In this document: positions 1-64,000 of the stretch, in pieces | How the letters are laid out: each line of letters opens with the position of its first letter | Numbering within the stretch: position 1 is the first letter of the stretch | NCBI RefSeq assembly: GCF_001429245.1 | Contig: NZ_LMJE01000007.1 | Location: 961,559-1,025,558, forward strand | From: Rhizobium sp. Root274 | GTDB taxonomy: Bacteria > Pseudomonadota > Alphaproteobacteria > Rhizobiales > Rhizobiaceae | DNA length: 64,000 nt | Reading direction: 5' to 3' | Made by a program: the position numbers and the translations under genes | Notes under the pieces: generated by a model | Database searches by the model: none | What the model was told of the DNA's origin: nothing | What the model saw: only the letters and a program-made list of their open reading frames with translations

Positions 1-44
1 CCCGCCGCTTTGCGGCGACCTCCCCCCTCAAGGGGGAGGTAGGG
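1..44. repeat. Partial GC-rich intergenic repeat (family B)
   Basis: This stretch contains two short palindromes: CCGCCGC-tttg-CGGCG, then CCTCCCCCCTCAAGGGGGAGG. The second has the same core as repeats at 11652-11697, 22880-22985 and 35904-36030 (CCTCCCC, TTGAGG or TTGTGG, then AGGG). It lies just after the stop codon of the dehydrogenase gene and is cut by the window edge. It could form a terminator-like hairpin in RNA, but there is no clear T-tract. Confidence 0.6.
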
Positions 45-45
45 A

Positions 46-1218
46 TCAAACCTTCACCCAACCACCATTCTTCTTGCCCGACTCGATACAAGCCGTGACA
101 AACGCCACGCCCTTCACGCCGTCATCAACGGTCGGATAAACCACGGCCGGATCAACCGCCGCCCCTGTCCGCGCTGCCTGGATGGCCGCAGCCGCCTCCG
201 AATAGATGGTCGCAAAGGCTTCGAGATACCCCTCCGGATGCCCCGAAGGAATTCGGGTGACCCGCGCCGCAGCCGAATTTGCCCCTGCCCCACCACGGGT
301 GATCAACTGCTTCGGTTCACCCAGCCGTGTGAACCAGAGATAGTTCGGATCGGCCTGCGTCCATTCAATCCCGGCCTTGGTGCCGTAGATGCGGACCTTC
401 AAACCGTTCTCATTGCCCGTCGCAACCTGGCTGCACCACAACATGCCCTTGGCACCGCCTTTGAAGCGCAGCATCACATGCGCATTGTCATCGAGACGAC
501 GGCCTTCGACGAAAGTGTGCACGTCGGCCGCCAGTTCATCCAGTTCGAGACCGGAGATGAAGGAGCCGAGGTTATAGGCGTGCGTGCCGATATCGCCGGT
601 CGAGCCGCCGACGCCGGACTGGGCAGGATCCGTGCGCCAGACGGCCTGCTTGGCGCCGGTTTGCTCGACGGGTTCGGCGAGCCAATCCTGCGGATATTCC
701 ATCTGCACCAGCCTGATGTCGCCGAGTTCGCCTGAGCGTACCAGCTCGCGCGCATGGCGGACCATCGGATAGCCGGTGTAATTATGCGTCAGGATGAACA
801 GCGCCTTCGCCTTGTCGGCAACGGCTTTGAGAGCCTTGGCGTCCTCCAGGTTCGATGTCAGCGGCTTGTCGCAGATGACATGGATACCCTTTTCGAGAAA
901 AGCCTTGGCGGCGGCGAAATGCACATGGTTCGGGGTGACGATCGACACCGCCTCAATGCCATCGGGTCGCGTCGATTCCTTGTCCGCCATCTCCTGGAAG
1001 GAGCCGTAGCACCGCTCCGGGTCGAGCCCGAGATCGCGGCCCGACGCCAGCGACTTTTCCGCCGTCGAGGACAGCGCGCCGGCAACGAGGTCATAATGGT
1101 CGTCCAGCCGGGCGGCCATGCGATGCACTGCACCGATAAATGCCCCCTGCCCGCCGCCGACCATGCCAAGGCGAATTTTCGCCGCGCGTTGTTCCGATTT
1201 GCTCGCTTCGATCGCCAT
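46..1218 (-). CDS. Gfo/Idh/MocA family NAD(P)-dependent sugar dehydrogenase
   Basis: The predicted 390-residue protein has the two-domain layout of the Gfo/Idh/MocA family. An N-terminal Rossmann fold starts with GMVGGGQGAFIG (residues 18-29), the CDKPL motif holds the conserved lysine (K118), and GDIGTHAYNL supplies the conserved D209 and H213 of the active site. Such enzymes oxidise a hydroxyl of a sugar or inositol with NAD(P). I use the ATG at 1218, which follows a GGGAG ribosome binding site; an in-frame TTG lies 15 bases upstream. It is the last gene of a five-gene minus-strand cluster after a sugar ABC transporter and a TIM-barrel isomerase. Dehydrogenase plus TIM-barrel partner is the arrangement of E. 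coli YcjS/YcjR, which act on 3-keto-glycosides, so a 3-keto sugar intermediate is my inference. The true substrate is unknown. Confidence 0.88.
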   Translation of the reverse strand: MAIEASKSEQRAAKIRLGMVGGGQGAFIGAVHRMAARLDDHYDLVAGALSSTAEKSLASGRDLGLDPERCYGSFQEMADKESTRPDGIEAVSIVTPNHVHFAAAKAFLEKGIHVICDKPLTSNLEDAKALKAVADKAKALFILTHNYTGYPMVRHARELVRSGELGDIRLVQMEYPQDWLAEPVEQTGAKQAVWRTDPAQSGVGGSTGDIGTHAYNLGSFISGLELDELAADVHTFVEGRRLDDNAHVMLRFKGGAKGMLWCSQVATGNENGLKVRIYGTKAGIEWTQADPNYLWFTRLGEPKQLITRGGAGANSAAARVTRIPSGHPEGYLEAFATIYSEAAAAIQAARTGAAVDPAVVYPTVDDGVKGVAFVTACIESGKKNGGWVKV

Positions 1219-1256
1219 GATGTTTTCTCCCAAAAACTAAATTTCGCACGGTGTTA

Positions 1257-1398
1257 CCCCCCTCTGCCCTGCCGGGCATCTCCCCCAGAAGGGGGGAGAA
1301 CGGATCGGCGCTGCCGCTTTGCCTGGAACGGAAGTCCACAAGGGCGGCGGCCACTCTCCCCCCTTGTGGCGAAGATGTCACGGTGTGACAGAGGGGGG
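1257..1398. repeat. Intergenic mosaic repeat with terminal inverted repeats
   Basis: This 142-bp element is bounded by CCCCCCTCTG (1257-1266) and its inverse CAGAGGGGGG (1389-1398). Inside are a GCCCTGCCGGGC palindrome, a CTCCCCC/GGGGGGAG pair and a CTCCCCCCTTGTGG block. The architecture resembles rhizobial mosaic elements but the sequence is not the RIME1 type seen at 11715-11819. It lies between two genes of one putative operon and could add a stem-loop to the transcript. Confidence 0.6.
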
Positions 1399-1433
1399 TA
1401 CGCCCCGGTCGCCCGGTTCTTTTAAGAGGCGAA

Positions 1434-2486
1434 CTACAGCCCCAGCATCCGCCGGTTCGCCGCATCATCCGTGCCGCCGGAGGCAAAATCGTCAAACGCC
1501 TTTTCGGTCACGCGGATGATATGCGCCTTGACGAACTCGGCTCCCTCACGGGCGCCGTCTTCCGGATGTTTGAGCGCGCATTCCCATTCGACAACGGCCC
1601 AGCCGTCGAAATCGTTCGCCGCCATCTTGGAAAAAATCGCGCCGAAATCCACCTGGCCGTCGCCGAGCGAGCGGAAGCGCCCGGCGCGCTGCACCCAGCC
1701 CTGATAACCGCCATAAACGCCCTGCCGGCCGGTCGGATTGAATTCCGCGTCCTTGACGTGGAACATCTTGATCCGATCCTTGTAGATGTCGATGTTGTCG
1801 AGATAGTCGAGGCACTGCAGCACATAATGCGAGGGGTCATAGAGCATGTTGGCGCGGGGATGGTTCTTCACCCGTTCCAGGAACATCTCGAAGGTGACGC
1901 CATCATGCAGGTCTTCGCCCGGATGGATCTCGTAGCAAACGTCGACGCCCTGCTCGTCCGCATAGTCAAGGATTGGCGTCCAGCGGCGGGCAAGTTCGTC
2001 GAAAGCGGTCTCGACGAGACCGGCCGGACGCTGCGGCCAGGGATAGATGAACGGCCAGGCGAGCGCGCCGGAGAAAGTCGCATGCGCCTTGATGCCGAGA
2101 TTCTTAGACGCCTTCAGCGCGTATTTGACCTGTTGCACAGCCCATTCCTGGCGTGCCTTCGGATTGCCGCGCACTTCAGGTGCTGCAAAGCCGTCGAAGG
2201 CCTCGTCATAGGCCGGATGCACGGCGACCAGCTGGCCCTGCAAATGGGTGGAAAGCTCGGTGATCTCGACGCCGTTCTGGCGCGCCACACCGGCGAGTTC
2301 GTCACAATAATCCTTGGATTCAGCAGCCTTCTTCAGGTCCATCAGCTGGCCGGCCCAGGTCGGAACCTGCACGCCGACATAGCCCTTGTCAGCCGCCCAT
2401 TTGGTGATTCCATCCCAGGTGTTGAACGGTGCGGCATCGCCCGCGAACTGGCCGAGAAAGATCGCCGGCCCCTTGATCGTCTTCAT
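1434..2486 (-). CDS. Sugar phosphate isomerase/epimerase family TIM-barrel protein
   Basis: The 350-residue protein belongs to the xylose-isomerase-like TIM-barrel superfamily (AP_endonuc_2 fold). Four candidate divalent-metal ligands sit on successive strands: E186 in CYEIHPGED, D217 in MLYDPSH, H243 in MFHVKD and E300 in VVEWEC. The start at 2486 is fixed by AGGGAGGAG six bases upstream; a longer frame to 2513 lacks a site. Family members isomerise, epimerise or beta-eliminate sugar derivatives, often on a keto sugar made by a Gfo/Idh/MocA partner, which here is the next gene downstream. I infer that the pair processes the sugar imported by the upstream ABC transporter. The exact reaction cannot be read from sequence. 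Confidence 0.85.
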   Translation of the reverse strand: MKTIKGPAIFLGQFAGDAAPFNTWDGITKWAADKGYVGVQVPTWAGQLMDLKKAAESKDYCDELAGVARQNGVEITELSTHLQGQLVAVHPAYDEAFDGFAAPEVRGNPKARQEWAVQQVKYALKASKNLGIKAHATFSGALAWPFIYPWPQRPAGLVETAFDELARRWTPILDYADEQGVDVCYEIHPGEDLHDGVTFEMFLERVKNHPRANMLYDPSHYVLQCLDYLDNIDIYKDRIKMFHVKDAEFNPTGRQGVYGGYQGWVQRAGRFRSLGDGQVDFGAIFSKMAANDFDGWAVVEWECALKHPEDGAREGAEFVKAHIIRVTEKAFDDFASGGTDDAANRRMLGL

Positions 2487-2580
2487 GAATTCTCCTCCCT
2501 GAGATCCCTGCAACGTTTCCGTAAACGATTACAGGAGATGGATTTTCGACACAACCGCAATGATCGGAACATGGACAAAT

Positions 2581-2603
2581 CTGCCCGGGAAAAACCCGGG
2601 CAG
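2581..2603 (-). terminator. Stem-loop downstream of the sugar-binding protein gene
   Basis: Perfect 9-bp hairpin CTGCCCGGG / CCCGGGCAG with a five-base loop, followed on the minus strand by ATTTGTCC. It lies between the binding-protein stop and the isomerase start. With no long T-tract it may attenuate or stabilise the mRNA 3' end of the binding-protein gene rather than fully terminate. Confidence 0.6.
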
Positions 2604-2628
2604 GAGAGTGTTGAAGCAAGCGGAAGGA

Positions 2629-3582
2629 TCAGAACGGCGAGTCCGGGAAGTAGTAGTTCTTCGCATTGTCGGCGGTGATCAGCGTCGCGTCCAGCGTATA
2701 GGTGCCATGGACCGGAACGCTGTCGTAGAGCGCAGCAGCCGTCAGCTCCATAGCGGTGCCGACCATCGACGGCGGATAGAGAACGTTCACGGGAACCATC
2801 TTGTCGCCATCCATGACCTTCTTGATCATGTCCTTGGAACCGGCACCACCGATGATGTACTGGATATCGGTGCGCTTGGCCTGCTCGATGGCCTGCAACA
2901 CGCCGACAGCCATGTCGTCGTCCTGGCACCAGACCACATCAATCTTCGGATACTTGGTCAGATAATCCTGCATGACCTTGAAGGCATCGTCGCGGTTCCA
3001 GTTGCCGAACTGGCGGTCGAGAACCTTGACGTTGGAGCCCTTGATGCCTTCGTCGAAGCCGTCCTGGCGCTGCTGGTCGATCGGGATCGGCAGACCGCGG
3101 ATGATGACGACTTCCGCATCCGGCGAGTTCTTGGCGATATACTCGCCGGCGACCTTGCCGAGCGCCGGGTTATTGCCGGCAACATAGAGGTCACGGACGC
3201 TGTTGTCGTTCATCGACGGCGCACGGTCGACGATCGTGACGAAGTGGCCCTTGCCCTTCACTTCCTTCATCGCATTGACCAGCGGATCCGGATCGGTCGG
3301 CAGGATGACCAGAGCATCGATGCCCTGGACTTCCAGGTCCTGGACCGCGTTTGCCTGGGTGGCCGGATCTGCCGAGGTCTTGACGACGACGTTGAGGCCC
3401 GGATGCTCCTTCATCAGGAGTTCGGCGACGCGGTTGGCGTGGTAGACGACGCCGGCCGTCCAGCCGTGGTCGGCAGCGGGAATGGAGACGCCGATGGTCT
3501 TCGTCTCCTGCGCCTCTGCTGCCGTGAAGATCGACGCCAGCGCCGTCATGGCGACAGCGAGGCCTAACAGTTTCTTGTGCAT
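2629..3582 (-). CDS. Sugar ABC transporter periplasmic substrate-binding protein (RbsB-like)
   Basis: The 317-residue protein begins with a signal peptide (KK, hydrophobic core, cleavage near AEAQ, residues 1-25) and continues as a type-1 periplasmic binding fold of the ribose/galactose cluster: TIGVSIPAADHGWTAG at the mature N-terminus, DALVILPTDPDPL and IGGAGSKDMIKKV further on. It should deliver a sugar to the permease encoded just upstream. The start at 3582 is chosen because AGGAAA precedes it and it opens directly into the signal peptide; the same frame extends to 3945 without support. Hairpins lie on both sides of the gene (2581-2603 and 3618-3651), a common way of raising binding-protein mRNA over membrane components. 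Ligand not predictable. Confidence 0.9.
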   Translation of the reverse strand: MHKKLLGLAVAMTALASIFTAAEAQETKTIGVSIPAADHGWTAGVVYHANRVAELLMKEHPGLNVVVKTSADPATQANAVQDLEVQGIDALVILPTDPDPLVNAMKEVKGKGHFVTIVDRAPSMNDNSVRDLYVAGNNPALGKVAGEYIAKNSPDAEVVIIRGLPIPIDQQRQDGFDEGIKGSNVKVLDRQFGNWNRDDAFKVMQDYLTKYPKIDVVWCQDDDMAVGVLQAIEQAKRTDIQYIIGGAGSKDMIKKVMDGDKMVPVNVLYPPSMVGTAMELTAAALYDSVPVHGTYTLDATLITADNAKNYYFPDSPF

Positions 3583-3617
3583 TGGTTTCCTCCCAAAGTG
3601 ACAAAGGGTCGAGTGAA

Positions 3618-3651
3618 AAACGGACCGGGCGACCCTCCTGCCCGGCCGTTT
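3618..3651 (-). terminator. Terminator-like hairpin between permease and binding-protein genes
   Basis: AAACGG(a)CCGGGC pairs with GCCCGGCCGTTT around a nine-base loop (one bulged base). On the minus strand it is followed by TTTTTCACTC, so it has the form of an intrinsic terminator within the operon. It may be a partial attenuator or a processing barrier. Confidence 0.6.
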
Positions 3652-3653
3652 GC

Positions 3654-4664
3654 CTACGCCTTGCGCGCCAGCGACCGCTGGACGAGCATCGCGATGATGA
3701 TGATCGTGCCCTGGATGGCGCCGATCAGATATTCGGAGATGAAGTTCGAGAGCAGCATGATGTTGCCGACGAGCTCGAGGATGAAGGCACCGCAGATCGT
3801 GCCCCAGACGCGGCCGGCACCACCCTTCAGCGCAGTGCCTCCGACGACGACGGCGGTGATCGCCTGCAGCTCCCAGAGGATGCCGGTCGTGGCCGATGTC
3901 GAGCCGAGACGCGGCACGTAGAGGAGCACGGCAATCGCCACGCAAAGCCCCTGGATGACGAAAGCGATGGTACGCACCCGGTCGACGGCAATGCCGGAAT
4001 AACGCGCGACATCCCGGTTAGAGCCGACGGCAACGACGTGACGACCGTAACGCGTGCGGTAGAGAATGACGGCAGCAATGGCTGTGACCACCAGAATGAT
4101 GACGATCGGCACCGGCAGACCGAGGATCGAGCCGAAATAGACCGGCCGGTAGATCTCCTGCTGGACGGGATCGCGAAGGGTGATCGCCCCGCCCTGGGAG
4201 AGCCAAGTGGTCAGGCCTCGATAGATGCCCATGGTGCCGAGCGTCGCAATGAACGGCTCGATCTTGCCGACGGTGGTGATCAACCCATTCAGAAGCCCGC
4301 AGAGAGAACCGATGACGATGGCAAGAGCCATGGCCGCTGCGATCATCAGTCCTGGATCGGCAATAGCGCCGGAATTCATGAACAGGATCATCAGGCTCGC
4401 GACGAAGGCGACCATCGAACCGACCGAGAGGTCGAGGTCCCCCGACGAGATGACGAAGGTCGCCCCGACGGCGATGATCGCAATGAAGGCCGAACGGGTG
4501 GCGACATTGGCGAGGTTGGTAAGGCCGATGAAGTTCGGGTTCACCAGCGCGCCGACGATCAAAAGGATCAGCAGCGCGGCAAAGGGGGCCACGGCGCGCA
4601 GGTCGACGTCGCGCCAGGTGCGGCGTGAACGGCCAGTTGTGGTCGTTTCAGTTTCGGCAGTCAT
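3654..4664 (-). CDS. Sugar ABC transporter permease (RbsC/BPD_transp_2 family)
   Basis: The 336-residue integral membrane protein has about eight to ten hydrophobic segments, starting with VAPFAALLILLIVGALV, and the family signature around ISSGDLDLSVGSMVAF. It forms the channel for the sugar carried by the binding protein 71 bases downstream, powered by the ATPase encoded upstream. The start at 4664 (MTAETET) has GAGGAG about ten bases upstream; the frame extends to 4709 without a good site. It is the second gene of the LacI-controlled cluster. Substrate class (pentose, hexose or polyol) is not resolved. Confidence 0.9.
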   Translation of the reverse strand: MTAETETTTTGRSRRTWRDVDLRAVAPFAALLILLIVGALVNPNFIGLTNLANVATRSAFIAIIAVGATFVISSGDLDLSVGSMVAFVASLMILFMNSGAIADPGLMIAAAMALAIVIGSLCGLLNGLITTVGKIEPFIATLGTMGIYRGLTTWLSQGGAITLRDPVQQEIYRPVYFGSILGLPVPIVIILVVTAIAAVILYRTRYGRHVVAVGSNRDVARYSGIAVDRVRTIAFVIQGLCVAIAVLLYVPRLGSTSATTGILWELQAITAVVVGGTALKGGAGRVWGTICGAFILELVGNIMLLSNFISEYLIGAIQGTIIIIAMLVQRSLARKA

Positions 4665-4760
4665 GTCTTCCCGTCTCCTCCCGCGCGCCTTGGCTATGAG
4701 GCTGCGCACCCTGAAGTCTTCGTCTCAAACCCGGTCTTGCCGCCGGGCTGTCGTGATTGA

Positions 4761-6287
4761 TCAGCTCGCCATTTGCCGTTTCAGGCCGGCGGCGTAGCGC
4801 ATGATCGTCTGCTCGTTGATGTCCTCGCCTTCGAGCAAACCGACCATCCGCCCCTCGCGCATGACCGCCACCCGCGTACAGAGCCCGATCACTTCCGGCA
4901 TCTCCGAGGAGATGACGATGATCGACCGTCCCTCGCGGGCGAGTGCCGCGATGAAATGATAGATCTGCTGTTTGGTGCCGACATCGATGCCGCGCGTCGG
5001 CTCGTCGATGATGATGATCTGCGGCTCGACTTCCATGATCTTGGCGAGCAGGAGCTTCTGCTGGTTGCCACCGGACATCCGCCCGACCCGCACCTTGTCG
5101 TCGCGCACCCGAATGTCGAAGCGGCGCTTGGCACGCGCCATGGCCTTCGCCTCGCTGCCGGGATCAAGGTAACCGTGACGGACGTGATTATCCATGGACT
5201 GCAGGGTCAGATTGGCGGTCATGCCCTCGCCCAGCAACAGGCCCTTGCCCTTGCGATCCTTGGTCATATAGGCGAGCCCGCGCCGGTTCGCCTCGCGAAA
5301 ATCGCCGGCGTCGAGGATCATTCCCTTCAGCCAGACCTCGCCTGACAGACGGGGACGCAAACCGGCAACGGCCTCCATAAGCTCCGTCCGCCCCGACCCG
5401 ATCAGACCGGAAAAGCCGAGCACCTCGCCCCGCTTCAGATCAAAGCTGGCATGCTTGACGAAGCCGGTTGTCAGATCCTTGACCGACAGCACGATCTCTT
5501 CGTCGACATCAGGCTCATGTTTCGTCGGATAAAGGCTCGACAATTCGCGGCCCACCATCAGCTGCGCGATCGCCTCGCCGTCGAGCGCCGAGGTCGGCGC
5601 CGTCTTCACCCACTGCCCGTCACGCAGCACCGTCACCCGGTCGGTCAGTTCCATCACCTCGTCGAGCTTGTGGGAAACGAAAACGAAGCTGGTACCGCTG
5701 GCGCGCAACTTGCGCACCTGGTCAAACAGCACTTCCGTCTCGTCGCGCGACAACACGGCGGTCGGCTCGTCCATGAACACGATGCGCGCCTTGCGGCTGA
5801 TCGCTTTGGCAATCTCGACCATCTGCTTGTCGGCAACCGCCAGCGAACTGATCAGGGCATTTTCGTCGATGTGCGAGCCGAGCTGGTCGAGCACACGCCG
5901 CGCCTCGGCCCGCATCACCTTGCGATCCAGCATGCCGAAGCGCGTGACTTCGCGTCCGAGAAAAAGGCTCTCGGTGACGGTCAGATGATCGGCAAGATTG
6001 AATTCCTGGTGGATGAGCACGATGCCGAGCGCTTCGGCGGCACCATTGGCCGGCAGCGTCACCGGCTCGCCATCAAGCAGGATGCGGCCGGCGGTCGCCT
6101 GTTCAAAGCCTGACAGGATCTTCACGAGCGTCGATTTGCCAGCACCATTCTCGCCCATGAGCGCGTGGACCTCGCCCGGCAAGACGTCGAAATCCACGCT
6201 GAACAGCACCTGGACGTCGCCAAATGATTTCGAGATACGCTCCGCCACGAGCACGGGTGTCCGTGCCTCGCCCCCAGCCAATGTCAT
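4761..6287 (-). CDS. Sugar ABC transporter ATP-binding protein, double cassette (RbsA-like)
   Basis: The 508-residue protein has two tandem nucleotide-binding domains, as in RbsA/MglA. The N-terminal cassette has Walker A GENGAGKST (residues 45-53) and Walker B IVFMDEPTAVLS. The C-terminal cassette has the degenerate P-loop GLIGSGRTE normal for this family, the signature MSGGNQQK and Walker B IIIIDEPTRGID. The start at 6287 follows GGGAGG. It is the first gene of the cluster, 40 bases from the tandem operator at 6328-6362, so its transcription is probably controlled by the divergent LacI protein. Confidence 0.93.
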   Translation of the reverse strand: MTLAGGEARTPVLVAERISKSFGDVQVLFSVDFDVLPGEVHALMGENGAGKSTLVKILSGFEQATAGRILLDGEPVTLPANGAAEALGIVLIHQEFNLADHLTVTESLFLGREVTRFGMLDRKVMRAEARRVLDQLGSHIDENALISSLAVADKQMVEIAKAISRKARIVFMDEPTAVLSRDETEVLFDQVRKLRASGTSFVFVSHKLDEVMELTDRVTVLRDGQWVKTAPTSALDGEAIAQLMVGRELSSLYPTKHEPDVDEEIVLSVKDLTTGFVKHASFDLKRGEVLGFSGLIGSGRTELMEAVAGLRPRLSGEVWLKGMILDAGDFREANRRGLAYMTKDRKGKGLLLGEGMTANLTLQSMDNHVRHGYLDPGSEAKAMARAKRRFDIRVRDDKVRVGRMSGGNQQKLLLAKIMEVEPQIIIIDEPTRGIDVGTKQQIYHFIAALAREGRSIIVISSEMPEVIGLCTRVAVMREGRMVGLLEGEDINEQTIMRYAAGLKRQMAS

Positions 6288-6327
6288 GCAATCCTCCCCG
6301 CGGCTCCTCAACCGCCATGGTGATCTG

Positions 6328-6362
6328 TGTAAACCTTTACATCGCCAATGTAAAGGTTTACA
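6328..6362. promoter_or_regulatory. Tandem LacI-type operator in divergent promoter region
   Basis: A perfect inverted repeat of 15-bp arms, TGTAAACCTTTACAT (6328-6342) and ATGTAAAGGTTTACA (6348-6362), separated by 5 bases. Each arm is itself a palindrome (TGTAAA, two bases, TTTACA), so this reads as two LacI-family dimer sites with centres 21 bp apart, on the same DNA face. It lies between the ABC ATPase gene and the lacI-type gene and probably mediates repression of the cluster and possibly autoregulation. Confidence 0.8.
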
Positions 6363-6464
6363 TCATCACATCATGGGGACAATGTGAGCCCTGCCGGCTT
6401 TCGCAGCCGCAACAGGAACGGTAAGGTCTCCAACGATTCCATGCGGATAGGGGGATGGAGCCGC

Positions 6465-7484
6465 GTGCCGAATTCAGCACCAGCGACGATCGAAGACGTG
6501 GCACGCATCGCGGAAGTGTCGATCGCGACGGTGAGCCGTGCCATCCACACGCCCGACAAGGTCGCCAAGACCACGCGCCAGCGCGTCAATCAGGCGATTG
6601 CGATCACCGGCTACACGACCAATGCCATGGCGCGCTCGTTGCGCATGGGCCGGTCGAACATGATCCTGATTCTTGCGCCGGATATCGGAGACCCGAATTT
6701 TTCCTCGACGCTGATCGGTCTCGAAAATGAAGCGCGTGCTCATGGTTACGGCGTCCTGATCGGACACACCCAGAACGATCCGGAGCGAGGCCTCGAATAC
6801 CTGAAATTCCTAAGTTCCGGCCAGGCGACAGGGCTCGTGCTGTTCACCGGCCATGAACCCTTCGGCCACCAGGTACTGGGCCAGCGCCTGCCGCCCTCGG
6901 TTGCCGTCTTCGAACCGGTCTTCGGCTCGAAAATCTCTTATGTCGGCGTCGACGACGTAGCCGGTGCAAGAAAGGCCGCCGAACACCTGCTGTCCTCCGG
7001 CCACCGCTCCATCGCCTTCATCGGTGACAGCAAGACAAGGCTTGGCCACCAGCGCCGCCGCCAGGGTTTTGACAAGGCGCTCGATGCCGCCCGCATCCCA
7101 CCCAATCAGCGCTTTGTCCTGGAAGGCGAAGGCACGATCGAAAGCGGCCGCCTAGCCGTCGAGCAACTCTTCATGCGCGACCAGCTGCCGACCGCCTTCA
7201 TGTGCGTCAACGACGCCACCGCCGTCGGCGTCATCAACGGCCTGACTGCCCGCGGCTATGACCTGCCGCACGACTTCTCCGTCATCGGCTTCGACGACGT
7301 GCCCCAGGCGACCTATCTGAACCCGGCACTCACCACCATCCGCCAGCCTCGTACGGCCATCGGTCGCCAGGCGATGGCGCTGCTGATCAAATCCCTCTCC
7401 GAGCGCCCGACCGAACGCGAGGAGATCCTGCTGATGCCGGATCTTATCGTCAGAGGGTCGGTCACGGGACCGGCAAAGCGGTAG
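6465..7484 (+). CDS. LacI family transcriptional regulator of the adjacent sugar cluster
   Basis: The protein (about 339 residues) has an N-terminal LacI helix-turn-helix (TIEDVARIAEVSIATVSRAI, residues 8-27) and hinge, then a periplasmic-binding-like effector domain with the family motifs FMCVNDATAVG and VIGFDDVP. I chose the GTG at 6465 because GGATGGAG lies just upstream and the HTH follows at the usual distance; in-frame ATGs at 6384 and 6441 would add unusual leaders. It is divergent from the ABC/isomerase/dehydrogenase genes with the tandem operator between them, so it most likely represses them until the sugar or a metabolite binds. Confidence 0.9.
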   Translation: MPNSAPATIEDVARIAEVSIATVSRAIHTPDKVAKTTRQRVNQAIAITGYTTNAMARSLRMGRSNMILILAPDIGDPNFSSTLIGLENEARAHGYGVLIGHTQNDPERGLEYLKFLSSGQATGLVLFTGHEPFGHQVLGQRLPPSVAVFEPVFGSKISYVGVDDVAGARKAAEHLLSSGHRSIAFIGDSKTRLGHQRRRQGFDKALDAARIPPNQRFVLEGEGTIESGRLAVEQLFMRDQLPTAFMCVNDATAVGVINGLTARGYDLPHDFSVIGFDDVPQATYLNPALTTIRQPRTAIGRQAMALLIKSLSERPTEREEILLMPDLIVRGSVTGPAKR

Positions 7485-7600
7485 GTCCCCATCCCGTGTT
7501 CCACTTCAGTGGACCCATCTTGCCTGTGGACCGTTGACCAGGATCCCACTGTCCTGCCAAATCAGGCGCCCCACCCGGCCCTGACAATCGGAATCCCCCC

Positions 7601-8083
7601 ATGAGTGTCGCCTTCACCAAGGAAGAGAGTTCGGAAACAGCCGCGGAGCTTCACCTCCCGGATCGCCCGATCTCGGCCCATCCGAACCTGGTGACGGCGG
7701 AAGGCTTGAAGCGTCTCGAAGCCCAGGCGGAGGAAGCCCGCGCCGCCTATCTCGCTGCCCAGGCGGTCGAGGACATCAACGAGCGCCGCCGTCAGTCGGC
7801 CGTGCCCTATCGTGATCTCAAATACCTGACCGAGCGACTGCGTACCGCGCAGGTCATTCCCGCACCGGAGAGCAGCGCTGTGGTCGCCTTCGGCAGCCGG
7901 GTCACCTTCGAGCGCGACGACGGCCGCGTGCAGACCTACCGTATTGTCGGAGAAGACGAGGCAGATCCGAAGACCGGCTCCATTTCCTTCGTCTCGCCGG
8001 TGGCCAGCCGCCTGATGGGCAAGGCGGTCGGCGATGTGGTGAACGTCGGCGACCAGGAATTGGAGATCACGGCCATCGGCTGA
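7601..8083 (+). CDS. GreA/GreB family transcription elongation factor-like protein
   Basis: The 160-residue protein has an N-terminal charged, helical region (about residues 28-75, LVTAEGLKRLEAQAEEARAAY, compatible with a short coiled coil) followed by the FKBP-like GreA/GreB C-terminal domain (about 85-160, FGSRVTFERDDGRVQTYRIVG and ISFVSPVASRLMGKAVGDVV). Gre factors enter the RNA polymerase secondary channel and stimulate transcript cleavage in backtracked complexes. The length and divergent N-terminus suggest a GreA paralogue rather than the main housekeeping copy. It is a single gene flanked by the LacI gene and a palindromic repeat. Confidence 0.85.
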   Translation: MSVAFTKEESSETAAELHLPDRPISAHPNLVTAEGLKRLEAQAEEARAAYLAAQAVEDINERRRQSAVPYRDLKYLTERLRTAQVIPAPESSAVVAFGSRVTFERDDGRVQTYRIVGEDEADPKTGSISFVSPVASRLMGKAVGDVVNVGDQELEITAIG

Positions 8084-8142
8084 CGGTCAGCGCCGCCGCC
8101 ATACTCGATGCCTGCGACGGACGTCGCAAATCCGCAAACGTC

Positions 8143-8284
8143 GTCATCCTCGGGCTTGTCCCGAGAATCTACTGCCGCCCACCGAAAACTCGACGGCAGA
8201 GGGACGAGGATACCCCCACACATCCGGAAAGAGCCCAATCCGCAGCGAACTTCGGCAGATCCTCGGGACGAGCCCAAGGATAAC
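8143..8284. repeat. Long imperfect inverted repeat (CCTCGGG-type palindromic element)
   Basis: The left arm (8143-8176) reads GTCATCCTCGGGCTTGTCCC onward to CTGCCG; the right arm (8253-8284) starts CGGCAGATCCTCGGGACGAG and ends in AAGGATAACG. They are reverse complements with a few mismatches and about 76 bases between them. Each arm contains its own CTCGGG/CCCGAG palindrome. The core CCTCGGGCTTGTCCCGAG is typical of dispersed alphaproteobacterial intergenic repeats. It fills most of the gap between greA-like and the convergent reductase gene. Confidence 0.65.
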
Positions 8285-8337
8285 GATCATTCGTCAACGG
8301 CCAGTTCGATGCGGCGCCCATATCCGAACTGGAAGGC

Positions 8338-9210
8338 TCACTCGACAACCCCGATCCCGTCGAGCTCCGCCATGACCTCTGCGGAAAGATCTACATCGGC
8401 AGCCGCCAGGTTTTCACGCAGGTGACCCCGAGACGACGTGCCGGGGATCAGCAGGATATTCGGCGACCTCTTCAAAAGCCAGGCGAGTGCCACCTGCATC
8501 GGCGTGAGCTCCAGCCGCGCCGCGACCGCCGAGAGTGTGGAGGACTGGAGCGGCGAGAACCCACCGAGCGGGAAGAAAGGCACATAAGCCGTACCGTCCG
8601 CTGCCAATTGGTCGATCAGCGCATCATCGCCGCGATGCGCGAGGTTGTACTGGTTCTGCACGCAGACGATCTCGGTGATCTCACGGCCATCCGCCACCTG
8701 CTTCGCCGTCACATTCGAAAGACCGATATGCCGGATCAGCCCCTGGCGCTGCAAATCGGCGAGCACAGTCAACGGCTCTTCGAGATCGCCTTCTGCCGGG
8801 CCGTGCACGTCGAACATGGCGCGCAGGTTGACGACATCGAGCACGTCAAGCCCAAGGTTCCGAAGATTGTCATGCACGGCAGCGGTCAGCGCTTCGCGCG
8901 AAAAGGCGGGGTTCCAGGACGCGTCTGGCCCGCGCGACGCCCCGACCTTGGTGACGATGACGAGGTCGTCGGCGTATGGGTGGAGCGCTTCGCGAATGAT
9001 CTGATTTGTCACATGTGGGCCATAGAAGTCGCTGGTGTCGATGTGATTGACGCCCGTTTCCACGGCCTCGCGCAGCACGGCAACTGCCTCCGCTCTATCG
9101 CGTGGCGGACCGAAGACGCCGGTGCCCGCAAGCTGCATCGCGCCATAGCCAAGCCGCTTGACGCTGCGCTGTCCCAGATGATGACGTCCTGTGTTTTCAA
9201 GATTGGTCAT
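8338..9210 (-). CDS. Aldo/keto reductase, PdxI/YdbC-type pyridoxal reductase
   Basis: The 290-residue protein is an aldo/keto reductase. The NADPH-dependent catalytic residues are D58 and Y63 in NHIDTSDFYGPH and K88 in VIVTKVG; the position normally taken by the fourth catalytic residue reads VVNLRA, as in the E. coli YdbC group. Long identical stretches such as RLGYGAMQLAG and YVPFFPLGGF match what I know of E. coli YdbC (PdxI), an NADPH-dependent pyridoxal reductase in vitamin B6 salvage. The start at 9210 has AGGAGA upstream; an upstream extension to 9276 lacks support. It is divergent from a LysR gene, its likely regulator. Confidence 0.85.
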   Translation of the reverse strand: MTNLENTGRHHLGQRSVKRLGYGAMQLAGTGVFGPPRDRAEAVAVLREAVETGVNHIDTSDFYGPHVTNQIIREALHPYADDLVIVTKVGASRGPDASWNPAFSREALTAAVHDNLRNLGLDVLDVVNLRAMFDVHGPAEGDLEEPLTVLADLQRQGLIRHIGLSNVTAKQVADGREITEIVCVQNQYNLAHRGDDALIDQLAADGTAYVPFFPLGGFSPLQSSTLSAVAARLELTPMQVALAWLLKRSPNILLIPGTSSRGHLRENLAAADVDLSAEVMAELDGIGVVE

Positions 9211-9323
9211 GATGATATCTCCTTTTCTCTGCTGTCTCCTATGTACCGCAGGCCCACTTCTGCGATAATGGCACACAATCCGGACGGGTCGTCCGCTAAA
9301 CCGTACAATGATCGGGAGACCAC

Positions 9324-10235
9324 ATGTCCGAATTGCCGGAAATGAGCGATGTCAGCGCCTTTCTCGCTGTCGCAAGGGCCGGCGGTTTTCGCGAGGCCGC
9401 ACGGCTCGGCAACAGCAGCGCGTCAGCCCTCAGCGATGCGGTGCGGCGCCTCGAGGCACAGCTCGGCGTTCGCCTGTTGAACCGCACCACACGGGCCGTG
9501 GTGCCGACCGATGCGGGGCGCGGACTGATGGACCGCATCGGGCCTGCCCTCGGCGAGATCGGTGCCGCACTTGAACATGTCAGGAGCTTCGATGGCCGAG
9601 CCGCCGGCACGCTCCGGCTCAATGTGCCCGCGAGTGCCGCGAGGCTGGTGCTGCCGGCACTGGTTCCAGGTTTCCTCGCCGCCTATCCCGATATCCGCCT
9701 AGAAATCGACTCCGACGAGAGCCTGATCGACGTGATCGCCGCGGGATACGATGCGGGCATTCGCTATGACGAACGCCTGGCGCAGGACATGATCGCTGTG
9801 CCGATCGGTCCCCGCCTGCAGCGTTACGGCCTCGCCGCGTCGCCTGCCTATCTCGAAGCCCGAGGTCATCCGCAGCATCCCCGCGACCTGCTCGCCCATA
9901 ACTGTATCCGCAGCCGCTTCGCCGGCCGCCCCGTCATGGCCTGGGAATTCGAAAAGGATGACGAGACCGTCGTCGTCGAGCCCAAGGGGCAGCTGATCGT
10001 GCAGGCGGGAGACGCAAGCGAACTTGGCATCCGGGCTGCCATTTCCGGTGCCGGCATCTTCGCTCTGTTCGAAGACTGGCTGAAACCGCATTTCGACAGC
10101 GGCGACCTGCTGCCGGTGCTCGAACACTGGTGGGTGAGCTTCTCCGGCCCCTTCCTCTACTACCCGGAACGCCGCCTGATGCCGGCGCCGCTGCGCGCTT
10201 TCGTCGATTACATCAAGAGCAACCGCCCAGGCTGA
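9324..10235 (+). CDS. LysR family transcriptional regulator
   Basis: The 303-residue protein has a LysR winged HTH (residues 7-65, including FLAVARAGGFREAARLG and RRLEAQLGVRLLNRTTRAV) and a LysR substrate-binding domain beginning near residue 90. It is divergent from the PdxI-like reductase gene with a 113-base shared promoter region, the classical arrangement for a LysR regulator and its target. The effector is unknown. It converges on xylA across a bidirectional hairpin. Confidence 0.88.
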   Translation: MSELPEMSDVSAFLAVARAGGFREAARLGNSSASALSDAVRRLEAQLGVRLLNRTTRAVVPTDAGRGLMDRIGPALGEIGAALEHVRSFDGRAAGTLRLNVPASAARLVLPALVPGFLAAYPDIRLEIDSDESLIDVIAAGYDAGIRYDERLAQDMIAVPIGPRLQRYGLAASPAYLEARGHPQHPRDLLAHNCIRSRFAGRPVMAWEFEKDDETVVVEPKGQLIVQAGDASELGIRAAISGAGIFALFEDWLKPHFDSGDLLPVLEHWWVSFSGPFLYYPERRLMPAPLRAFVDYIKSNRPG

Positions 10236-10259
10236 TCCGCCAATCCCGCCCACGGAAAA

Positions 10260-10285
10260 GGCCGGGACGCTTTCGCGCCCCGGCC
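10260..10285 (-). terminator. Intrinsic terminator of xylA
   Basis: Hairpin with arms GGCCGGGACGC and GCGCCCCGGCC (one mismatch, four-base TTTC loop). On the minus strand it is followed by TTTTCC, so it fits as terminator for xylA; it also lies just beyond the convergent lysR stop. Confidence 0.75.
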
Positions 10286-10309
10286 CCAGTCACACTCGAG
10301 ACCCTAAGA

Positions 10310-11620
10310 TCAAACGTAACGGTTGACCACGTTTTCCAGGAGTTCCTGCTTGCCGGAAACCGGCTTCGGGTTGACGTTCTGGCTCTCGACGCGAGCAGCG
10401 ATCGCATCGAGGCTTTCCTCGCCGCGTAGCATCTTCTGGTTCCCGGCCTTGTCCCAGCCGGCGTAACGCTGGTTGAGCGGGCCGGAGAGCGCTTTATCCT
10501 CGATCATCTTGGCGGCAGCCTTCAGGCCACGGGCGCAGCAATCCATGCCCCCGATATGGCCGATCAGCAGGTCTTCGGCGTCGAGCGACTGGCGGCGCAG
10601 CTTGGCGTCGAAATTGGTGCCACCGGTGGTGAAGCCGCCGCCGGCGAGAACCTGGTAATAGGCCAGCGCCATTTCCGGAACATTGTTCGGGAACTGGTCG
10701 GTATCCCAGCCGGACTGGTAGTCATTGCGGTTCATGTCGATAGAACCGAAGATCCCCAGTGCGTTTGCAAGCGCCAGCTCGTGCTCGAAGGAATGGCCGG
10801 CGAGGATTGCATGGCCCTGCTCGATGTTCACCTTCACTTCGTTTTCGAGGCCGTAACGCTTCAGGAAGCCGTAAACGGTCGCGACGTCGTAGTCGTACTG
10901 GTGCTTCGACGGCTCCTGCGGCTTCGGCTCGATCAGGATCGCGCCCTTGAAGCCGATCTTGTGCTTGTATTCGACCACGAGGTTGAGGAAGCGGCCCATC
11001 TGGTCGAGCTCGCGTCCAAGGTCGGTGTTGAGCAGCGTCTCATAACCTTCACGGCCGCCCCACAGAACATAGTTCTCGCCGCCGAGCTTCAGGGTGGCGT
11101 CCATGCAGGTCTTTACGGTCGCAGCGGCAAAGGCGAAGACATCCGGATCCGGATTTGTAGCAGCGCCCGACATGTAGCGGCGATGTGAAAACATGTTCGC
11201 CGTGCCCCAAAGCAGCTTGACGCCGGTCTCTTCCTGCTTCTTCGCGAAGTAGTCGACAATCTCGTTGAGGTTCTTCGTGTTCTCGGCAAAGCTGTTGCCT
11301 TCCGGGCGAACGTCAGCATCGTGGAAGCAGTAATACGGCGTTCCCAGCAGCTGGAAGAATTCGAAAGCGACATCCGCCTTCAGCTTCGCCGCGTCCATCG
11401 TGTCCTTGAACCAGGGACGCTCGAACGTATTACCGCCGAACGGGTCGGTGCCCGGCCAGACGAAGGTGTGCCAATAGGCGACCGCGAAGCGCAGATGGTC
11501 TTCCATGCGCTTGCCAAGGACGACTTCGTCCGGGTTGTAGTGGCGGAAGGCCAGCGGATTGGTGCTGCCTTCGCCCTCATATTTGATCTTCTGGATATTG
11601 CCGAAAAAGCCTGTGCTCAT
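10310..11620 (-). CDS. xylA: Xylose isomerase
   Basis: The 436-residue protein is a full-length class II xylose isomerase, converting D-xylose to D-xylulose in the cytoplasm with two divalent metals. Visible landmarks are [16 protein letters not shown] (residues 48-63), the catalytic H100 and D103 in [11 protein letters not shown], the metal-site segment [17 protein letters not shown] and the C-terminal [13 protein letters not shown]. The start at 11620 has AGGAGG-like bases (AAGGAGGAC) upstream. It lies downstream of xylB in the same orientation, separated by two repeat elements, and within a xylose cluster with a LacI regulator. Confidence 0.97.
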
Positions 11621-11651
11621 GGGTAGTCCTCCTTGGTGTGTTTGTCTTGCA

Positions 11652-11697
11652 GCCTCCCCTTGAGGGGAGGGTCGGACCGTTAGGTTCGGGTGGGGTC
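11652..11697. repeat. Intergenic repeat, family B copy
   Basis: CCTCCCCTTGAGGGGAGG followed by GTCGGACCG and GGGTGGGG. The same blocks occur in inverted orientation at 36000-36030, and related ones at 1-44 and 22960-22985. It abuts the RIME1-like element in the xylB-xylA gap. Confidence 0.6.
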
Positions 11698-11714
11698 ATC
11701 GCACCGGGTGAGGT

Positions 11715-11819
11715 CCCCCCTCACCCTGCCCTCTCCCCGCTGGGGAGAGGAGAATGTTGGCGCGTGCCGCTTGTCTCTTCTCCCCAGCGGGGAGAAGGTG
11801 CCGGCAGGCGGATGAGGGG
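11715..11819. repeat. RIME1-like Rhizobium intergenic mosaic element
   Basis: About 105 bp with terminal CCCCCTCA / TGAGGGGG and two internal palindromes, CCTCTCCCCGCTGGGGAGAGG and TTCTCCCCAGCGGGGAGAA. Size, ends and the two-palindrome layout agree with the RIME1 family described in rhizobia. It separates xylB and xylA and would place two stem-loops in a common transcript. Confidence 0.8.
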
Positions 11820-11822
11820 GCG

Positions 11823-13277
11823 TCAGCTGCCGAGGGAATGGATCGCCGGATAAAGCGCCCGGTAACGACCGTAAGCCGTCTCATATGCAGAGCTGAGTGC
11901 CTTGACCGGCTCCACCGTCTCCGCCGTGGCAGGCGCGGTGCAAACAGACAGCGGATCAGCGTCCGTCGCTGCGATCAGCCCGAGACGGGCAGCGCCGAAG
12001 GCTGCGCCGAAATCGCCGTCGGCGGGAATATCCACCGGCATGTCGAGCGCCGTGGCGATCGAAGACAGCCAGTAGCGTGAGCGCGAACCGCCGCCGATCG
12101 CGGTGACGCGCGAGATTTTCGTGCCCGCCGATCTCAGCGCCTCCAGGCTGTTACGAATGGCGAAGGTCACGCCTTCCAGCACCGCCTGTGTCAGCACCGC
12201 CCGATCGCTCTCATGACCAAGCCCGATAAAGGCGCCCCGGATTTTTGCATCATTATGCGGCGTGCGCTCGCCGGAGAGATAGGGCAGGAAGGTGACGCCG
12301 GTGGGCGCCTTCAAGGCATCGCCGAGTTCGGCGGTGAGGTCGCCGGCCGACTTGCCGGTGACGCTCGAATGCCAGTTGAGAGCATCGGTCGCAGACAGGA
12401 TGACGCCCATCTGGTGCCAGGTGTTCGGCAATGCATGGCAGAACGCATGAACGGCGCTTTCCGGCTTCGGCAAATAGGAGCCGTTGGCGGCAAAGAGTAC
12501 GCCGGATGTCCCGAGCGAGACGAAGGCCTGGCCTTCGGCGACCGTGCCCATGCCGCAGGCGGACGCCGCGTTGTCCCCTGCCCCGCCGGCGACGACGACG
12601 TCAGCGCCCAGACCCCATTTGGCCGCGAGCTCGGCGCGCAGTGTGCCGGCGCGATCCGTACCTTCGACGAGCCCCGGCATCTGTTCGACGGTCAGCCCGG
12701 TCGCCTCCAGCAGTTCCGTAGACCAGGCCCGCTTGCCGGTGTCGAGCCAGCTGGTGCCGGCGGAGTCGGACATGTCGGAAAGGTATTCGCCCGTCAGCAG
12801 CAGGCGCAGGTAATCCTTCGGCAACAACACCTTGGCGACCTTGGCGAAGGTCTCGGGCTCGTTGTTCTTCACCCAGGCGAGTTTCGGCGCCGTGAAGCCG
12901 GGAAACACGATATTGCCCGTCAGCGCCCGAAAGCGCGGGTCTGCATCGAGGCTGGCTGCTTCCGCATGGCTGCGCGTGTCGTTCCAGAGAATGCAAGGGC
13001 GAAGCACACGATCTTTGGCATCGATGAGCGTCGCACCATGCATATGGCCGGAAAGGCCAATGCCCTTCACGGCGGCAAGCTCCTTCGGATGCGCAGCCTT
13101 GAGGGCAGCGATCGCCTCCTCCGTTGCCCGCAGCCAGTCGCCCGGGGCCTGCTCCGACCAGCCGGGATGCGGCCGCTGCACGGTCAGTGCCGCGTGGCCG
13201 ACGCCGATCACTTTCTGATCGCCGTCGATCAGCATCGCCTTCACGCTCGACGTGCCGAGATCCAGTCCGAGATACAT
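11823..13277 (-). CDS. xylB: Xylulokinase
   Basis: The 484-residue FGGY-family kinase phosphorylates D-xylulose to D-xylulose 5-phosphate using ATP, feeding the pentose phosphate pathway. The first ATPase-fold domain starts with MYLGLDLGTSSVKAMLID, and the second carries the FGGY-type segment around AIGGGSRSRYWLSSIA. GLSGHMHGATLID and CILWNDTRS are typical of xylulokinases. It is located between xylA and the LacI regulator on the same strand, so the three genes form a xylose regulon; transaldolase elsewhere in this window (43835-44791) belongs to the same downstream pathway. Confidence 0.95.
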   Translation of the reverse strand: MYLGLDLGTSSVKAMLIDGDQKVIGVGHAALTVQRPHPGWSEQAPGDWLRATEEAIAALKAAHPKELAAVKGIGLSGHMHGATLIDAKDRVLRPCILWNDTRSHAEAASLDADPRFRALTGNIVFPGFTAPKLAWVKNNEPETFAKVAKVLLPKDYLRLLLTGEYLSDMSDSAGTSWLDTGKRAWSTELLEATGLTVEQMPGLVEGTDRAGTLRAELAAKWGLGADVVVAGGAGDNAASACGMGTVAEGQAFVSLGTSGVLFAANGSYLPKPESAVHAFCHALPNTWHQMGVILSATDALNWHSSVTGKSAGDLTAELGDALKAPTGVTFLPYLSGERTPHNDAKIRGAFIGLGHESDRAVLTQAVLEGVTFAIRNSLEALRSAGTKISRVTAIGGGSRSRYWLSSIATALDMPVDIPADGDFGAAFGAARLGLIAATDADPLSVCTAPATAETVEPVKALSSAYETAYGRYRALYPAIHSLGS

Positions 13278-13302
13278 GGATAACCTCCCATTGCTCTGCC
13301 TC

Positions 13303-14328
13303 TCAGGGCAGATTGTCCTTCAAGAATATGTCGATACGAATGCGTTCCTGGGCTGCGACGACTGGAAGTCCGTCAGCCTTGGCTTTCAGTACGCGAATGG
13401 CGCTACGCACCTCGTGACCCGCATCCTGGTTGAGCACGGCATCGATCAGCCCGGATTGCAACGCGCCGCGCGTGGTCTCGGTCAGCTCATGCGCGATGAC
13501 GACCGGTCGCCGTTCCGCCGGCAGTCGCTCAAGAGCCTTGACCAGACCGCGATTACCGGCGCCGAGACTGTAGAGGCCCACAATATCGCGGCGTTCGGAA
13601 AACATCGCCGTGACAAGCTTTTCGACCACGGTCGGATCGTCTCGCCCCTCAAGCACCGGCAATTGCATGAAACCGGCAAAATCCGATGCCATGGTGGCGG
13701 AGAATGCTTCGAAACGCTCGCGGTGGTCGCGCACCAACATGGAACCAGCGAGAACGGCGACCGCCCCGTCCCGTCCGCTGAGAAAGCGGCCGATGAGGCT
13801 GGCAGCGGTCCGGCCAGCGGCCGCATTGTCGATACCGGCATAATGATCGCGAGCGGCTCCGGTGAGGTCAGAAACGAGAGTTACCAGTGGAATTCCTGCT
13901 CCAAGCACGCGCTCGGCTGCGGCCATGACCTCGGGCGCGTCGACGGCGACAAAGGCGATACCGGCCGGCGCTTCGGCTGCCGCCGCATCCAGCGCCTGCG
14001 CCAGCGCCAGCGGGTCGAATGCCGGAACGTCGACAACGCGTACGGCAATCCGCTCGACCGCAGCCCTGCCCATTGCCTCATCGAGCGCCACCCGCAAGCC
14101 GCGCATGAAGGAATTGTCATTGGAGGGAATGAGGAAGGTCAGCGGATAGACCCGCCCCTTGGCGAGGTTTGCTGCTGCGACGTCGCGAACGAAACCGAGT
14201 GCGTGTACCGCTTGGACCACTTTTTCACGTGTCCGCGCGCTGACCCCCGGACGCCGGTTCAGGACCCGGTCGACGGTGGCAAGGCTGACGCCCGCATGGC
14301 TCGCGATGTCATGGACAGTCGGCTTCAT
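13303..14328 (-). CDS. LacI family regulator of the xylose cluster
   Basis: The 341-residue protein has a LacI HTH at its extreme N-terminus (MKPTVHDIASHAGVSLATVD) and an effector domain of the type-1 periplasmic binding fold. ATG 14328 is chosen because GGAGGAGA precedes it and the HTH starts immediately; the open frame to 14490 is non-coding leader. It lies 25 bases upstream of xylB, on the same strand. Two TACGTA-centred palindromes at 14362-14398 just upstream suggest autoregulation and control of xylBA. Xylose or a derivative is the likely effector by context only. Confidence 0.9.
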   Translation of the reverse strand: MKPTVHDIASHAGVSLATVDRVLNRRPGVSARTREKVVQAVHALGFVRDVAAANLAKGRVYPLTFLIPSNDNSFMRGLRVALDEAMGRAAVERIAVRVVDVPAFDPLALAQALDAAAAEAPAGIAFVAVDAPEVMAAAERVLGAGIPLVTLVSDLTGAARDHYAGIDNAAAGRTAASLIGRFLSGRDGAVAVLAGSMLVRDHRERFEAFSATMASDFAGFMQLPVLEGRDDPTVVEKLVTAMFSERRDIVGLYSLGAGNRGLVKALERLPAERRPVVIAHELTETTRGALQSGLIDAVLNQDAGHEVRSAIRVLKAKADGLPVVAAQERIRIDIFLKDNLP

Positions 14329-14361
14329 TCTCTCCTCCGGCGCCTGTCCTACACGAGGTAA

Positions 14362-14398
14362 TGAGGTACGTAAATCAGAAATTGATGTACGTACCTCT
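14362..14398. promoter_or_regulatory. Tandem LacI-type operators upstream of the xylose regulator
   Basis: Two sites with a central CpG, TGAGGTACGTAAATCA (14362-14377) and TGATGTACGTACCTCT (14383-14398), have centres 21 bp apart. Together they also form a larger inverted repeat, GAGGTACGTA (14363-14372) and TACGTACCTC (14388-14397). The position 34 to 70 bases upstream of the regulator's ATG suits repression of its promoter. Confidence 0.75.
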
Positions 14399-14414
14399 CT
14401 TTTCGACGAAAAAA

Positions 14415-14440
14415 TGGCCGCCTCCGGAAGGAGACGGCCA
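14415..14440 (-). terminator. Intrinsic terminator of the efflux operon
   Basis: Hairpin TGGCCGCCTCC / GGAGACGGCCA (one mismatch, GGAA loop). On the minus strand it is followed by TTTTTTCGTCG. It lies downstream of the MFS transporter gene and upstream of the xylose LacI gene, insulating the two. Confidence 0.8.
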
Positions 14441-14500
14441 AGCTTGGAGATCACATTGAAAAGAGTATACCCGCCAACTTGTGCCGGCATTGCAGCGGCA

Positions 14501-16090
14501 TCAATGGCCGGCGCCCGCAGGAGCAGCCGCCTTTGGCTTCTTGAGCAGCAGGACCATGAAGATCAGCGAGGTGAACAGGACCGTCAGGCCCATGAACACA
14601 TCCATGAACGACAACAGCGTCGCCTGCTGGGTTGCGACACCGGACAATTTCTTGATCGCCACGGCCGAACCATCGAGCCCATAGCTGTCGTAATTGGCGC
14701 CGACCGAGGACAGCCAGTCGAGCGCGGCCCGGTTGCCCCAGTTCAGTTGTTCCGAGAGGCGCGCATAGTGATCATCCGACCGCTGCGTCAGCATGGTATT
14801 GATGATGGCAAGCCCCACGGCACCGCCGAGGTTTCGGGTCAGATTGAACAGACCGGAGGCATTCTTCATACGCTCAGGTGGCAGAGTGCCGAGCGCCAGG
14901 TTGTTGATCGGCACCATGCAGATCATCAAGGAGCAGCCACGCAGGATCTGCGGGATCAGCAGTTCCTTGAAATCCCAGTCGGAGGTGAGCCCGGTCATAA
15001 GATAGGTCCCGAGCGCGAAGCCGGCAAAACCGGCCATCATCATCACACGCGGATCGAGCTTGCTCGACAGGATGCCGGCTATCGGCGCCGTAAAAAACAT
15101 TGCTGCGCCGGAGACGAACATCGTCTCGCCGATCATCATGGAATCGTAGCCTCTGATGCGCCCGAGATAGAGCGGATAGAGATATGTCAGGCCATAGAGC
15201 CCGACGCCCATGACGAAGGAGAACAAGGAACCAAAGGCAAAGTTGGCATTGGAAAACGCCCTCAAGTCGACCACTGGCAGCTCTGCCACGAAGACACGCC
15301 TGAAGAAGATGACAGCACCGATCGTCATGGCGACCGTGGTAATGACGATGTGCTGGTCGTTGAACCAGTCGTTCTTGTTGCCCTCTTCGAGCACATATTC
15401 GAGGGAGCCGAGAAAGACTGCCATCGAGGCAAGACCGGTCCAGTCGAAGATCTTGAAGAGCTTGAGATCCGGCTTGTCGAAATCGATCAGGCTCCAGGTC
15501 GCAGCGGCGACCAGCATGCCCGGAATAACGTTGATCAGGAACAGCCAGTGCCACGACATGGCATGGCTGATGTAGCCACCGATGGTCGGCCCGATGGTCG
15601 GTGCGAGTGTGGCAACGAGGCCAACCATCGGCGAAACGATGTTACGCTTGGATGGCGGGAAAATGGTGAAGGCGGCCGCAAACACCGATGGGATCATGCC
15701 GCCCCCGATAAAGCCCTGAATGGCACGGTAGATGATCATCTGTTCGATATTGGTTGCCGTCGCACAAAGAGCGCTCGCGAGCGTGAAGCCGGTCGCGCAC
15801 ATGGTGAAGAGCACACGCGTCGACAGGATGCGCGCAAGCACCCCCGACAGCGGGATCATGATCACTTCGGCAATCAGATAGGAGGTCTGCACCCAGGCAA
15901 CCTCATCCGAGCCGGCCCCGAGGCCGGCCTGGATTTCAGCGAGCGATGCCGAGACGATCTGGATGTCCAGGATCGACATGAACATGCCGAAGACCATGGC
16001 GAGGAAGGCGAAGAGACGCCTCGGATCCATACGCTCCTCGACGCTAACCTGGGGCCGCATCGCACCAGCCGAAGAAGTAACCGTGGCCAT
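14501..16090 (-). CDS. DHA2 family MFS multidrug efflux transporter (EmrB-like)
   Basis: The 529-residue protein has the 14-segment pattern of the DHA2 drug:H+ antiporter family. The first helix contains the motif LDIQIVSASLAEIQ, near residues 41-54, and motif C-like glycine-rich segments follow. EmrB-type proteins expel hydrophobic toxic compounds from the cytoplasmic membrane, delivering them through a membrane fusion protein to an outer-membrane channel. The adaptor gene lies 35 bases upstream on the same strand, and a TetR regulator is divergent from that. No TolC gene is present here. Confidence 0.9.
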   Translation of the reverse strand: MATVTSSAGAMRPQVSVEERMDPRRLFAFLAMVFGMFMSILDIQIVSASLAEIQAGLGAGSDEVAWVQTSYLIAEVIMIPLSGVLARILSTRVLFTMCATGFTLASALCATATNIEQMIIYRAIQGFIGGGMIPSVFAAAFTIFPPSKRNIVSPMVGLVATLAPTIGPTIGGYISHAMSWHWLFLINVIPGMLVAAATWSLIDFDKPDLKLFKIFDWTGLASMAVFLGSLEYVLEEGNKNDWFNDQHIVITTVAMTIGAVIFFRRVFVAELPVVDLRAFSNANFAFGSLFSFVMGVGLYGLTYLYPLYLGRIRGYDSMMIGETMFVSGAAMFFTAPIAGILSSKLDPRVMMMAGFAGFALGTYLMTGLTSDWDFKELLIPQILRGCSLMICMVPINNLALGTLPPERMKNASGLFNLTRNLGGAVGLAIINTMLTQRSDDHYARLSEQLNWGNRAALDWLSSVGANYDSYGLDGSAVAIKKLSGVATQQATLLSFMDVFMGLTVLFTSLIFMVLLLKKPKAAAPAGAGH

Positions 16091-16125
16091 GGTGAGGCCC
16101 TTTCCGAGACGAAAACCGACCTGTG

Positions 16126-17349
16126 TTACTTGCTGGCGGCAACCGCCTGCGCATCAGGTGCGGTGCGGGTGTCGACATCGACGATGACGCTGAGACCGGC
16201 ACGCAGATGGCCACCAGCCAGCGCATCTTTAGGCAGAGCAATCCGCACCGGCACGCGCTGAACCACCTTGGTGAAGTTGCCCGTCGCGTTTTCCGCCGGC
16301 AGCATCGAGAAGATTGCACCGGATGCCGGAGCAATCGAGGTCACAGTGCCCTCGAGCGGCTGCTCGCCATAGGCGTCGACGTGGATCGAGACTTTGGAAC
16401 CAGGAATGAGATGCGCAATCTGCGTTTCCTTGAAATTCGCCTCGATATAGAGTTCGCTGGTCGGCACCAGGGCTGCCAGACGCTTGCCGGCTGACACCAG
16501 ATCGCCGTCTTGGACCGCCAGATTGCCGACGATGCCGTCATACGGAGCCTTCAGCACGGTAAAGTCGAGGTCGCGCTGCGCCTTGTCGATCGCCAGATCC
16601 TGCAGCCGCACGGTCGAGAGCGCTTCGTCGCGCTGCGCCCTCAGCAAGCTGAGATTGGCCTCGGCGGAAGCCACCGCGGCTTCGCCGGCGATGAGATTGG
16701 CATTGGCCTGATCGAGGGCAACCTTGGCATTGTCGAGATCGGCGGTCGTGCCGACAGACTTGGCAGCCAGATCGGTCGCGCGCTTGGCGGTGATCTCGGC
16801 GCCCCGGACGGACGCCTGGAGAGCCCCGAGCTGCGCCTTGGCCTGCGCAATGCTCGCCTCCCCGCCGATGATCTGCGCATCGATGCGCTTGACGGCAAGT
16901 TCCGCACTGGTCTTGTTGGCCTGCGCCTGTTCCAGCGCAATCTGATAGTCGCCACCATCGAGCGTCACCAGCGGATCGCCGGCATGGACGAACTGGTTGC
17001 TGTCGACATTGACCTTCTCGACATAGCCCGAAATTTTCGGCGAGATGATCGCGATGTCACCTTCAATATAGGCGTCTTCGGTGGAAACAAGGAAACGCCC
17101 GTTCGTCCACCACTCGTAGCCATACCAGGCGCCGCCGCCGAGGATGGCGAGGAGCACCACGGGCAGGACCGGGCTGCGGCGTTTCTTTGCAGGGGCAGCC
17201 TGCTCTGCGGCCGGAGCCGACGAGATTGCGGCAGGCTGCTCGGCCACCGAAGGGGCACCTGGTTCAAGCCTGGTCTCGGACGTATCTTCATTCCGGTCGA
17301 GGGGACTGGAGCTGGAACGAAGGGCGGTGGATCTGTGCGTCGCGGACAT
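16126..17349 (-). CDS. HlyD family membrane fusion protein (EmrA-like)
   Basis: The roughly 407-residue periplasmic adaptor has a cytoplasmic N-terminal tail rich in Ser, Pro and Ala, one transmembrane helix (about residues 46-66, SPVLPVVLLAILGGGAWYGY), a biotinyl-lipoyl half motif (ISGYVEKVNVDSNQFVHAGD), a long alpha-hairpin coiled coil (about 120-230, rich in Ala, Lys, Gln) and the second half motif VLKAPYDGIVGNLAVQDGDL. I use ATG 17349; a TTG lies two codons upstream and neither has a strong ribosome site. It pairs with the EmrB-like transporter downstream and is probably repressed by the divergent TetR protein. Confidence 0.88.
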   Translation of the reverse strand: MSATHRSTALRSSSSPLDRNEDTSETRLEPGAPSVAEQPAAISSAPAAEQAAPAKKRRSPVLPVVLLAILGGGAWYGYEWWTNGRFLVSTEDAYIEGDIAIISPKISGYVEKVNVDSNQFVHAGDPLVTLDGGDYQIALEQAQANKTSAELAVKRIDAQIIGGEASIAQAKAQLGALQASVRGAEITAKRATDLAAKSVGTTADLDNAKVALDQANANLIAGEAAVASAEANLSLLRAQRDEALSTVRLQDLAIDKAQRDLDFTVLKAPYDGIVGNLAVQDGDLVSAGKRLAALVPTSELYIEANFKETQIAHLIPGSKVSIHVDAYGEQPLEGTVTSIAPASGAIFSMLPAENATGNFTKVVQRVPVRIALPKDALAGGHLRAGLSVIVDVDTRTAPDAQAVAASK

Positions 17350-17387
17350 GAGCAAGGGACCAGGGATTGGGTTGAGGCTCTCGAACT

Positions 17388-17401
17388 GAACCGTTCGGTT
17401 C
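17388..17401. promoter_or_regulatory. Candidate TetR operator
   Basis: Palindrome GAACCG-TT-CGGTTC, 39 bases upstream of the adaptor gene in the tetR/emrAB divergent region. A flanking TCGAAC/GTTCGA pair extends its symmetry. The position next to TACGATATAT on the minus strand (a plausible -10 region) suits a repressor site. Confidence 0.55.
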
Positions 17402-17493
17402 GATTGACATATATCGTAATCTGACGCATATCAAGGGGCGTCGCTATGCCTTTTGAGCAGTCGAGCTGAGTTGCGTTAACATTCGGACAAATA

Positions 17494-18201
17494 ATGTCGA
17501 AACAAAGCACCGAGCCGCAGATGTCACCGGATTACCTCGCCGAACCGACGGGCGGGATGGGTCGTTTTGCGGCAGGTGAAGACCCGATCAAGCGCAACCA
17601 GATCATGGACGGCGCCCACCGCGTGTTCATGAAGCTCGGCTACGACGCAGCCAGCATGAACGATGTCACCCGCGAGGCAGGCGTCTCGAAAGGCACAATC
17701 TATGTATATTTCCAGAGCAAGGAAGAGCTCTTCTCGGCGCTGATCCAGCGCGCCAAGGGGCGTTTCGTCGAAAGCATCCGCGATCTTCTGGCTCATCATC
17801 CAGATCCCGAAGAGGGCTTGCGCGCCTTCGGCCTCGCATTCGTCCGGCAGATTTTCGAATCCGAGATGATACCGGCCATGCGTATTCTGCTCGGCGTGGT
17901 CGACCGGATGCCCACACTCTGTCAGAATTTCTTCGCCTCGTCGCCCAGCAATGCCCGTACCGTTCTGAAGCACTACCTCGATGGCCATGTCGAAGCCGGC
18001 TATTTCGAGATTGAAGACACCACACTCGCTGCCATGCAGTATATTGAGCTGGCAACGGGCGCCTTCATGAAGGGTCGCCTGTTCAACGAGATCACGAAGC
18101 AGCCCTCGGACGAGGATGTAGAGCGCGTCGTCAACAGCGGTCTTGCTGTATTTATGGCCGCCTACAGGCGCAGGCCAACGGCTAAATCACACTCCGCGTA
18201 A
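17494..18201 (+). CDS. TetR family transcriptional regulator
   Basis: The 235-residue protein has the TetR HTH near residues 34-80 (IMDGAHRVFMKLGYDAASMN, then EAGVSKGTIYVYFQSKEELF) and an all-helical C-terminal ligand domain (TetR_C_7-like, FEIEDTTLAAMQYIELATG). It is divergent from the EmrA/EmrB-type efflux genes with a palindrome in the shared 144-base region, so it is most likely the local repressor, relieved by a transported drug or plant compound. The N-terminal 33 residues before the HTH are longer than usual. Confidence 0.9.
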   Translation: MSKQSTEPQMSPDYLAEPTGGMGRFAAGEDPIKRNQIMDGAHRVFMKLGYDAASMNDVTREAGVSKGTIYVYFQSKEELFSALIQRAKGRFVESIRDLLAHHPDPEEGLRAFGLAFVRQIFESEMIPAMRILLGVVDRMPTLCQNFFASSPSNARTVLKHYLDGHVEAGYFEIEDTTLAAMQYIELATGAFMKGRLFNEITKQPSDEDVERVVNSGLAVFMAAYRRRPTAKSHSA

Positions 18202-18287
18202 GCGCGACTGCGGTCTGCGACCTTGCCAACTGCGATGTTTTGCCCCACATCCTGCGTCGCTGACCCTCGCGCACGGAAAACTAAAAC

Positions 18288-19046
18288 ATGCAGGACTATC
18301 TTCCGCTTCTTCAGGACCCGACCGCTTGGATCGCCCTGGTGACCCTCGTGATCATGGAGGTGGTGCTCGGCATCGACAACCTGATCTTCATCTCGATCCT
18401 GACCAACAAGCTTCCGGAAGAAATGCGCGAACGCGCTCGCCGCATCGGAATCGGTCTGGCCCTTGTCATGCGTCTCGCTTTGCTCGGCACCGTCGCCTGG
18501 ATCGTCCAGCTCACAACACCGATCTTCGAGCTCTTCGGCCACGGCTTCTCCTGGAAGGATCTGATCCTGATCGCCGGTGGCCTCTTCCTCGTCTGGAAGG
18601 CCACGAAGGAAATCCACCACAGCGTCGATCCCGTCGATCAGGAAGAGGATTTCATTGCCTCCTCCGCAACGACGACCTTCGCCAGCGCCATTGGCCAGAT
18701 CCTCCTCCTCGATCTCGTCTTCTCGATCGACAGCATCATCACCGCCGTCGGCATGACCCCACATCTGCCGATCATGGTGATCGCCGTCATTGCCGCTGTG
18801 ACCGTCATGCTGGTGGCAGCGACACCGCTTGCCAACTTCATCGCCAAGAACCCGACCGTCGTCATGCTGGCCCTCGGCTTCCTGCTGATGATCGGCACGA
18901 CGCTCATTGCCGAAGGCATGGGCTTCCACGTGCCCAAGGGCTACATCTATGCGGCCATGGCTTTCTCGGCGCTCGTCGAGGTGCTGAACATGTTTGCCAG
19001 ACGCAAACGGGCCGCAAGCCGCAAGGACAAGTCGACGGTCCACTGA
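18288..19046 (+). CDS. TerC family integral membrane protein
   Basis: The 252-residue protein has about seven to eight transmembrane segments and the TerC landmarks [13 protein letters not shown] near the start and [15 protein letters not shown] in the middle; the acidic residues inside these helices are the proposed metal-binding sites of the family. TerC proteins are linked to metal (Mn2+) export, tellurite resistance or metallation of exported enzymes. No yybP-ykoY-like leader is visible upstream; the gene is only 86 bases after tetR. A hairpin with a T-tract follows it. Confidence 0.88.
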
Positions 19047-19066
19047 GCGGCCTAGCACTAGGACCC

Positions 19067-19114
19067 TCCGCCCCTCGCTTGACTGACAAAAGCGTCGGGC
19101 GGAGACTGGTTTTT
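19067..19114 (+). terminator. Intrinsic terminator of the terC gene
   Basis: Stem TCCGCCC..CGCTT / AAGCG..GGGCGGA with a loop around GACTGACA (19067-19103), followed by GACTGG and TTTTT at 19110-19114. Confidence 0.7.
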
Positions 19115-19185
19115 AGAAGGAACCGATCGCCCCGCCGGCGATTGCACTGCATGATATCCCAGAACCGCATGCCGGCCGGAGCCCC

Positions 19186-20952
19186 ATGACATACGAGCAA
19201 ATTCTTGCCTTCGGCCTGATCGCCGTGATGATGGCGGCCTTCCTCTGGGAAAAGTTCCGTTACGATGTCGTTGCCTGCGTCGCCCTTGTTGCCGCAGTCA
19301 CCCTCGGCTTGATGCCGGCCAAAGAGGCCTTTTCCGGCTTTTCCGACGACCTCGTGATCATCGTCGGCAGCGCGCTTGTGGTCAGTGCCGGCGTCGCACG
19401 CTCAGGTGTGGTCGACCTCGCGATTAAGCGCTTCTTTCCAGCGCTCTCTTCGCTGCACGGACAGATGCTCCTTCTGTTGATCACCGTGACCATCCTCTCG
19501 GCCTTTATCAAGAATATCGGCGCGCTTGCCATCATGATGCCGGTCGCCTTCCAGTTCGCCCGCCGCTCGAACGTACCCCCGTCGGTGTTTCTCATGCCGA
19601 TGGCGTTTTCGTCCCTGCTGGGCGGCCTGATGACGCAGATCGGCACGTCGCCCAACATCGCCGTCTCGCGCCTGCGCCAGGAGCTGACGGGCGAGCCTTT
19701 CACGATGTTCGACTTCACCCCCGTTGGTGCAACGCTCGCCCTGGCCGGCATCCTCTTCCTCATCTTCTTCTACTGGCTCGTGCCACGCCGGGAAAATCAG
19801 AACCCTTCGCTGCAGGAGGCTCTCGAAGCCTCGAGTTTCGCAACCGAGGCCCATGTGCCGCCGCAATCGCCCTTCGTGCTAAAGACCCTCAATGATCTTC
19901 TGAAGACAGCCCAGGGTGAAGTCACCGCGACAGCGTTGCTGCGCGGCCAGACGCGCCTATCACCCTTCCCGGACATTCTCCTGCATGCCGAAGATATCAT
20001 CCTGTTGGAGGGCCCATCTGATGCGCTGGACAGGATCGTCTCGCAGGCCGGCCTCACTCTGGCCGGCCACGAAAAGCCTGACGCCAAGCGCGGGGACCTC
20101 TCGTCGATCGAGGCCGTAATCGGGCGAGGCTCGCCCTTGATTGGCGAAAAGGCGAAGGAACTCGCCCTCGTGCACACCTACGGCGTAAACCTTCTGGCTG
20201 TCAGCCGGCAGGGCAAGCGCATCCGCGAGCGGCTGGGTGAACTGACCCTACGCTCTGGCGACGTCGTGCTGCTACAGGGCCTGCGCCAGCAAATGCCGTC
20301 GATCCTGACTGAACTCGGGTGCCTGCCGCTCGCTGAACGCGAAATCCTGCTCGGCACGAGCCGCAATGTGCTCATTCCGCTGGCAATCCTCGTCGTTGCC
20401 ATGGGGGCGACTGCACTCGGCATCGCCCCGGTCGCCATGGCCTTCTTTACCGCAGCGCTCGCCATGGTGGCCTTCGGCGTCATTCCCGTCAGCGAAGTCT
20501 ACCGTGCAGTCGACGGGCCGATCCTCGTGATGCTTGCGGCTCTAATCCCGGTCGCCGACACGCTGCGAACCTCGGGTGGCAGCGACGTCATCGCCGGCTG
20601 GCTGAATGCGGCGGCGGGTGGCATGCCAGCCTGGGGTGCCGTCGCGATGATCCTCGTGACCGCGATGGCGGTCACTCCCTTCCTCAACAACGCCGCCACC
20701 GTGCTGGTGATGGCGCCGATCGCAGCAAGCTTCGCCAACGGCCTCGGTTACAAGCCGGAAGCTTTTCTGATGGCGGTTGCCATCGGCGCAGGCTGCGACT
20801 TCCTCACGCCGATCGGTCACCAGTGCAACACCCTCGTCATGGGCCCGGGTGGCTACAAATTCTCCGATTATCCTCGTCTGGGCTTGCCGCTGTCGTTTCT
20901 GATCATCCTGGTCTCGGTGCCGGCGCTGCTGATGGTTTGGCCAGTGACGTAA
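19186..20952 (+). CDS. SLC13/DASS-type permease with two RCK_C (TrkA-C) domains
   Basis: The 588-residue protein has an N-terminal membrane half (residues 1-200, including MPAKEAFSGFSDDLVIIVGS), two cytoplasmic RCK_C domains (about 225-285, FPDILLHAEDIILLEGPSDA, and 300-390, GELTLRSGDVVLLQG), and a C-terminal membrane half with ITAMAVTPFLNNAATVLVMAP and DFLTPIGHQCN. This is the layout of the bacterial SLC13 family permeases of the citrate/sulfate transporter type. Transported anion is not predictable. It stands alone between terC and the gap before gltX. Confidence 0.88.
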   Translation: MTYEQILAFGLIAVMMAAFLWEKFRYDVVACVALVAAVTLGLMPAKEAFSGFSDDLVIIVGSALVVSAGVARSGVVDLAIKRFFPALSSLHGQMLLLLITVTILSAFIKNIGALAIMMPVAFQFARRSNVPPSVFLMPMAFSSLLGGLMTQIGTSPNIAVSRLRQELTGEPFTMFDFTPVGATLALAGILFLIFFYWLVPRRENQNPSLQEALEASSFATEAHVPPQSPFVLKTLNDLLKTAQGEVTATALLRGQTRLSPFPDILLHAEDIILLEGPSDALDRIVSQAGLTLAGHEKPDAKRGDLSSIEAVIGRGSPLIGEKAKELALVHTYGVNLLAVSRQGKRIRERLGELTLRSGDVVLLQGLRQQMPSILTELGCLPLAEREILLGTSRNVLIPLAILVVAMGATALGIAPVAMAFFTAALAMVAFGVIPVSEVYRAVDGPILVMLAALIPVADTLRTSGGSDVIAGWLNAAAGGMPAWGAVAMILVTAMAVTPFLNNAATVLVMAPIAASFANGLGYKPEAFLMAVAIGAGCDFLTPIGHQCNTLVMGPGGYKFSDYPRLGLPLSFLIILVSVPALLMVWPVT

Positions 20953-20980
20953 GGAACTGAGGAGAAAAAACGCGCAAAGA

Positions 20981-21009
20981 AAAACCTGCGTCGGCGGGAC
21001 GCAGGTTTT
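20981..21009. terminator. Bidirectional intrinsic terminator
   Basis: Perfect 12-bp stem AAAACCTGCGTC / GACGCAGGTTTT with a five-base loop. It ends the SLC13 gene on the plus strand (tail TTTTCC) and has a better T-tract on the minus strand (TTTTTCTTT), where it could end a transcript coming from the candidate RNA at 21034-21150. Confidence 0.8.
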
Positions 21010-21033
21010 CCTTGGGGCGGGGACTTGGGGGAC

Positions 21034-21150
21034 GAGCGCAGGCCGGACGGTTAAGGGGCTCGCCTGCCATTTCGTTGGCCACGGAAAGAAACCGGAAAAA
21101 CTTCCGTGTTCCCCATATCCCGTCGCGTCCGGTTGGCACGGCCTGCGCTC
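21034..21150. ncRNA. Candidate structured RNA (strand undecided)
   Basis: No credible protein is encoded here. GAGCGCAGG (21034-21042) pairs with CCTGCGCTC (21142-21150), directly followed by CCGGACG (21043-21049) with CGTCCGG (21126-21132), giving a 16-bp closing stem with a single 9-base bulge. Inside, CACGGAA and TTCCGTG (about 21069-21109) form an apical hairpin and GGGG/CCCC can pair in between. The minus-strand version would run into the strong terminator at 20981-21009. The plus-strand version is followed by a CCCG/CGGG hairpin and T-runs near 21199-21216. A long closed hairpin is typical of 6S-like or regulatory RNAs, but I do not recognise a known family. Confidence 0.35.
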
Positions 21151-21415
21151 TGTCATAATAACGCCGAGCCCGCCTTCGGGTTCCGGGCCATCGAACATTT
21201 TTTTGAAGTTTTTTTTGGGTCCCTCCCGCAGGGCGGCAAAATCCGTGGTTTTTCTTGACGCAAGGGCCTGAATATGGCCTAAGGCCAGCCGGTGGAACCG
21301 GCTTGCGCAGGCAGGCTTCCTCGCCTGTTTCCGGTGAGCCGCCACACTGATTTCGCACATTGTCCCGATCCGGCGCTTGTTGCCCGATCACCCGCACGCA
21401 CCACGAGCTTTATCC
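21151..21415. other. Non-coding leader region of gltX
   Basis: This is the right part of a 463-base gene-free stretch. It holds a GCCCG/CGGGC hairpin (about 21168-21187), two T-runs (21199-21205 and 21210-21217), a GC-rich CCCGCAGGGCGG segment, and CTTGAC at 21254-21259, which could be the -35 of a gltX promoter (the -10 is unclear). Downstream, GCAGGC and GCCTGT can form a leader hairpin. I see no recognisable riboswitch. Confidence 0.4.
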
Positions 21416-22873
21416 ATGACCAAGTCCGGCGTCCGCGTCCGCATCGCACCCTCCCCGACCGGCGAGCCCCATGTCGGCACCGCCTACATCGCGCTGTTCA
21501 ACTATCTCTTCGCGAAGAAATTCGACGGCGAGTTCATCCTGCGCATCGAGGACACCGACGCAACGCGCTCGACCGCCGAGTTCGAGCAGAAAGTGCTAGA
21601 CGCGCTGAAATGGACCGGCCTCACCTGGTCGGAAGGTCCTGACGTCGGCGGCCCCTACGGCCCCTACCGCCAGTCCGAGCGCAAGGATCTCTATCGCCCC
21701 TACGTCGACAAGATGCTTGCCAATGGCGGCGCCTTCCGCTGTTTCTGCACGCCCGAGCGACTGGAGAGCATGCGCGAAGCCCAGCGCGCTGCCGGCAAGC
21801 CGCCTGGTTATGACGGCCTCTGCCTGCACATAAAGGCGGAGGAAGTGACCGCCCGCGTTGAAGCCGGCGAGCCCCATGTTGTGCGCCTCAAGGTCCCGAC
21901 CGAGGGCTCTTGCGATTTCCACGACGGCGTCTATGGCGATGTCTCAATCCCCTGGGAAAGCGTCGACATGCAGGTCCTGCTCAAGGGCGACGGCATGCCG
22001 ACCTATCACATGGCAAACGTCGTCGACGACCACATGATGAAGATCACCCACGTCGCCCGCGGCGAGGAGTGGCTGGCCTCGGTGCCGAAGCACATCCTGA
22101 TCTACCGCCATCTCGGTCTCGAGCCGCCGGTCTTCATGCATCTGTCGCTGATGCGCAATCACGACAAGTCGAAGCTGTCAAAACGCAAGAACCCGACCTC
22201 GATCTCCTACTACTCGGCCCTCGGCTACATGCCGGAAGCCCTGATGAACTTCCTCGGCCTGTTCTTCATCCAGATCGCCGAAGGCGAAGAACTGCTGACC
22301 ATGGAAGAGCTGATCGCCAAGTTCGATCCTGACAACCTCTCCAAGGCCGGCGCGATCTTCGACATTCAGAAGCTCGACTGGCTGAACGGCCGCTGGCTGC
22401 GCGAAAAGCTGTCGCCGGAAGAGTTTGTTGCCCGCGTCCTCGACTGGTCAATGGAAAACGACCGTCTCGTCGAAGGCCTGAAGCTCGCGCAGAGCCGCGT
22501 CACCAAGCTCGGCGAACTGCCGCCGCTTGCCGGCTTCCTGCTCGCCAACGACGTTGGCCTGACACCCGCCTCCTTCGGCGGGTTGAAGACCAGCCCGGCG
22601 GAAACGCTCGAAATCGTCACCACCGTTCAGGCGGATCTCGAAAAGATCCTCGAATGGAACGTCACGACGATCGAGGAGGAACTCCGCGCGATCTCCGAGC
22701 GCATGGGCAAAAAGCTCCGCGTCGTCACCCCGCCCCTCTTCGTCGCCGTCTCCGGCAGCCAGCGTTCTCTGCCGCTGTTTGACTCGATGGCGCTGCTCGG
22801 CCGCTCGGTCGTGCGCCAGCGTTTGAAGGTTGCAATCCAGGTGCTGACCGCGATGGCGGGTGCCGCGAATTGA
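21416..22873 (+). CDS. gltX: Glutamyl-tRNA synthetase
   Basis: The 485-residue class I aminoacyl-tRNA synthetase charges tRNA-Glu (and perhaps tRNA-Gln if the organism uses the amidotransferase route) in the cytoplasm. The HIGH-equivalent is PSPTGEPHVGT (H19), and the KMSKS-equivalent is KLSKR at residues 253-257. The Rossmann catalytic domain occupies about 1-320 and the helical anticodon-binding domain the rest. ATG 21416 starts directly before GVRVRIAPSPTG; an in-frame ATG at 21377 would add an unrelated leader. It is followed by a repeat and then lysS. Confidence 0.96.
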   Translation: MTKSGVRVRIAPSPTGEPHVGTAYIALFNYLFAKKFDGEFILRIEDTDATRSTAEFEQKVLDALKWTGLTWSEGPDVGGPYGPYRQSERKDLYRPYVDKMLANGGAFRCFCTPERLESMREAQRAAGKPPGYDGLCLHIKAEEVTARVEAGEPHVVRLKVPTEGSCDFHDGVYGDVSIPWESVDMQVLLKGDGMPTYHMANVVDDHMMKITHVARGEEWLASVPKHILIYRHLGLEPPVFMHLSLMRNHDKSKLSKRKNPTSISYYSALGYMPEALMNFLGLFFIQIAEGEELLTMEELIAKFDPDNLSKAGAIFDIQKLDWLNGRWLREKLSPEEFVARVLDWSMENDRLVEGLKLAQSRVTKLGELPPLAGFLLANDVGLTPASFGGLKTSPAETLEIVTTVQADLEKILEWNVTTIEEELRAISERMGKKLRVVTPPLFVAVSGSQRSLPLFDSMALLGRSVVRQRLKVAIQVLTAMAGAAN

Positions 22874-22879
22874 GGGAAA

Positions 22880-22985
22880 GCCCCTCCCCCTTGTGGGGAG
22901 GGGTTGGGGAGGGGTTTTTGCCCCGAGCAAGACGCCTCCCCTCCCCGTCGCTCCGCTCCGACCCTCCCCACAAGGGGGAGGGTTG
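22880..22985. repeat. Family B intergenic repeat, inverted pair
   Basis: Two perfectly inverted 21-base arms, 22882-22902 (CCCTCCCCCTTGTGGGGAGG..) and 22962-22982 (CCCTCCCCACAAGGGGGAGG..), bracket about 60 bases containing TTGGGGAGGGG, a T5 run and GTCGCTCCGCTCCGAC. Each arm is also self-complementary. It fills most of the gltX-lysS gap and could act as a terminator-like or mRNA-stabilising hairpin. Confidence 0.7.
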
Positions 22986-23043
22986 ACCGAGCCAGCCGCA
23001 TCGGCGAACTGAAACGAACAAAGCCGTAGAAGGCAAACACACG

Positions 23044-24540
23044 ATGACCGAACAGACACCCGAAACCGCCCTCTCCTCCGACCCGACGGAAGTCCGCCGC
23101 CAGAAGCTTGCCCTCCTGCGCGAACAGGTCGGCGACGTCTATCCGGCGCATTTCCACCGCACGATGACCAATGCGGAATTCGCCGAGAAATACGCAGGCC
23201 TGGAGCTGGACGAAACCTCTGAAGATATCATCACGGTCGCCGGTCGCGTCTATTCCTCGCGCAATTCCGGCATGTTCATGGACATCCATGATGCCTCGGG
23301 CAAGATCCAGATCTTTTCCCACAAGGACACGACCCCGGAAGAAGCCCGCGCGCTGCTGCCGATGATCGACCTTGGCGACATCATCGGCGTCAAGGGCCAG
23401 GTCCGCCGCACCAAGCGCGGCGAACTCACCATCAACGCCCATGAAATCACCATGCTGACCAAGACGCTTCTGCCCATGCCGGAGAAGTATCATGGCCTCT
23501 CGGACATCGAGCTGCGCTACCGCAAGCGCCATCTCGACATTCTGACCAACGAGGATTCCAAGCTCCGCTTCCTGCAGCGCTCGAAGATCATCTCCGGGCT
23601 TCGCCGTTTCATGGAAGGCGAAGGCTTCCTCGAGGTCGAAACCCCGATGCTGCAGACGGTCTATGGCGGCGCCACCGCCGACCCGTTCAAGACCTTCCAC
23701 AACACGCTGAAGATGGACATGTATCTGCGCATCGCGCCGGAATTGTTCCTCAAGCGCACGCTGGTCTCGGGCCTTGCCGACAAGGTGTTTGAGGTCAACC
23801 GCAACTTCCGCAACGAAGGTGTGTCGACCCGCCACAATCCCGAATTCACCATGATGGAATGCTACTGGGCCTATGCCGACTACGAGGACATCATGGGCCT
23901 GGTGGAACGCCTGTTCGAGACGCTCGCCGTCTCGATCCACGGCACGCCAGAGGTCACCTTCGGCGACAAGCAGATTTCCTTCAAGGGCCCGTTTAAGCGT
24001 GTGCCCATGCCCGATGCCGTCAAGGAAGCGACGGGCATCGATTTCCTTGCGATGAAGACCGACGAGGAAGCCCGCACCGCCGCCAAGGCTGCCGGCTTTG
24101 CCGTCGAGAAGGACTGGACCTGGGGCGAATGCCTCGCCTTCATCTTCGAGGAAAAGGTCGAGGGCACGCTGATCCAGCCGAGCCACGTCACCCACTTCCC
24201 GAAGGACATCTCGCCTTTCGCCAAGGAAGTCCCGGGCGAGCCACGCCTCGTCGAGCGTTTCGAGACCTATTGCAACGCCTGGGAAGTCGGCAACGCGTTT
24301 TCCGAGCTCAACGACCCGGAGGAGCAGCGCCGCCGCATGGTCGAGCAGCTCGAACAGGCCCATTCGCGCGGCGAAAAAGACAAGCAGCTGGACGACGAGT
24401 TCCTGGACGCGATCGACCAGGGCATGCCGCCCGCCGGCGGCCTCGGCATCGGCGTCGACCGCCTGATCATGCTTTTGACCAACGCCCCCTCGATCCGCGA
24501 CATCATCCTCTTCCCGGCCCGCCGCAACAAGGCCGACTGA
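23044..24540 (+). CDS. lysS: Lysyl-tRNA synthetase, class II
   Basis: The 498-residue class II synthetase attaches lysine to tRNA-Lys. An OB-fold anticodon-binding domain (about residues 60-150, VAGRVYSSRNSGMFMDIHD) precedes the catalytic core with motif 1 (GFLEVETPMLQ), motif 2 (FEVNRNFRNEGVSTRHNPEF) and motif 3 (GLGIGVDRLIMLL). Length is normal for LysRS-II. It follows gltX on the same strand, separated by an inverted repeat, and ends at a strong terminator. Confidence 0.96.
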   Translation: MTEQTPETALSSDPTEVRRQKLALLREQVGDVYPAHFHRTMTNAEFAEKYAGLELDETSEDIITVAGRVYSSRNSGMFMDIHDASGKIQIFSHKDTTPEEARALLPMIDLGDIIGVKGQVRRTKRGELTINAHEITMLTKTLLPMPEKYHGLSDIELRYRKRHLDILTNEDSKLRFLQRSKIISGLRRFMEGEGFLEVETPMLQTVYGGATADPFKTFHNTLKMDMYLRIAPELFLKRTLVSGLADKVFEVNRNFRNEGVSTRHNPEFTMMECYWAYADYEDIMGLVERLFETLAVSIHGTPEVTFGDKQISFKGPFKRVPMPDAVKEATGIDFLAMKTDEEARTAAKAAGFAVEKDWTWGECLAFIFEEKVEGTLIQPSHVTHFPKDISPFAKEVPGEPRLVERFETYCNAWEVGNAFSELNDPEEQRRRMVEQLEQAHSRGEKDKQLDDEFLDAIDQGMPPAGGLGIGVDRLIMLLTNAPSIRDIILFPARRNKAD

Positions 24541-24569
24541 GCGATCGCGACTGAGATTTGACAGAATGG

Positions 24570-24597
24570 GACCTCCGGCACAGGCCGGAGGTCTTTT
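24570..24597 (+). terminator. Intrinsic terminator of lysS
   Basis: Stem GACCTCCGG / CCGGAGGTC with a short CACAGG loop, followed by TTTTCG. Convergent with the PNPOx-family gene, whose stop is nine bases further on. Confidence 0.85.
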
Positions 24598-24605
24598 CGT
24601 TTCAG

Positions 24606-25091
24606 CTAGACCTTCGGCTCGACACCATAAGCGTCAAAGGCCGCCTGCATGCGCTCGGCCTCCGATCGCTCGGGAAAGAGCCGATAGCTTGGCGCCCAGA
24701 TGCGAGAAACCTTTTCGATCTCGACCACGATCGCCGCCCGGATGGGAAAGTCTGGTCCGGCCATCCGAAGCAGCTCTGCTCCGACCTCGGCGAAACGCGG
24801 ATTGTCGCGCTCGACCAGATGCGCGCGGCCCTCGACCTTGAAGCCACGCTGGCGAAAGATGTCGATGAAGCTGACGCAGACCTGCGGATTGACAGCAACA
24901 TTGGCGACACTCACCGGCGAGGCGATATCGGCAATCAACAACTGGTCATCGCCAAGGGCGGCAAAGATTTCCTTCGGCGAAACATTGGGGCGGCCACCGG
25001 CATCCGCCGTCGCAAGCCAGCACAGGACGCTGCCTGCGATATCGACCCGAAGAGCCTTATTCATCAACGTCTTGGTCGTCTGCCCAGCCAT
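24606..25091 (-). CDS. Pyridoxamine 5'-phosphate oxidase family (FMN-binding split barrel) protein
   Basis: The 161-residue protein fits the split-barrel flavin-binding fold of the PNPOx-like superfamily: LCWLATADAGGRPNVSPKEIF near residues 23-43 (the conserved start of the barrel), VCVSFIDIFRQRGFKVEGRAHLV (about 71-93) and a helical C-terminus. Many relatives bind FMN, F420 or haem and act as small oxidoreductases or split pyridoxamine oxidase homologues; the activity here is unknown. Single gene convergent with lysS. Confidence 0.75.
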   Translation of the reverse strand: MAGQTTKTLMNKALRVDIAGSVLCWLATADAGGRPNVSPKEIFAALGDDQLLIADIASPVSVANVAVNPQVCVSFIDIFRQRGFKVEGRAHLVERDNPRFAEVGAELLRMAGPDFPIRAAIVVEIEKVSRIWAPSYRLFPERSEAERMQAAFDAYGVEPKV

Positions 25092-25214
25092 AGCGCCCGC
25101 CTGTCCAATTGTTCCAGGCGCACGCTAGTCCATCCGGGCCGCATAATGCGACCCCCAAAATTCAAGGCATTGCGTCATCGCGCTGCGGACACACGGCTGC
25201 AAGACAAAGGTCGC

Positions 25215-26837
25215 TCAATGCCCGGCCTTGGCCTCTTCGGCAGGAATCACTTTCTTCGGCGGCAGTTTCGTTTCATCCTCGGCTGATGGCGTCGCACCTT
25301 CGACAGCATGGCCGGCATTCGCTTCTGGCGCTGCAGGCATATGATCTGTTGCAGCCCCATGCTCTTCCGATGCCGTCGCCGGCGCTGCGCCATCGCCGGC
25401 AGGTTCGATGGGCTGGGATCGCATCTTTTCGAGCCAGGCCGCACCATGGTCTTCACCGGACGCCGCCGGCGCCGCGGGTGTCTCCTCAGGGGCAGCTTCG
25501 CCTTCGCCGCTTGCGGCAGCCTCTTCCCCGCCCAATCCGACCATGCCCTTCAGCGATGAGAACCAGCCACCGCCCTCGGCCGGGGCCTCGGCAGCAGCCG
25601 GATCATGGGCCGGTGCTTCGGGGACCGCAGTATCATGACCATCGCCCGGCGCATCGGACGTCTCGACAGCCGGTGTCCCGGTTTCGTGTCTCACCGCCTC
25701 CTGCGCCGGTTCTTCCGTGACCGGCGCGTCTTGTCCGTCGGTAGAGCCGTGGCCCGTAGCATCGTGGCCATTGGCCTCCGTCGCATCCGAAGCCGGAGCA
25801 TGTTCAGCACCGGCATCCCCATGGGCTGCGCTCTCGGCAGAATGATCCCCTTCCGGAGGGGTGGCGCTGTCCTCGGCTGGCGCCGCGTCACCCTCGCCGT
25901 GACCGGCAGCAACCGGATCGCCATGTCCCTCGGCAGGCGCGTCGCCATGACCCGCATCCGCTGCGCCATGCGCTTCGGCCGGCGCTTCGTCGCCGCCAAG
26001 CCCGACCATGCCCATCAGCGAGGCCATCCAGCCCTTGCTCTCTCCGCCGCCATGTTCGGCAACGGGTGTCTCGGCCCCATGCTCACCGGCCGGCGCTTCA
26101 CCGTGGCCGTCCGCAGGTGCTTCGCCATGCCCCTCGGCCGGTGCTTCGCCATGACCATCAGCCGGCGCTTCACCATGGCCGCCACTTTCGCCGTGGCCTT
26201 CAGCCTTTTTGCCGTGAGCGTCCTTTTTGCTTTCACCATGCCCACCCTCGGCGCCTTCCGGCACCACGACTTCGGGCGTCACGCAATCGGTACTGTCATC
26301 GAGCTTTGCCAGAAGAGCCTGCACATCGGCTTCGGTCATATCGACCCGTTCGCCGAAATACTGTCCGTTCGCCGCCGCCAGCCCATCGGCATAGCGCGCG
26401 GTCAGGATCCGCGCCGGCGTTGCTTCCGGCACGCGAGACGGATCCGGAACATAGATGACATCGGCTCCGACGGCTCGGCCACGCATGTCGGCCCGGTCCT
26501 TGGGGCCATTGGTGTCGAGCACCACGACCTGAACGAGATCGGCTTTCTTCGCCGCCTGCACGGTTTTTGCCACGCGCAAAGCCGTCTTGATGCGCGTCAG
26601 CCCATCGCCGGGTTTGTCGGTGGTGACATATTTGCGGATCCAGTAGCGATCCTTCTTGCGGATTTCTACGACCTGCACTTCCGTGCATTCGAGGCCGTTC
26701 AACTCCGCATAGGAGGGACCGAGCAGCGTGTCGGCGCCGATATAGACGGCAGCCCCGCCAGTGCCGCCGCACAGGACGAGCACGCCGCCCACGATCAGCA
26801 CGAGTTTTCGCGACAGGTGAAGCTTCGGCACCTTCAC
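25215..26837 (-). CDS. Membrane-anchored protein with histidine-rich repeat tail
   Basis: I do not recognise this 540-residue protein as a named family. It has one N-terminal transmembrane helix (about residues 11-33), a globular region (about 40-200; VVVLDTNGPKDRADMRGRAV) and then a long low-complexity tail rich in His, Gly, Glu, Ala and Pro. The tail holds four near-perfect HGEAPADG/HGEAPAEG repeats around residues 220-255, and two copies of a separate module, GWMASLMGMVGLGGDEAPAE and GWFSSLKGMVGLGGEEAAAS, about 170 residues apart. The orientation would place the tail in the periplasm. Its gene is divergent from sitABCD with the Mn/Fe-type operator between them, so metal (Mn, Zn, Ni or Fe) buffering is an attractive but unproven idea. 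Confidence 0.7.
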   Translation of the reverse strand: MKVPKLHLSRKLVLIVGGVLVLCGGTGGAAVYIGADTLLGPSYAELNGLECTEVQVVEIRKKDRYWIRKYVTTDKPGDGLTRIKTALRVAKTVQAAKKADLVQVVVLDTNGPKDRADMRGRAVGADVIYVPDPSRVPEATPARILTARYADGLAAANGQYFGERVDMTEADVQALLAKLDDSTDCVTPEVVVPEGAEGGHGESKKDAHGKKAEGHGESGGHGEAPADGHGEAPAEGHGEAPADGHGEAPAGEHGAETPVAEHGGGESKGWMASLMGMVGLGGDEAPAEAHGAADAGHGDAPAEGHGDPVAAGHGEGDAAPAEDSATPPEGDHSAESAAHGDAGAEHAPASDATEANGHDATGHGSTDGQDAPVTEEPAQEAVRHETGTPAVETSDAPGDGHDTAVPEAPAHDPAAAEAPAEGGGWFSSLKGMVGLGGEEAAASGEGEAAPEETPAAPAASGEDHGAAWLEKMRSQPIEPAGDGAAPATASEEHGAATDHMPAAPEANAGHAVEGATPSAEDETKLPPKKVIPAEEAKAGH

Positions 26838-26982
26838 GCTTGCAACTCCGCCATCACACTACCCTCGATCTTTACGCAATACTGAGGTCGAGCATAGGCG
26901 AGGCTCCTTGCGGAACCTTTAATCGCCGCATCCCATTTCGCGACGACCTCTGAAGCTTTCCGGACATCCTCGCAGCATGTCT

Positions 26983-27003
26983 TTTTGCAAATGATTTGCA
27001 AAA
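26983..27003. promoter_or_regulatory. Predicted Fur-family (Mur-type) operator for sitABCD
   Basis: Perfect inverted repeat of arms TTTTGCAAAT and ATTTGCAAAA around a single G. TGCAAAT-rich palindromes are the kind of site bound by the rhizobial manganese-responsive Fur-family regulator Mur. It ends three bases upstream of TTGACA (27007-27012), a good -35 for sitA, so binding would block the promoter. A Zur-type box (TATAAC-rich) is not seen. Confidence 0.7.
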
Positions 27004-27067
27004 GCATTGACAATGGAAAAGTGCGCGATAGATTTTAATAGGAATGACTTGCAAGAACTGGACGCCG

Positions 27068-27958
27068 ATGATGTTGCTGAAGCTTGCCCGCCATCTGTTT
27101 GCCCTGGCACTTTTGCTGCCGGGTGCTGCGCTTGCTGCAGACAAGCCGAAGGTGGTCACCACCTTTACCGTGATTGCCGACATTGCCCGCAACGTTGCCG
27201 GCGATGCGGCCGACGTCGAGAGCATCACCAAGCCGGGCGCCGAAATCCACGGCTACCAGCCCACCCCACGTGACATCCTGAAGGCCCGCGACGCCGATCT
27301 GGTGTTGCGCAACGGGCTTTATCTGGAAGCCTGGTTCGAAAAATTCCTCGCCAATCTCGGCAGCGTGCCGACCGTAACCGTCAGTGACGGCGTCGAGCCG
27401 ATCAGCATCGGCGGCGGTGCCTATGAAGGTAAGCCGAACCCCCATGCCTGGATGTCGCCTGACAATGCGCTCATCTATGTCGAGAACATCCGCAAGGCCC
27501 TGAGCGACATCGATCCCGCCAATGCGGCCATCTACGAGGCCAATGCCAAGGCATACTCTGCCAAGATCCGTGCCGAGATCGAGCCGCTGAAGGCAGAGAT
27601 TTCAGCCGTGCCGGAAAACCAGCGTTGGCTCGTCACCAGCGAAGGCGCCTTCTCCTATCTGGCCCGCGACCTCGGTCTGAAGGAACTCTATCTCTGGCCG
27701 ATCAATGCCGACAGCCAGGGCACGCCGCAGCAGGTCAAGGCGGTCGTCGACGCTGTGATCGCCAACAAGATCCCGGTGGTCTTTTCCGAAAGCACGGTGT
27801 CCGACAAGCCGGCCAAGCAGGTAGCGGCCGAAACCGGTGCTGCCTATGGCGGCGTGCTCTACGTGGACTCACTCAGCGAAGCCGACGGCCCCGTTCCGAC
27901 CTACATCGATCTCCTAAAGGTGACGGTGTCCACCATTGCAAAGGGCCTTGCCGGATGA
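27068..27958 (+). CDS. sitA: Manganese/iron ABC transporter periplasmic binding protein
   Basis: The 296-residue protein has a signal peptide (cleavage near ALAA, residues 20-24) and the cluster A-I metal-binding-protein fold. The four expected metal ligands are visible: H61 in [10 protein letters not shown]126 in NPHAWMSP, E192 in [10 protein letters not shown] and D267 in [11 protein letters not shown]. The absence of a His-rich loop argues against ZnuA and for Mn2+/Fe2+. I prefer the start at 27068 for the signal peptide; the frame opens at 27044, which would begin almost at the predicted transcription start. It is the first gene of sitABCD behind a Mur-type operator. Confidence 0.92.
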
Positions 27959-28854
27959 TCATGGGATCGCGCGATCGAAGAGCCCATCGCGGCGCCCCCT
28001 CTGGGATCGCTGCAAGTGACGTCACCGTCACCTATCGCAACGGCCACACGGCGCTGCGCCATGCAAGCTTCGAGATCCCGCCCGGAACGATCACCGCCCT
28101 GGTCGGCGTCAACGGCGCCGGCAAATCCACCCTCTTCAAGGCGATCATGGGCTTTGTGCCGGTGGCCTCAGGCGAGATCTGCGTGCTCGGCATGAGCGTA
28201 AAGGAAGCCTTGAAGCAGAACTTGATCGCTTATGTCCCCCAGGCCGAGGAGGTCGACTGGAACTTCCCCGTGCTGGTCGAAGACGTCGTGATGATGGGCC
28301 GCTACGGCCACATGAGCTTCCTACGCATTCCCTCGAAACACGACCATGCGCTCGTCGATGGTGCCCTTGCCCGTGTCGGCATGACCGACTACCGCAAACG
28401 CCAGATCGGCGAACTCTCCGGCGGCCAGCGCAAGCGTGTCTTCCTCGCCCGGGCCTTGGCGCAGGAAGGTCAGGTGATCCTGCTCGACGAACCCTTCACC
28501 GGCGTCGATGTCACCACAGAGGAACAGATCATCGGGTTGATGAAAGACCTGCGCGCCGAAGGCCGGGTCATGCTAGTCTCGACCCACAATCTGGGCAGCG
28601 TTCCCGACTTCTGTGACCGCACCATCTTCGTCAAGGGCACCGTGATCGCCTCCGGCAAGACCGAGGACACCTTCACCGAAGAGAACCTCAAGACCGCCTT
28701 CGGCGGGGCACTCCGCCACTTCGTGCTCTCAGGCACCGACCTGCATGACGATGAAGACGGTCGCGAGGTGAAGGTCATTACCGACGACGAACGTCCCTTC
28801 GTCATCTATGGCACGCCGAAACCGGGAGCCGCCGATGCTCGCGACCCTGGTTGA
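27955..28854 (+). CDS. sitB: Manganese/iron ABC transporter ATP-binding protein
   Basis: The 299-residue protein is a single ABC cassette with Walker [10 protein letters not shown] (residues 51-59), signature LSGGQRKR and Walker B VILLDEPF, followed by the switch histidine in LVSTHNLG. The start overlaps the sitA stop (ATGA), showing translational coupling. The C-terminal extension after [13 protein letters not shown] is acidic and seen in many SitB proteins. It powers import through SitC/SitD. Confidence 0.93.
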
Positions 28855-29743
28855 GCCCTTCACCTATGATTACATGCGCAATGCCATTCTGGTGTCTGCG
28901 CTGGTCGGCGGCGTCTGCGGCTTCCTCTCCGCCTATCTGATGCTGAAGGGCTGGTCGCTGATCGGCGACGCGCTGTCTCACGCCATCGTCCCCGGCGTCG
29001 CCGGTGCCTATATGCTGGGACTGCCCTTCGCCTTCGGCGCCTTCCTCTCCGGCGGACTGGCGGCGATCGCCATCCTCTTCCTCAACCAGCGCACCAAGCT
29101 GAAGGAAGACGCGATCATCGGCCTGATCTTCACCTCTTTCTTCGGCCTCGGCCTGTTCATCGTCTCGATCTCGCCTGTGTCGATCGACATCAAGACCATC
29201 GTGCTCGGCAATATCCTCGCTATCACCCCGACCGATACGCTGCAGCTCGTTCTGATCGGCGGCATCAGCCTCCTCGTTCTGACGCTCAAATGGAAGGACC
29301 TGATGGTGACCTTCTTCGACGAGAGCCATGCCCGCTCGATCGGGTTGAAGCCCGAACGCCTGAAGATCATTTTCTTCACGCTGCTGGCCGCCTCCACGGT
29401 CGCGGCCATGCAGACCGTCGGCGCCTTCCTCGTCGTCGCCATGGTCGTGACCCCCGGTGCCACCGCCTATCTCTTGACCGACCGCTTCCAGCGCCTGATC
29501 CTGATGGCGCTTGCCATCGGCGCCGGCACCAGCTTCGTCGGCGCCTATGCGAGTTACTTCCTGGATGGCGCGACCGGCGGCATCATCGTGGTGCTGCAGA
29601 CCGCGATCTTCCTTGCCGCCTTCTTCTTCGCGCCCAAGCACGGCCTTTTCGCCGCCCGCGGCCGCGCGAGGGAAGCGCTGGAGCCGCTGCCATCAACCGC
29701 AGCAGTCTCGACGCCGCATCTGGGCAAGGAACGCCCGGCATGA
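28835..29743 (+). CDS. sitC: Manganese/iron ABC transporter permease
   Basis: The 302-residue ABC-3 family membrane protein has eight to nine hydrophobic segments, the early [19 protein letters not shown] motif and [19 protein letters not shown] near the end. The start at 28835 (GGGAG just upstream) overlaps the sitB 3' end by 20 bases. With SitD it forms the heterodimeric channel. Confidence 0.93.
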
Positions 29744-30597
29744 ACGAAACCCTCGAACTTGCTCTCCTCCCCTTCCAGCTGCCCTTCATGCAGACGGCCT
29801 TCGTCGTCACGCTGATGATCGCGGTCCCGATGGCGCTCTTGTCCTGCCTGCTGGTGCTCAAAGGCTGGTCGCTGATGGGCGATGCCGTTTCCCATGCCGT
29901 CCTGCCTGGCGTCGTCATCGCCTATATCATCGGCATCCCGCTTGCCATCGGCGCCTTTGTTGCCGGCCTCTTCTGTGCGCTGCTGACGGGCTTCATCAAG
30001 GAAAACAGCCGGATCAAGGAAGACACGGTGCTCGGCATCGTCTTTTCCGGCATGTTCGGCCTCGGTCTGGTCCTCTATGTGCAGGTCGAAAGCTCCGTCC
30101 ATCTGGATCACATCCTGTTCGGCGACATGCTCGGGATCCTGCCATCCGACCTGATCGAAACCGGCGTGATCGCCCTCTTCGCCACGCTTTTCCTGGTGGT
30201 CCTCCGCAAGGATCTGCTTGCCCATGCCTTCGATCCGCAGCACGCCCAGGCGATCGGCCTCTCGGTCCGTCTGCTGCATTATGGCCAGCTGACCGTGCTG
30301 TCGCTGCTCGTCGTCGGCGCATTAAAAGCCGTCGGCATCATTCTATCGGTCGCCATGCTGGTTGCCCCCGGCGCCATTGCCTTTCTGCTCACCAAACGCT
30401 ATGGCACGATGCTAGTAATGGCCGTCGCGGTGGCCGTCACCTCGTCGCTAACGGGCATTTATTTGAGCTTCTTCATCGACAGCGCCCCTGCCCCGACCAT
30501 CGTGCTGATCATGAGCGGCATCTTCGTCGCAGCCTTCCTGCGCACGCTCTGGCAGGCGCGGGGCGTGAACCGGATCGCAGCAGAAGCGGACATGTGA
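29740..30597 (+). CDS. sitD: Manganese/iron ABC transporter permease
   Basis: The 285-residue ABC-3 permease is paralogous to SitC (compare LKGWSLMGDAVSHAVLPGV with the SitC motif, and VGIILSVAMLVAPGAIAFL). Its ATG overlaps the sitC stop. It completes the sitABCD operon; arsA follows after 75 bases without a visible terminator. Confidence 0.93.
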   Translation: MNETLELALLPFQLPFMQTAFVVTLMIAVPMALLSCLLVLKGWSLMGDAVSHAVLPGVVIAYIIGIPLAIGAFVAGLFCALLTGFIKENSRIKEDTVLGIVFSGMFGLGLVLYVQVESSVHLDHILFGDMLGILPSDLIETGVIALFATLFLVVLRKDLLAHAFDPQHAQAIGLSVRLLHYGQLTVLSLLVVGALKAVGIILSVAMLVAPGAIAFLLTKRYGTMLVMAVAVAVTSSLTGIYLSFFIDSAPAPTIVLIMSGIFVAAFLRTLWQARGVNRIAAEADM

Positions 30598-30672
30598 TCA
30601 GGCTCGGCTTGCCATGGATCAAGTCCGCAAGGGCAGCGGCGGATTAAGGTTTCCTCATCAACACGAGGATGC

Positions 30673-32448
30673 ATGCCCATGGCGACGCTGAAACTGCTTG
30701 AACATCCCACGAGGCACCTGTTTTTCACCGGCAAGGGCGGCGTCGGCAAGACATCGCTCAGTTGCGCCACCGCGATTGCCCTCGCCGATCAGGGCCTGAA
30801 AGTCCTGCTTGTCAGCACCGACCCCGCCTCCAATCTCGATGAGATGCTGGGCGTGGCCCTCGGCAGCCACCCCAAACCCATCCCCGAGGTGCCGTGCCTG
30901 TTCGCCCTGAACATCGATCCAGAAACGGCCGCCGAAGACTATCGCTCACGCGTACTCGATCAGATGGGCCCTGAAACAACGGACAAGGATCGCGCAACCG
31001 TCCGCGAACAGCTCTCCGGCGCCTGCACCACGGAAATTGCCGCCTTCGATGAGTTCGTCGGTCTCCTGGCGGATGAGCAGCCGGAATACGATCACATCAT
31101 CTTCGACACCGCCCCGACTGGCCACACCCTGCGCCTTCTCAGCCTGCCCAAGGCCTGGACCGGCTTTCTGGAGGCAAACGAGCGCGGCGCTTCCTGTCTG
31201 GGCCCTCATTCCGGCCTGAAGATGCAGGAAGACCGCTTCCGCACGGCACTGGAATGCCTCGGCGATCCCGCCCGCACCACCATCGTGCTTGTGACACGGG
31301 CCGATCGCGGCGCGATCCGCGAAGCCGCCCGCACGGCGGGTGAACTCTTAGAGCTCGGCCTCGCCAACCAGATGCTCGCAGTGAACGGCCGCTTCATCCC
31401 AACCGACCCCAGCGACCATATTGCAGGGGCCTTCGCCGCGGAGCAGACAAAAGCACTCGCCGAACTTCCTCCGGCCCTCTCGGCCTTGCCCCGTGACGAA
31501 GTGGCTCTCAAGCCCTTCGACATGGTGGGAATTGCCGCCCTACGCGAGCTTCTGTCCGAAACCTCCATCACACCGCCGGACCTTAGCGCAGACGACGCTT
31601 TCGAAAATCCGGACCTGCCTCGCCTGTCGACGCTGGTCGATGAGATCGCCTCAAGCGGCAAGGGCCTTGTCATGGTCATGGGCAAGGGCGGCGTCGGCAA
31701 GACAACGGTCGCAGCCGCCGTCGCCGTCGGACTGGCCGCCCGTGGCCACACGGTCCACCTCACCACCACCGATCCGGCGGCCCACCTTTCCTTCGTCGTC
31801 GGTGCGGACGCGATGCCGGGGCTGACAGTAGACCGCATTGATCCAAAAGCGGAGACCACCCGCTACATCGACAAGATCATGTCGACCAAGGGGCGCGACC
31901 TTGATGACGACGCCAAAGCCTTGCTGCGGGAAGATCTCGCCTCTCCCTGCACGGAGGAGGTCGCGGTCTTCCACGCCTTCTCCCGCGTCGTCGGCGAGGC
32001 CAGATCGAACTTCGTCGTCATCGACACCGCACCGACCGGCCACACGTTGCTGCTGCTCGACGCCACCGGCGCCTATCACCGCCAGATGACGCGCCATCTC
32101 GACGACGCAGCTCCCGGCCGCATAGTGACGCCCCTGATGCGGCTGCAGGATCCGGCCTATACGAGGGTGATGCTGGTGACCCTACCGGAAACGACTCCCG
32201 TCTCGGAAGCGGCTGCCTTGCAGGAAGATCTGCGCCGCGCCGGCATTCAGCCCTATGGCTGGGTTATCAATAAATCCATGGCAATGACCGGAACCCGCGA
32301 TCCATTGTTGCGCGCCCGCATCCGGGGCGAGAAGGCACAGATTGAGCGGGTGAAGCACGATTGTGCGGAACGGATTTACGGCCTGGACTTCCGGCCAGTG
32401 GCGCCGGTGGGACTGACGGAACTTCTACGGATTGCGCAGGATCTGTGA
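30673..32448 (+). CDS. arsA: ArsA family ATPase, two tandem domains
   Basis: The 591-residue protein has two ArsA ATPase domains, each with a deviant Walker A (FTGKGGVGKTS, residues 18-28; VMGKGGVGKTT, 335-345) and the DTAPTGHTLRLL / DTAPTGHTLLLL switch. Cysteines match the three As(III)/Sb(III)-binding cysteines of E. coli ArsA: C118 (SGACTTE), C175 (GASCLGP) and C426 (ASPCTEE). So an arsenite-stimulated pump ATPase is plausible. However, there is no ArsB, ArsC, ArsD or ArsR here; the gene sits 75 bases after sitD with no terminator. It may instead be a Get3-like client-binding ATPase. Confidence 0.9.
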   Translation: MPMATLKLLEHPTRHLFFTGKGGVGKTSLSCATAIALADQGLKVLLVSTDPASNLDEMLGVALGSHPKPIPEVPCLFALNIDPETAAEDYRSRVLDQMGPETTDKDRATVREQLSGACTTEIAAFDEFVGLLADEQPEYDHIIFDTAPTGHTLRLLSLPKAWTGFLEANERGASCLGPHSGLKMQEDRFRTALECLGDPARTTIVLVTRADRGAIREAARTAGELLELGLANQMLAVNGRFIPTDPSDHIAGAFAAEQTKALAELPPALSALPRDEVALKPFDMVGIAALRELLSETSITPPDLSADDAFENPDLPRLSTLVDEIASSGKGLVMVMGKGGVGKTTVAAAVAVGLAARGHTVHLTTTDPAAHLSFVVGADAMPGLTVDRIDPKAETTRYIDKIMSTKGRDLDDDAKALLREDLASPCTEEVAVFHAFSRVVGEARSNFVVIDTAPTGHTLLLLDATGAYHRQMTRHLDDAAPGRIVTPLMRLQDPAYTRVMLVTLPETTPVSEAAALQEDLRRAGIQPYGWVINKSMAMTGTRDPLLRARIRGEKAQIERVKHDCAERIYGLDFRPVAPVGLTELLRIAQDL

Positions 32449-32470
32449 CGGGATTGCTCACCTTGCAGCA

Positions 32471-33367
32471 TCACGCTCGGGCATCCTCTTCGGCGCGCTT
32501 GACACGGCGCGAAACGACCCATTCCCGCCAGACGGTGAACAAGCCGGCACCGACGACGATTGCGGCGCCAACGACCGTGTTCCAGCGCAGGACTTCGCCG
32601 AACACGGTAACGGCAATCACTGCTCCTAGCACAAGCTGCCAGTAGGAGATCGGCTGGACCACCACCGCGTCGAGATTTTCATAGGCCTTGATCAGCGCCA
32701 GATGGCCGACAATGCCGGTGCAGCACAGGCATCCCATCCAGACCCAGTCCATCGCCGAAAACGGGATCCAGAAAAAGGGGCCGAGGATATTGGCGCCGAT
32801 GAAACCGACAATGGCGAGATAGAAGAAACTGGTCGACGGCCCGTCGTCGCGACTGACGAGGCGAGTGGCAATCGCATAGACGGCGCCGAGCACGGCACAG
32901 ATGAGCGGCAGGACGACATAGATGTTGAACCCGTCCGCCCCTGGCGACAGCATGATCAGCACGCCGACCAGACCCGCCGAAATCGCCGTCCACCGCCGCC
33001 AGCCGACCTTTTCACCGAGGATCGGCATCGACAGCAGCGCCACGAAGATCGGTCCGGCGGCAAAGATCGCCTGGCTCTTCGCCAGCCCGACATGCGTGAA
33101 GGCGACGATCGAGATCAGGATCTGGGAGAACAGCAACAAGCCGCGCAGGATCTGCAGAAACGGGCGCTTGGTGTTGATGGCGGTCCGCAGACCGCCTCGC
33201 GAGCGCATGGCGAGAAACACGGCGAAGGCGACGAAGGCCCAGTAGCGCACCATCGCCACCTGCACCGGCGAATAGTCGCCGCCGAGATGCTTCGACAGAC
33301 CGTCCTGGATGGCAAAAACGGAAAAGGCGAGAAAGGTAAAGCTATAGCCGAGCGGCGTCGATTTCAT
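32471..33367 (-). CDS. EamA/DMT family transporter
   Basis: The 298-residue protein has ten hydrophobic helices in two EamA repeats (about residues 8-140 and 152-285; the second repeat includes YWQLVLGAVIAVTVFGEVLRW). The family exports or imports small metabolites such as amino acids, amines or purines. It is convergent with arsA (22-base gap) and divergent from a LysR gene that probably controls it. Substrate unknown. Confidence 0.88.
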   Translation of the reverse strand: MKSTPLGYSFTFLAFSVFAIQDGLSKHLGGDYSPVQVAMVRYWAFVAFAVFLAMRSRGGLRTAINTKRPFLQILRGLLLFSQILISIVAFTHVGLAKSQAIFAAGPIFVALLSMPILGEKVGWRRWTAISAGLVGVLIMLSPGADGFNIYVVLPLICAVLGAVYAIATRLVSRDDGPSTSFFYLAIVGFIGANILGPFFWIPFSAMDWVWMGCLCCTGIVGHLALIKAYENLDAVVVQPISYWQLVLGAVIAVTVFGEVLRWNTVVGAAIVVGAGLFTVWREWVVSRRVKRAEEDARA

Positions 33368-33542
33368 GATGGGGAACGAAAGCCTGGAAGGAGACGAATC
33401 CGTGGATGAACCAACGGCGCGGGCAAATTGATCCTACACGCGGAGATTTGTTTTCCTAGGCTTGAATTGCACGGCTGCCATGCAGTCTGACAACTGCGCA
33501 AGCCGCCTTGCCCGCGGCAGCCTCTCCGTGCTTGATTGGGCC

Positions 33543-34451
33543 ATGGCCTTCACATTCCGTCAGCTGCAATATTTCGTCGCCGTCGCCGAGCAAGGTTCCG
33601 TCACCCGTGCGGCGCAGAACCTCTCCATTTCACAGTCTTCGGTCACCGAGGCGATCAAGGAATTGGAGGGCGATCTCGGCGTCGAGCTCTTCGAGCGCCA
33701 CCCGCGCGGCCTGTCGATCACCTATAACGGCCACCAGTTCCTCCGGCACGCGACGAAGATCCTGGCCACCGTCTCGGATGCCCGCCATGTCTTCGCCGAA
33801 ACGAAGAGCAATACCGGCGGCACCCTCAATATCGGCGTCACCTCGCTCGTCGCCGGCTACGTGCTCTCGGATCTGCTTGCCCGCTACCGCCGCGCCTGCC
33901 CGGGCGTGGAAGTCTCGGCGATCGAGGACAATGGCTCCTATCTCGAACATCTCCTGATCGGTGGCGAACTGGATGTCGCCGTCATGGTCATCTCCAACCT
34001 GCGCGACCGCATGGCGCTGCAAGCGGAAATCCTGGAAACCTCGCCCTACCGCCTCTGGCTGCCCATCGGCCATCCGCTCGTCTCGGCAGATATCATCTCG
34101 ATTGCCGATATTACCAAGGAGCCGCTGATCATGCTGACGGTGGATGAAATTGAGGAGAATACCGGCAAGCTCCTCTCGGCACTCGGCGCCCGCCCGCATG
34201 TCGCCTTCCGCACCCGCTCGGTCGAAGCGGTTCGCAGCCTGGTTGCCACCGGCGCCGGCGTGGCGCTGCTGCCGGATCTCGTCTACCGCCCCTGGTCGCT
34301 GGAAGGCGACCGCATCGAAAGCCGCGACGTCTCCGGTGCCCTGCCCGTGGTGCAGGTCGGCATGGTCTGGCGCAAGGGCTCGAGCCTGCCCCAAGCGGCG
34401 CGGGACTTTGTGGGGATTGCCGAAGCGAGCCGCAGCGGGCGGGTCAGGTAA
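33543..34451 (+). CDS. LysR family transcriptional regulator
   Basis: The 302-residue protein opens with the LysR HTH (FTFRQLQYFVAVAEQGSVTR, AAQNLSISQSSVTEAIKELE) and continues with the effector-binding domain. The frame opens at 33462, but ATG 33543 places the HTH at the N-terminus as usual; its ribosome site is weak. Divergent from the EamA transporter gene (175-base gap), it is the likely regulator of that gene rather than of the polyamine operon downstream, which is separated by a RIME1 element. Confidence 0.87.
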   Translation: MAFTFRQLQYFVAVAEQGSVTRAAQNLSISQSSVTEAIKELEGDLGVELFERHPRGLSITYNGHQFLRHATKILATVSDARHVFAETKSNTGGTLNIGVTSLVAGYVLSDLLARYRRACPGVEVSAIEDNGSYLEHLLIGGELDVAVMVISNLRDRMALQAEILETSPYRLWLPIGHPLVSADIISIADITKEPLIMLTVDEIEENTGKLLSALGARPHVAFRTRSVEAVRSLVATGAGVALLPDLVYRPWSLEGDRIESRDVSGALPVVQVGMVWRKGSSLPQAARDFVGIAEASRSGRVR

Positions 34452-34469
34452 TCCTCAGCGTAGCGATTA

Positions 34470-34585
34470 CCCCTCATCCGGCTGCCGCCACCTTCTCCCC
34501 GTCAACGGGGAGAAGGGCACCGGGGCTGCCGTTCTGCCCCTTCTGCCGGCCTGCGGGGAGAAGGTCCCGGCAGGGGGATGAGGGG
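34470..34585. repeat. RIME1-like Rhizobium intergenic mosaic element
   Basis: Terminal CCCCTCATCC and GGATGAGGGG bracket about 116 bp with CTTCTCCCCGTcaACGGGGAGAAG and GGCCTGCGGGGAGAAGGTCC. Same class as 11715-11819 and 54219-54327. It lies just after the LysR stop, before the ydcS promoter region. Confidence 0.75.
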
Positions 34586-34738
34586 CATCACGCCAAATCT
34601 GCGAAAATCATGTTGCCATCGGAAAAACCGATAACACCATTCTGACGAATGAATTTGCGAATGCGGTTAAATCGCGGCAACTTTCCAGGCGGGAACAATG
34701 GCCGCAAAAACGCGGCCTCACACACGGGAGACCTCGCG

Positions 34739-35899
<1,161 letters not shown>

Positions 35900-35903
35900 C
35901 ATC

Positions 35904-36030
35904 CCACCTCCCCCTTGAGGGGGGAGGTCGCGCGGCACGCGCGGGTGGGGGTGATCTTTTGCGCTTTGAAACGTCAAGGGTCACCCCACCCCGGACCTTC
36001 GGTCCGACCCTCCCCCTCAAGGGGAGGGTG
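35904..36030. repeat. Family B intergenic repeat, inverted pair
   Basis: CCACCTCCCCCTTGAGGGGG (35904 onward) and ACCCTCCCCCTCAAGGGGAG (ending 36030) form inverted arms around GCGCGGCACGCGC and GGACCTTCGGTCC hairpins. It sits between ydcS and ydcT and may lower expression of the downstream membrane genes relative to the binding protein. Confidence 0.7.
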
Positions 36031-36081
36031 TAGACCCCCGCTGGCCTTTTGCCGGCACCATACTGAAATTCTGGAGCCCCC

Positions 36082-37071
36082 ATGACCGCAGCCGTCTCCT
36101 TCTCGAAGGTCTCGCGCCATTTCGGCAGCGTCAAAGCCGTCGACAGCGTCGATCTGACCGTCGCACCTGGCGAGTTCTTCGCCATGCTCGGCCCCTCGGG
36201 CTCCGGCAAGACGACCTGCCTGCGGCTGATTGCCGGCTTCGAGCAGCCGACCGATGGTCATATCGAGATCTTCGGCGAGACCGCCGAGGGCGTGCCGCCC
36301 TATCGCCGCCACGTCAACACGGTGTTCCAAGACTATGCCCTCTTCCCGCACTTGAACATTCTCGACAACGTCGCCTATGGCCTGATGGTCAAGGGCGTCG
36401 CCAAGGCCGAGCGCCACCGCGAGGCTGAAAAGGCCTTGGAGATGGTCAAGCTCCCCGGCTACGGCGCCCGCAAGCCGGGCCAGCTCTCCGGCGGCCAGCG
36501 CCAGCGCGTGGCGCTCGCCCGCGCGCTCGTCAACAAGCCGAAAGTGCTGCTGCTCGACGAACCGCTCGGCGCGCTGGACTTGAAACTGCGCGAGCAGATG
36601 CAGGAGGAGTTGAAGAGCCTGCAGCGCGCGCTCGGCATCACCTTCGTCTTCGTCACCCACGACCAGGGCGAAGCCTTGTCGATGGCCGACCGCGTCGCCG
36701 TGTTCAACGACGGCAAGATTGTCCAGGCCGGAACGCCTGAGGATATCTACAACCGCCCGAAGACCCGCTTCGTCGCCGATTTCGTCGGCTCTTCCAACGT
36801 CATCTCTCCCACGGACATGAAGGCGCTCGGCGGCGATGCCCGCTGGACGAGCCTTCGCCCCGAGGCAATCCGCATCGCAAGCGAAGGCGGCATGCCGGCT
36901 CTTGTGCGCTCGACCAGCTTTTTGGGGGCCGCCACCCGCCTTTTCGTCAACGCCGGCGCAACACCGCTGTCGATCACCGTTCCGGCAGGTCAGCCCGTGC
37001 CAAAGCCGGGTGAAACAGTTCGCCTGACCTGGGCCTCGCAAGACGCCCACCCCATGGAGGACGAGGCATGA
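36082..37071 (+). CDS. ydcT: YdcT/PotA-like ABC transporter ATP-binding protein
   Basis: The 329-residue protein has an ABC cassette (Walker A GPSGSGKTT, residues 37-45; signature LSGGQRQRVALARAL; Walker B VLLLDEPLGALD) and a C-terminal TOBE-type regulatory domain from about residue 250. It is the ATPase of the polyamine importer. Its stop overlaps the next start, indicating coupling with ydcU. Confidence 0.92.
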   Translation: MTAAVSFSKVSRHFGSVKAVDSVDLTVAPGEFFAMLGPSGSGKTTCLRLIAGFEQPTDGHIEIFGETAEGVPPYRRHVNTVFQDYALFPHLNILDNVAYGLMVKGVAKAERHREAEKALEMVKLPGYGARKPGQLSGGQRQRVALARALVNKPKVLLLDEPLGALDLKLREQMQEELKSLQRALGITFVFVTHDQGEALSMADRVAVFNDGKIVQAGTPEDIYNRPKTRFVADFVGSSNVISPTDMKALGGDARWTSLRPEAIRIASEGGMPALVRSTSFLGAATRLFVNAGATPLSITVPAGQPVPKPGETVRLTWASQDAHPMEDEA

Positions 37072-38018
37072 CAGCGCCCGCCTCAACCGTCATCCTCGAT
37101 GGCCGTCAGGGCCTGATGGGGCGGCTCTCGGATCTGTTCTGGCGGCGTCCCAACCTGCTGCTGGTGCTGATGCTGGTGCCGCCCCTGCTCTGGCTTGGCA
37201 TCATCTATGTTGGCTCGCTTCTGGCACTTTTGCTGCAGAGCTTCTTCTCGATCGACGAGTTTTCCGGCCTGATCAATTACGAGTTCACGCTCGCAACCTA
37301 CGGCCAGCTGCTGCAGCCGGCGAATTTCGACGTCATCCTGCGCACGCTGCTGATGGCCGCCGCTGTCACCGTCGCCTCGGTGGCACTCGCCTTCCCCATT
37401 GCCTATTACGCCGCCCGTTACGCACAGGGAAAATGGAAGGCCGTCTTCTATCTCGGCATCATGCTGCCGCTCTGGTCGAGCTATCTCGTCAAGGTCTATG
37501 CCTGGAAGCTCATCCTCGCCAAGGAAGGCATCCTTACCTGGATCTTCGAGAAGTTGCACCTGACTTGGCTGCTGGATGCAATTCTCGCCATCCCCGTCAT
37601 CGGCGGAAGCTCGCTGTCGATCAGTTATATCGGCACCTTCATCGTCTTCTGCTATGTCTGGCTGCCCTTCATGATCCTGCCGATCCAGGCCTCGCTGGAG
37701 CGTGTGCCCGGCAACCTGATCGAAGCCTCGGGCGATCTCGGCGCCGATGCGCGCCAGACCTTCCGCCACGTGCTTCTGCCGCTGTCGCTGCCCGGCATCG
37801 TTGCCGGCTCGATCTTCACCTTCTCGCTGACGCTGGGTGACTACATCATCCCGCAGATCGTCGGCACCTCGCGACTGTTCATCGGTCAGGCCGTCTATGC
37901 CCAGCAGGGCACCGCCGGCAACATCCCGCTTGCCGCCGCCTTCTCGGTCGTTCCGATCGTCATCATGGGCATCTATCTTACCATCGCAAAACGTCTGGGG
38001 GCCTTCGATGCGCTCTGA
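37068..38018 (+). CDS. ydcU: YdcU/PotB-like ABC transporter permease
   Basis: The 316-residue inner-membrane protein has about six helices and the EAA loop [20 protein letters not shown] that docks on the ATPase. Start overlaps ydcT by four bases. First channel half of the YdcSTUV-like transporter. Confidence 0.91.
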
Positions 38019-38823
38019 CCGTCCCCAATCCGCAGGCCTGCCGCTGAAACTCGCCGCCGGCCTCGGCCTCGCCTTCCTGCATCTGCCGATCCTGCTGATC
38101 TTCGTCTACGCGTTTACGACGGAGGAAAAGAGCTTCCAGTGGCCGCCTCCGGGCTTCACCACCAAATGGTTCGCGGTCGCCTGGAACAGACCGGACATCT
38201 GGGAAGCGCTAGGCCTGTCGGTGCGGGTCGCCAGCATCTCGACAGTGATTGCGCTGGTCCTCGGCACGCTCGCGGCGGCTGCCGTCGCGCGCACCAAATT
38301 CTTCGGCCGGGAAGCGATCTCGCTCCTCGTCATCCTGCCGATCGCCCTTCCCGGCATCATCACCGGCATTGCGCTGCGCTCCGCATTTTCGCTCGCCGAA
38401 ATCCCCTTTTCGGTCTGGACGATCATCCTCGGTCACGCCACCTTCTGCGTCGTGGTCGTCTACAACAATGCCGTCGCCCGCTTCCGCCGCACCTCGGGTT
38501 CCTTGATCGAGGCTTCGATGGATCTTGGCGCCGATGGCTTCCAGACCTTCCGCCATGTGATCCTGCCGAACATCGCAACGGCTCTTCTGGCCGGCGGCAT
38601 GCTTGCCTTCGCGCTGTCCTTCGACGAGGTCATCGTCACGACCTTCACCGCCGGTCAGCAGACGACGCTGCCGATCTGGATGCTGGAAGAGCTGATCCGC
38701 CCGCGGCAGCGCCCGGTGACCAATGTGGTTGCGATGGTCGTCGTCATCGTCACGTTCCTGCCGATCCTGGCAGCCTATTATCTGACCCGCGATACCGACC
38801 AGGTGGCCGGAAGTGGCAAATGA
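38008..38823 (+). CDS. ydcV: YdcV/PotC-like ABC transporter permease
   Basis: The 271-residue inner-membrane protein has six helices and the EAA loop [23 protein letters not shown] 38008 overlaps the ydcU stop by 11 bases; the long frame from 37837 is a shadow of ydcU. Second channel half of the transporter. Confidence 0.91.
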
Positions 38824-38889
38824 ACCTCCACGTACCGTGCGGTATGACCGCCGGTCTCGCTATTGAAGTGCAATGAAAGGGAGAACGAC

Positions 38890-40314
38890 ATGGACACCCA
38901 GATGCTGATCGGCGGCAAGTTCGAAGCCGGTTCCGAGACGGAAGAGAAGATCCTCAATCCGAAGACCGGCGACGTGATCGTCGATCTCCCCGAAGCCTCG
39001 ATTGCCCAGGTCGATGCCGCCGTCGACGCGGCCGAAGGCGCCTTTACCAGCTGGTCGCAGACGACGCCCGGTCAGCGCGCCGGCTACCTGCTTGCCATCG
39101 CCGATGCGATCGAGAAGGAAGCGTCCGCCTTCGCAGCACTCGAAAGCCTCAACTGCGGCAAGCCGATCAATGCCGTCTTGAACGATGAAATCCCGGCTGT
39201 CGTCGATTGCTACCGCTTCTTCGCCGGCGCCATCCGCACACTGCAGGCCCCCGTATCGGGCGAATACCTCCCCGGCTTCACCTCGATGATCCGCCGCGAC
39301 GCCGTCGGCGTCATCGGCTCCATCGCGCCGTGGAATTACCCGCTGATGATGATGGCCTGGAAGCTTGCCCCCGCACTTGCCGGCGGCAACACCATCGTCT
39401 TCAAACCGTCCGAGCAGACGCCGCTGACGGCGCTGAAACTCGCCAAGGTTATGGCCGACATCCTGCCGGAAGGCGTCATAAATGTCGTGCTCGGCCGCGG
39501 CGAAAGCGTCGGTAATGCGCTGATCAACAACCCGAAGATCGCGATGGTCTCGATCACCGGCGACATCGCGACCGGAAAGAAGGTGCTGACGGCTGCCGCA
39601 AAGACCGTCAAGCGCACGCATCTGGAACTTGGCGGCAAGGCCCCTGTCATCATCCATGACGACGCCGACATCGAGGCCGCCGTCTCCGCCATCCGCACCT
39701 TCGGCTACTACAATGCCGGCCAGGACTGCACCGCCGCCTGCCGCATCTATGCAGCCGACAAAATCTACGACCGCTTCGTCGCCGATCTCGCGAGCGCCGT
39801 CTCCACCATCAAGTTCAACCAGGCTGATGATGCTGATAACGAAATTGGCCCGCTGATTTCCAAGCGCCAGCGCGACCGCGTCGAAAGCTTCGTCACCCGG
39901 GCTGCCGAACACAAACACATGGAAGTTGTCGCAGGCGGCAAGCTCGGCTCCGACAAGGGCTTCTTCTACACCCCGACCGTTATTGCCGGCGCGACACAAG
40001 ACGACGAAATCGTCCGCCGCGAAGTCTTCGGACCCGTGGTCTCCGTCACCCGCTTCACCGAAGCCGAACAGGCTGTCGCCTGGGCCAACGACAGCGACTA
40101 CGGCCTTGCCTCCTCCGTCTGGACCAAGGACATATCCCGCGCCATGCAGACCGCCGCCAAGCTGCGTTACGGCTGCACCTGGATCAATACCCACTTCATG
40201 CTGTGCAACGAAATGCCCCATGGCGGCATGAAGCAGTCCGGCTACGGCAAGGATCTCTCGCTCTACTCGCTGGAGGACTACACGACCGTCCGCCACGTGA
40301 TGATCGCGCATTGA
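38890..40314 (+). CDS. patD: Gamma-aminobutyraldehyde dehydrogenase
   Basis: The 474-residue NAD-dependent aldehyde dehydrogenase oxidises 4-aminobutanal, from putrescine, to GABA. The catalytic cysteine lies in [18 protein letters not shown] and the general-base glutamate in [11 protein letters not shown]. The whole protein closely follows E. coli PatD (YdcW), including [17 protein letters not shown] and the C-terminal [23 protein letters not shown] 38890 has AGGGAG upstream. Being the last gene of the ydcSTUV-like operon makes putrescine catabolism the probable role; the aminotransferase (PatA) is not in this window. A weak GGCCCT/AGGGCC hairpin follows. Confidence 0.94.
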
Positions 40315-40454
40315 GGTCCGTCAGGCCCTGCTAGCCAAGTATGCTGAGGGCCGGGCCTTTCTGTGCGAAGGCGGAAGTTTACCCTGACGCGGCAAACCGG
40401 TGGCGGCGAAGCGTCGCCACCGATATCATGGCCCGGCAAATCACGGAGCCATGC

Positions 40455-40895
40455 ATGCGGCATAAACTGATTACCACACTCTTGGCCACCAGCTTCGGTA
40501 TGGCCTTTGCTGGTCCGACCGCGCATGCCCAGCAGCCGCAAGTTATTCCCGCACCCGAAATCGGCGGCAATGCGCCCCTGATGGATGCCTATCTCTGGCA
40601 TGTGCGTGGCCTGCCGCCTGGCCAGCGCCTTGCCGTCTATTCCGGCGCCGGACCCAAATTCCGGATCATTGACGCGCTCGACGAGGGAACCCCGATCGAG
40701 CGGCTCTCGTGCAAGGACAGCCGGGGTGGCTATTGGTGCCGCATTGCGACCGTGGACCACCCGCGCATCTCTGGTTGGGTGGATGGGCGGTTTCTGTTGG
40801 AAGAGACCGGATTTGCGCCGCCCCAGGAAGAGCGCAACGCACCGCTGGAGCCGGAAATCCTGATCGACCCCTTCGAGAAGCCACGACGGCGTTGA
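40455..40895 (+). CDS. Secreted SH3-domain (SH3_3) protein
   Basis: The 146-residue protein has a signal peptide (MRHKLITTLLATSFGMAFAG, cleavage near AHAQ) and one bacterial SH3-like domain (about residues 55-120, RLAVYSGAGPKFRIIDALDE, YWCRIATVDHPRISGWVDGR), with two cysteines at SCKDSRGGYWCR that may form a disulfide. ATG 40455 follows GGAG by six bases. Such proteins bind cell wall or partner proteins in the periplasm. No operon partner. Confidence 0.75.
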   Translation: MRHKLITTLLATSFGMAFAGPTAHAQQPQVIPAPEIGGNAPLMDAYLWHVRGLPPGQRLAVYSGAGPKFRIIDALDEGTPIERLSCKDSRGGYWCRIATVDHPRISGWVDGRFLLEETGFAPPQEERNAPLEPEILIDPFEKPRRR

Positions 40896-40932
40896 GCGCT
40901 TCTCCTCATGCGTTAGCACTAGCGCGTCTTGG

Positions 40933-41325
40933 TCAGTCTTCCCGCCGTTCTTCGCTCGGTCGATCCCGCTCATAATGGTGTTTGACCGCAAACGCCGGCA
41001 ACCAGGCCTCGCGGCGGATGGTCCAGAGTTCGTAGGTCGGGCGGAAGACATCGATGGCATCGAGCGAGCCGAGATTGACCTCGACTTCGTCATCGCTTCG
41101 GCTGAAGACCGAAGAACCGCAATCGACACAGAAATGACGGCCGCGATAGTCGCGCGTCTCGCCGGTGACGCGAACCCGGGCATCCGGGTAGATTGCCGAG
41201 GCATGAAACAGCGCGCCGTGATGCTTGCGGCAATCAAGACAGTGGCAGACCCCGACACGGTAGGGCTCACCCTCGGCTTCGATCCGCACGCTGCCGCAAA
41301 GGCACCCTCCGGTGATGATGGCCAT
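40933..41325 (-). CDS. GFA (glutathione-dependent formaldehyde-activating) family protein
   Basis: The 130-residue protein has the GFA/CENP-V zinc fold: cysteine pairs in GGCLCGSVRI, CHCLDCRKHHG and CVDCGSS are its zinc ligands. ATG 41325 has GGGAGA upstream; the frame extends to 41481 without support. Family members bind or conjugate glutathione adducts, but true formaldehyde activation is proven for few, so the function is open. Convergent with the SH3 gene. Confidence 0.85.
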   Translation of the reverse strand: MAIITGGCLCGSVRIEAEGEPYRVGVCHCLDCRKHHGALFHASAIYPDARVRVTGETRDYRGRHFCVDCGSSVFSRSDDEVEVNLGSLDAIDVFRPTYELWTIRREAWLPAFAVKHHYERDRPSEERRED

Positions 41326-41526
41326 GACTTGTCTCCCTCGAAGTCCGCCCGGTCCGACATGAACCGAGCCTGGCAACAGCGTCAGCCGCTCTCCTGTCTC
41401 AAACTTTGCGAACGACAAATTTGTTGCGCCGGTGAGACCGCCTGGCAAGCGTTGTCTTTTCCCCTGAACCTGATGCATCATGTTCCATGGCAGCGCTCGC
41501 TGTTTCAGTCAGGGACATTTATAGGA

Positions 41527-43767
41527 ATGAGTTTATTCTTGAGAGCGGCGAAGGCCGCCCAATCGCTGGCTGCGGTTTGTGAAAGAACTGCGGTCGCAGC
41601 GGGTTTGTGTTTCATCTTTGCATCTTCAGTCCTTGCCCAGACGCCGACGCCGCCCCCCGTGACCATCATCGTCAAGCCCGGCCAGGCGGCTGCGGATATC
41701 GACGCCGCCATCAACGCTGCCGAACAGGCCGGACGGCAGGTTATTCTTCAGGTGGAGACGGATCCGCAGACAGCCGGTTCGACCAATGCGTCTGCCACAC
41801 AGTCGACACCGGCAACACCGGCGACCCCGGCAACGCCGGTCGTTGCCATGGACAGCATGTGGATGTTCGGCGATCTCATCACCGCGTTCCAACTGGGGAT
41901 ACAGCGGGCCATCGACGGCTTCACCGGCCTGCCCGCCGCATTCCAGTCCAGCTGGCAGATTCTGAAGGCGGAGGAAGAGGGACCTTCGCGAGCCGGCTTC
42001 GCGGCCCTTTTCTCCTCGCTGGCGGGGCTCGTCACCGCCTATCTCTTACGCATGGCCCTTGCACGGCTTTCTCGACGGTTTCATCCGAAGCACGCTTTTT
42101 ACATCGCGTCACTACGGCTGGTCTTCGACGCCATCGCCATTCTGACCTTCGTCGCTGTTTCCTATCTTATGCTGCAACATATCGCCGTCACGCGCACCTT
42201 CACCAGACAGGTGGCCGGCTCCTTTATCGCCATTTTCACGGGTGGTCTCATTTATGCGGCGGCAGGACGATTTCTGTTCAAGTCGAATGGTGAGACCCGA
42301 CCCCCGCTGCTCGACATCGCCCGACCGCACTGGCACTTCCGCATGCTGCTCGCCTACGGGCTCCTGAACTCCTTCATCGCTAACTCGGTTCGCCTCGCCG
42401 ATGTCCGGATGGTCGATACGGAAGCGGCGGATAGCTGGCTTTTCCTGACCGTCTCGATCCTGACAATCCTGAAGCTCTGGTGGTTCATCGCCGGCCGCAG
42501 AGACATCGCCAACGTCTTCACCGGCAAGGAGGGCGGCCATATCCGCCGGGTTGTGGGCAATCTTCTCGCCGACTTCTATATCGTTTCTGCCATTCTGATC
42601 TGGTTCGTTGGCCTGCTCGTCGCGGGAACCGCGCAGAACACGGTCTGGGCCAAGGCTGCGGGCACGACACAGTTTCTGATGATCATGATCCCGGTTCTCG
42701 ACCGCGCGATCGTCACGCTCCTGTCCACCTTGGCGAAGAAGCGGGAAGAGCAGCATGGCCGGGATTTCTTCGGCATTGTTCTGCGAAGCCTTGGAACCCC
42801 GCTTGCCGGGGCCGTATGGCTGCTCGGCCTTCACACGGTCGTGCAACTCTGGCAACCGCTTACCATGGGCGCCTCCTCGCTGATTACTGTCTGGCTGATG
42901 TGGCTGGAACGGCTTGCTTTCGCGCTCATTGTCAGCTGGACGATCTGCAGCTTCCTGCTGCGTTATTTCGATGCGGTGGCACCATCCAACGCGCCGGTCA
43001 TTCCCGGCCGGGAAGACGAAGTGAAGGTCGAGACAAGCCGCATCAGCACCATCCTCCCCGTGGTCAGAAACCTGATCCTCGGCGCTGTCGTCGCGATCGC
43101 CGGCCTCGTCATCGTCTCGACCGCCGGCGTCGATGTGGCGCCGCTGCTCGCCGGCTTCGGCGTGCTGGGTCTTGCGCTGTCCTTCGGCTCACAGACCCTC
43201 GTCAAGGACGTGGTCTCCGGTATCTTCTTCCTCGCGGAAGACGCCTTCCGCATCGGCGAATACATCGACACCGGCAAGCTGGTCGGAACGGTCGAACAGA
43301 TCTCGCTGCGGTCGGTCCGGCTTCGCCACCACAATGGCCCGATCCACACTGTTCCGTTCGGCCAGATCAGTTCAGTGACCAACTTCAGCCGCGATTGGGG
43401 CACCATCAAATTCGAACTGCGCTTCGAACGCGATGCCGACCTCGAGGTGATCCGCAAGATCGCCAAAAAGGTCGGCCTCAGCCTTCTCGACCATCCGGAA
43501 TTCGGCGACACCTTCCTGGTACCCGTCAAGATGCAGGGCATCCATGACGTCAACGAGACCTCTATGGTGGTCCGCTTCAAGTTTACCGCCCGGCCCGGCA
43601 AGCCGAGCTTCATCAAGCGGGAGGCCATGAAAATGTTGATGGCCGCATTCAAGGAAGCGGGTCTGCCGCTGGCGTCGAATGCTGTCGTGGTGCGCTCCGG
43701 CAGCGGTCACATGATGGAAGCTGGCGGCGCCGCCGCTGTCATCCCCCTTCAATCAGCAAGCTCGTGA
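41527..43767 (+). CDS. Large MscS family mechanosensitive ion channel
   Basis: The 746-residue protein has a signal peptide (AASSVLAQ-like cleavage, FASSVLAQTPTPPP), a short periplasmic region with an A/T/P-rich linker, about nine to ten transmembrane helices (residues 150-520) and a C-terminal MscS domain. The pore helix reads AGFGVLGLALSFGSQTLVKD, followed by the beta domain GIFFLAEDAFRIGEYIDTGK and the alpha/beta vestibule. It resembles YbiO/YnaI-type channels, longer than MscS (286 residues). It should release solutes on hypo-osmotic shock. Start is ATG 41527 next to AGGA; upstream in-frame frame to 40975 is antisense to the GFA gene. Confidence 0.9.
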   Translation: MSLFLRAAKAAQSLAAVCERTAVAAGLCFIFASSVLAQTPTPPPVTIIVKPGQAAADIDAAINAAEQAGRQVILQVETDPQTAGSTNASATQSTPATPATPATPVVAMDSMWMFGDLITAFQLGIQRAIDGFTGLPAAFQSSWQILKAEEEGPSRAGFAALFSSLAGLVTAYLLRMALARLSRRFHPKHAFYIASLRLVFDAIAILTFVAVSYLMLQHIAVTRTFTRQVAGSFIAIFTGGLIYAAAGRFLFKSNGETRPPLLDIARPHWHFRMLLAYGLLNSFIANSVRLADVRMVDTEAADSWLFLTVSILTILKLWWFIAGRRDIANVFTGKEGGHIRRVVGNLLADFYIVSAILIWFVGLLVAGTAQNTVWAKAAGTTQFLMIMIPVLDRAIVTLLSTLAKKREEQHGRDFFGIVLRSLGTPLAGAVWLLGLHTVVQLWQPLTMGASSLITVWLMWLERLAFALIVSWTICSFLLRYFDAVAPSNAPVIPGREDEVKVETSRISTILPVVRNLILGAVVAIAGLVIVSTAGVDVAPLLAGFGVLGLALSFGSQTLVKDVVSGIFFLAEDAFRIGEYIDTGKLVGTVEQISLRSVRLRHHNGPIHTVPFGQISSVTNFSRDWGTIKFELRFERDADLEVIRKIAKKVGLSLLDHPEFGDTFLVPVKMQGIHDVNETSMVVRFKFTARPGKPSFIKREAMKMLMAAFKEAGLPLASNAVVVRSGSGHMMEAGGAAAVIPLQSASS

Positions 43768-43775
43768 ACGGAAAA

Positions 43776-43799
43776 TGGCCGCAGCGAAGGCTGCGGCCA
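43776..43799 (-). terminator. Terminator between mscS-like gene and tal
   Basis: Perfect 10-bp stem TGGCCGCAGC / GCTGCGGCCA with a GAAG loop. On the minus strand TTTTCC follows, so it suits tal; it also closes the convergent channel gene. Confidence 0.8.
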
Positions 43800-43834
43800 C
43801 TTCATGAACTCGTGCAGTGAAAGATCGTCTCCGA

Positions 43835-44791
43835 TCAGGCAGCAAGCGCCTTGGCGATCTGGCCGCGCAGGGTGCCGAGATCCTTGGCAAAGCCGCGAAT
43901 ACCTTCGGCGAGCTTCTCGGTCGCCATGGCATCCTCGTTCATTGCCCAACGGAAGGCCTTTTCATCGAGGGAGACATGCGGTTCGGCCTTGATCGTGTCA
44001 GGCGACAGCGCACGGGTGAGCGTGCCTTCAGCCGCGTTCAGTTCGTCCAGCAGTTGTGGGCTGATCGTCAGGCGGTCACAACCGGCCAGCGCTTCGATTT
44101 CGCCGGCATTGCGGAACGAGGCGCCCATGACGATCGTGCCGATACCGTTGGCCTTGTAGTAGTTGTAGATAGAGCGGACCGAGACGACGCCCGGATCGGT
44201 CTCGGAGGTATAGTCCTCACCCGTCGACTTCTTGTACCAGTCGAGAATGCGACCGACGAAGGGCGAGATCAGGAAGACCTTAGCTTCCGCGCAGGCAATC
44301 GCCTGAGCCTTGGAAAAGAGCAGCGTCAGATTGCAGTCGATGCCTTCTTTCTGCAGCACTTCGGCAGCCCGGATGCCTTCCCAGGTAGAAGCGAGCTTGA
44401 TCAGGATACGGTCTTTTTCGATCCCGCGCTCCTTGTAGCCGGCGACGATCTGGTGCGCCTTTTCGACCGAGGCCTTGGTGTCGAAGGAGAGGTCGGCGTC
44501 GACCTCGGTCGACACGCGGCCCGGAACGAGTTCGGCAAGTGCTGCACCGACGGAAATGGCCATACGGTCGGCAATGGCGCCGATCACGGCCTCATCCTGA
44601 CCACCCTTGGCCTTGCCCCAGGTGATCGCTTCCTGGAAGGCATCCTTGAACGCATCAGTGCCAAGCGCTTTCAGCACGATGGAGGGGTTGGTGGTGCAAT
44701 CCACCGGCTTCAGGCGCCGGACGGCCTCGATGTCACCGGTATCGGCGACCACGGTCGTCATGGAACGAAGCTGTTCGAGTTTCGAGGTCAT
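43835..44791 (-). CDS. tal: Transaldolase
   Basis: The 318-residue TIM-barrel enzyme of the non-oxidative pentose phosphate pathway transfers dihydroxyacetone from sedoheptulose 7-phosphate to glyceraldehyde 3-phosphate. The Schiff-base lysine is K132 in [12 protein letters not shown], the same number as in E. coli TalB, and D17 lies in [17 protein letters not shown] is the other signature. ATG 44791 (AAGGATG upstream) gives the canonical length. Divergent from a SorC-type regulator. Confidence 0.95.
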
Positions 44792-44966
44792 CAGGTCATC
44801 CTTCGGCTGGCGAAAAGAGTTGGCGACCGCCATCGAAACGCCGGTCATGATAGCCCGGACTATCGCCACTGGGCGACGACAAAGTCAAGACATATGCCCT
44901 TTGAATTTGACATAAGTATCAACCCAACGGATAGTAAGGGTCGAAGTTCCCACATCGAGAGAAATC

Positions 44967-45947
44967 TTGGCGAAACTCAGACGCGATACCCATTCGAGCT
45001 ATACCGACGCGAGCGCACTCCGCATCCGCGCCGCCTGGCTCTATTACAATGAGGGCCTGACGCAGAAGGACGTGGCAGACCGGCTGGGCATCAGCCGCTC
45101 CACCGTTATCCGTATGCTGGACGAGGCAAGAAAGCGCGCCGAGGTGCAGATCTGGATCAGCGACGGTGTCGCCGACTGCGTCGATGTCGCGGTTCGCCTG
45201 GAAAAGGCCTATGAACTCGATGAGGCCGTTGTCGTGCCCTCGCCCGATAGCCAGGAGGCAGACGCCATTGCCAAGGCGGTGGGCCTTGCGCTCGGCCAGT
45301 TCCTCACGGAAGCCATCACCGATGACATGACCATCGGCGTCGGCTGGGGCCGGACCATGACCGCATCTCTGTCAGGCTTTCGGCCGCCCCGGCGGGAAAA
45401 TTGCAAGGTGGTCTCGCTGCTCGGCGGCATCGTCGCTGTACGCCAGACCAATCCGATTGACTACACGTGGCGGCTGGCGAACCAGCTCGGCGCGGAATGC
45501 TATATGTTCCTCGCCCCTTTGCTTGTGGATTCCATCGCCACAAAGCGAGCGCTGATCGAAGAGTGCGGGCTGAAGACCATCTATGATCTCGCCGAGAACC
45601 TCGATCTCGCGATCGTCTCCTGCGGTGACATCGGCCCCCGTTCCACATCGCTGTCGGAAGGTTTCATCAGCCACCAGACCCTGATGGAACTCGTCGAGGC
45701 GGGCTGCGTCTGCGACACCATGTTCAACTTCCTCGACGCCGAAGGCCGGGCGGTCGATCACCCGATCAACGAGCGGGTGATGTCGGTCGATCTCGATACG
45801 CTGAAGAAGGCGAAACACATAGTGCTGTCCTCAGGTGGCGCGCATCGTGCCAAAGCCATTCGCGCAACGATAAGGCGGATCGGGTGCAATACGCTGATTA
45901 CCGATGAAGGCGCGGCGCGGGAGTTACTGGCGCTGGCGGCGGAGTAA
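44967..45947 (+). CDS. SorC/DeoR-type sugar-binding transcriptional regulator
   Basis: The 326-residue protein has an N-terminal HTH (AAWLYYNEGLTQKDVADRLG, ISRSTVIRMLDEARKR) and the SorC sugar-binding domain (DDMTIGVGWGRTMTASLSGF, LGGIVAVRQTNPIDYTWRLA). Such proteins, e.g. EryD-like ones, sense phosphorylated sugars or polyols. The start is a TTG at 44967 preceded by GAGAGAAA; no ATG is available before the HTH. It is divergent from transaldolase (175 bases), the only sugar gene adjacent, so control of tal or a remote locus is possible. Confidence 0.87.
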   Translation: MAKLRRDTHSSYTDASALRIRAAWLYYNEGLTQKDVADRLGISRSTVIRMLDEARKRAEVQIWISDGVADCVDVAVRLEKAYELDEAVVVPSPDSQEADAIAKAVGLALGQFLTEAITDDMTIGVGWGRTMTASLSGFRPPRRENCKVVSLLGGIVAVRQTNPIDYTWRLANQLGAECYMFLAPLLVDSIATKRALIEECGLKTIYDLAENLDLAIVSCGDIGPRSTSLSEGFISHQTLMELVEAGCVCDTMFNFLDAEGRAVDHPINERVMSVDLDTLKKAKHIVLSSGGAHRAKAIRATIRRIGCNTLITDEGAARELLALAAE

Positions 45948-45952
45948 GTCGC

Positions 45953-46324
45953 CTATTCGTCTCCGAAACTGCGCGGCAGATGGCGCTCCACTTCCATCGC
46001 ATCATGCAGGATGCGCCCCACACCGATCCTCTCAGGCAGGACATGTCGATACAATATGAAGTGTCGCGGCCGGCGAACAATTCCGGTTGGATGGCGAGCC
46101 CGGTCGCGGCTATGCCGCAGATGGTAACTGTGAACACCGTACCCAAGTTCAGGCCGTGTAACGACGCCATGTCGCCAGTTCGAAACGGCGAGTTCTGAGA
46201 GAGCTGTAAAAATGAGAAACTCATAACGGCGCAGCGCGTCGCCGCCAAAGTCAGCATAGGTTCTAGTCAGAATATCGAGGATGTCGGCATCGGCTTCTGT
46301 CGAAAGCCTGACCTCAACCATCAT
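45953..46324 (-). CDS. ParE/RelE superfamily toxin
   Basis: The 123-residue protein has the ParE-type toxin pattern: N-terminal helix with EADADILDILTRTYADFGG, then beta strands ending HFILYRHVLPERIGVGRILH, then DAMEVERHL. ParE toxins poison DNA gyrase; RelE relatives cut mRNA, and I cannot tell which here. Its ATG overlaps the antitoxin gene by 11 bases downstream of it, the usual antitoxin-first order. Somewhat longer than typical ParE (about 95-100). Confidence 0.82.
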   Translation of the reverse strand: MMVEVRLSTEADADILDILTRTYADFGGDALRRYEFLIFTALSELAVSNWRHGVVTRPELGYGVHSYHLRHSRDRARHPTGIVRRPRHFILYRHVLPERIGVGRILHDAMEVERHLPRSFGDE

Positions 46325-46613
46325 CCCTCACCCGCTTGCCCGCGTCTTGGATAGCCTGGCGACCGATCCTCGCAATATGTTCAGCCAGCTTTTCGACCGG
46401 CACGTCGGTGAACCGCCCCTGGTCCAGATCGGCGAAGCCTAGGTCGGCGGCTTGGCGCAAAGCCTCAAGTTTGGCCGCTTCACCGGCAGCCTTCTCCTCG
46501 ACGAGCCGAAGTGCTTCGCGCAGCACATCGTCCGCATGATCAAAGCGGCCGGATTCGACCAGACTGTCGATCCGCCGGCTGATGTCGTCAGGGAGTTGAA
46601 CCGTATTGCGCAT
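46314..46613 (-). CDS. ParD-like (CopG/RHH) antitoxin
   Basis: The 99-residue protein has an N-terminal ribbon-helix-helix segment (RNTVQLPDDISRRIDSLVES, residues 2-21, and GRFDHADDVLREALRLVEEK) followed by an acidic C-terminal toxin-binding helix. ATG 46613 has AGAGGATG upstream. It should bind DNA to autoregulate the pair and neutralise the toxin encoded immediately downstream. Confidence 0.84.
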   Translation of the reverse strand: MRNTVQLPDDISRRIDSLVESGRFDHADDVLREALRLVEEKAAGEAAKLEALRQAADLGFADLDQGRFTDVPVEKLAEHIARIGRQAIQDAGKRVRDDG

Positions 46614-46656
46614 GCCACATCCTCTCACACAAGAAGGATTTCGGAAAGCGCCACCG

Positions 46657-47541
46657 TCACCCCTTGCCCGCCTCCCAACCCAACATGGCCCGCTTCCGGG
46701 TCAGACCCCAGTGATATCCGGTCAGCGCGCCGCTTTTGCCGAGCGCCCGGTGGCACGGCACCACGAACGAGATCGGGTTGCGGCCGACGGCAGCCCCTAC
46801 GGCGCGGCTGGCGGTTGGCTGGCCGATCTTCTGGGCGATGTCGGAATAGGTGACGGCCTTGCCGAGCGGGATGGCGAGCAGGCTCTCCCAGACGCGGATC
46901 TGGAAGTCCGACCCGATCAGAACGACCCGCAGAGGCTCCTCTGCCGACCAGCGTTCAGGGTGGAATACCCGTGTTGCATAGGGCGCCGTCGCCTCGACAT
47001 CCTCGACATAGTGCGCATTCGGCCAACGTTGAGCCATGTCCTCGAAGCAAACGACCTCGCCGCCCGCATCGGCAAAGGCCAGACCCGCCAGCCCCCGGTC
47101 GGTGATCATGACAAGCGCCAGGCCGAAAGGCGACGGGTGATAGCCATAGCGGATGGTGAGCCCCGCTCCGCGCGCCTTCCATTCGCCCGGGCTCATCGCC
47201 TCGTGGGTGACGAAAAGGTCGTGCAACCGTCCGGGACCGGACAAGCCGAGTTCCAGCGAGGTCTCCAGTAGCGGCAGTTCCTCGCGACCGAGCAGCCGCT
47301 TGGCATGATCGAGTGTCACCGCCTGCAGGAAAGCCTTAGGCGAAAGGCCCGCCCAGCGCGTGAACGTCTTTTGCAACTGCGTTGGCGATTGTCCCAGCCT
47401 CTCGGCAATCACCTCCAGCGACGGCTGGCTCTGATAGTCGAGCGTCAGCATCTCGATCACTTGCCGCACGGTCTCGTAATCGCAGCCATCGGGCGTGATG
47501 TCAGTGATCTGGGAAAGATCGATCGGGCGGGCAAAGGTCAT
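46657..47541 (-). CDS. HTH-fused methylated-DNA-protein-cysteine methyltransferase (Ada-like)
   Basis: The 294-residue protein has an AraC-type HTH region (about 22-125, SLEVIAERLGQSPTQLQKTF and GPGRLHDLFVTHEAMSPGEW) fused to an O6-alkylguanine-DNA alkyltransferase domain (about 130-290). The acceptor cysteine is C263 in FVVPCHRALGKSG. It repairs O6-methylguanine by suicidal alkyl transfer. The N-terminal Ada metal-binding Cys4 domain (phosphotriester sensor) is absent, so induction by the Ada mechanism is unlikely although the HTH might bind DNA. Confidence 0.9.
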   Translation of the reverse strand: MTFARPIDLSQITDITPDGCDYETVRQVIEMLTLDYQSQPSLEVIAERLGQSPTQLQKTFTRWAGLSPKAFLQAVTLDHAKRLLGREELPLLETSLELGLSGPGRLHDLFVTHEAMSPGEWKARGAGLTIRYGYHPSPFGLALVMITDRGLAGLAFADAGGEVVCFEDMAQRWPNAHYVEDVEATAPYATRVFHPERWSAEEPLRVVLIGSDFQIRVWESLLAIPLGKAVTYSDIAQKIGQPTASRAVGAAVGRNPISFVVPCHRALGKSGALTGYHWGLTRKRAMLGWEAGKG

Positions 47542-47622
47542 GGCGAAATCCTCAATGTGAAAAAGACTTCACCACGGATGCTGGCCGCTTGCCACCCGTT
47601 TCTTGCATCCTCCCGAATGGCT

Positions 47623-48117
47623 TCAGATCCGCTGCTTGGCCGTCGCCAGAGCCCCCTTGAAGGCTTTGGAAAAGCTTTCCCGATCATCCGGATTGAGGAA
47701 GGAGCCGACATCGGTGACACGCCCCTCCCCCGCCACCCGCATCGCGGTAATGCCGAATTCCTCATGCCGGTGCACAAAGAAGCGCGCCCAGAGCGTCTTG
47801 AAGCGGTGCTCGGTCATCCGCCCGGCAGGCGTGAATTTGCGTATCGACAGGCTGGTGCGCGAAACGGTCACCTCTTCGCGAGCGCGGGCCGCGCGATAAT
47901 TCAGCCAGAAGGCACCATAGAGCAGCAGAAAGTCGAGACCGAAAAACAGGCCAATCGGCCAGGCCCCCGTCGCCATGAAGAACATCGCATGCACCAGACA
48001 GACGGTGCCGGTGATCGCAAACAGCACGCGAAACCCCTGGCGGCCGAGGGAGCGGTAGGGCGTCAGCTCCGCTGCGAAAATCGGCTGATCAGCCGCCTGC
48101 TCGACATTGCCTTCCAT
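47623..48117 (-). CDS. DUF2244 domain membrane protein
   Basis: The 164-residue protein has two hydrophobic helices (about residues 31-51 and 54-73, VLFAITGTVCLVHAMFFMAT and WPIGLFFGLDFLLLYGAFWL) and the DUF2244 features ELTPYRSLGRQGF and WARFFVHRHEE. Function unknown in the family. In rhizobia this family is often near nth, as here: the two genes diverge with 25 bases between starts. Confidence 0.85.
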   Translation of the reverse strand: MEGNVEQAADQPIFAAELTPYRSLGRQGFRVLFAITGTVCLVHAMFFMATGAWPIGLFFGLDFLLLYGAFWLNYRAARAREEVTVSRTSLSIRKFTPAGRMTEHRFKTLWARFFVHRHEEFGITAMRVAGEGRVTDVGSFLNPDDRESFSKAFKGALATAKQRI

Positions 48118-48142
48118 GATCGCACCCGACTATAGATTTTGC

Positions 48143-48937
48143 ATGACCGATCCGAAGCCGAAATCCAGCACCGAAACCTGGAAAAAGTCAAATCCGGCGA
48201 CCGGTCGCAAGCCGGCGACACGCCGACGCACGGCATATTCCCGCGCCGAACTGGAAGAGATCTTCCGCCGCTTCTCGATCCAGCGGCCCGAACCCAAAGG
48301 CGAACTGGAACACGTCAACCCGTTCACGCTGGTGGTGGCCGTGGCGCTCTCGGCGCAAGCGACCGACGCCGGCGTAAATAAGGCGACACGCGCCCTCTTC
48401 AAGGTGGCCGATACGCCGGAAAAGATGCTGGCTCTAGGAGAGGAAAAAGTCCGCGACTACATCAAGACCATCGGGCTTTACCGCAACAAGGCGAAGAATG
48501 TCATCGCGCTCAGCCAGAAGCTGGTGGACGACTTCGGAAGCGTCGTGCCGCGCACCCGCGAGGAACTGGTGACGCTGCCGGGCGTCGGCCGCAAGACCGC
48601 CAATGTGGTTTTATCCATGGCCTTCGGCATCCCGACCATGGCCGTCGACACGCATATCTTCCGCATCGGCAACCGCATCAGGCTCGCACCCGGCAAGACG
48701 CCGGACGAGATCGAGGACATCCTGATGCGCATCATCCCCGAGCAATATCTCTTCCATGCCCATCACTGGCTGATCCTGCACGGCCGCTACTGTTGCAAGG
48801 CGCGTCGCCCCGAATGCGAACATTGCGTCATCGCCGACATCTGCAAGTCAGCCGAAAAGACGGTGGATGTGCCGGCTCCGCTGGTCGAGCTTCCGCCGCA
48901 GGCCATCAGCACTGCCGAGGAAACATCAGCGCTTTAA
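48143..48937 (+). CDS. nth: Endonuclease III
   Basis: The 264-residue protein is a bifunctional DNA glycosylase/AP lyase for oxidised pyrimidines. The helix-hairpin-helix LPGVGRKTANVVL carries the catalytic lysine, the catalytic aspartate lies in VDTHIFRIGNR, and the [4Fe-4S] cluster motif C-x6-C-x2-C-x5-C reads CKARRPECEHCVIADIC. The basic N-terminal tail before AELEEIFRRF is longer than in E. coli (211 aa). ATG 48143 chosen; an ATG at 48107 lies inside the divergent gene. Its 3' end overlaps the convergent CysZ-like gene by 12 bases. Confidence 0.94.
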   Translation: MTDPKPKSSTETWKKSNPATGRKPATRRRTAYSRAELEEIFRRFSIQRPEPKGELEHVNPFTLVVAVALSAQATDAGVNKATRALFKVADTPEKMLALGEEKVRDYIKTIGLYRNKAKNVIALSQKLVDDFGSVVPRTREELVTLPGVGRKTANVVLSMAFGIPTMAVDTHIFRIGNRIRLAPGKTPDEIEDILMRIIPEQYLFHAHHWLILHGRYCCKARRPECEHCVIADICKSAEKTVDVPAPLVELPPQAISTAEETSAL

Positions 48938-49639
48938 AGTCACGTCCCGTGCGGTGAGCGCCTTGTGCAAATGTACCATCAGGCCGGCGGCAAAGAGCGG
49001 CGTCAGCAGATTGAGGATCGGCACCGCCAAGAAAGCAGCGATCACCAGCCCTGCGAGGAACACCGTCGTCGAGTGCCTTGACCGCAGCAGCTTCGCCTCC
49101 TCCACCGAGCGGAAGCGCATGGCGGCGAACTCGAAGAACTCGCGTCCCAGCAGATAGCCGTTCACCAGGAAGAAGGCGAGAATGTTGATGCCGGGAATGA
49201 AGAGCAGCATCAGCGCGATCAGGTTGCCGACGATGACCACGCCGAAGAACTTGATCGACGCGAGGATCGCCTCACCCATCGGCATGGCCCGGCCCGGCGG
49301 GTCGTTCGGATAATCGCGTTTCTCGACCACTTCGGCCACGTCGTCGAGGAAAAGACCGGCGATGATCGCGGTCACCGGCGAGAGCAAAAGCGCAAGGCCA
49401 AGCGCGAGCCCGATGCTGGCAAGAATTCCAAAGACGAAGGTCAGCCACCCCGCCCAGGCTGGCAGATCGGGCACAAAGCCTTCGATGAAGGGCATGACGA
49501 AAGCGATGAAGCTCTCGCGCAAGCCGAACCACAGACCGATCAGCACGAGCACCGTGAGTCCCAGCGTCTTCCAGAACACGGAGCGCGTTTCCGGCGCAAA
49601 GAGATTGCGCGCAGAGAGCGCAGCGGCATCAAGTATCAT
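48926..49639 (-). CDS. CysZ/EI24 family membrane protein
   Basis: The 237-residue protein has four to six hydrophobic helices and the EI24/CysZ pattern (ALLLSPVTAIIAGLFLDDVA near residue 80; NGYLLGREFFEFAAMRF near 160; LLTPLFAAGLMVHLHKAL at the end). E. coli CysZ is a sulfate permease for cysteine synthesis; many alphaproteobacterial homologues are untested. ATG 49639 follows AGGAGG directly. Confidence 0.85.
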   Translation of the reverse strand: MILDAAALSARNLFAPETRSVFWKTLGLTVLVLIGLWFGLRESFIAFVMPFIEGFVPDLPAWAGWLTFVFGILASIGLALGLALLLSPVTAIIAGLFLDDVAEVVEKRDYPNDPPGRAMPMGEAILASIKFFGVVIVGNLIALMLLFIPGINILAFFLVNGYLLGREFFEFAAMRFRSVEEAKLLRSRHSTTVFLAGLVIAAFLAVPILNLLTPLFAAGLMVHLHKALTARDVTLKR

Positions 49640-49715
49640 CAGGGCCTCCTTCGACTTGAGGCCTTGATGTAGGGGCGACGCGTGCCCCCTGCAATCGGCG
49701 CGGTCGCGGTCGAAG

Positions 49716-50504
49716 TTATCCGAGCTGGTAGAGCGCCGGTCGGCGATCGGCAAAATAAGGGTTCTGCGCCTTGGCTTCGGCATAGGCTGACGTATCGACC
49801 TCCGCAACCAGCAGCGTTTCGTGCATGCCGGCGCGCGCCAATTCGTCGCCATCGGGTGCCAGGATCACCGAGCGTCCGCCATAAGACAAATCGTTCTCTT
49901 TGCCGCAGAGATCGGCATAGACGAGGAAGACACCGTTCTCAAAGGCTCGCGCCGGCACCACGGTATCGGCGATCCGCCGGCTGATGATCCCTTCCGGCAG
50001 CGCAGTCGGAACGATCACCAGTTCAGCGCCCGCCAGCGCCAGCGTGCGCACGTTTTCGGGAAATTCGACATCATAGCAGATCAGCATGCCGGCCTTGATG
50101 CCACCGATATCAAACACATGCGGCACCTCGTCTCCCGGGGCAAAGGCCGCGCGTTCGCCGTCGCCATAGAGATGGCTCTTGCGGTAGAATTCGGCCGTCC
50201 CATCCGGCCGAACCAGCACCGCGGAGTTGAACACGCGATTGCCGTCGCGTTCCGGAAAGCCGGCACAGATGGCAAGTCCGCAATCGGCCGCGATCTCGGT
50301 CAAGGCGCCGACGATGGCCCCGTCCCGCCCCTCGGCAAGCTCCTCGAAGGCTGCCCCTTGCGCGTATCCACTGGTGCAGAGTTCCGGCGTCACCAGCAGC
50401 TCCGCCCCCATCTCGGCTGCCGCCATTGCGGCCTGTGCGATTTTTCCGATATTTCCAGGCACGTCACCCGGGATCGGCTGCATTTGGTAGAGGGATATCA
50501 ACAT
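49716..50504 (-). CDS. Carbon-nitrogen hydrolase (nitrilase superfamily) amidase
   Basis: The 262-residue protein has the Glu-Lys-Cys triad of nitrilase-superfamily amidases: E41 in LVTPELCTSGY, K109 in FYRKSHLYGD, C143 in MLICYDVEFPE. It hydrolyses a C-N bond in an amide or carbamoyl compound; the substrate is not clear, but the ELCTSGY signature resembles the amine-amide hydrolase subgroup. ATG 50504 fits family length; the frame extends to 50837 without evidence. Confidence 0.88.
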   Translation of the reverse strand: MLISLYQMQPIPGDVPGNIGKIAQAAMAAAEMGAELLVTPELCTSGYAQGAAFEELAEGRDGAIVGALTEIAADCGLAICAGFPERDGNRVFNSAVLVRPDGTAEFYRKSHLYGDGERAAFAPGDEVPHVFDIGGIKAGMLICYDVEFPENVRTLALAGAELVIVPTALPEGIISRRIADTVVPARAFENGVFLVYADLCGKENDLSYGGRSVILAPDGDELARAGMHETLLVAEVDTSAYAEAKAQNPYFADRRPALYQLG

Positions 50505-50709
50505 GCTGACACCTGTTGGACAGAGGGGCTTTTGCAAGATCTGCACCCATCGATAGCCCAGACTGACGGCAACTCCAAGGCAAGCTGGGCTCCGCTTCTG
50601 CAGGGTATCATGCCGGTGGATCAAAAATCGCTTGGAACCGTTATCTTGCAGGCATCGACATTGCCTGGCCGCGTGGCCGGCAGGTGATGGGCAAGGGGAC
50701 CGGAACATC

Positions 50710-52659
50710 ATGGACAACACAAAGGCGGGCAGCCTCGAATCGCTCGGCATTGCGAACCGCGCGCCCGATCCGGCGACAAACACAAAGTTCACCGGTCGCA
50801 CGATCCTCATTCTGATCGGGGTTGCCGTCATCCTCAAGGTGGGTCAGGAGATCCTGGTACCCTTGGCGCTGGCCTTGCTGCTGACCTTCGCGCTCGCCCC
50901 CATCGTGTCCTTCCTGCGCAAACGCTCGGTCCCAAAGATCGTCGCGGTAATATTCGCCGTCGTGTCCGCATTCTCCGCCATCGCACTATTCAGTTTCATC
51001 GTTGCCACCCAGGTGACGAACCTCGCCTCCAATATCCCGACCTACCAGCGCAACATCGTCGAGAAGGTCCAGGCTCTTAGGGACGCCGGCTCTGGAAGTG
51101 GCGTCATCGAACATCTGAGCCGTGTGGCGGAACGTGTCGGCTCCGAACTGCAAATCAATGCTACCGCGGAAAGGGAGAGCCCGAATGTCCCGCCGTCGGT
51201 CGATCGTGATCCCATGCCGGTCGAAATCATCACGCGGACCAATCCGATCCGAACCCTCGGCAATCTGATCCTGCCGCTGATCAGCCCGTTTGCCACGGCC
51301 GGCCTTGTGATCGTGCTGGTGGTTTTCATGCTGCTTGAGCGCGAGGACCTGCGTGACCGTTTCATCCGGCTGGTCGGCCTCGGCGATCTGCACCGCACCA
51401 CGGCGGCGCTTCAGGATGCCGGCCGGCGCGTCGGGAAATATCTGCTGATGCAGCTTGTGGTGAACACGCTTTATGCCATCCCCATCACACTCGGCCTCTG
51501 GATCCTCGGCATCCCCAACGCCATCCTCTGGGGTCTTCTCACGCTGGTCCTTCGCTTCGTCCCCTATATCGGCCCTGTCGTGGGCATGGTTCTGCCGCTG
51601 TTCCTGGCGCTGGCCATTGCGCCCGGCTGGTCGCTGGTGCTGTGGGTGGCAGTGCTCTTCGCCACCATCGAGCTGATCAGTAACAACGTCATCGAGCCCT
51701 GGCTCTATGGCTCACACACGGGCCTGTCGCCGCTGGCGATCATCATTTCGGCGATCTTCTGGTCCTGGCTGTGGGGACCGCTCGGCCTGATGCTGTCGAC
51801 CCCACTGACGGTATGCCTGGTGGTCCTTGGCCGACACGTGCCGCAATTCGCCTTTCTCGACGTCTTGCTGGGCAATGAAGCCGTGCTTGAACCGCACGAG
51901 AAGCTTTACCAGCGCCTGCTTGCCGGCGATCCGAGCGAAGCCACCGACAATGCCGAGGAATATCTCGAGGACGAGTACCTGGCAGACTACTACGAAAAGG
52001 TCGGGCTGCCCGCCCTGCTTCTGGCAGAACTCGACCGGCAGCGAGGCGTGATGACAGACCGCCAGTTGCACATGTTCTCTGCCAATTGCCGGGCACTCGT
52101 CGACAACCTTTCCGACATTGCGGAGGAAGAGGAAAACGAGGACACCCCGAGCCTTACCTCCATGGATGAGTCGGGTGTGGACGGATCGGGGGATTTTCCA
52201 AGCGGAAAAGGTCGCTCTGTTCTATGTCTGGGCGGACGCGGCGAGATGGACGACGCCGCTGCCGCCATGCTGGGGCAAGTGCTTGAAGTCCAAGGCGCAG
52301 CCGTCAGAACCGGCAGCCATGGCGATCTCATTGCTCGGGCGACCATGCCGCCCCAGATCGAAGGCGTCGACACGGTGGTCGTCACCTTCCTCAACGGCAA
52401 TTCCAAGGCCCATGCGCGCCTGAGCGTTCGTCGGATCAAGCGCCTGAGAGCGGACCTGAGGGTCGGCATCATGATCCCGCTCGCCAACGGTCTAGACAAT
52501 CCCCGGATCGAACCCGCCGAGATCGGCGCGGATTTCGTCTGCGAGACCTTGTCTCGAACCATCGAGCAGGCCCTCACGCCAGCGCCTCCGGTGTTGCTGC
52601 AGATCCCGCCGCGCAAGGCGTCTCGCCCACGCGCGCGGCTCGTCAAGGCAGCTGTCTGA
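50710..52659 (+). CDS. AI-2E family transporter with long C-terminal cytoplasmic extension
   Basis: The 649-residue protein has an N-terminal AI-2E/UPF0118 membrane domain (about residues 30-385; TILILIGVAVILKVGQEILV, FVPYIGPVVGMVLPLFLALA, YGSHTGLSPLAIIISAIFWS), usually 350-400 residues in all. Residues about 390-649 form an unusual tail: a helical acidic part (AEEYLEDEYLADYYEKVGLP, NLSDIAEEEENEDTPS) and an alpha/beta unit (GRSVLCLGGRGEMDDAAAAM, TVVVTFLNGNSK) that looks Rossmann-like. Family members export small molecules, AI-2 or Na+; the tail may be sensory. ATG 50710 starts MDNTKAG. Confidence 0.87.
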   Translation: MDNTKAGSLESLGIANRAPDPATNTKFTGRTILILIGVAVILKVGQEILVPLALALLLTFALAPIVSFLRKRSVPKIVAVIFAVVSAFSAIALFSFIVATQVTNLASNIPTYQRNIVEKVQALRDAGSGSGVIEHLSRVAERVGSELQINATAERESPNVPPSVDRDPMPVEIITRTNPIRTLGNLILPLISPFATAGLVIVLVVFMLLEREDLRDRFIRLVGLGDLHRTTAALQDAGRRVGKYLLMQLVVNTLYAIPITLGLWILGIPNAILWGLLTLVLRFVPYIGPVVGMVLPLFLALAIAPGWSLVLWVAVLFATIELISNNVIEPWLYGSHTGLSPLAIIISAIFWSWLWGPLGLMLSTPLTVCLVVLGRHVPQFAFLDVLLGNEAVLEPHEKLYQRLLAGDPSEATDNAEEYLEDEYLADYYEKVGLPALLLAELDRQRGVMTDRQLHMFSANCRALVDNLSDIAEEEENEDTPSLTSMDESGVDGSGDFPSGKGRSVLCLGGRGEMDDAAAAMLGQVLEVQGAAVRTGSHGDLIARATMPPQIEGVDTVVVTFLNGNSKAHARLSVRRIKRLRADLRVGIMIPLANGLDNPRIEPAEIGADFVCETLSRTIEQALTPAPPVLLQIPPRKASRPRARLVKAAV

Positions 52660-52680
52660 CGACAAAGCTCGAATTTCGCA

Positions 52681-52714
52681 CAACGGAGATGATGCAATCG
52701 CCGCGTCTCCGTTG
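52681..52714 (+). terminator. Terminator of the AI-2E family gene
   Basis: Perfect 9-bp stem CAACGGAGA / TCTCCGTTG with a 16-base loop, followed by TCTTTCGG. A weak T-tract makes it a moderate candidate. Confidence 0.55.
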
Positions 52715-52777
52715 TCTTTCGGCGCAAGAACCTTATTTTGACCCCATGACATCACCTTTTTCGACGGCAATCGCCTG

Positions 52778-53260
52778 ATGGTCTGGGTCGCAGCCGCTCT
52801 GGCGCTGGTCGCTATCCTTCTCCTGCGCAACCGCCTTGTCGCCATGGGATTGGCGGTCTTGATCGCGATCGCCCTCGGCATCATCTGGTTCTTCACGGAG
52901 GAAAACTCCGAACGTGAGAGGAATGAGGCTGCCGCCATCTCGGTGCAGGCGCTAGCCGACCCAAAGACTTGCGTCGATCCCGCCCTTCCCGTCGCAGTCA
53001 CCTTTACCAACAAGGCGGACAAGGCAATTACGCGGCTCTCTTTCGACCTGATCGGCATGCCACGAGGCCAGACGACAATTGCCTATCGTGGATACCTCAG
53101 AGACGACCAGATCGTTCCGTCAGGACAGACGGTAACCCGTTGTTACGCCCTGCTCTTCCATGGCTTCGCCCATCCACGACCGGCCATCATTGATGCAACG
53201 AAGTATGATTGGAACGCTCGGATCTCCTTGCTCGAATTCGGCAACGGACCTGCCTCCTGA
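52778..53260 (+). CDS. Small membrane-anchored hypothetical protein
   Basis: I do not recognise a family for this 160-residue protein. It begins with two hydrophobic segments (VWVAAALALVAILLL, then VAMGLAVLIAIALGIIWFFT; residues 2-39) and has a soluble, beta-rich domain of about 110 residues with two cysteines (PKTCVDP and VTRCYALL) that could form a periplasmic disulfide. The reading frame and codon use look coding and nothing opposes it. It lies 64 bases downstream of the AI-2E terminator. Confidence 0.7.
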   Translation: MVWVAAALALVAILLLRNRLVAMGLAVLIAIALGIIWFFTEENSERERNEAAAISVQALADPKTCVDPALPVAVTFTNKADKAITRLSFDLIGMPRGQTTIAYRGYLRDDQIVPSGQTVTRCYALLFHGFAHPRPAIIDATKYDWNARISLLEFGNGPAS

Positions 53261-53359
53261 GCCGGTCCAGGCATCAAGCCGGGGGCTGATAGCGGCGATA
53301 TCTCAAGTCACCTTCGCGTCAGTCGCGGTAGCAATGCCAGCTCTACAGTCGAGTAAACC

Positions 53360-54049
53360 CTACCGCCCGAGCAGCCACCGCGCTGCAAACCAGCTGCCGC
53401 AGGCCCAGACCATGCCGGCCGCCCAGCCGCCAACAACATCAGTCGGGTAATGCACGCCGAGATAGATGCGGCTGAGGCCGATCAGCAGCGTCAGGAGCAC
53501 CGCAACGACGGGGAAGAAATAGCGCAGCGCCGGCTGCTCCTCGATGCGGGACAGCATGGCGCCGAGCGTCAGGTAGGTGATGGCCGACAACATCGCATGG
53601 CCGCTCGGGAAACTCATGTCGGTGACTTCGACGAGATGCTGCACCACCTCCGGCCGCGGCCTTGCGATGCCGATCTTCATGGCGCTGCTCACCCCCCAGC
53701 CGCCGAGAATGGACACGGTGACAAAAACCGCCGTGCGATACTTGCGGCGCAGCGCCAGATAGACGATGACAAGGGTCACGAGCAGCGTCAGCACGGTCAC
53801 ACCGCCGAGCGCGGTAATATCGACCATCATCTTGGTGAGCCAGGCGGGGCCGACGGGCATGCCAAGATCGGTCGTGTCGCGCAGCATCAAAAGCACGCCT
53901 TCGTCGAAGGCCCGCGTCTCGCCCTCCAGCACCTCGCCCGTCAGCTCGAACAGGAAATAGGCGACGAGCGCAGCAACCAGTGCCGTCATCCAGACCCGCC
54001 TTTCCGTCGAAGAAGCGATACGCGTGAGATGGTGCTTGATACGCTGCAT
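53360..54049 (-). CDS. PAP2 superfamily phosphatase
   Basis: The 229-residue integral membrane phosphatase shows all three PAP2 motifs: KIGIARPRP (KX6RP), SFPSGHAM (PSGH) and SRIYLGVHYPTD (SRX5HX3D), within six transmembrane helices. Substrates in this family are lipid phosphates such as undecaprenyl pyrophosphate, phosphatidic acid or lipid A phosphates. ATG 54049 is chosen for the first helix; longer frame to 54262 overlaps a repeat. Confidence 0.9.
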   Translation of the reverse strand: MQRIKHHLTRIASSTERRVWMTALVAALVAYFLFELTGEVLEGETRAFDEGVLLMLRDTTDLGMPVGPAWLTKMMVDITALGGVTVLTLLVTLVIVYLALRRKYRTAVFVTVSILGGWGVSSAMKIGIARPRPEVVQHLVEVTDMSFPSGHAMLSAITYLTLGAMLSRIEEQPALRYFFPVVAVLLTLLIGLSRIYLGVHYPTDVVGGWAAGMVWACGSWFAARWLLGR

Positions 54050-54433
54050 GGGCGAATTCCTGATCGAGACTATGTCGGCTACATCGCGTCGGAGAGCGGC
54101 GGCGTCAACCGCTGGGCAAAAGTCAAATGTGGGCGGATCGGAGTTGTTCCATGTACTTGTCGAACCTTTCTCTATGCAGGAAGGTGAAGTGCCGCGTCGG
54201 GCGAGCGCGCGGCTGTTGCCCCTCACCTTACACTCTCGGCGCAGGCGGGGAGAGGGGTGCACGTGCGTTCACCGTCTCGGCATTCGCCTCGCCTGCGGGG
54301 ACACGGTGCCAGCAGGCGGCTGAGGGGCAAAAGTTTGCCGGCGCAATCCGTCTATCCACGACATGACCAAAGCCACCTTGATCTTCGCCTCCACCCCCGC
54401 CACTCTCCGCCCACCCATCCGGAGACACGCTTC
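54050..54433. other. 384-base gene-free region holding a RIME element
   Basis: Between the divergent PAP2 and P1-peptidase genes. It contains promoter space for both genes, a RIME1-like element (54219-54327) and no credible open frame. I see no clear operator. Confidence 0.5.
54219..54327. repeat. RIME1-like Rhizobium intergenic mosaic element
   Basis: About 109 bp bounded by CCCCTCA and TGAGGGG, with GCAGGCGGGGAGAGGGG and CGCCTCGCCTGCGGGGACACG inside. More degenerate than the copies at 11715-11819 and 34470-34585, notably in the second palindrome, where TTCTCC has become GACACG. Confidence 0.65.
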
Positions 54434-55432
54434 ATGCCCCACGGCACTCTCAACCTCCTCACCGATATCGAAGGCCTCTCCGTTGGCCATGCGACCGATC
54501 TTGCACTTGGCTCTGGCGTATCCGTCATCGTCTTCGACGAACCGGCAACAGCCTCAGGCACCGTGCTTGGCGGCGCGCCGGGTGGGCGGGATGTGACGCT
54601 GCTCGATCCCTCGATGACGGTGCAGCAGGTGGACGCCTTCGTGCTCTCGGGCGGCTCAGCCTTCGGGCTTGATGCGGCAGGCGGCGTGCAGTCGGGCTTA
54701 AGGGCCGCGGGGCGCGGCTTTGCCGTTGGCTCGGTGCGCGTGCCGATCGTGCCACAGGCAATCCTCATGGATCTCCTGAACGGCGGCGACAAGGATTGGG
54801 GCCTACATGCGCCCTACCGCGACCTCGGCTATCAGGCCTACCAAAACGCGGCCAAAGGCGCCTTCCCCCTTGGCACGGTCGGTGCCGGGACCGGCGCCAC
54901 CACGGCCAATTTCAAGGGCGGGCTCGGCTCGGCCAGCGCCATATCCTCATCAGGTCACACGATAGCAGCACTCGTGGCCGTCAATGCCATGGGTTCGGTA
55001 ACCGTCGGCGACGGCCCACATTTCTGGGCGACCGCCTTCGAGGAGGGACAGGAATTCGGCGGCTTGGGTCAGCCGAGCCATTTAAGCGCTGATGACCGTG
55101 CCATGCGCATCAAAGGCCTGCGCCTGACCGCGACGACTATCGGTGCCGTCGTGACCGATTGCGTTTTGTCGAAACCCGAACTGCACCGCCTGTCACTGTC
55201 GGCCCATGACGGCCTCGCCCGCGCCGTGCTGCCCGCCCATATGCCGCTTGATGGCGACACGATGTTTGCCGCCTCGACGGGCAGGCGTCAGGGCAATGGG
55301 GCCGCCGATCTGCTGGAGCTTTGCTATCTGGCGACGTTGGTGACCGCACGGGCGATTGCGCGCGGGGTCTATGAGGCTGCGGCGCTGCCATATGCGGATG
55401 CCTTGCCAACCTGGCGGGATCGTTGGGGGTGA
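54434..55432 (+). CDS. P1 family peptidase (DmpA/BapA-like aminopeptidase)
   Basis: The 332-residue protein belongs to the self-processing P1 (DmpA-type) Ntn-hydrolase family of L-aminopeptidase/D-esterases and beta-peptidyl aminopeptidases. Landmarks are DIEGLSVGHATDLALGSGVS near the N-terminus, LSGGSAFGLDAAGGV in the first third, GAGTGATTANFKGG, and LTATTIGAVVTDCVLSKPEL, where the autocleavage site and new N-terminal nucleophile should lie. No signal peptide is visible, so it is probably cytoplasmic. ATG 54434. Confidence 0.9.
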   Translation: MPHGTLNLLTDIEGLSVGHATDLALGSGVSVIVFDEPATASGTVLGGAPGGRDVTLLDPSMTVQQVDAFVLSGGSAFGLDAAGGVQSGLRAAGRGFAVGSVRVPIVPQAILMDLLNGGDKDWGLHAPYRDLGYQAYQNAAKGAFPLGTVGAGTGATTANFKGGLGSASAISSSGHTIAALVAVNAMGSVTVGDGPHFWATAFEEGQEFGGLGQPSHLSADDRAMRIKGLRLTATTIGAVVTDCVLSKPELHRLSLSAHDGLARAVLPAHMPLDGDTMFAASTGRRQGNGAADLLELCYLATLVTARAIARGVYEAAALPYADALPTWRDRWG

Positions 55433-55437
55433 TCTAT

Positions 55438-55634
55438 TCTTCCCCTTGGTGGGGGAGAAGCGATGTCGATGAATTAGGCGAGCGCAAGCCGCCTAAACAT
55501 CAGAAATCGCAAGTGAGGGGGTCCGTTCATGGTGCCACCATCACCAGTCCCCTCACCGGGAAAATCTGAAGTTTAGGCGGCTTACGCTCGCCTAAGCCTT
55601 CGATTTTCCATCCTCTCCCACAAGGGGGAGAGGA
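55438..55634. repeat. Nested inverted-repeat intergenic element
   Basis: The core is a 25-base inverted repeat with one mismatch, 55474-55498 (TTAGGCGAGCGCAAGCCGCC..) and 55571-55595 (GTTTAGGCGGCTTACGCTCG..). Each arm can also fold on itself (TTAGGCG/CGCCTAA). Inside is a second pair, GTGAGGGG (55513-55520) and CCCCTCAC (55549-55556). Outside lie CTTCCCCttggtgGGGGAGAAG on the left and CCTCTCCCACAAGGGGGAGAGG on the right. It fills the 351-base gap between the P1 peptidase and the MaoC-Pta gene; the remaining 150 bases hold the latter's promoter region and no frame. Confidence 0.7.
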
Positions 55635-55783
55635 ACACACACCCACCCAACTTTCGCCCCACCACCCCTTGACCCAAGTCAAGGACAGCCTCCCCTTCAC
55701 AACAGAGATTGGCCGCCAAGGTGGACAGTCTCGGATTGAGGCCCGCCGCAATATGATACGGATCGGGGGAGGACGGTTCGACA

Positions 55784-57166
55784 ATGGAAGACGAAAGCGA
55801 CATGGAAAGACCCGTTCTCACCAACCGTACCTTTGACGAGCTGAAGCTCGGCGATGCGGCAAGCCTCAGCCGCGTGATCGGTCCCGATGATATCGAACTC
55901 TTCGCCGCCCTTTCCGGCGACAACAATCCGGTGCCGCTCGGCCAGTCGCTGATCCCCGCCGGCATGATCTCGGCCGTGCTCGACACCCGCCTGCCCGGCC
56001 CCGGCACGGTTTATCTCGGCCAGGATCTGGAATTCTGGAAGGAGATCGCGACCGGCGACCGGATCACCGCGACGGTGACGCTGATGAAGAAGGAAAGCGA
56101 CGGCCGCACGCTGGTCTTCGACACGCGCTGCGTGAACCAGCACGGCGAGCCCGTACTCGTGGGCAAGGCCCGCGTGCGGGCACCCGAGACCCGCATCAGC
56201 TGGTCGGAAAACCTGCCCCCCGATGTCTCCCTGCAGCGCCACGACCGCTTCGATGCCATCGTCGCCGAGGCCCGTAGCCTGCCGATCGTGAAGACCGCCC
56301 TTGTCCACCCCTGCTCGCCGGAAGCGATCGAAGCCGCTGTCGAAATCCGCGACGAAGGTTTGCTGGAGCCGATCCTGATCGGCCCGGAGGCAAAGATCCG
56401 CGCGGCCGCCGATCTGGCCGGCATCTCCATCGCGGGCCTCGAAATCCTCCACACCGAACACAGCCATGCAGCAGCAGCCCTTGCCGTCGAACTCGCCGTC
56501 GCCGGCAAGGTCGGCTCGGTGATGAAGGGCAGCCTGCATTCGGACGAGCTGCTGGGTGCCGTCGTCGGCAGCGGCTCAGGGCTGCGCACCGAACGCCGGG
56601 TCAGCCATGTCTATGTCATGGACGTGCCGGCCTATTCCAAACTCCTGATCGTCACGGATGCGGCAATCAACATTGCGCCGACGCTCGAACACAAACGCGA
56701 CATTTGCCAGAACGCCATCGATCTCATGCACATGCTCGGCGTACCCGAGCCCAAGGTCGCAGTGCTTGCCGCCGTCGAGACGGTCAATGACAAAATGCCG
56801 GCAACGCTGGAAGCTGCAGCACTCACCGTCATGGCGGCCCGCGGCCAGATCCGGGGTGCCAGGGTCGACGGCCCGCTTGCCTTCGACAACGCGATCAGCA
56901 TGGAGGCCGCCCGCACCAAGGGCATCATCTCGCCGGTCGCAGGAGATGCCGACATCCTGCTGGTGCCGGATCTTGAGGCCGGCAACATGCTCGCCAAGCA
57001 GCTCCTCTATTTTGCCAATGCCGATGCCGCAGGCCTGGTTCTCGGCGCCCGTGTGCCTGTCATCCTCACCAGCCGTTCGGACAGCCTGCGCGTGCGCATC
57101 GCCTCCGCAGCGCTTGCCAAACTCGTTGCAGCCAAGAAGGCGGTATCCCTGGGAGCTCTGGCATGA
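55784..57166 (+). CDS. Bifunctional MaoC-like hydratase / phosphate acetyl(butyryl)transferase
   Basis: The 460-residue protein joins an N-terminal MaoC/hot-dog domain (residues 15-135) to a PTA_PTB domain (about 155-455; LVHPCSPEAIEAAVEIRDEG, MKGSLHSDELLGAVV, LLIVTDAAINIAPTLEHKRD). Pta domains convert acyl-CoA and phosphate to acyl-phosphate, for the acetate kinase encoded four bases overlapping downstream. The hydratase active site is abnormal: SGDNNPVPLGQSLIPAGM (residues 44-61) lacks the catalytic histidine and the DE-Y-A-R..HGM stretch expected after SGD-NP. So hydratase activity is probably lost and the domain is structural. Start may be 55784 or 55802. Confidence 0.88.
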   Translation: MEDESDMERPVLTNRTFDELKLGDAASLSRVIGPDDIELFAALSGDNNPVPLGQSLIPAGMISAVLDTRLPGPGTVYLGQDLEFWKEIATGDRITATVTLMKKESDGRTLVFDTRCVNQHGEPVLVGKARVRAPETRISWSENLPPDVSLQRHDRFDAIVAEARSLPIVKTALVHPCSPEAIEAAVEIRDEGLLEPILIGPEAKIRAAADLAGISIAGLEILHTEHSHAAAALAVELAVAGKVGSVMKGSLHSDELLGAVVGSGSGLRTERRVSHVYVMDVPAYSKLLIVTDAAINIAPTLEHKRDICQNAIDLMHMLGVPEPKVAVLAAVETVNDKMPATLEAAALTVMAARGQIRGARVDGPLAFDNAISMEAARTKGIISPVAGDADILLVPDLEAGNMLAKQLLYFANADAAGLVLGARVPVILTSRSDSLRVRIASAALAKLVAAKKAVSLGALA

Positions 57167-58338
57167 GCCAGAAATTGCTGCTCACCTTCAATGCCGGCTC
57201 TTCGACCGTGAAGATCGGCATCTTCGCCCGCGAGCAAGGAGGCGCCAGGCGCATCGGCAAGGGCGTCATCGACTTCCGGGCCGAGCCGTTGACCTTTCAC
57301 CTGGTCGAAGGCCCCGCCATCTTCGACGTGCCGCTGGTGGCAAAGACCGACGATCTGCTGCACGACGTGCTGGAAGAGGTCTTCGACTGGCTCGGGGAAC
57401 ACTATGACCTGGACGCCGTCTCGGCAGTCGGCCATCGGGTGGTGCATGGCGGCGATCTCTTCGGCGATGCCGTTCCCATCAACGACGCGAACCTCTCAGG
57501 CATCAAAAGCCTCGTGACGCTGGCACCGCTGCACCAGCCGCAGAACCTGCGCCTGATCAGGGCGATTGCGGAGCTAAAGCAGGGCCTGCCGCAGACCGCC
57601 TCTTTCGACACCGCCTTTCACCGCACCCAGTCCGATGTCGTCAGACGCTTCGCCATCCCGCGCGACTGGTTCGACAAGGGCGTGAAGCGCTACGGCTTTC
57701 ACGGACTGTCCTATACTTACATCGCCTGCGCCCTGCAAACATTGGAACCGGAAACCGCTGGAGGCCGCGCGGTCGTTGCCCATCTTGGTTCCGGCGCCAG
57801 CCTTTGCGCGCTCGACCATGGCGTGAGCCGCGACACCTCCATGGGCTTTTCCACCATCGACGGCGTACCGATGGCGACCCGCTCCGGTGCCATCGATCCC
57901 GGCGTGCTCTTCCATCTCGTCCAGGCGCATGGCCTGAGCGTGAAAGCGGTGGAGGAGATGATCTACAAGCAGTCCGGCCTGCTGGGCTTGTCCGGCATCA
58001 GCGCCGACAGCCGCGTGTTGCTGGAGACGCCGGTGAAAGAGGCCTGCGAAGCGCTGGATGTCCTCACACTCAGGATCGCCGGCGAAGTGGCGCGGCTCGC
58101 AGCCACCCTCGGTGGCCTCGACACCCTCGTCTTCACCGCCGGGATTGGCGAGAACCAGCCAGCCATCCGCCGCTCGGTGGTCGAGCGCCTGCGTTTCCTC
58201 GGGATGCTGCTGGACGGCGATAAAAACGACCGGAACGACGCCGTCATTTCGCCCGAGGAGAGCCGGGTGAAGGTCCGCGTCATCGCCACAGACGAGGAGC
58301 AGGTGATCGCAGACGACTGCGTAAGGCTCGTCGGCTGA
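57163..58338 (+). CDS. ackA: Acetate kinase
   Basis: The 391-residue ASKHA-fold kinase interconverts acetate + ATP and acetyl-phosphate + ADP. It begins LLTFNAGSSTVKIG, has the central GHRVVHGGDLF and ASFDTAFHRT, the VVAHLGSGASLCAL phosphate loop and the FTAGIGENQP adenosine motif. Its ATG overlaps the stop of the Pta fusion gene, a translationally coupled pta-ackA pair. It may serve acetyl-P/overflow metabolism or CoA recycling. Confidence 0.94.
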   Translation: MSQKLLLTFNAGSSTVKIGIFAREQGGARRIGKGVIDFRAEPLTFHLVEGPAIFDVPLVAKTDDLLHDVLEEVFDWLGEHYDLDAVSAVGHRVVHGGDLFGDAVPINDANLSGIKSLVTLAPLHQPQNLRLIRAIAELKQGLPQTASFDTAFHRTQSDVVRRFAIPRDWFDKGVKRYGFHGLSYTYIACALQTLEPETAGGRAVVAHLGSGASLCALDHGVSRDTSMGFSTIDGVPMATRSGAIDPGVLFHLVQAHGLSVKAVEEMIYKQSGLLGLSGISADSRVLLETPVKEACEALDVLTLRIAGEVARLAATLGGLDTLVFTAGIGENQPAIRRSVVERLRFLGMLLDGDKNDRNDAVISPEESRVKVRVIATDEEQVIADDCVRLVG

Positions 58339-58417
58339 CACCATTCCCGAGCGCTGACACCAAAGCGTCATGAAACAGGCTTAGAGACGCCTCGACGAAG
58401 CGGATGGAGGCGTGACC

Positions 58418-59611
58418 ATGCTGAGACAGACGGATGCGACGGGAGAAGCCCAGGATGCGGCAGGCGGCAACCGGCTCATCCTCTCCGACGCCCGTGTCGT
58501 CACGCCGCACCATGTGCTGCATGGCTCGGTCGTGATCGAGGATGGCCGCATCGCTGAAATCCACGAAGGACCTTCAAGACATCGGGAAGCAGTGGATTTT
58601 CGGGGCGATTACCTCCTGCCTGGCCTCGTCGACATCCACACCGACCATTTCGAAAAACACCTCTATCCCCGCGCCCATGTGCGCTGGGATTTCATGCGCG
58701 CCGCCCTTTCCCACGACGCCCAGATCATCGGCGGCGGGGTAACGACCGTGTTCGACAGCCTCTGCGTCGGCGCCACCACTGATAATCCGGAACGCGCCGA
58801 AATCCTGAAACCGATGATCGAGGCACTGGAACAGGCGCAAGGTGCTGGCATGTTCAGGGCCGAACACCTCGTACACCTGCGCTGTGAACTGACCGATCCA
58901 GTCACGCCGCAACTCACCGCGGAACATATCGATCGCGACATCGTCCGCGTCCTCTCGGTGATGGAGCATCTGCCCGGCATCCGCCAGAGCCGCGATATCG
59001 AGGCCTATGTCGTAAGAGCCTGCAAATCGACAGGCGAAAGCCCGGAACGGGTGCGCGAGAAGATCAAGGTACTCGTGGCCGAGAAGAGCCATATCGCCGC
59101 GACGACCCGGCCGGATATCGTGGCGCTTGCCCACGCCCGTTCCATGCCCCTGATGAGCCATGACGACACCGATCTCGACCATATCGAGCAAGGACTGGCG
59201 GAAGGCGTTTCGATCTCCGAGTTTCCCTGTTCGATCGAGGCTGCAGAGGCCGCACGCCACGCCGGCATGAAGATCGTCGCCGGCGCCCCGAACCTCGTGC
59301 GGGGTGGCTCCCAGTCCGGCAACATCGCCGTGCGCGACCTGCTGGCGGCAAGGCTCGTCGACATTCTCGCTTCGGATTACGTGCCGCGATCGATGCTCGA
59401 TGCCGCCTTCATGATTTCAGCCGACCCCGGTCTCGACTACGATCTGCCAAGCGCGGTTACCCTCGTCACCCGCAGCCCCGCGCTCGCCGGTAATCTCCCG
59501 GATCGCGGCGCCATCCAGACGGGGCTGAAAGCCGATCTCATCCGGGTGGACCTTCAGGATGGACACCCGTTCGTGAAATCCGCCTGGCGCTCTGGCCACC
59601 GCGTCGCCTGA
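58418..59611 (+). CDS. phnM: PhnM-like alpha-D-ribose 1-methylphosphonate 5-triphosphate diphosphatase
   Basis: The 397-residue amidohydrolase-superfamily protein matches PhnM: metal ligands in GLVDIHTDHFEKHLYPRAHV, GVTTVFDSLCVG, and the histidine/aspartate pair in LMSHDDTD; DYVPRSMLDAAFMI near the end is characteristic. PhnM acts in the C-P lyase pathway on ribose 1-alkylphosphonate 5-triphosphate. No other phn gene (phnG-L) is in this window, so it is either an isolated copy or part of a split cluster. I use ATG 58418, seven bases after GGAGG, over the GTG two codons before it. Confidence 0.87.
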   Translation: MLRQTDATGEAQDAAGGNRLILSDARVVTPHHVLHGSVVIEDGRIAEIHEGPSRHREAVDFRGDYLLPGLVDIHTDHFEKHLYPRAHVRWDFMRAALSHDAQIIGGGVTTVFDSLCVGATTDNPERAEILKPMIEALEQAQGAGMFRAEHLVHLRCELTDPVTPQLTAEHIDRDIVRVLSVMEHLPGIRQSRDIEAYVVRACKSTGESPERVREKIKVLVAEKSHIAATTRPDIVALAHARSMPLMSHDDTDLDHIEQGLAEGVSISEFPCSIEAAEAARHAGMKIVAGAPNLVRGGSQSGNIAVRDLLAARLVDILASDYVPRSMLDAAFMISADPGLDYDLPSAVTLVTRSPALAGNLPDRGAIQTGLKADLIRVDLQDGHPFVKSAWRSGHRVA

Positions 59612-59617
59612 TCACTG

Positions 59618-60367
59618 TCAGACGCGCCGGAAACCTTCACTCGCGGTCATCAGCTGGCGGGTGTAATCGGTCGAGAATTCCCCGCCGCGCAATTGCTCGA
59701 CACTCAGCGTCTCGACGACCTTGCCGGATTTCATCACTGCAAGATCATCACACATGTGGCTGATCACCGCGAGGTCGTGGCTGACCATGACGAAAGTCAG
59801 GCCGCGATCTCGGCGCACCTGTTCGAGCAGATTAAGGATTTCCGCCTGGATCGAGGCATCGAGCGCCGAGGTCGGCTCGTCGAGCAGCAGCACCTTGGGC
59901 TCCAGGATCAACGCACGGGCAATCGCGATGCGCTGGCGCTGCCCGCCCGACAGCTGGTGCGAGAAACGGAAGCGGAAGCCGGCGCCCAGGCCCACCTCGT
60001 CCAAGGCGCGAGCGATGCGTGTTTCCGCGTCGGCAAAGCCGTGGATCGTCAGCGGCTCGCGCAGCAGCCGGTCGACCGTCTGGCGCGGATGCAGCGAACC
60101 ATAGGGATCCTGGAAGACCATCTGGACCTGGCGATAGAAGTCCTTGTTGCGCTTGCGGCCTTCATAGAGCTGGCCATTGACCGAAAGAATGCCACTGCTG
60201 AAGGCGTTCAACCCAGCGACAGCCCTGAGCAGCGTCGATTTGCCGGACCCGGATTCGCCAACGATGCCGAAGGAGGCGCCGTCTTCGACATCCAGGCTGA
60301 CGCTGTCGAGCGCCCGGTAGCCGTCGAAGCTGACGACCATGTCTCTGATGGCAAGAACCGGCCTCAT
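59618..60367 (-). CDS. Peptide/nickel-type ABC transporter ATP-binding protein (DppF-like)
   Basis: The 249-residue ABC cassette has Walker A GESGSGKST (residues 35-43), signature LSGGQRQR and Walker B VLLLDEPTSALD. The HPRQTVDRLLREPLTIHG segment is typical of the DppF/OppF subfamily. It overlaps the DppD-like gene by four bases (ATGA). Last gene of a five-gene operon, converging on phnM with only six bases between stops. Confidence 0.9.
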   Translation of the reverse strand: MRPVLAIRDMVVSFDGYRALDSVSLDVEDGASFGIVGESGSGKSTLLRAVAGLNAFSSGILSVNGQLYEGRKRNKDFYRQVQMVFQDPYGSLHPRQTVDRLLREPLTIHGFADAETRIARALDEVGLGAGFRFRFSHQLSGGQRQRIAIARALILEPKVLLLDEPTSALDASIQAEILNLLEQVRRDRGLTFVMVSHDLAVISHMCDDLAVMKSGKVVETLSVEQLRGGEFSTDYTRQLMTASEGFRRV

Positions 60368-61197
60368 AGCTTCCACTCCGCCTGACGCGAGAGCACCGGC
60401 AAGGGATGCCGGTCGGCGGCGATCTGCGGCAGGCATTCGAGCAGTCCTCGGGTATAGGGATGTTGCGCCTCGCGAAGGCGGGTCGCCTCGATTTCCTCGA
60501 CCACCCGGCCCGCATACATGACGAGCACCCGGTCGCAGAAGGAGGAGACGAGCCTGAGGTCGTGGCTGATGAAGATCAGGCCCATGCCGCGATCGCGCAC
60601 CAGCGCATCGAGGATTGCGAGCACTTCGAGCTGCACCGTCACGTCGAGCGCCGAGGTCGGCTCGTCGGCAATCAGCAGTTCAGGCCCGCAGATCAGCATC
60701 ATCGCGATCATCACGCGCTGCCCCATGCCGCCGGAAACTTCGTGCGGATAGAGATCGAAAACGCGTTCCGGATTACGGATCTGCACGCCTTCGAGCATGG
60801 CAATCGCCCGTTTGCGCGCCTCGCCGGAGGATACCTTCTCATGGGTCCGAAGCGTCTCCATGATCTGCCGCCCGACGGTCATGACCGGGTTCAGCGAATA
60901 TTTCGGATCCTGCAGGATCATGGCCAGCTGCTTGCCGCGCAAGGAACGACGACGCGCAGGGCTGGCGGTGAGCAGATCCGTGTCGCCAAACTGCAGCCGA
61001 TCGGCCGTGATCCTCGCCTGCGGCGAAGTCAGCCCCATGATCGCCCGGCCGGTCTGCGATTTGCCCGAACCGGATTCGCCGACAATGCCGAGCCGCTCGC
61101 GCCCGAGCGTGAACGACACGCCGCGCACCGCCTCGACAAGGCCGGTACGGGTGGGGAAGCTGACGCGGAGATTGTCAACGGTCAGAAGCGCGCTCAT
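60364..61197 (-). CDS. Peptide/nickel-type ABC transporter ATP-binding protein (DppD-like)
   Basis: The 277-residue ABC cassette has Walker A GESGSGKSQ (a variant ending in Gln instead of Thr or Ser), signature VSGGMGQR with Walker B LLIADEPTSALD, and the OppD/DppD-like C-terminal region before GLLECLPQ; part of the usual C-terminal cysteine motif is missing. It overlaps the permease gene by four bases. With DppF-like it forms the ATPase pair. Confidence 0.88.
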   Translation of the reverse strand: MSALLTVDNLRVSFPTRTGLVEAVRGVSFTLGRERLGIVGESGSGKSQTGRAIMGLTSPQARITADRLQFGDTDLLTASPARRRSLRGKQLAMILQDPKYSLNPVMTVGRQIMETLRTHEKVSSGEARKRAIAMLEGVQIRNPERVFDLYPHEVSGGMGQRVMIAMMLICGPELLIADEPTSALDVTVQLEVLAILDALVRDRGMGLIFISHDLRLVSSFCDRVLVMYAGRVVEEIEATRLREAQHPYTRGLLECLPQIAADRHPLPVLSRQAEWKL

Positions 61198-62126
61198 TGA
61201 CCAGCCTCCTTCGGATCGAGCGCATCGCGCAACCCGTCACCCAACAAATTAAAGCCGAGCGAGACAACGAGGATGGCAAAACCCGGCATGGCCGCGACCC
61301 ACCACTGGTCGAGTATGAAGCGACGGCCCGACGCGATCATTGCACCCCATTCCGGCAGCGGCGGCTGTGCGCCGAGACCGAGGAAGCCGAGGCCGGCGGC
61401 CGTCAGGATAATGCCGGCCATGTCGAGTGTTACGCGTACGATGACCGAGGACAGGCAAAGCGGCACGATATGCGACAGCACGATCCGAAGCGGCGAGGCA
61501 CCCATCAGCTGCACGGCGGCGATGAAATCCGAATTTCGGAAGGTCAACGTCTCGGCCCGTGCGATACGGGCATATGGCGGCCAGGAGGTAATCGCGATGG
61601 CAAGGACCGCATTCTCGATGCCGGGGCCAAGGGCTGCAACGAGGGCCAGCGCCAGGACGAGCTTCGGAAAGGCGAGGAAAATGTCGGTGATGCGCATCAA
61701 GACGCCATCGACCCAGCCGCCGGCATAACCGGCGATCGTGCCGACGATCAGGCCGACAGGGGCTGCGATGATCGCGACCAGCGCCACGACGAACAGGGTC
61801 AGCCGAGAGCCGTGGATCAGGCGCGAGAGGATGTCCCGCCCCTGATCGTCGGTGCCGAGCAGATATCCGGCACTGCCGGGGGGCAGAAGGCGGGCATTGC
61901 GCAGGTCACCCTGAACAGGCGAATGCGGCGCCAGCACATCGGCGAAGGCAGCAACGAAGAGCAGCGCAAGCAGGATGGCGAGCCCGGCGAGCGCCAGCCG
62001 GTTTTCGGCAAAGCGCTGCCAGATGATATAGGCGCGCCCACAGCGGGCCTGCAGGCGGGATTGCGGCCGGTCAGAGGTGAGCCAGCCTTTCCACGATTGT
62101 TCGGAAGCGGAGACGGGTGTGGTCAT
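61194..62126 (-). CDS. Peptide/nickel-type ABC transporter permease (DppC-like)
   Basis: The 310-residue membrane protein starts with a cytoplasmic tail, has about six helices (first near ALAGLAILLALLFVAAFADV) and the EAA loop with AVQLMGASPLRIVLSHIVPL. Overlaps its neighbours by four bases on each side. Forms half of the pore. Confidence 0.91.
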   Translation of the reverse strand: MTTPVSASEQSWKGWLTSDRPQSRLQARCGRAYIIWQRFAENRLALAGLAILLALLFVAAFADVLAPHSPVQGDLRNARLLPPGSAGYLLGTDDQGRDILSRLIHGSRLTLFVVALVAIIAAPVGLIVGTIAGYAGGWVDGVLMRITDIFLAFPKLVLALALVAALGPGIENAVLAIAITSWPPYARIARAETLTFRNSDFIAAVQLMGASPLRIVLSHIVPLCLSSVIVRVTLDMAGIILTAAGLGFLGLGAQPPLPEWGAMIASGRRFILDQWWVAAMPGFAILVVSLGFNLLGDGLRDALDPKEAGQ

Positions 62127-63190
62127 CGGCTGCGCGTCCTCGGATCCAGCGTACGATAAAGAATATCCGACAGAAGATTGATGCCGATAAAGACGGACCC
62201 GATCACGATCGTCCCGCCGAGCACGGCGTTCAAATCGGCATTTTGCAGCGAATTGGTGATGTAGAGGCCAAGCCCCGGCCAGGAGAAGATCGTCTCGGTG
62301 AGCACCGAGCCTTCGAGCAGGCCGGCATAGGAGAGCGCGATGACGGTCACCAAGGGGACGGCTGCATTCCGCAGCGCATGGAACCAGATGATCCGGGCCT
62401 CGCTCAAGCCCTTGGCACGGGCAGCGACGATGTATTCCTGCGCCAGCTCATTGAGCATGAAGGAGCGCGTCATGCGGCTGATATAGGCCATCGAGAAATA
62501 GCCGAGCAGACCGCCTGGCAGGATGATGTGGCGGAAGAGATCCCACAACACATCCCATTGCCGTTGCATGGCGGCGTCCAGCAGGAAGAAGCCGGTGACG
62601 GGGGTGAAGCTGTATTCGTAGACGATGTCGACGCGGCCGGGATAGGCGACCCAGTTGAGCTTGGCATAGAAGAGCAGCAGCGCCAGAAGCCCGAGCCAGA
62701 AGATCGGAACGGAATAGCCGATGAGGCCGACAACGCGCACCAGCTGGTCGGCAATCGAGCCGCGCTTGACGGCAGCGAGCACACCGAGCGGCACGCCCAG
62801 CACGGCGCCGATGATCGTGCCGACAGTGGCCAATTCGATGGTCGCGGGGAAAACGCGCGCGATATCCGTCATGACGGGATTGGTGGTCAGCACCGATACG
62901 CCGAAATCACCGGAGAGGGCCTGCCGGACATAGATGATGAACTGCTCCCAAAGCGGCAGATTGAGCCCGAGCTGTTCGCGCACACGTTCAACGACATGCG
63001 CTGGCGCCCGGTCGCCGACGATCGCGAGCGCCGGATCGATCGGCACGACGCGGCCGATGAAGAAGGTGACGGCCAAAAGGCCGAGATAGGTGGTCACCAC
63101 CGTCAGCAGGAATTTGCCGACGGCAATGGCGATCGCGGAGGCGCGCTGCGAAGCGCGCCTCCGGTCGACCTGATTATCAACGGAGGTCAA
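62123..63190 (-). CDS. Peptide/nickel-type ABC transporter permease (DppB-like)
   Basis: The 355-residue membrane protein has six helices, an N-terminal basic tail, and the EAA loop with ARAKGLSEARIIWFHALRNA. The periplasmic region between helices 1 and 2 (IDPALAIVGDRAPAHVVERV) is typical for DppB/OppB. It starts six bases after the binding-protein stop. Confidence 0.91.
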   Translation of the reverse strand: MTSVDNQVDRRRASQRASAIAIAVGKFLLTVVTTYLGLLAVTFFIGRVVPIDPALAIVGDRAPAHVVERVREQLGLNLPLWEQFIIYVRQALSGDFGVSVLTTNPVMTDIARVFPATIELATVGTIIGAVLGVPLGVLAAVKRGSIADQLVRVVGLIGYSVPIFWLGLLALLLFYAKLNWVAYPGRVDIVYEYSFTPVTGFFLLDAAMQRQWDVLWDLFRHIILPGGLLGYFSMAYISRMTRSFMLNELAQEYIVAARAKGLSEARIIWFHALRNAAVPLVTVIALSYAGLLEGSVLTETIFSWPGLGLYITNSLQNADLNAVLGGTIVIGSVFIGINLLSDILYRTLDPRTRSR

Positions 63191-63196
63191 GGACGA

Positions 63197-64000
63197 CTAT
63201 TCCTTGGAGACCGTGTTGACATAGTTGGTGTCGAAGCTCGGGCCGAGCTTGTAGTTCTGCACCTTGCTCGAATAGCCGGCGATTTCCGTCTGCTGGAAGA
63301 TCACGACGAACGGGCCGGTCGCGAGCACCTGCTTCTGCAGGTCTTCATAGATCGCAGCGCGCTTGGCCGTGTCCTTTTCGAGAAGGGCAGCCGCCGTCTT
63401 GGCCGACAGTTCCTTCGGGTCCCAGGCATTGCGCCATGCGAGCGTCTTGTTCGTGCCTTCGTCGGAATTGTCAGGGTTGAAGGTGAAGGTCTCGGCATTC
63501 GAATTCGGGTCGAAATAGTCCGAACCCCACTGGCCGATATAGATGTCGTGCTGGCGGGCACGGAACTTGGTCAGCGTCTGCTTGCCGTCGCCGGGGATGA
63601 TTTCCAGCTTAATCCCGGCCTGGGCGAGCGTCTGCTGCACGTTTTCGGCAATGCCGGTGACGGGCTGCGTATTGCGCACATCCATGGTCACGGTGAAGCC
63701 GTCGGGCAGACCGGCCTTGGCCAGCAGTTCCTTCGCCTTGGCGACGTCGAGCTTGTACGGGTTGTCTTCGAGCGCGCCGAGCTGGCCGGACGGCAGGAAG
63801 GTCTGGTGGATCGAGCCGATGCCCTTGATCAGGGTTTCACCCAGCGCGTCATAGTCGACGAGGTACTTGAAGGCCTCGATGACTTCGGGCTTGGCGAGGT
63901 TCGGGTTCTTCTGGTTCAGGCTGAAATAGTAGAGGGTGCCCTTCGGAGCCGAAGTGGTGGCGATGCCGTCCTTCTTGGCAACGGCGTCGAAATCGCCCGG
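63197..64000 (-). CDS. Peptide/nickel-type ABC transporter substrate-binding protein (partial, 5' end outside window)
   Basis: The C-terminal 267 codons of an SBP_bac_5 family periplasmic binding protein are present; the frame is open to the window edge, so the N-terminus and signal peptide are missing. Visible motifs are TLYYFSLNQKNPNLAKPEVI, AFKYLVDYDALGETLIKGIG, KELLAKAGLPDGFTVTMDVR, YIGQWGSDYFDPNSNAETFT and the end FDTNYVNTVSKE. It is the first known gene of the operon with DppB, C, D and F-like genes. Ligand (peptide, opine, oligosaccharide or other) not predictable. Confidence 0.88.
   Translation of the reverse strand, partial: PGDFDAVAKKDGIATTSAPKGTLYYFSLNQKNPNLAKPEVIEAFKYLVDYDALGETLIKGIGSIHQTFLPSGQLGALEDNPYKLDVAKAKELLAKAGLPDGFTVTMDVRNTQPVTGIAENVQQTLAQAGIKLEIIPGDGKQTLTKFRARQHDIYIGQWGSDYFDPNSNAETFTFNPDNSDEGTNKTLAWRNAWDPKELSAKTAAALLEKDTAKRAAIYEDLQKQVLATGPFVVIFQQTEIAGYSSKVQNYKLGPSFDTNYVNTVSKE

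Follow-up and report, generated by a model that had tools for sequence, protein, structure and literature searches.

An Atu_At1 RNA of Rhizobium with a conserved loop-to-loop pseudoknot, a putative general stress promoter and relatives in phage contigs

The interval between an SLC13-family transporter gene and gltX in Rhizobium sp. Root274 lies within the 64-kb stretch of DNA analyzed here (the window) and raises the question of what the long closed structure in it represents, on which strand it is made and what it may do. An earlier note, made from the DNA alone, had taken it for a discrete small RNA of a new, unrecognized family upstream of gltX. Comparison with Rfam yielded Atu_At1 (RF02496) as the sole match over the curated threshold in the whole window (21148-21040, minus strand; 110.4 bits vs. 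a gathering score of 60, E 1.8e-18), with the model covered at full length (1-108 of 108) and the score for membership surpassed. This match to a known family removes the novelty, and a new RNA family is ruled out. In agreement with the earlier note, neither 6S, tmRNA, RNase P, SRP nor any other Rfam family rose above its gathering score in the window, and ARAGORN found no tRNA and no tmRNA there; under relaxed settings, four other families in the surrounding kilobase gave E values of 0.18-4.4, which are chance matches far under their gathering scores. The assignment of the element, present as one copy in this genome, to the catalogued Atu_At1 family as a chromosomal copy is well supported for both family and predicted fold. 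The locus is arranged as follows:

19186-20952, plus strand: gene for an SLC13/CitMHS-family transporter with TrkA_C domains (Pfam scan), the convergent neighbor outside the RNA
20981-21009, both strands: palindrome resembling a bidirectional intrinsic terminator, which would end the RNA on the minus strand and SLC13 on the plus strand
21040-21148, minus strand: core of the Atu_At1 RNA, from the Rfam match
21160-21184, minus strand: putative sigma-EcfG-type promoter by motif, GGAAC-N17-GTT (GGAAC 21184-21180, CGTT 21163-21160)
21377-22873, plus strand: gltX, the other neighbor, a listed open reading frame in which an in-frame ATG at 21416 may be the true start

Because the Rfam match and the promoter direction both indicate the minus strand, we assign the RNA to that strand, and it therefore points away from gltX; a gltX leader is ruled out, since the RNA runs in the opposite direction. 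The link to gltX is one of neighborhood only: among the 179 copies gathered in this study, some of them duplicates, 34 have the two genes, SLC13 and gltX, within reach, flanking the RNA as in the window in 30 and lying on one side of it in four (L080, L114, L167 and L176). The terminator said to lie about 25 bases from the end of the structure was recovered as the palindrome at 20981-21009, and the window copy has a U-rich terminator tail. As had also been remarked, minus-strand frames (164 and 272 codons) cross the element, and base-pair covariation argues for an RNA rather than for these protein frames.

The long closed structure described earlier at 21034-21150 was borne out, as the region folds better than its shuffles on the minus strand (z -2.9, with 0/200 shuffles as good) and also on the plus strand (z -2.6, 3/200); for the sequence running from the predicted start to the end of the terminator, hence with the terminator included, z was -5.4. 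The GC-rich composition of the region and the folding of its plus strand could be read as a chance hairpin or as a by-product of the bidirectional terminator, but the E value of the Rfam match speaks against this and covariation refutes it, and we give this reading practically no credence. For covariation, we gathered the 179 copies (58 from whole-genome searches, 118 from among the matches listed by a pattern scan of named genome contigs, two from plasmid records and one from a viral contig, L061) and aligned the 93 copies left after dereplication below 88% identity, which was applied because some of the named contigs are the same records as other genomes. RNAalifold predicted 26 pairs on this alignment, with changes on both sides in 25, and a 34-pair structure was paired in 95.2% of 3154 cells, with double changes in 29 of its pairs. 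The fold supported by these comparisons would consist of a 12-bp closing stem, a bulged loop, stems of 5 bp and 4 bp, two hairpins and a loop-loop pseudoknot:

21139-21150, minus strand: 5' strand of closing stem P1 (pairs with 21034-21045), the inner pairs of which covary; begins 9 nt past the promoter GTT
21034-21045, minus strand: 3' strand of closing stem P1, with covariation of the inner pairs
21128-21134, minus strand: pseudoknot strand 1, AACCGGA, in the bulged loop; covariation in bacterial and viral sets
21120-21124, minus strand: 5' strand of stem P3, GACGG (pairs with 21046-21050); 95.5% of cells paired, double changes in 5/5 pairs
21080-21108, minus strand: hairpin with the U-rich loop that forms the pseudoknot; 93.7% of cells paired, double changes in 7/7 pairs
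21090-21096, minus strand: pseudoknot strand 2, UCCGGUU, in the loop of the preceding hairpin; covariation in bacterial and viral sets
21066-21079, minus strand: short hairpin GCC-AACGAAAU-GGC, its loop highly conserved in the alignment of 93 copies
21055-21058, minus strand: 3' strand of stem P4 (pairs with 21111-21114); 99.2% of cells paired, double changes in 4/4 pairs

The loop-loop helix of 7 bp, joining AACCGGA (21134-21128) to UCCGGUU (21096-21090), is paired in 99.4% of 651 cells, with double changes in 4 pairs (49 cells). Neither its paired share nor its covariation score was reached in any of 500 shuffles, whereas two measures were less extreme, with the count of double-changed pairs reached in 12/500 and that of pair types in 39/500, all of these shuffles ignoring relatedness; a shift of 1-3 columns destroyed the pairing. 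The pattern used to scan the named contigs left the first loop unconstrained and fixed part of the second (column 64 as a purine, with columns 61 and 65 free), which accounts in part for the invariance of columns 62, 63, 66 and 67; the near-invariance of many unpaired bases is likewise in part a product of this pattern. The structure line of the RF02496 model lacks the pseudoknot and has the first loop paired with itself in a short stem that conflicts with it. This short 5' hairpin (4 bp, columns 13-16/22-25) displayed no covariation beyond shuffles, nor did an alternative 4-bp hairpin proposed for the first loop. The stem of 16 bp with a 9-base bulge given in the earlier note can be drawn on the single sequence, but its inner seven pairs fail on the 93 relatives, being paired in 75.9% of 651 cells with 499/500 shuffles at least as high; likewise, the compensatory changes that it named as a check are found in the inner pairs of the 12-bp closing stem but not in that inner stem. 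The putative loop-to-loop pseudoknot is a conserved family feature added by this analysis. The loop-loop pairing could also occur between two molecules instead of within one, two arrangements that covariation does not separate.

Upstream of the RNA, the motif at 21184-21160 lies at the distance from the start expected of a sigma-EcfG regulon member. It follows a consensus, GGAAC-N16/17-cGTT, which we take to be the one known under the name EcfG, and by motif only the promoter may be placed in the sigma-EcfG (general stress) class. Similar RpoE2-dependent promoters are printed in PMC6180224. Among the 178 copies with sufficient upstream sequence, GGAAC-N15..18-NTT occurs within 60 nt upstream in 133, compared with 53/6200 control windows from the same loci; in the dereplicated set, the counts are 63/92 copies vs. 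26/3168 controls. The tighter GGAAC-N16,17-GTT was found in 89/178. The looser pattern as written is absent in 45/178 copies, some of which have near-variants at the same place by eye, and a loosened -35 pattern captured 156/178 copies but also 797/6200 controls. Of 131 copies with the motif, 65 have a longest perfect P1 helix that starts 8-9 nt past the -10 element, and 31 form another group at 13-15 nt; because of this 8-9 nt spacing, the RNA probably begins at or near the first base of the transcript. Within the window, the only other GGAAC-N16/17-CGTT match is at 44950-44926 on the minus strand. Elsewhere in the genome, an EcfG-type motif precedes one of the two nepR genes, a PhyR-like ORF and a CsbD-like ORF, among others, the names other than NepR being assigned by eye. 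Around the nepR loci (L190 and L191; contig C7 near 1.05 Mb), we also observed PhyR- and ECF-like ORFs by eye and a cluster of several EcfG-type motifs.

A general stress response promoter in front of an intergenic sRNA recalls GsrN, the sigma-T-dependent RNA of Caulobacter. According to PMC5869019, BLASTn matches to GsrN are limited to Caulobacteraceae and GsrN acts via a C-rich 5' loop; loop-based homologues have been proposed in Rhizobiaceae near the ecfG locus, with GsrN of C. crescentus itself an exception to this location near ecfG-nepR-phyR. The window RNA, by contrast, has no such C-rich loop by eye, its 5' loop (UGCCAACCGGACGC) being, also by eye, the one engaged in the putative pseudoknot, and at C7:982598-982706 it lies 67-72 kb from the two NepR matches (C7:1049813 and 1054288). 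On these two grounds, a GsrN orthologue was rejected.

Evidence that this family is transcribed comes from Agrobacterium fabrum C58, the homologue of which (plasmid pAt 55269-55154) coincides with pAT_55271R of PMC3738593. In Table 4 of that paper, pAT_55271R measures 118 nt by RNA-seq and ~140 nt by Northern, is marked as validated by 5' and 3' RACE and has RPKM values (-TEX) of 45 in log phase, 866 in stationary phase, 3597 in AB medium and 877 in AB medium with inducer. From position and name, we infer that pAT_55271R is the namesake of Atu_At1. The C58 and window copies are homologous, the window copy being a full-length model match over the gathering score, but they differ in setting, the window copy being chromosomal, convergent with SLC13 and provided with a terminator, and the C58 copy residing on pAt 44 nt upstream of ligD. 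The rise over log phase agrees with a general stress promoter without proving it, and by eye the C58 copy has a weak -10 element, CTT. For S. meliloti, PMC3616915 reports 23 sRNAs with sigma-E2 motifs, and the passages of PMC3927594 that deal with rhizobial sRNA families name neither At1 nor gltX. The detected C58 homologue, together with the Rfam match, the double changes in 29/34 pairs, the promoter motif and the terminator, upholds the "discrete small RNA" of the earlier note. A discrete RNA in C58, a stress-type promoter and the U-rich tail in the window would also befit an ordinary Hfq-type sRNA pairing with mRNAs in trans via an exposed segment. However, the best conserved segments sit in the pseudoknot or in short loops, a conserved loop of the anti-Shine-Dalgarno type was not seen by eye, and At1 is not named in the main text of PMC4201532, the supplement of which holds the list of Hfq-bound ncRNAs; we consider this explanation rather unlikely.

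RF02496 has matches in 33 of 60 relatives (31 over the cut-off) and in 37 of 297 genomes of the order (32 over the cut-off). The matches listed, 80 names among at least 118 pattern matches, include Rhizobium, Mesorhizobium, Devosia, Shinella, Ensifer, Bosea, Pseudochrobactrum and Brucella gallinifaecis, as well as Pseudooceanicola, Oceanicola, Pseudoruegeria, Roseinatronobacter and Sphingomonas, which we take to be outside the order. A pattern scan across the phylum matched 10 of 398 genomes, 8 in the family of the host and 2 elsewhere in its class, with no match outside the class among the 398; our own model matched 9 of 200 phylum genomes, all in the same family or order. When the class was searched with our model (289 genomes) and with the pattern (385), only Rhizobium sp. 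Root274 matched, the scattered copies outside the order having come from other scans; misses of the model search are weak evidence because few candidates were scored per genome. A record titled as an Arenimonas MAG (L123, a gammaproteobacterium by title) carries a Rhizobiaceae-type SLC13 gene along with the RNA, probably owing to a binning error.

The genomic setting of the bacterial copies is varied. A simple and crude codon score, under which several called ORFs are doubtful, divided the 179 copies into 72 leader-like ones, with an ORF on their own strand no more than 150 nt away, 69 that face a convergent ORF of better score and 38 left undecided; a same-strand neighbor would be expected by chance for about half of random sRNA genes. 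Among the 72 leader-like ORFs, only 39 show a Shine-Dalgarno-like core where their start was called, 30 start within 60 nt of the end of the aligned core, and the spacing from the RNA to the scored ORF ranges from 10 to 149 nt. Terminator-like sites accompany 38/69 convergent copies vs. 5/72 leader-like ones, with 170/1790 in random stretches; this contrast is weaker after dereplication (10/32 vs. 3/37, Fisher p 0.03), and a bidirectional terminator is in any case to be expected where two genes converge. A Pfam scan of 28 chosen downstream proteins, run alongside the SLC13 and gltX proteins of the window, assigned LigD, ExoIII-type nuclease, DJ-1/PfpI, GFA, DUF2171, PRC barrel, DUF892, ThrS, LysE, pyridoxamine-oxidase-like, GXWXG, MASE1 histidine kinase, CitMHS transporter, DUF763 and a few others, while 10 had no Pfam family. 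Out of 17 plasmid records, 8 list no gene in the stretch (7 of these being nearly unannotated). Annotated plasmid records, which include others besides these 17, are in partial agreement with the scan: the gene directly downstream is ligD (two records), xth, GXWXG, HlyD or DUF763, and five records have a convergent or ambiguous neighbor. In several Rhizobium/Agrobacterium genomes, ligD follows the RNA (annotated in L064 and L198, by eye in L008, L109 and L170), making a link between general stress and end-joining repair possible; we presume ligD and other downstream genes to be stress genes, and no literature support for ligD as an RpoE2 target was found. In L148, an SLC13-family gene (5125-6906, minus strand) that is 45% identical to that of the window lies on the same strand just downstream of the RNA; in the window, the two are convergent.

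Two readings in cis bear on the leader-like copies, namely 5'-end protection and riboswitch-like control. In the first, the pseudoknotted stem, placed at the start of the transcript or, in phages, where a tRNA is processed, would shield stress or phage mRNAs from 5'-end-dependent decay, with the stand-alone copy being derived. The position of P1 close behind the -10 element and the short distance of many same-strand ORFs from the core are in line with this reading, but relatives of the window copy retain the fold though facing a convergent gene, and a plain stem would suffice for protection, yet many unpaired bases are nearly invariant, even if this is partly imposed by the pattern; we regard it as plausible yet unlikely. 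In the second, the junction would bind a stress-linked small molecule and control the downstream gene, a scheme that suits the strong conservation of unpaired bases surrounding the pseudoknotted junction and the leader-like position before varied genes, some of them presumably of the stress type, and before phage genes. This riboswitch-like scheme is quite unlikely in our view: the variable spacing leaves no constant expression platform, terminator-like sites in leader-like copies are rare and fall below the background, the downstream genes have no common pathway, and the window copy controls nothing in cis.

The family also extends into viral contigs. A scan of IMG/VR with a pattern from the conserved 3' half yielded 50 contigs, 23 of which scored 74.7-106.5 bits with our own model (L059-L063, L207, L212, L214, L216-L218, L222, L223, L225, L231, L232, L235, L238, L241, L243, L245, L247 and L248) and three 27.4, 18.9 and 15.6 bits; the other 24 gave no match to the model at E up to 1. 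A further scan added a more distant viral member (L249:3807-3918, minus strand; 52.7 bits), which suggests that the family is wider than the reach of the present model. The RF02496 model exceeded its gathering score in 12/12 viral loci tested, with no other Rfam family doing so there besides tRNAs. The 23 pieces range in GC from 0.36 to 0.64, and BLAST of two viral copies against INPHARED phages gave no match. L061 is identical to the bacterial contig L084 around the RNA and is thus a provirus or host flank. With this contig and four duplicates left out, 18 distinct viral copies were aligned with the window copy. In these 19 sequences, the pseudoknot is paired in 99.2% of 133 cells, with double changes in 5/7 pairs and variants such as AACGUGA/UCACGUU, AACUAGA/UCUAGUU, AACGGAU/AUCCGUU and AAACCGG/CCGGUUU, among others; paired share and covariation score were reached in 0/500 shuffles, the number of double-changed pairs in 29/500 and the number of pair types in 263/500, relatedness again being ignored. 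The promoter pattern was found in none of the 23 viral copies, near-variants being seen by eye in L061, L231 and L235.

PHROGs families assigned to proteins of 14 of the 23 contigs include a terminase or portal in five (L247, L245, L060, L059 and L231), a DNA polymerase in L238, L243 and L225, a DnaB-like helicase in L061, and nucleases, RNA-binding or unknown phage families in L063, L212, L223 and L248, with nothing informative among the proteins of L222. In 16/23 contigs, the next same-strand ORF with a Shine-Dalgarno-like core lies 13-123 nt downstream, the choice of ORF having favored such starts. The RNA match starts at most a few bases from where a tRNA-Met ends in L218, L245 and L247 (L218 and L245 being near-identical there), an arrangement that also favors the protective 5' end, and it is found within tRNA arrays in L212 (23 tRNAs) and L216 (21 tRNAs). 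Its occurrence beside phage tRNA genes, together with the C58 RNA, which is discrete although ligD begins 44 nt downstream and the scan found no terminator-like site, might hint at a self-cleaving ribozyme or an RNA-processing site; nevertheless, the P1 sequence varies at both ends, no conserved site of cleavage was noticed where the 3' end had been observed and the window copy has a terminator, all of which render this idea very improbable. The phi29 packaging RNA is a junction with complementary loops, and some viral Atu_At1 copies are likewise located upstream of terminase genes, but the 12 viral loci contain no such Rfam match above the gathering score, and the host copies and other phage contexts are unrelated to packaging. 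Motifs of the manA and wcaG type are pseudoknotted RNAs in leaders and phage genomes as well; they differ in that no further Rfam family comes close to its gathering score in the kilobase around the window RNA and, tRNAs aside, none exceeds it in the 12 viral loci.

Taken together, the best explanation overall, which we hold to be probable though by a modest measure, is that the window encodes a stress-induced, stand-alone structured RNA of ~175 nt, a copy of Atu_At1 that would act through its fold, while its molecular function as deduced from sequence is uncertain. Under general stress, sigma-EcfG would transcribe a discrete RNA of ~175 nt with the closing stem at its very start and a compact, pseudoknotted junction as its fold; this fold, rather than an antisense seed, would bind a protein or small molecule in trans. 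Many conserved unpaired bases in combination with a pseudoknot point to recognition of a specific partner. The location at transcript 5' ends, with an mRNA behind the module in some cases and the module alone in others, has to be accounted for along with this, and action in trans is the simplest reading for the window copy because its terminator and convergent neighbor are conserved among relatives. In other genomes, the module may form the 5' end of transcripts from stress genes, protecting or regulating the mRNA, and phages may carry it so as to exploit or intercept that partner. Given the leader-like position of many other copies, the original function could have been in cis. More tentatively, and with somewhat more doubt than confidence, we surmise that Atu_At1, rather than an sRNA family of Rhizobiales, is a broader class of pseudoknotted RNA, placed behind the alphaproteobacterial general stress promoter either alone or at the 5' ends of stress mRNAs and present also in diverse phages, in some behind a tRNA, with a common protein or ligand recognizing the fold.

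In the literature searched, with most subscription papers outside its coverage, we found neither the pseudoknot nor the stress-promoter link nor the phage copies described. The window copy is an ordinary member of a catalogued family, and it is for this family that the comparison matters: an orphan Rfam entry gains a likely regulon, the general stress response, as well as a defined tertiary contact for which natural compensatory variants are now available, a stand-alone form that occurs naturally, and phage versions to set against those of the hosts, all of which make the entry testable. If Atu_At1 is indeed a broader class with a common partner, that partner would be a shared contact point of host stress physiology and phage infection.
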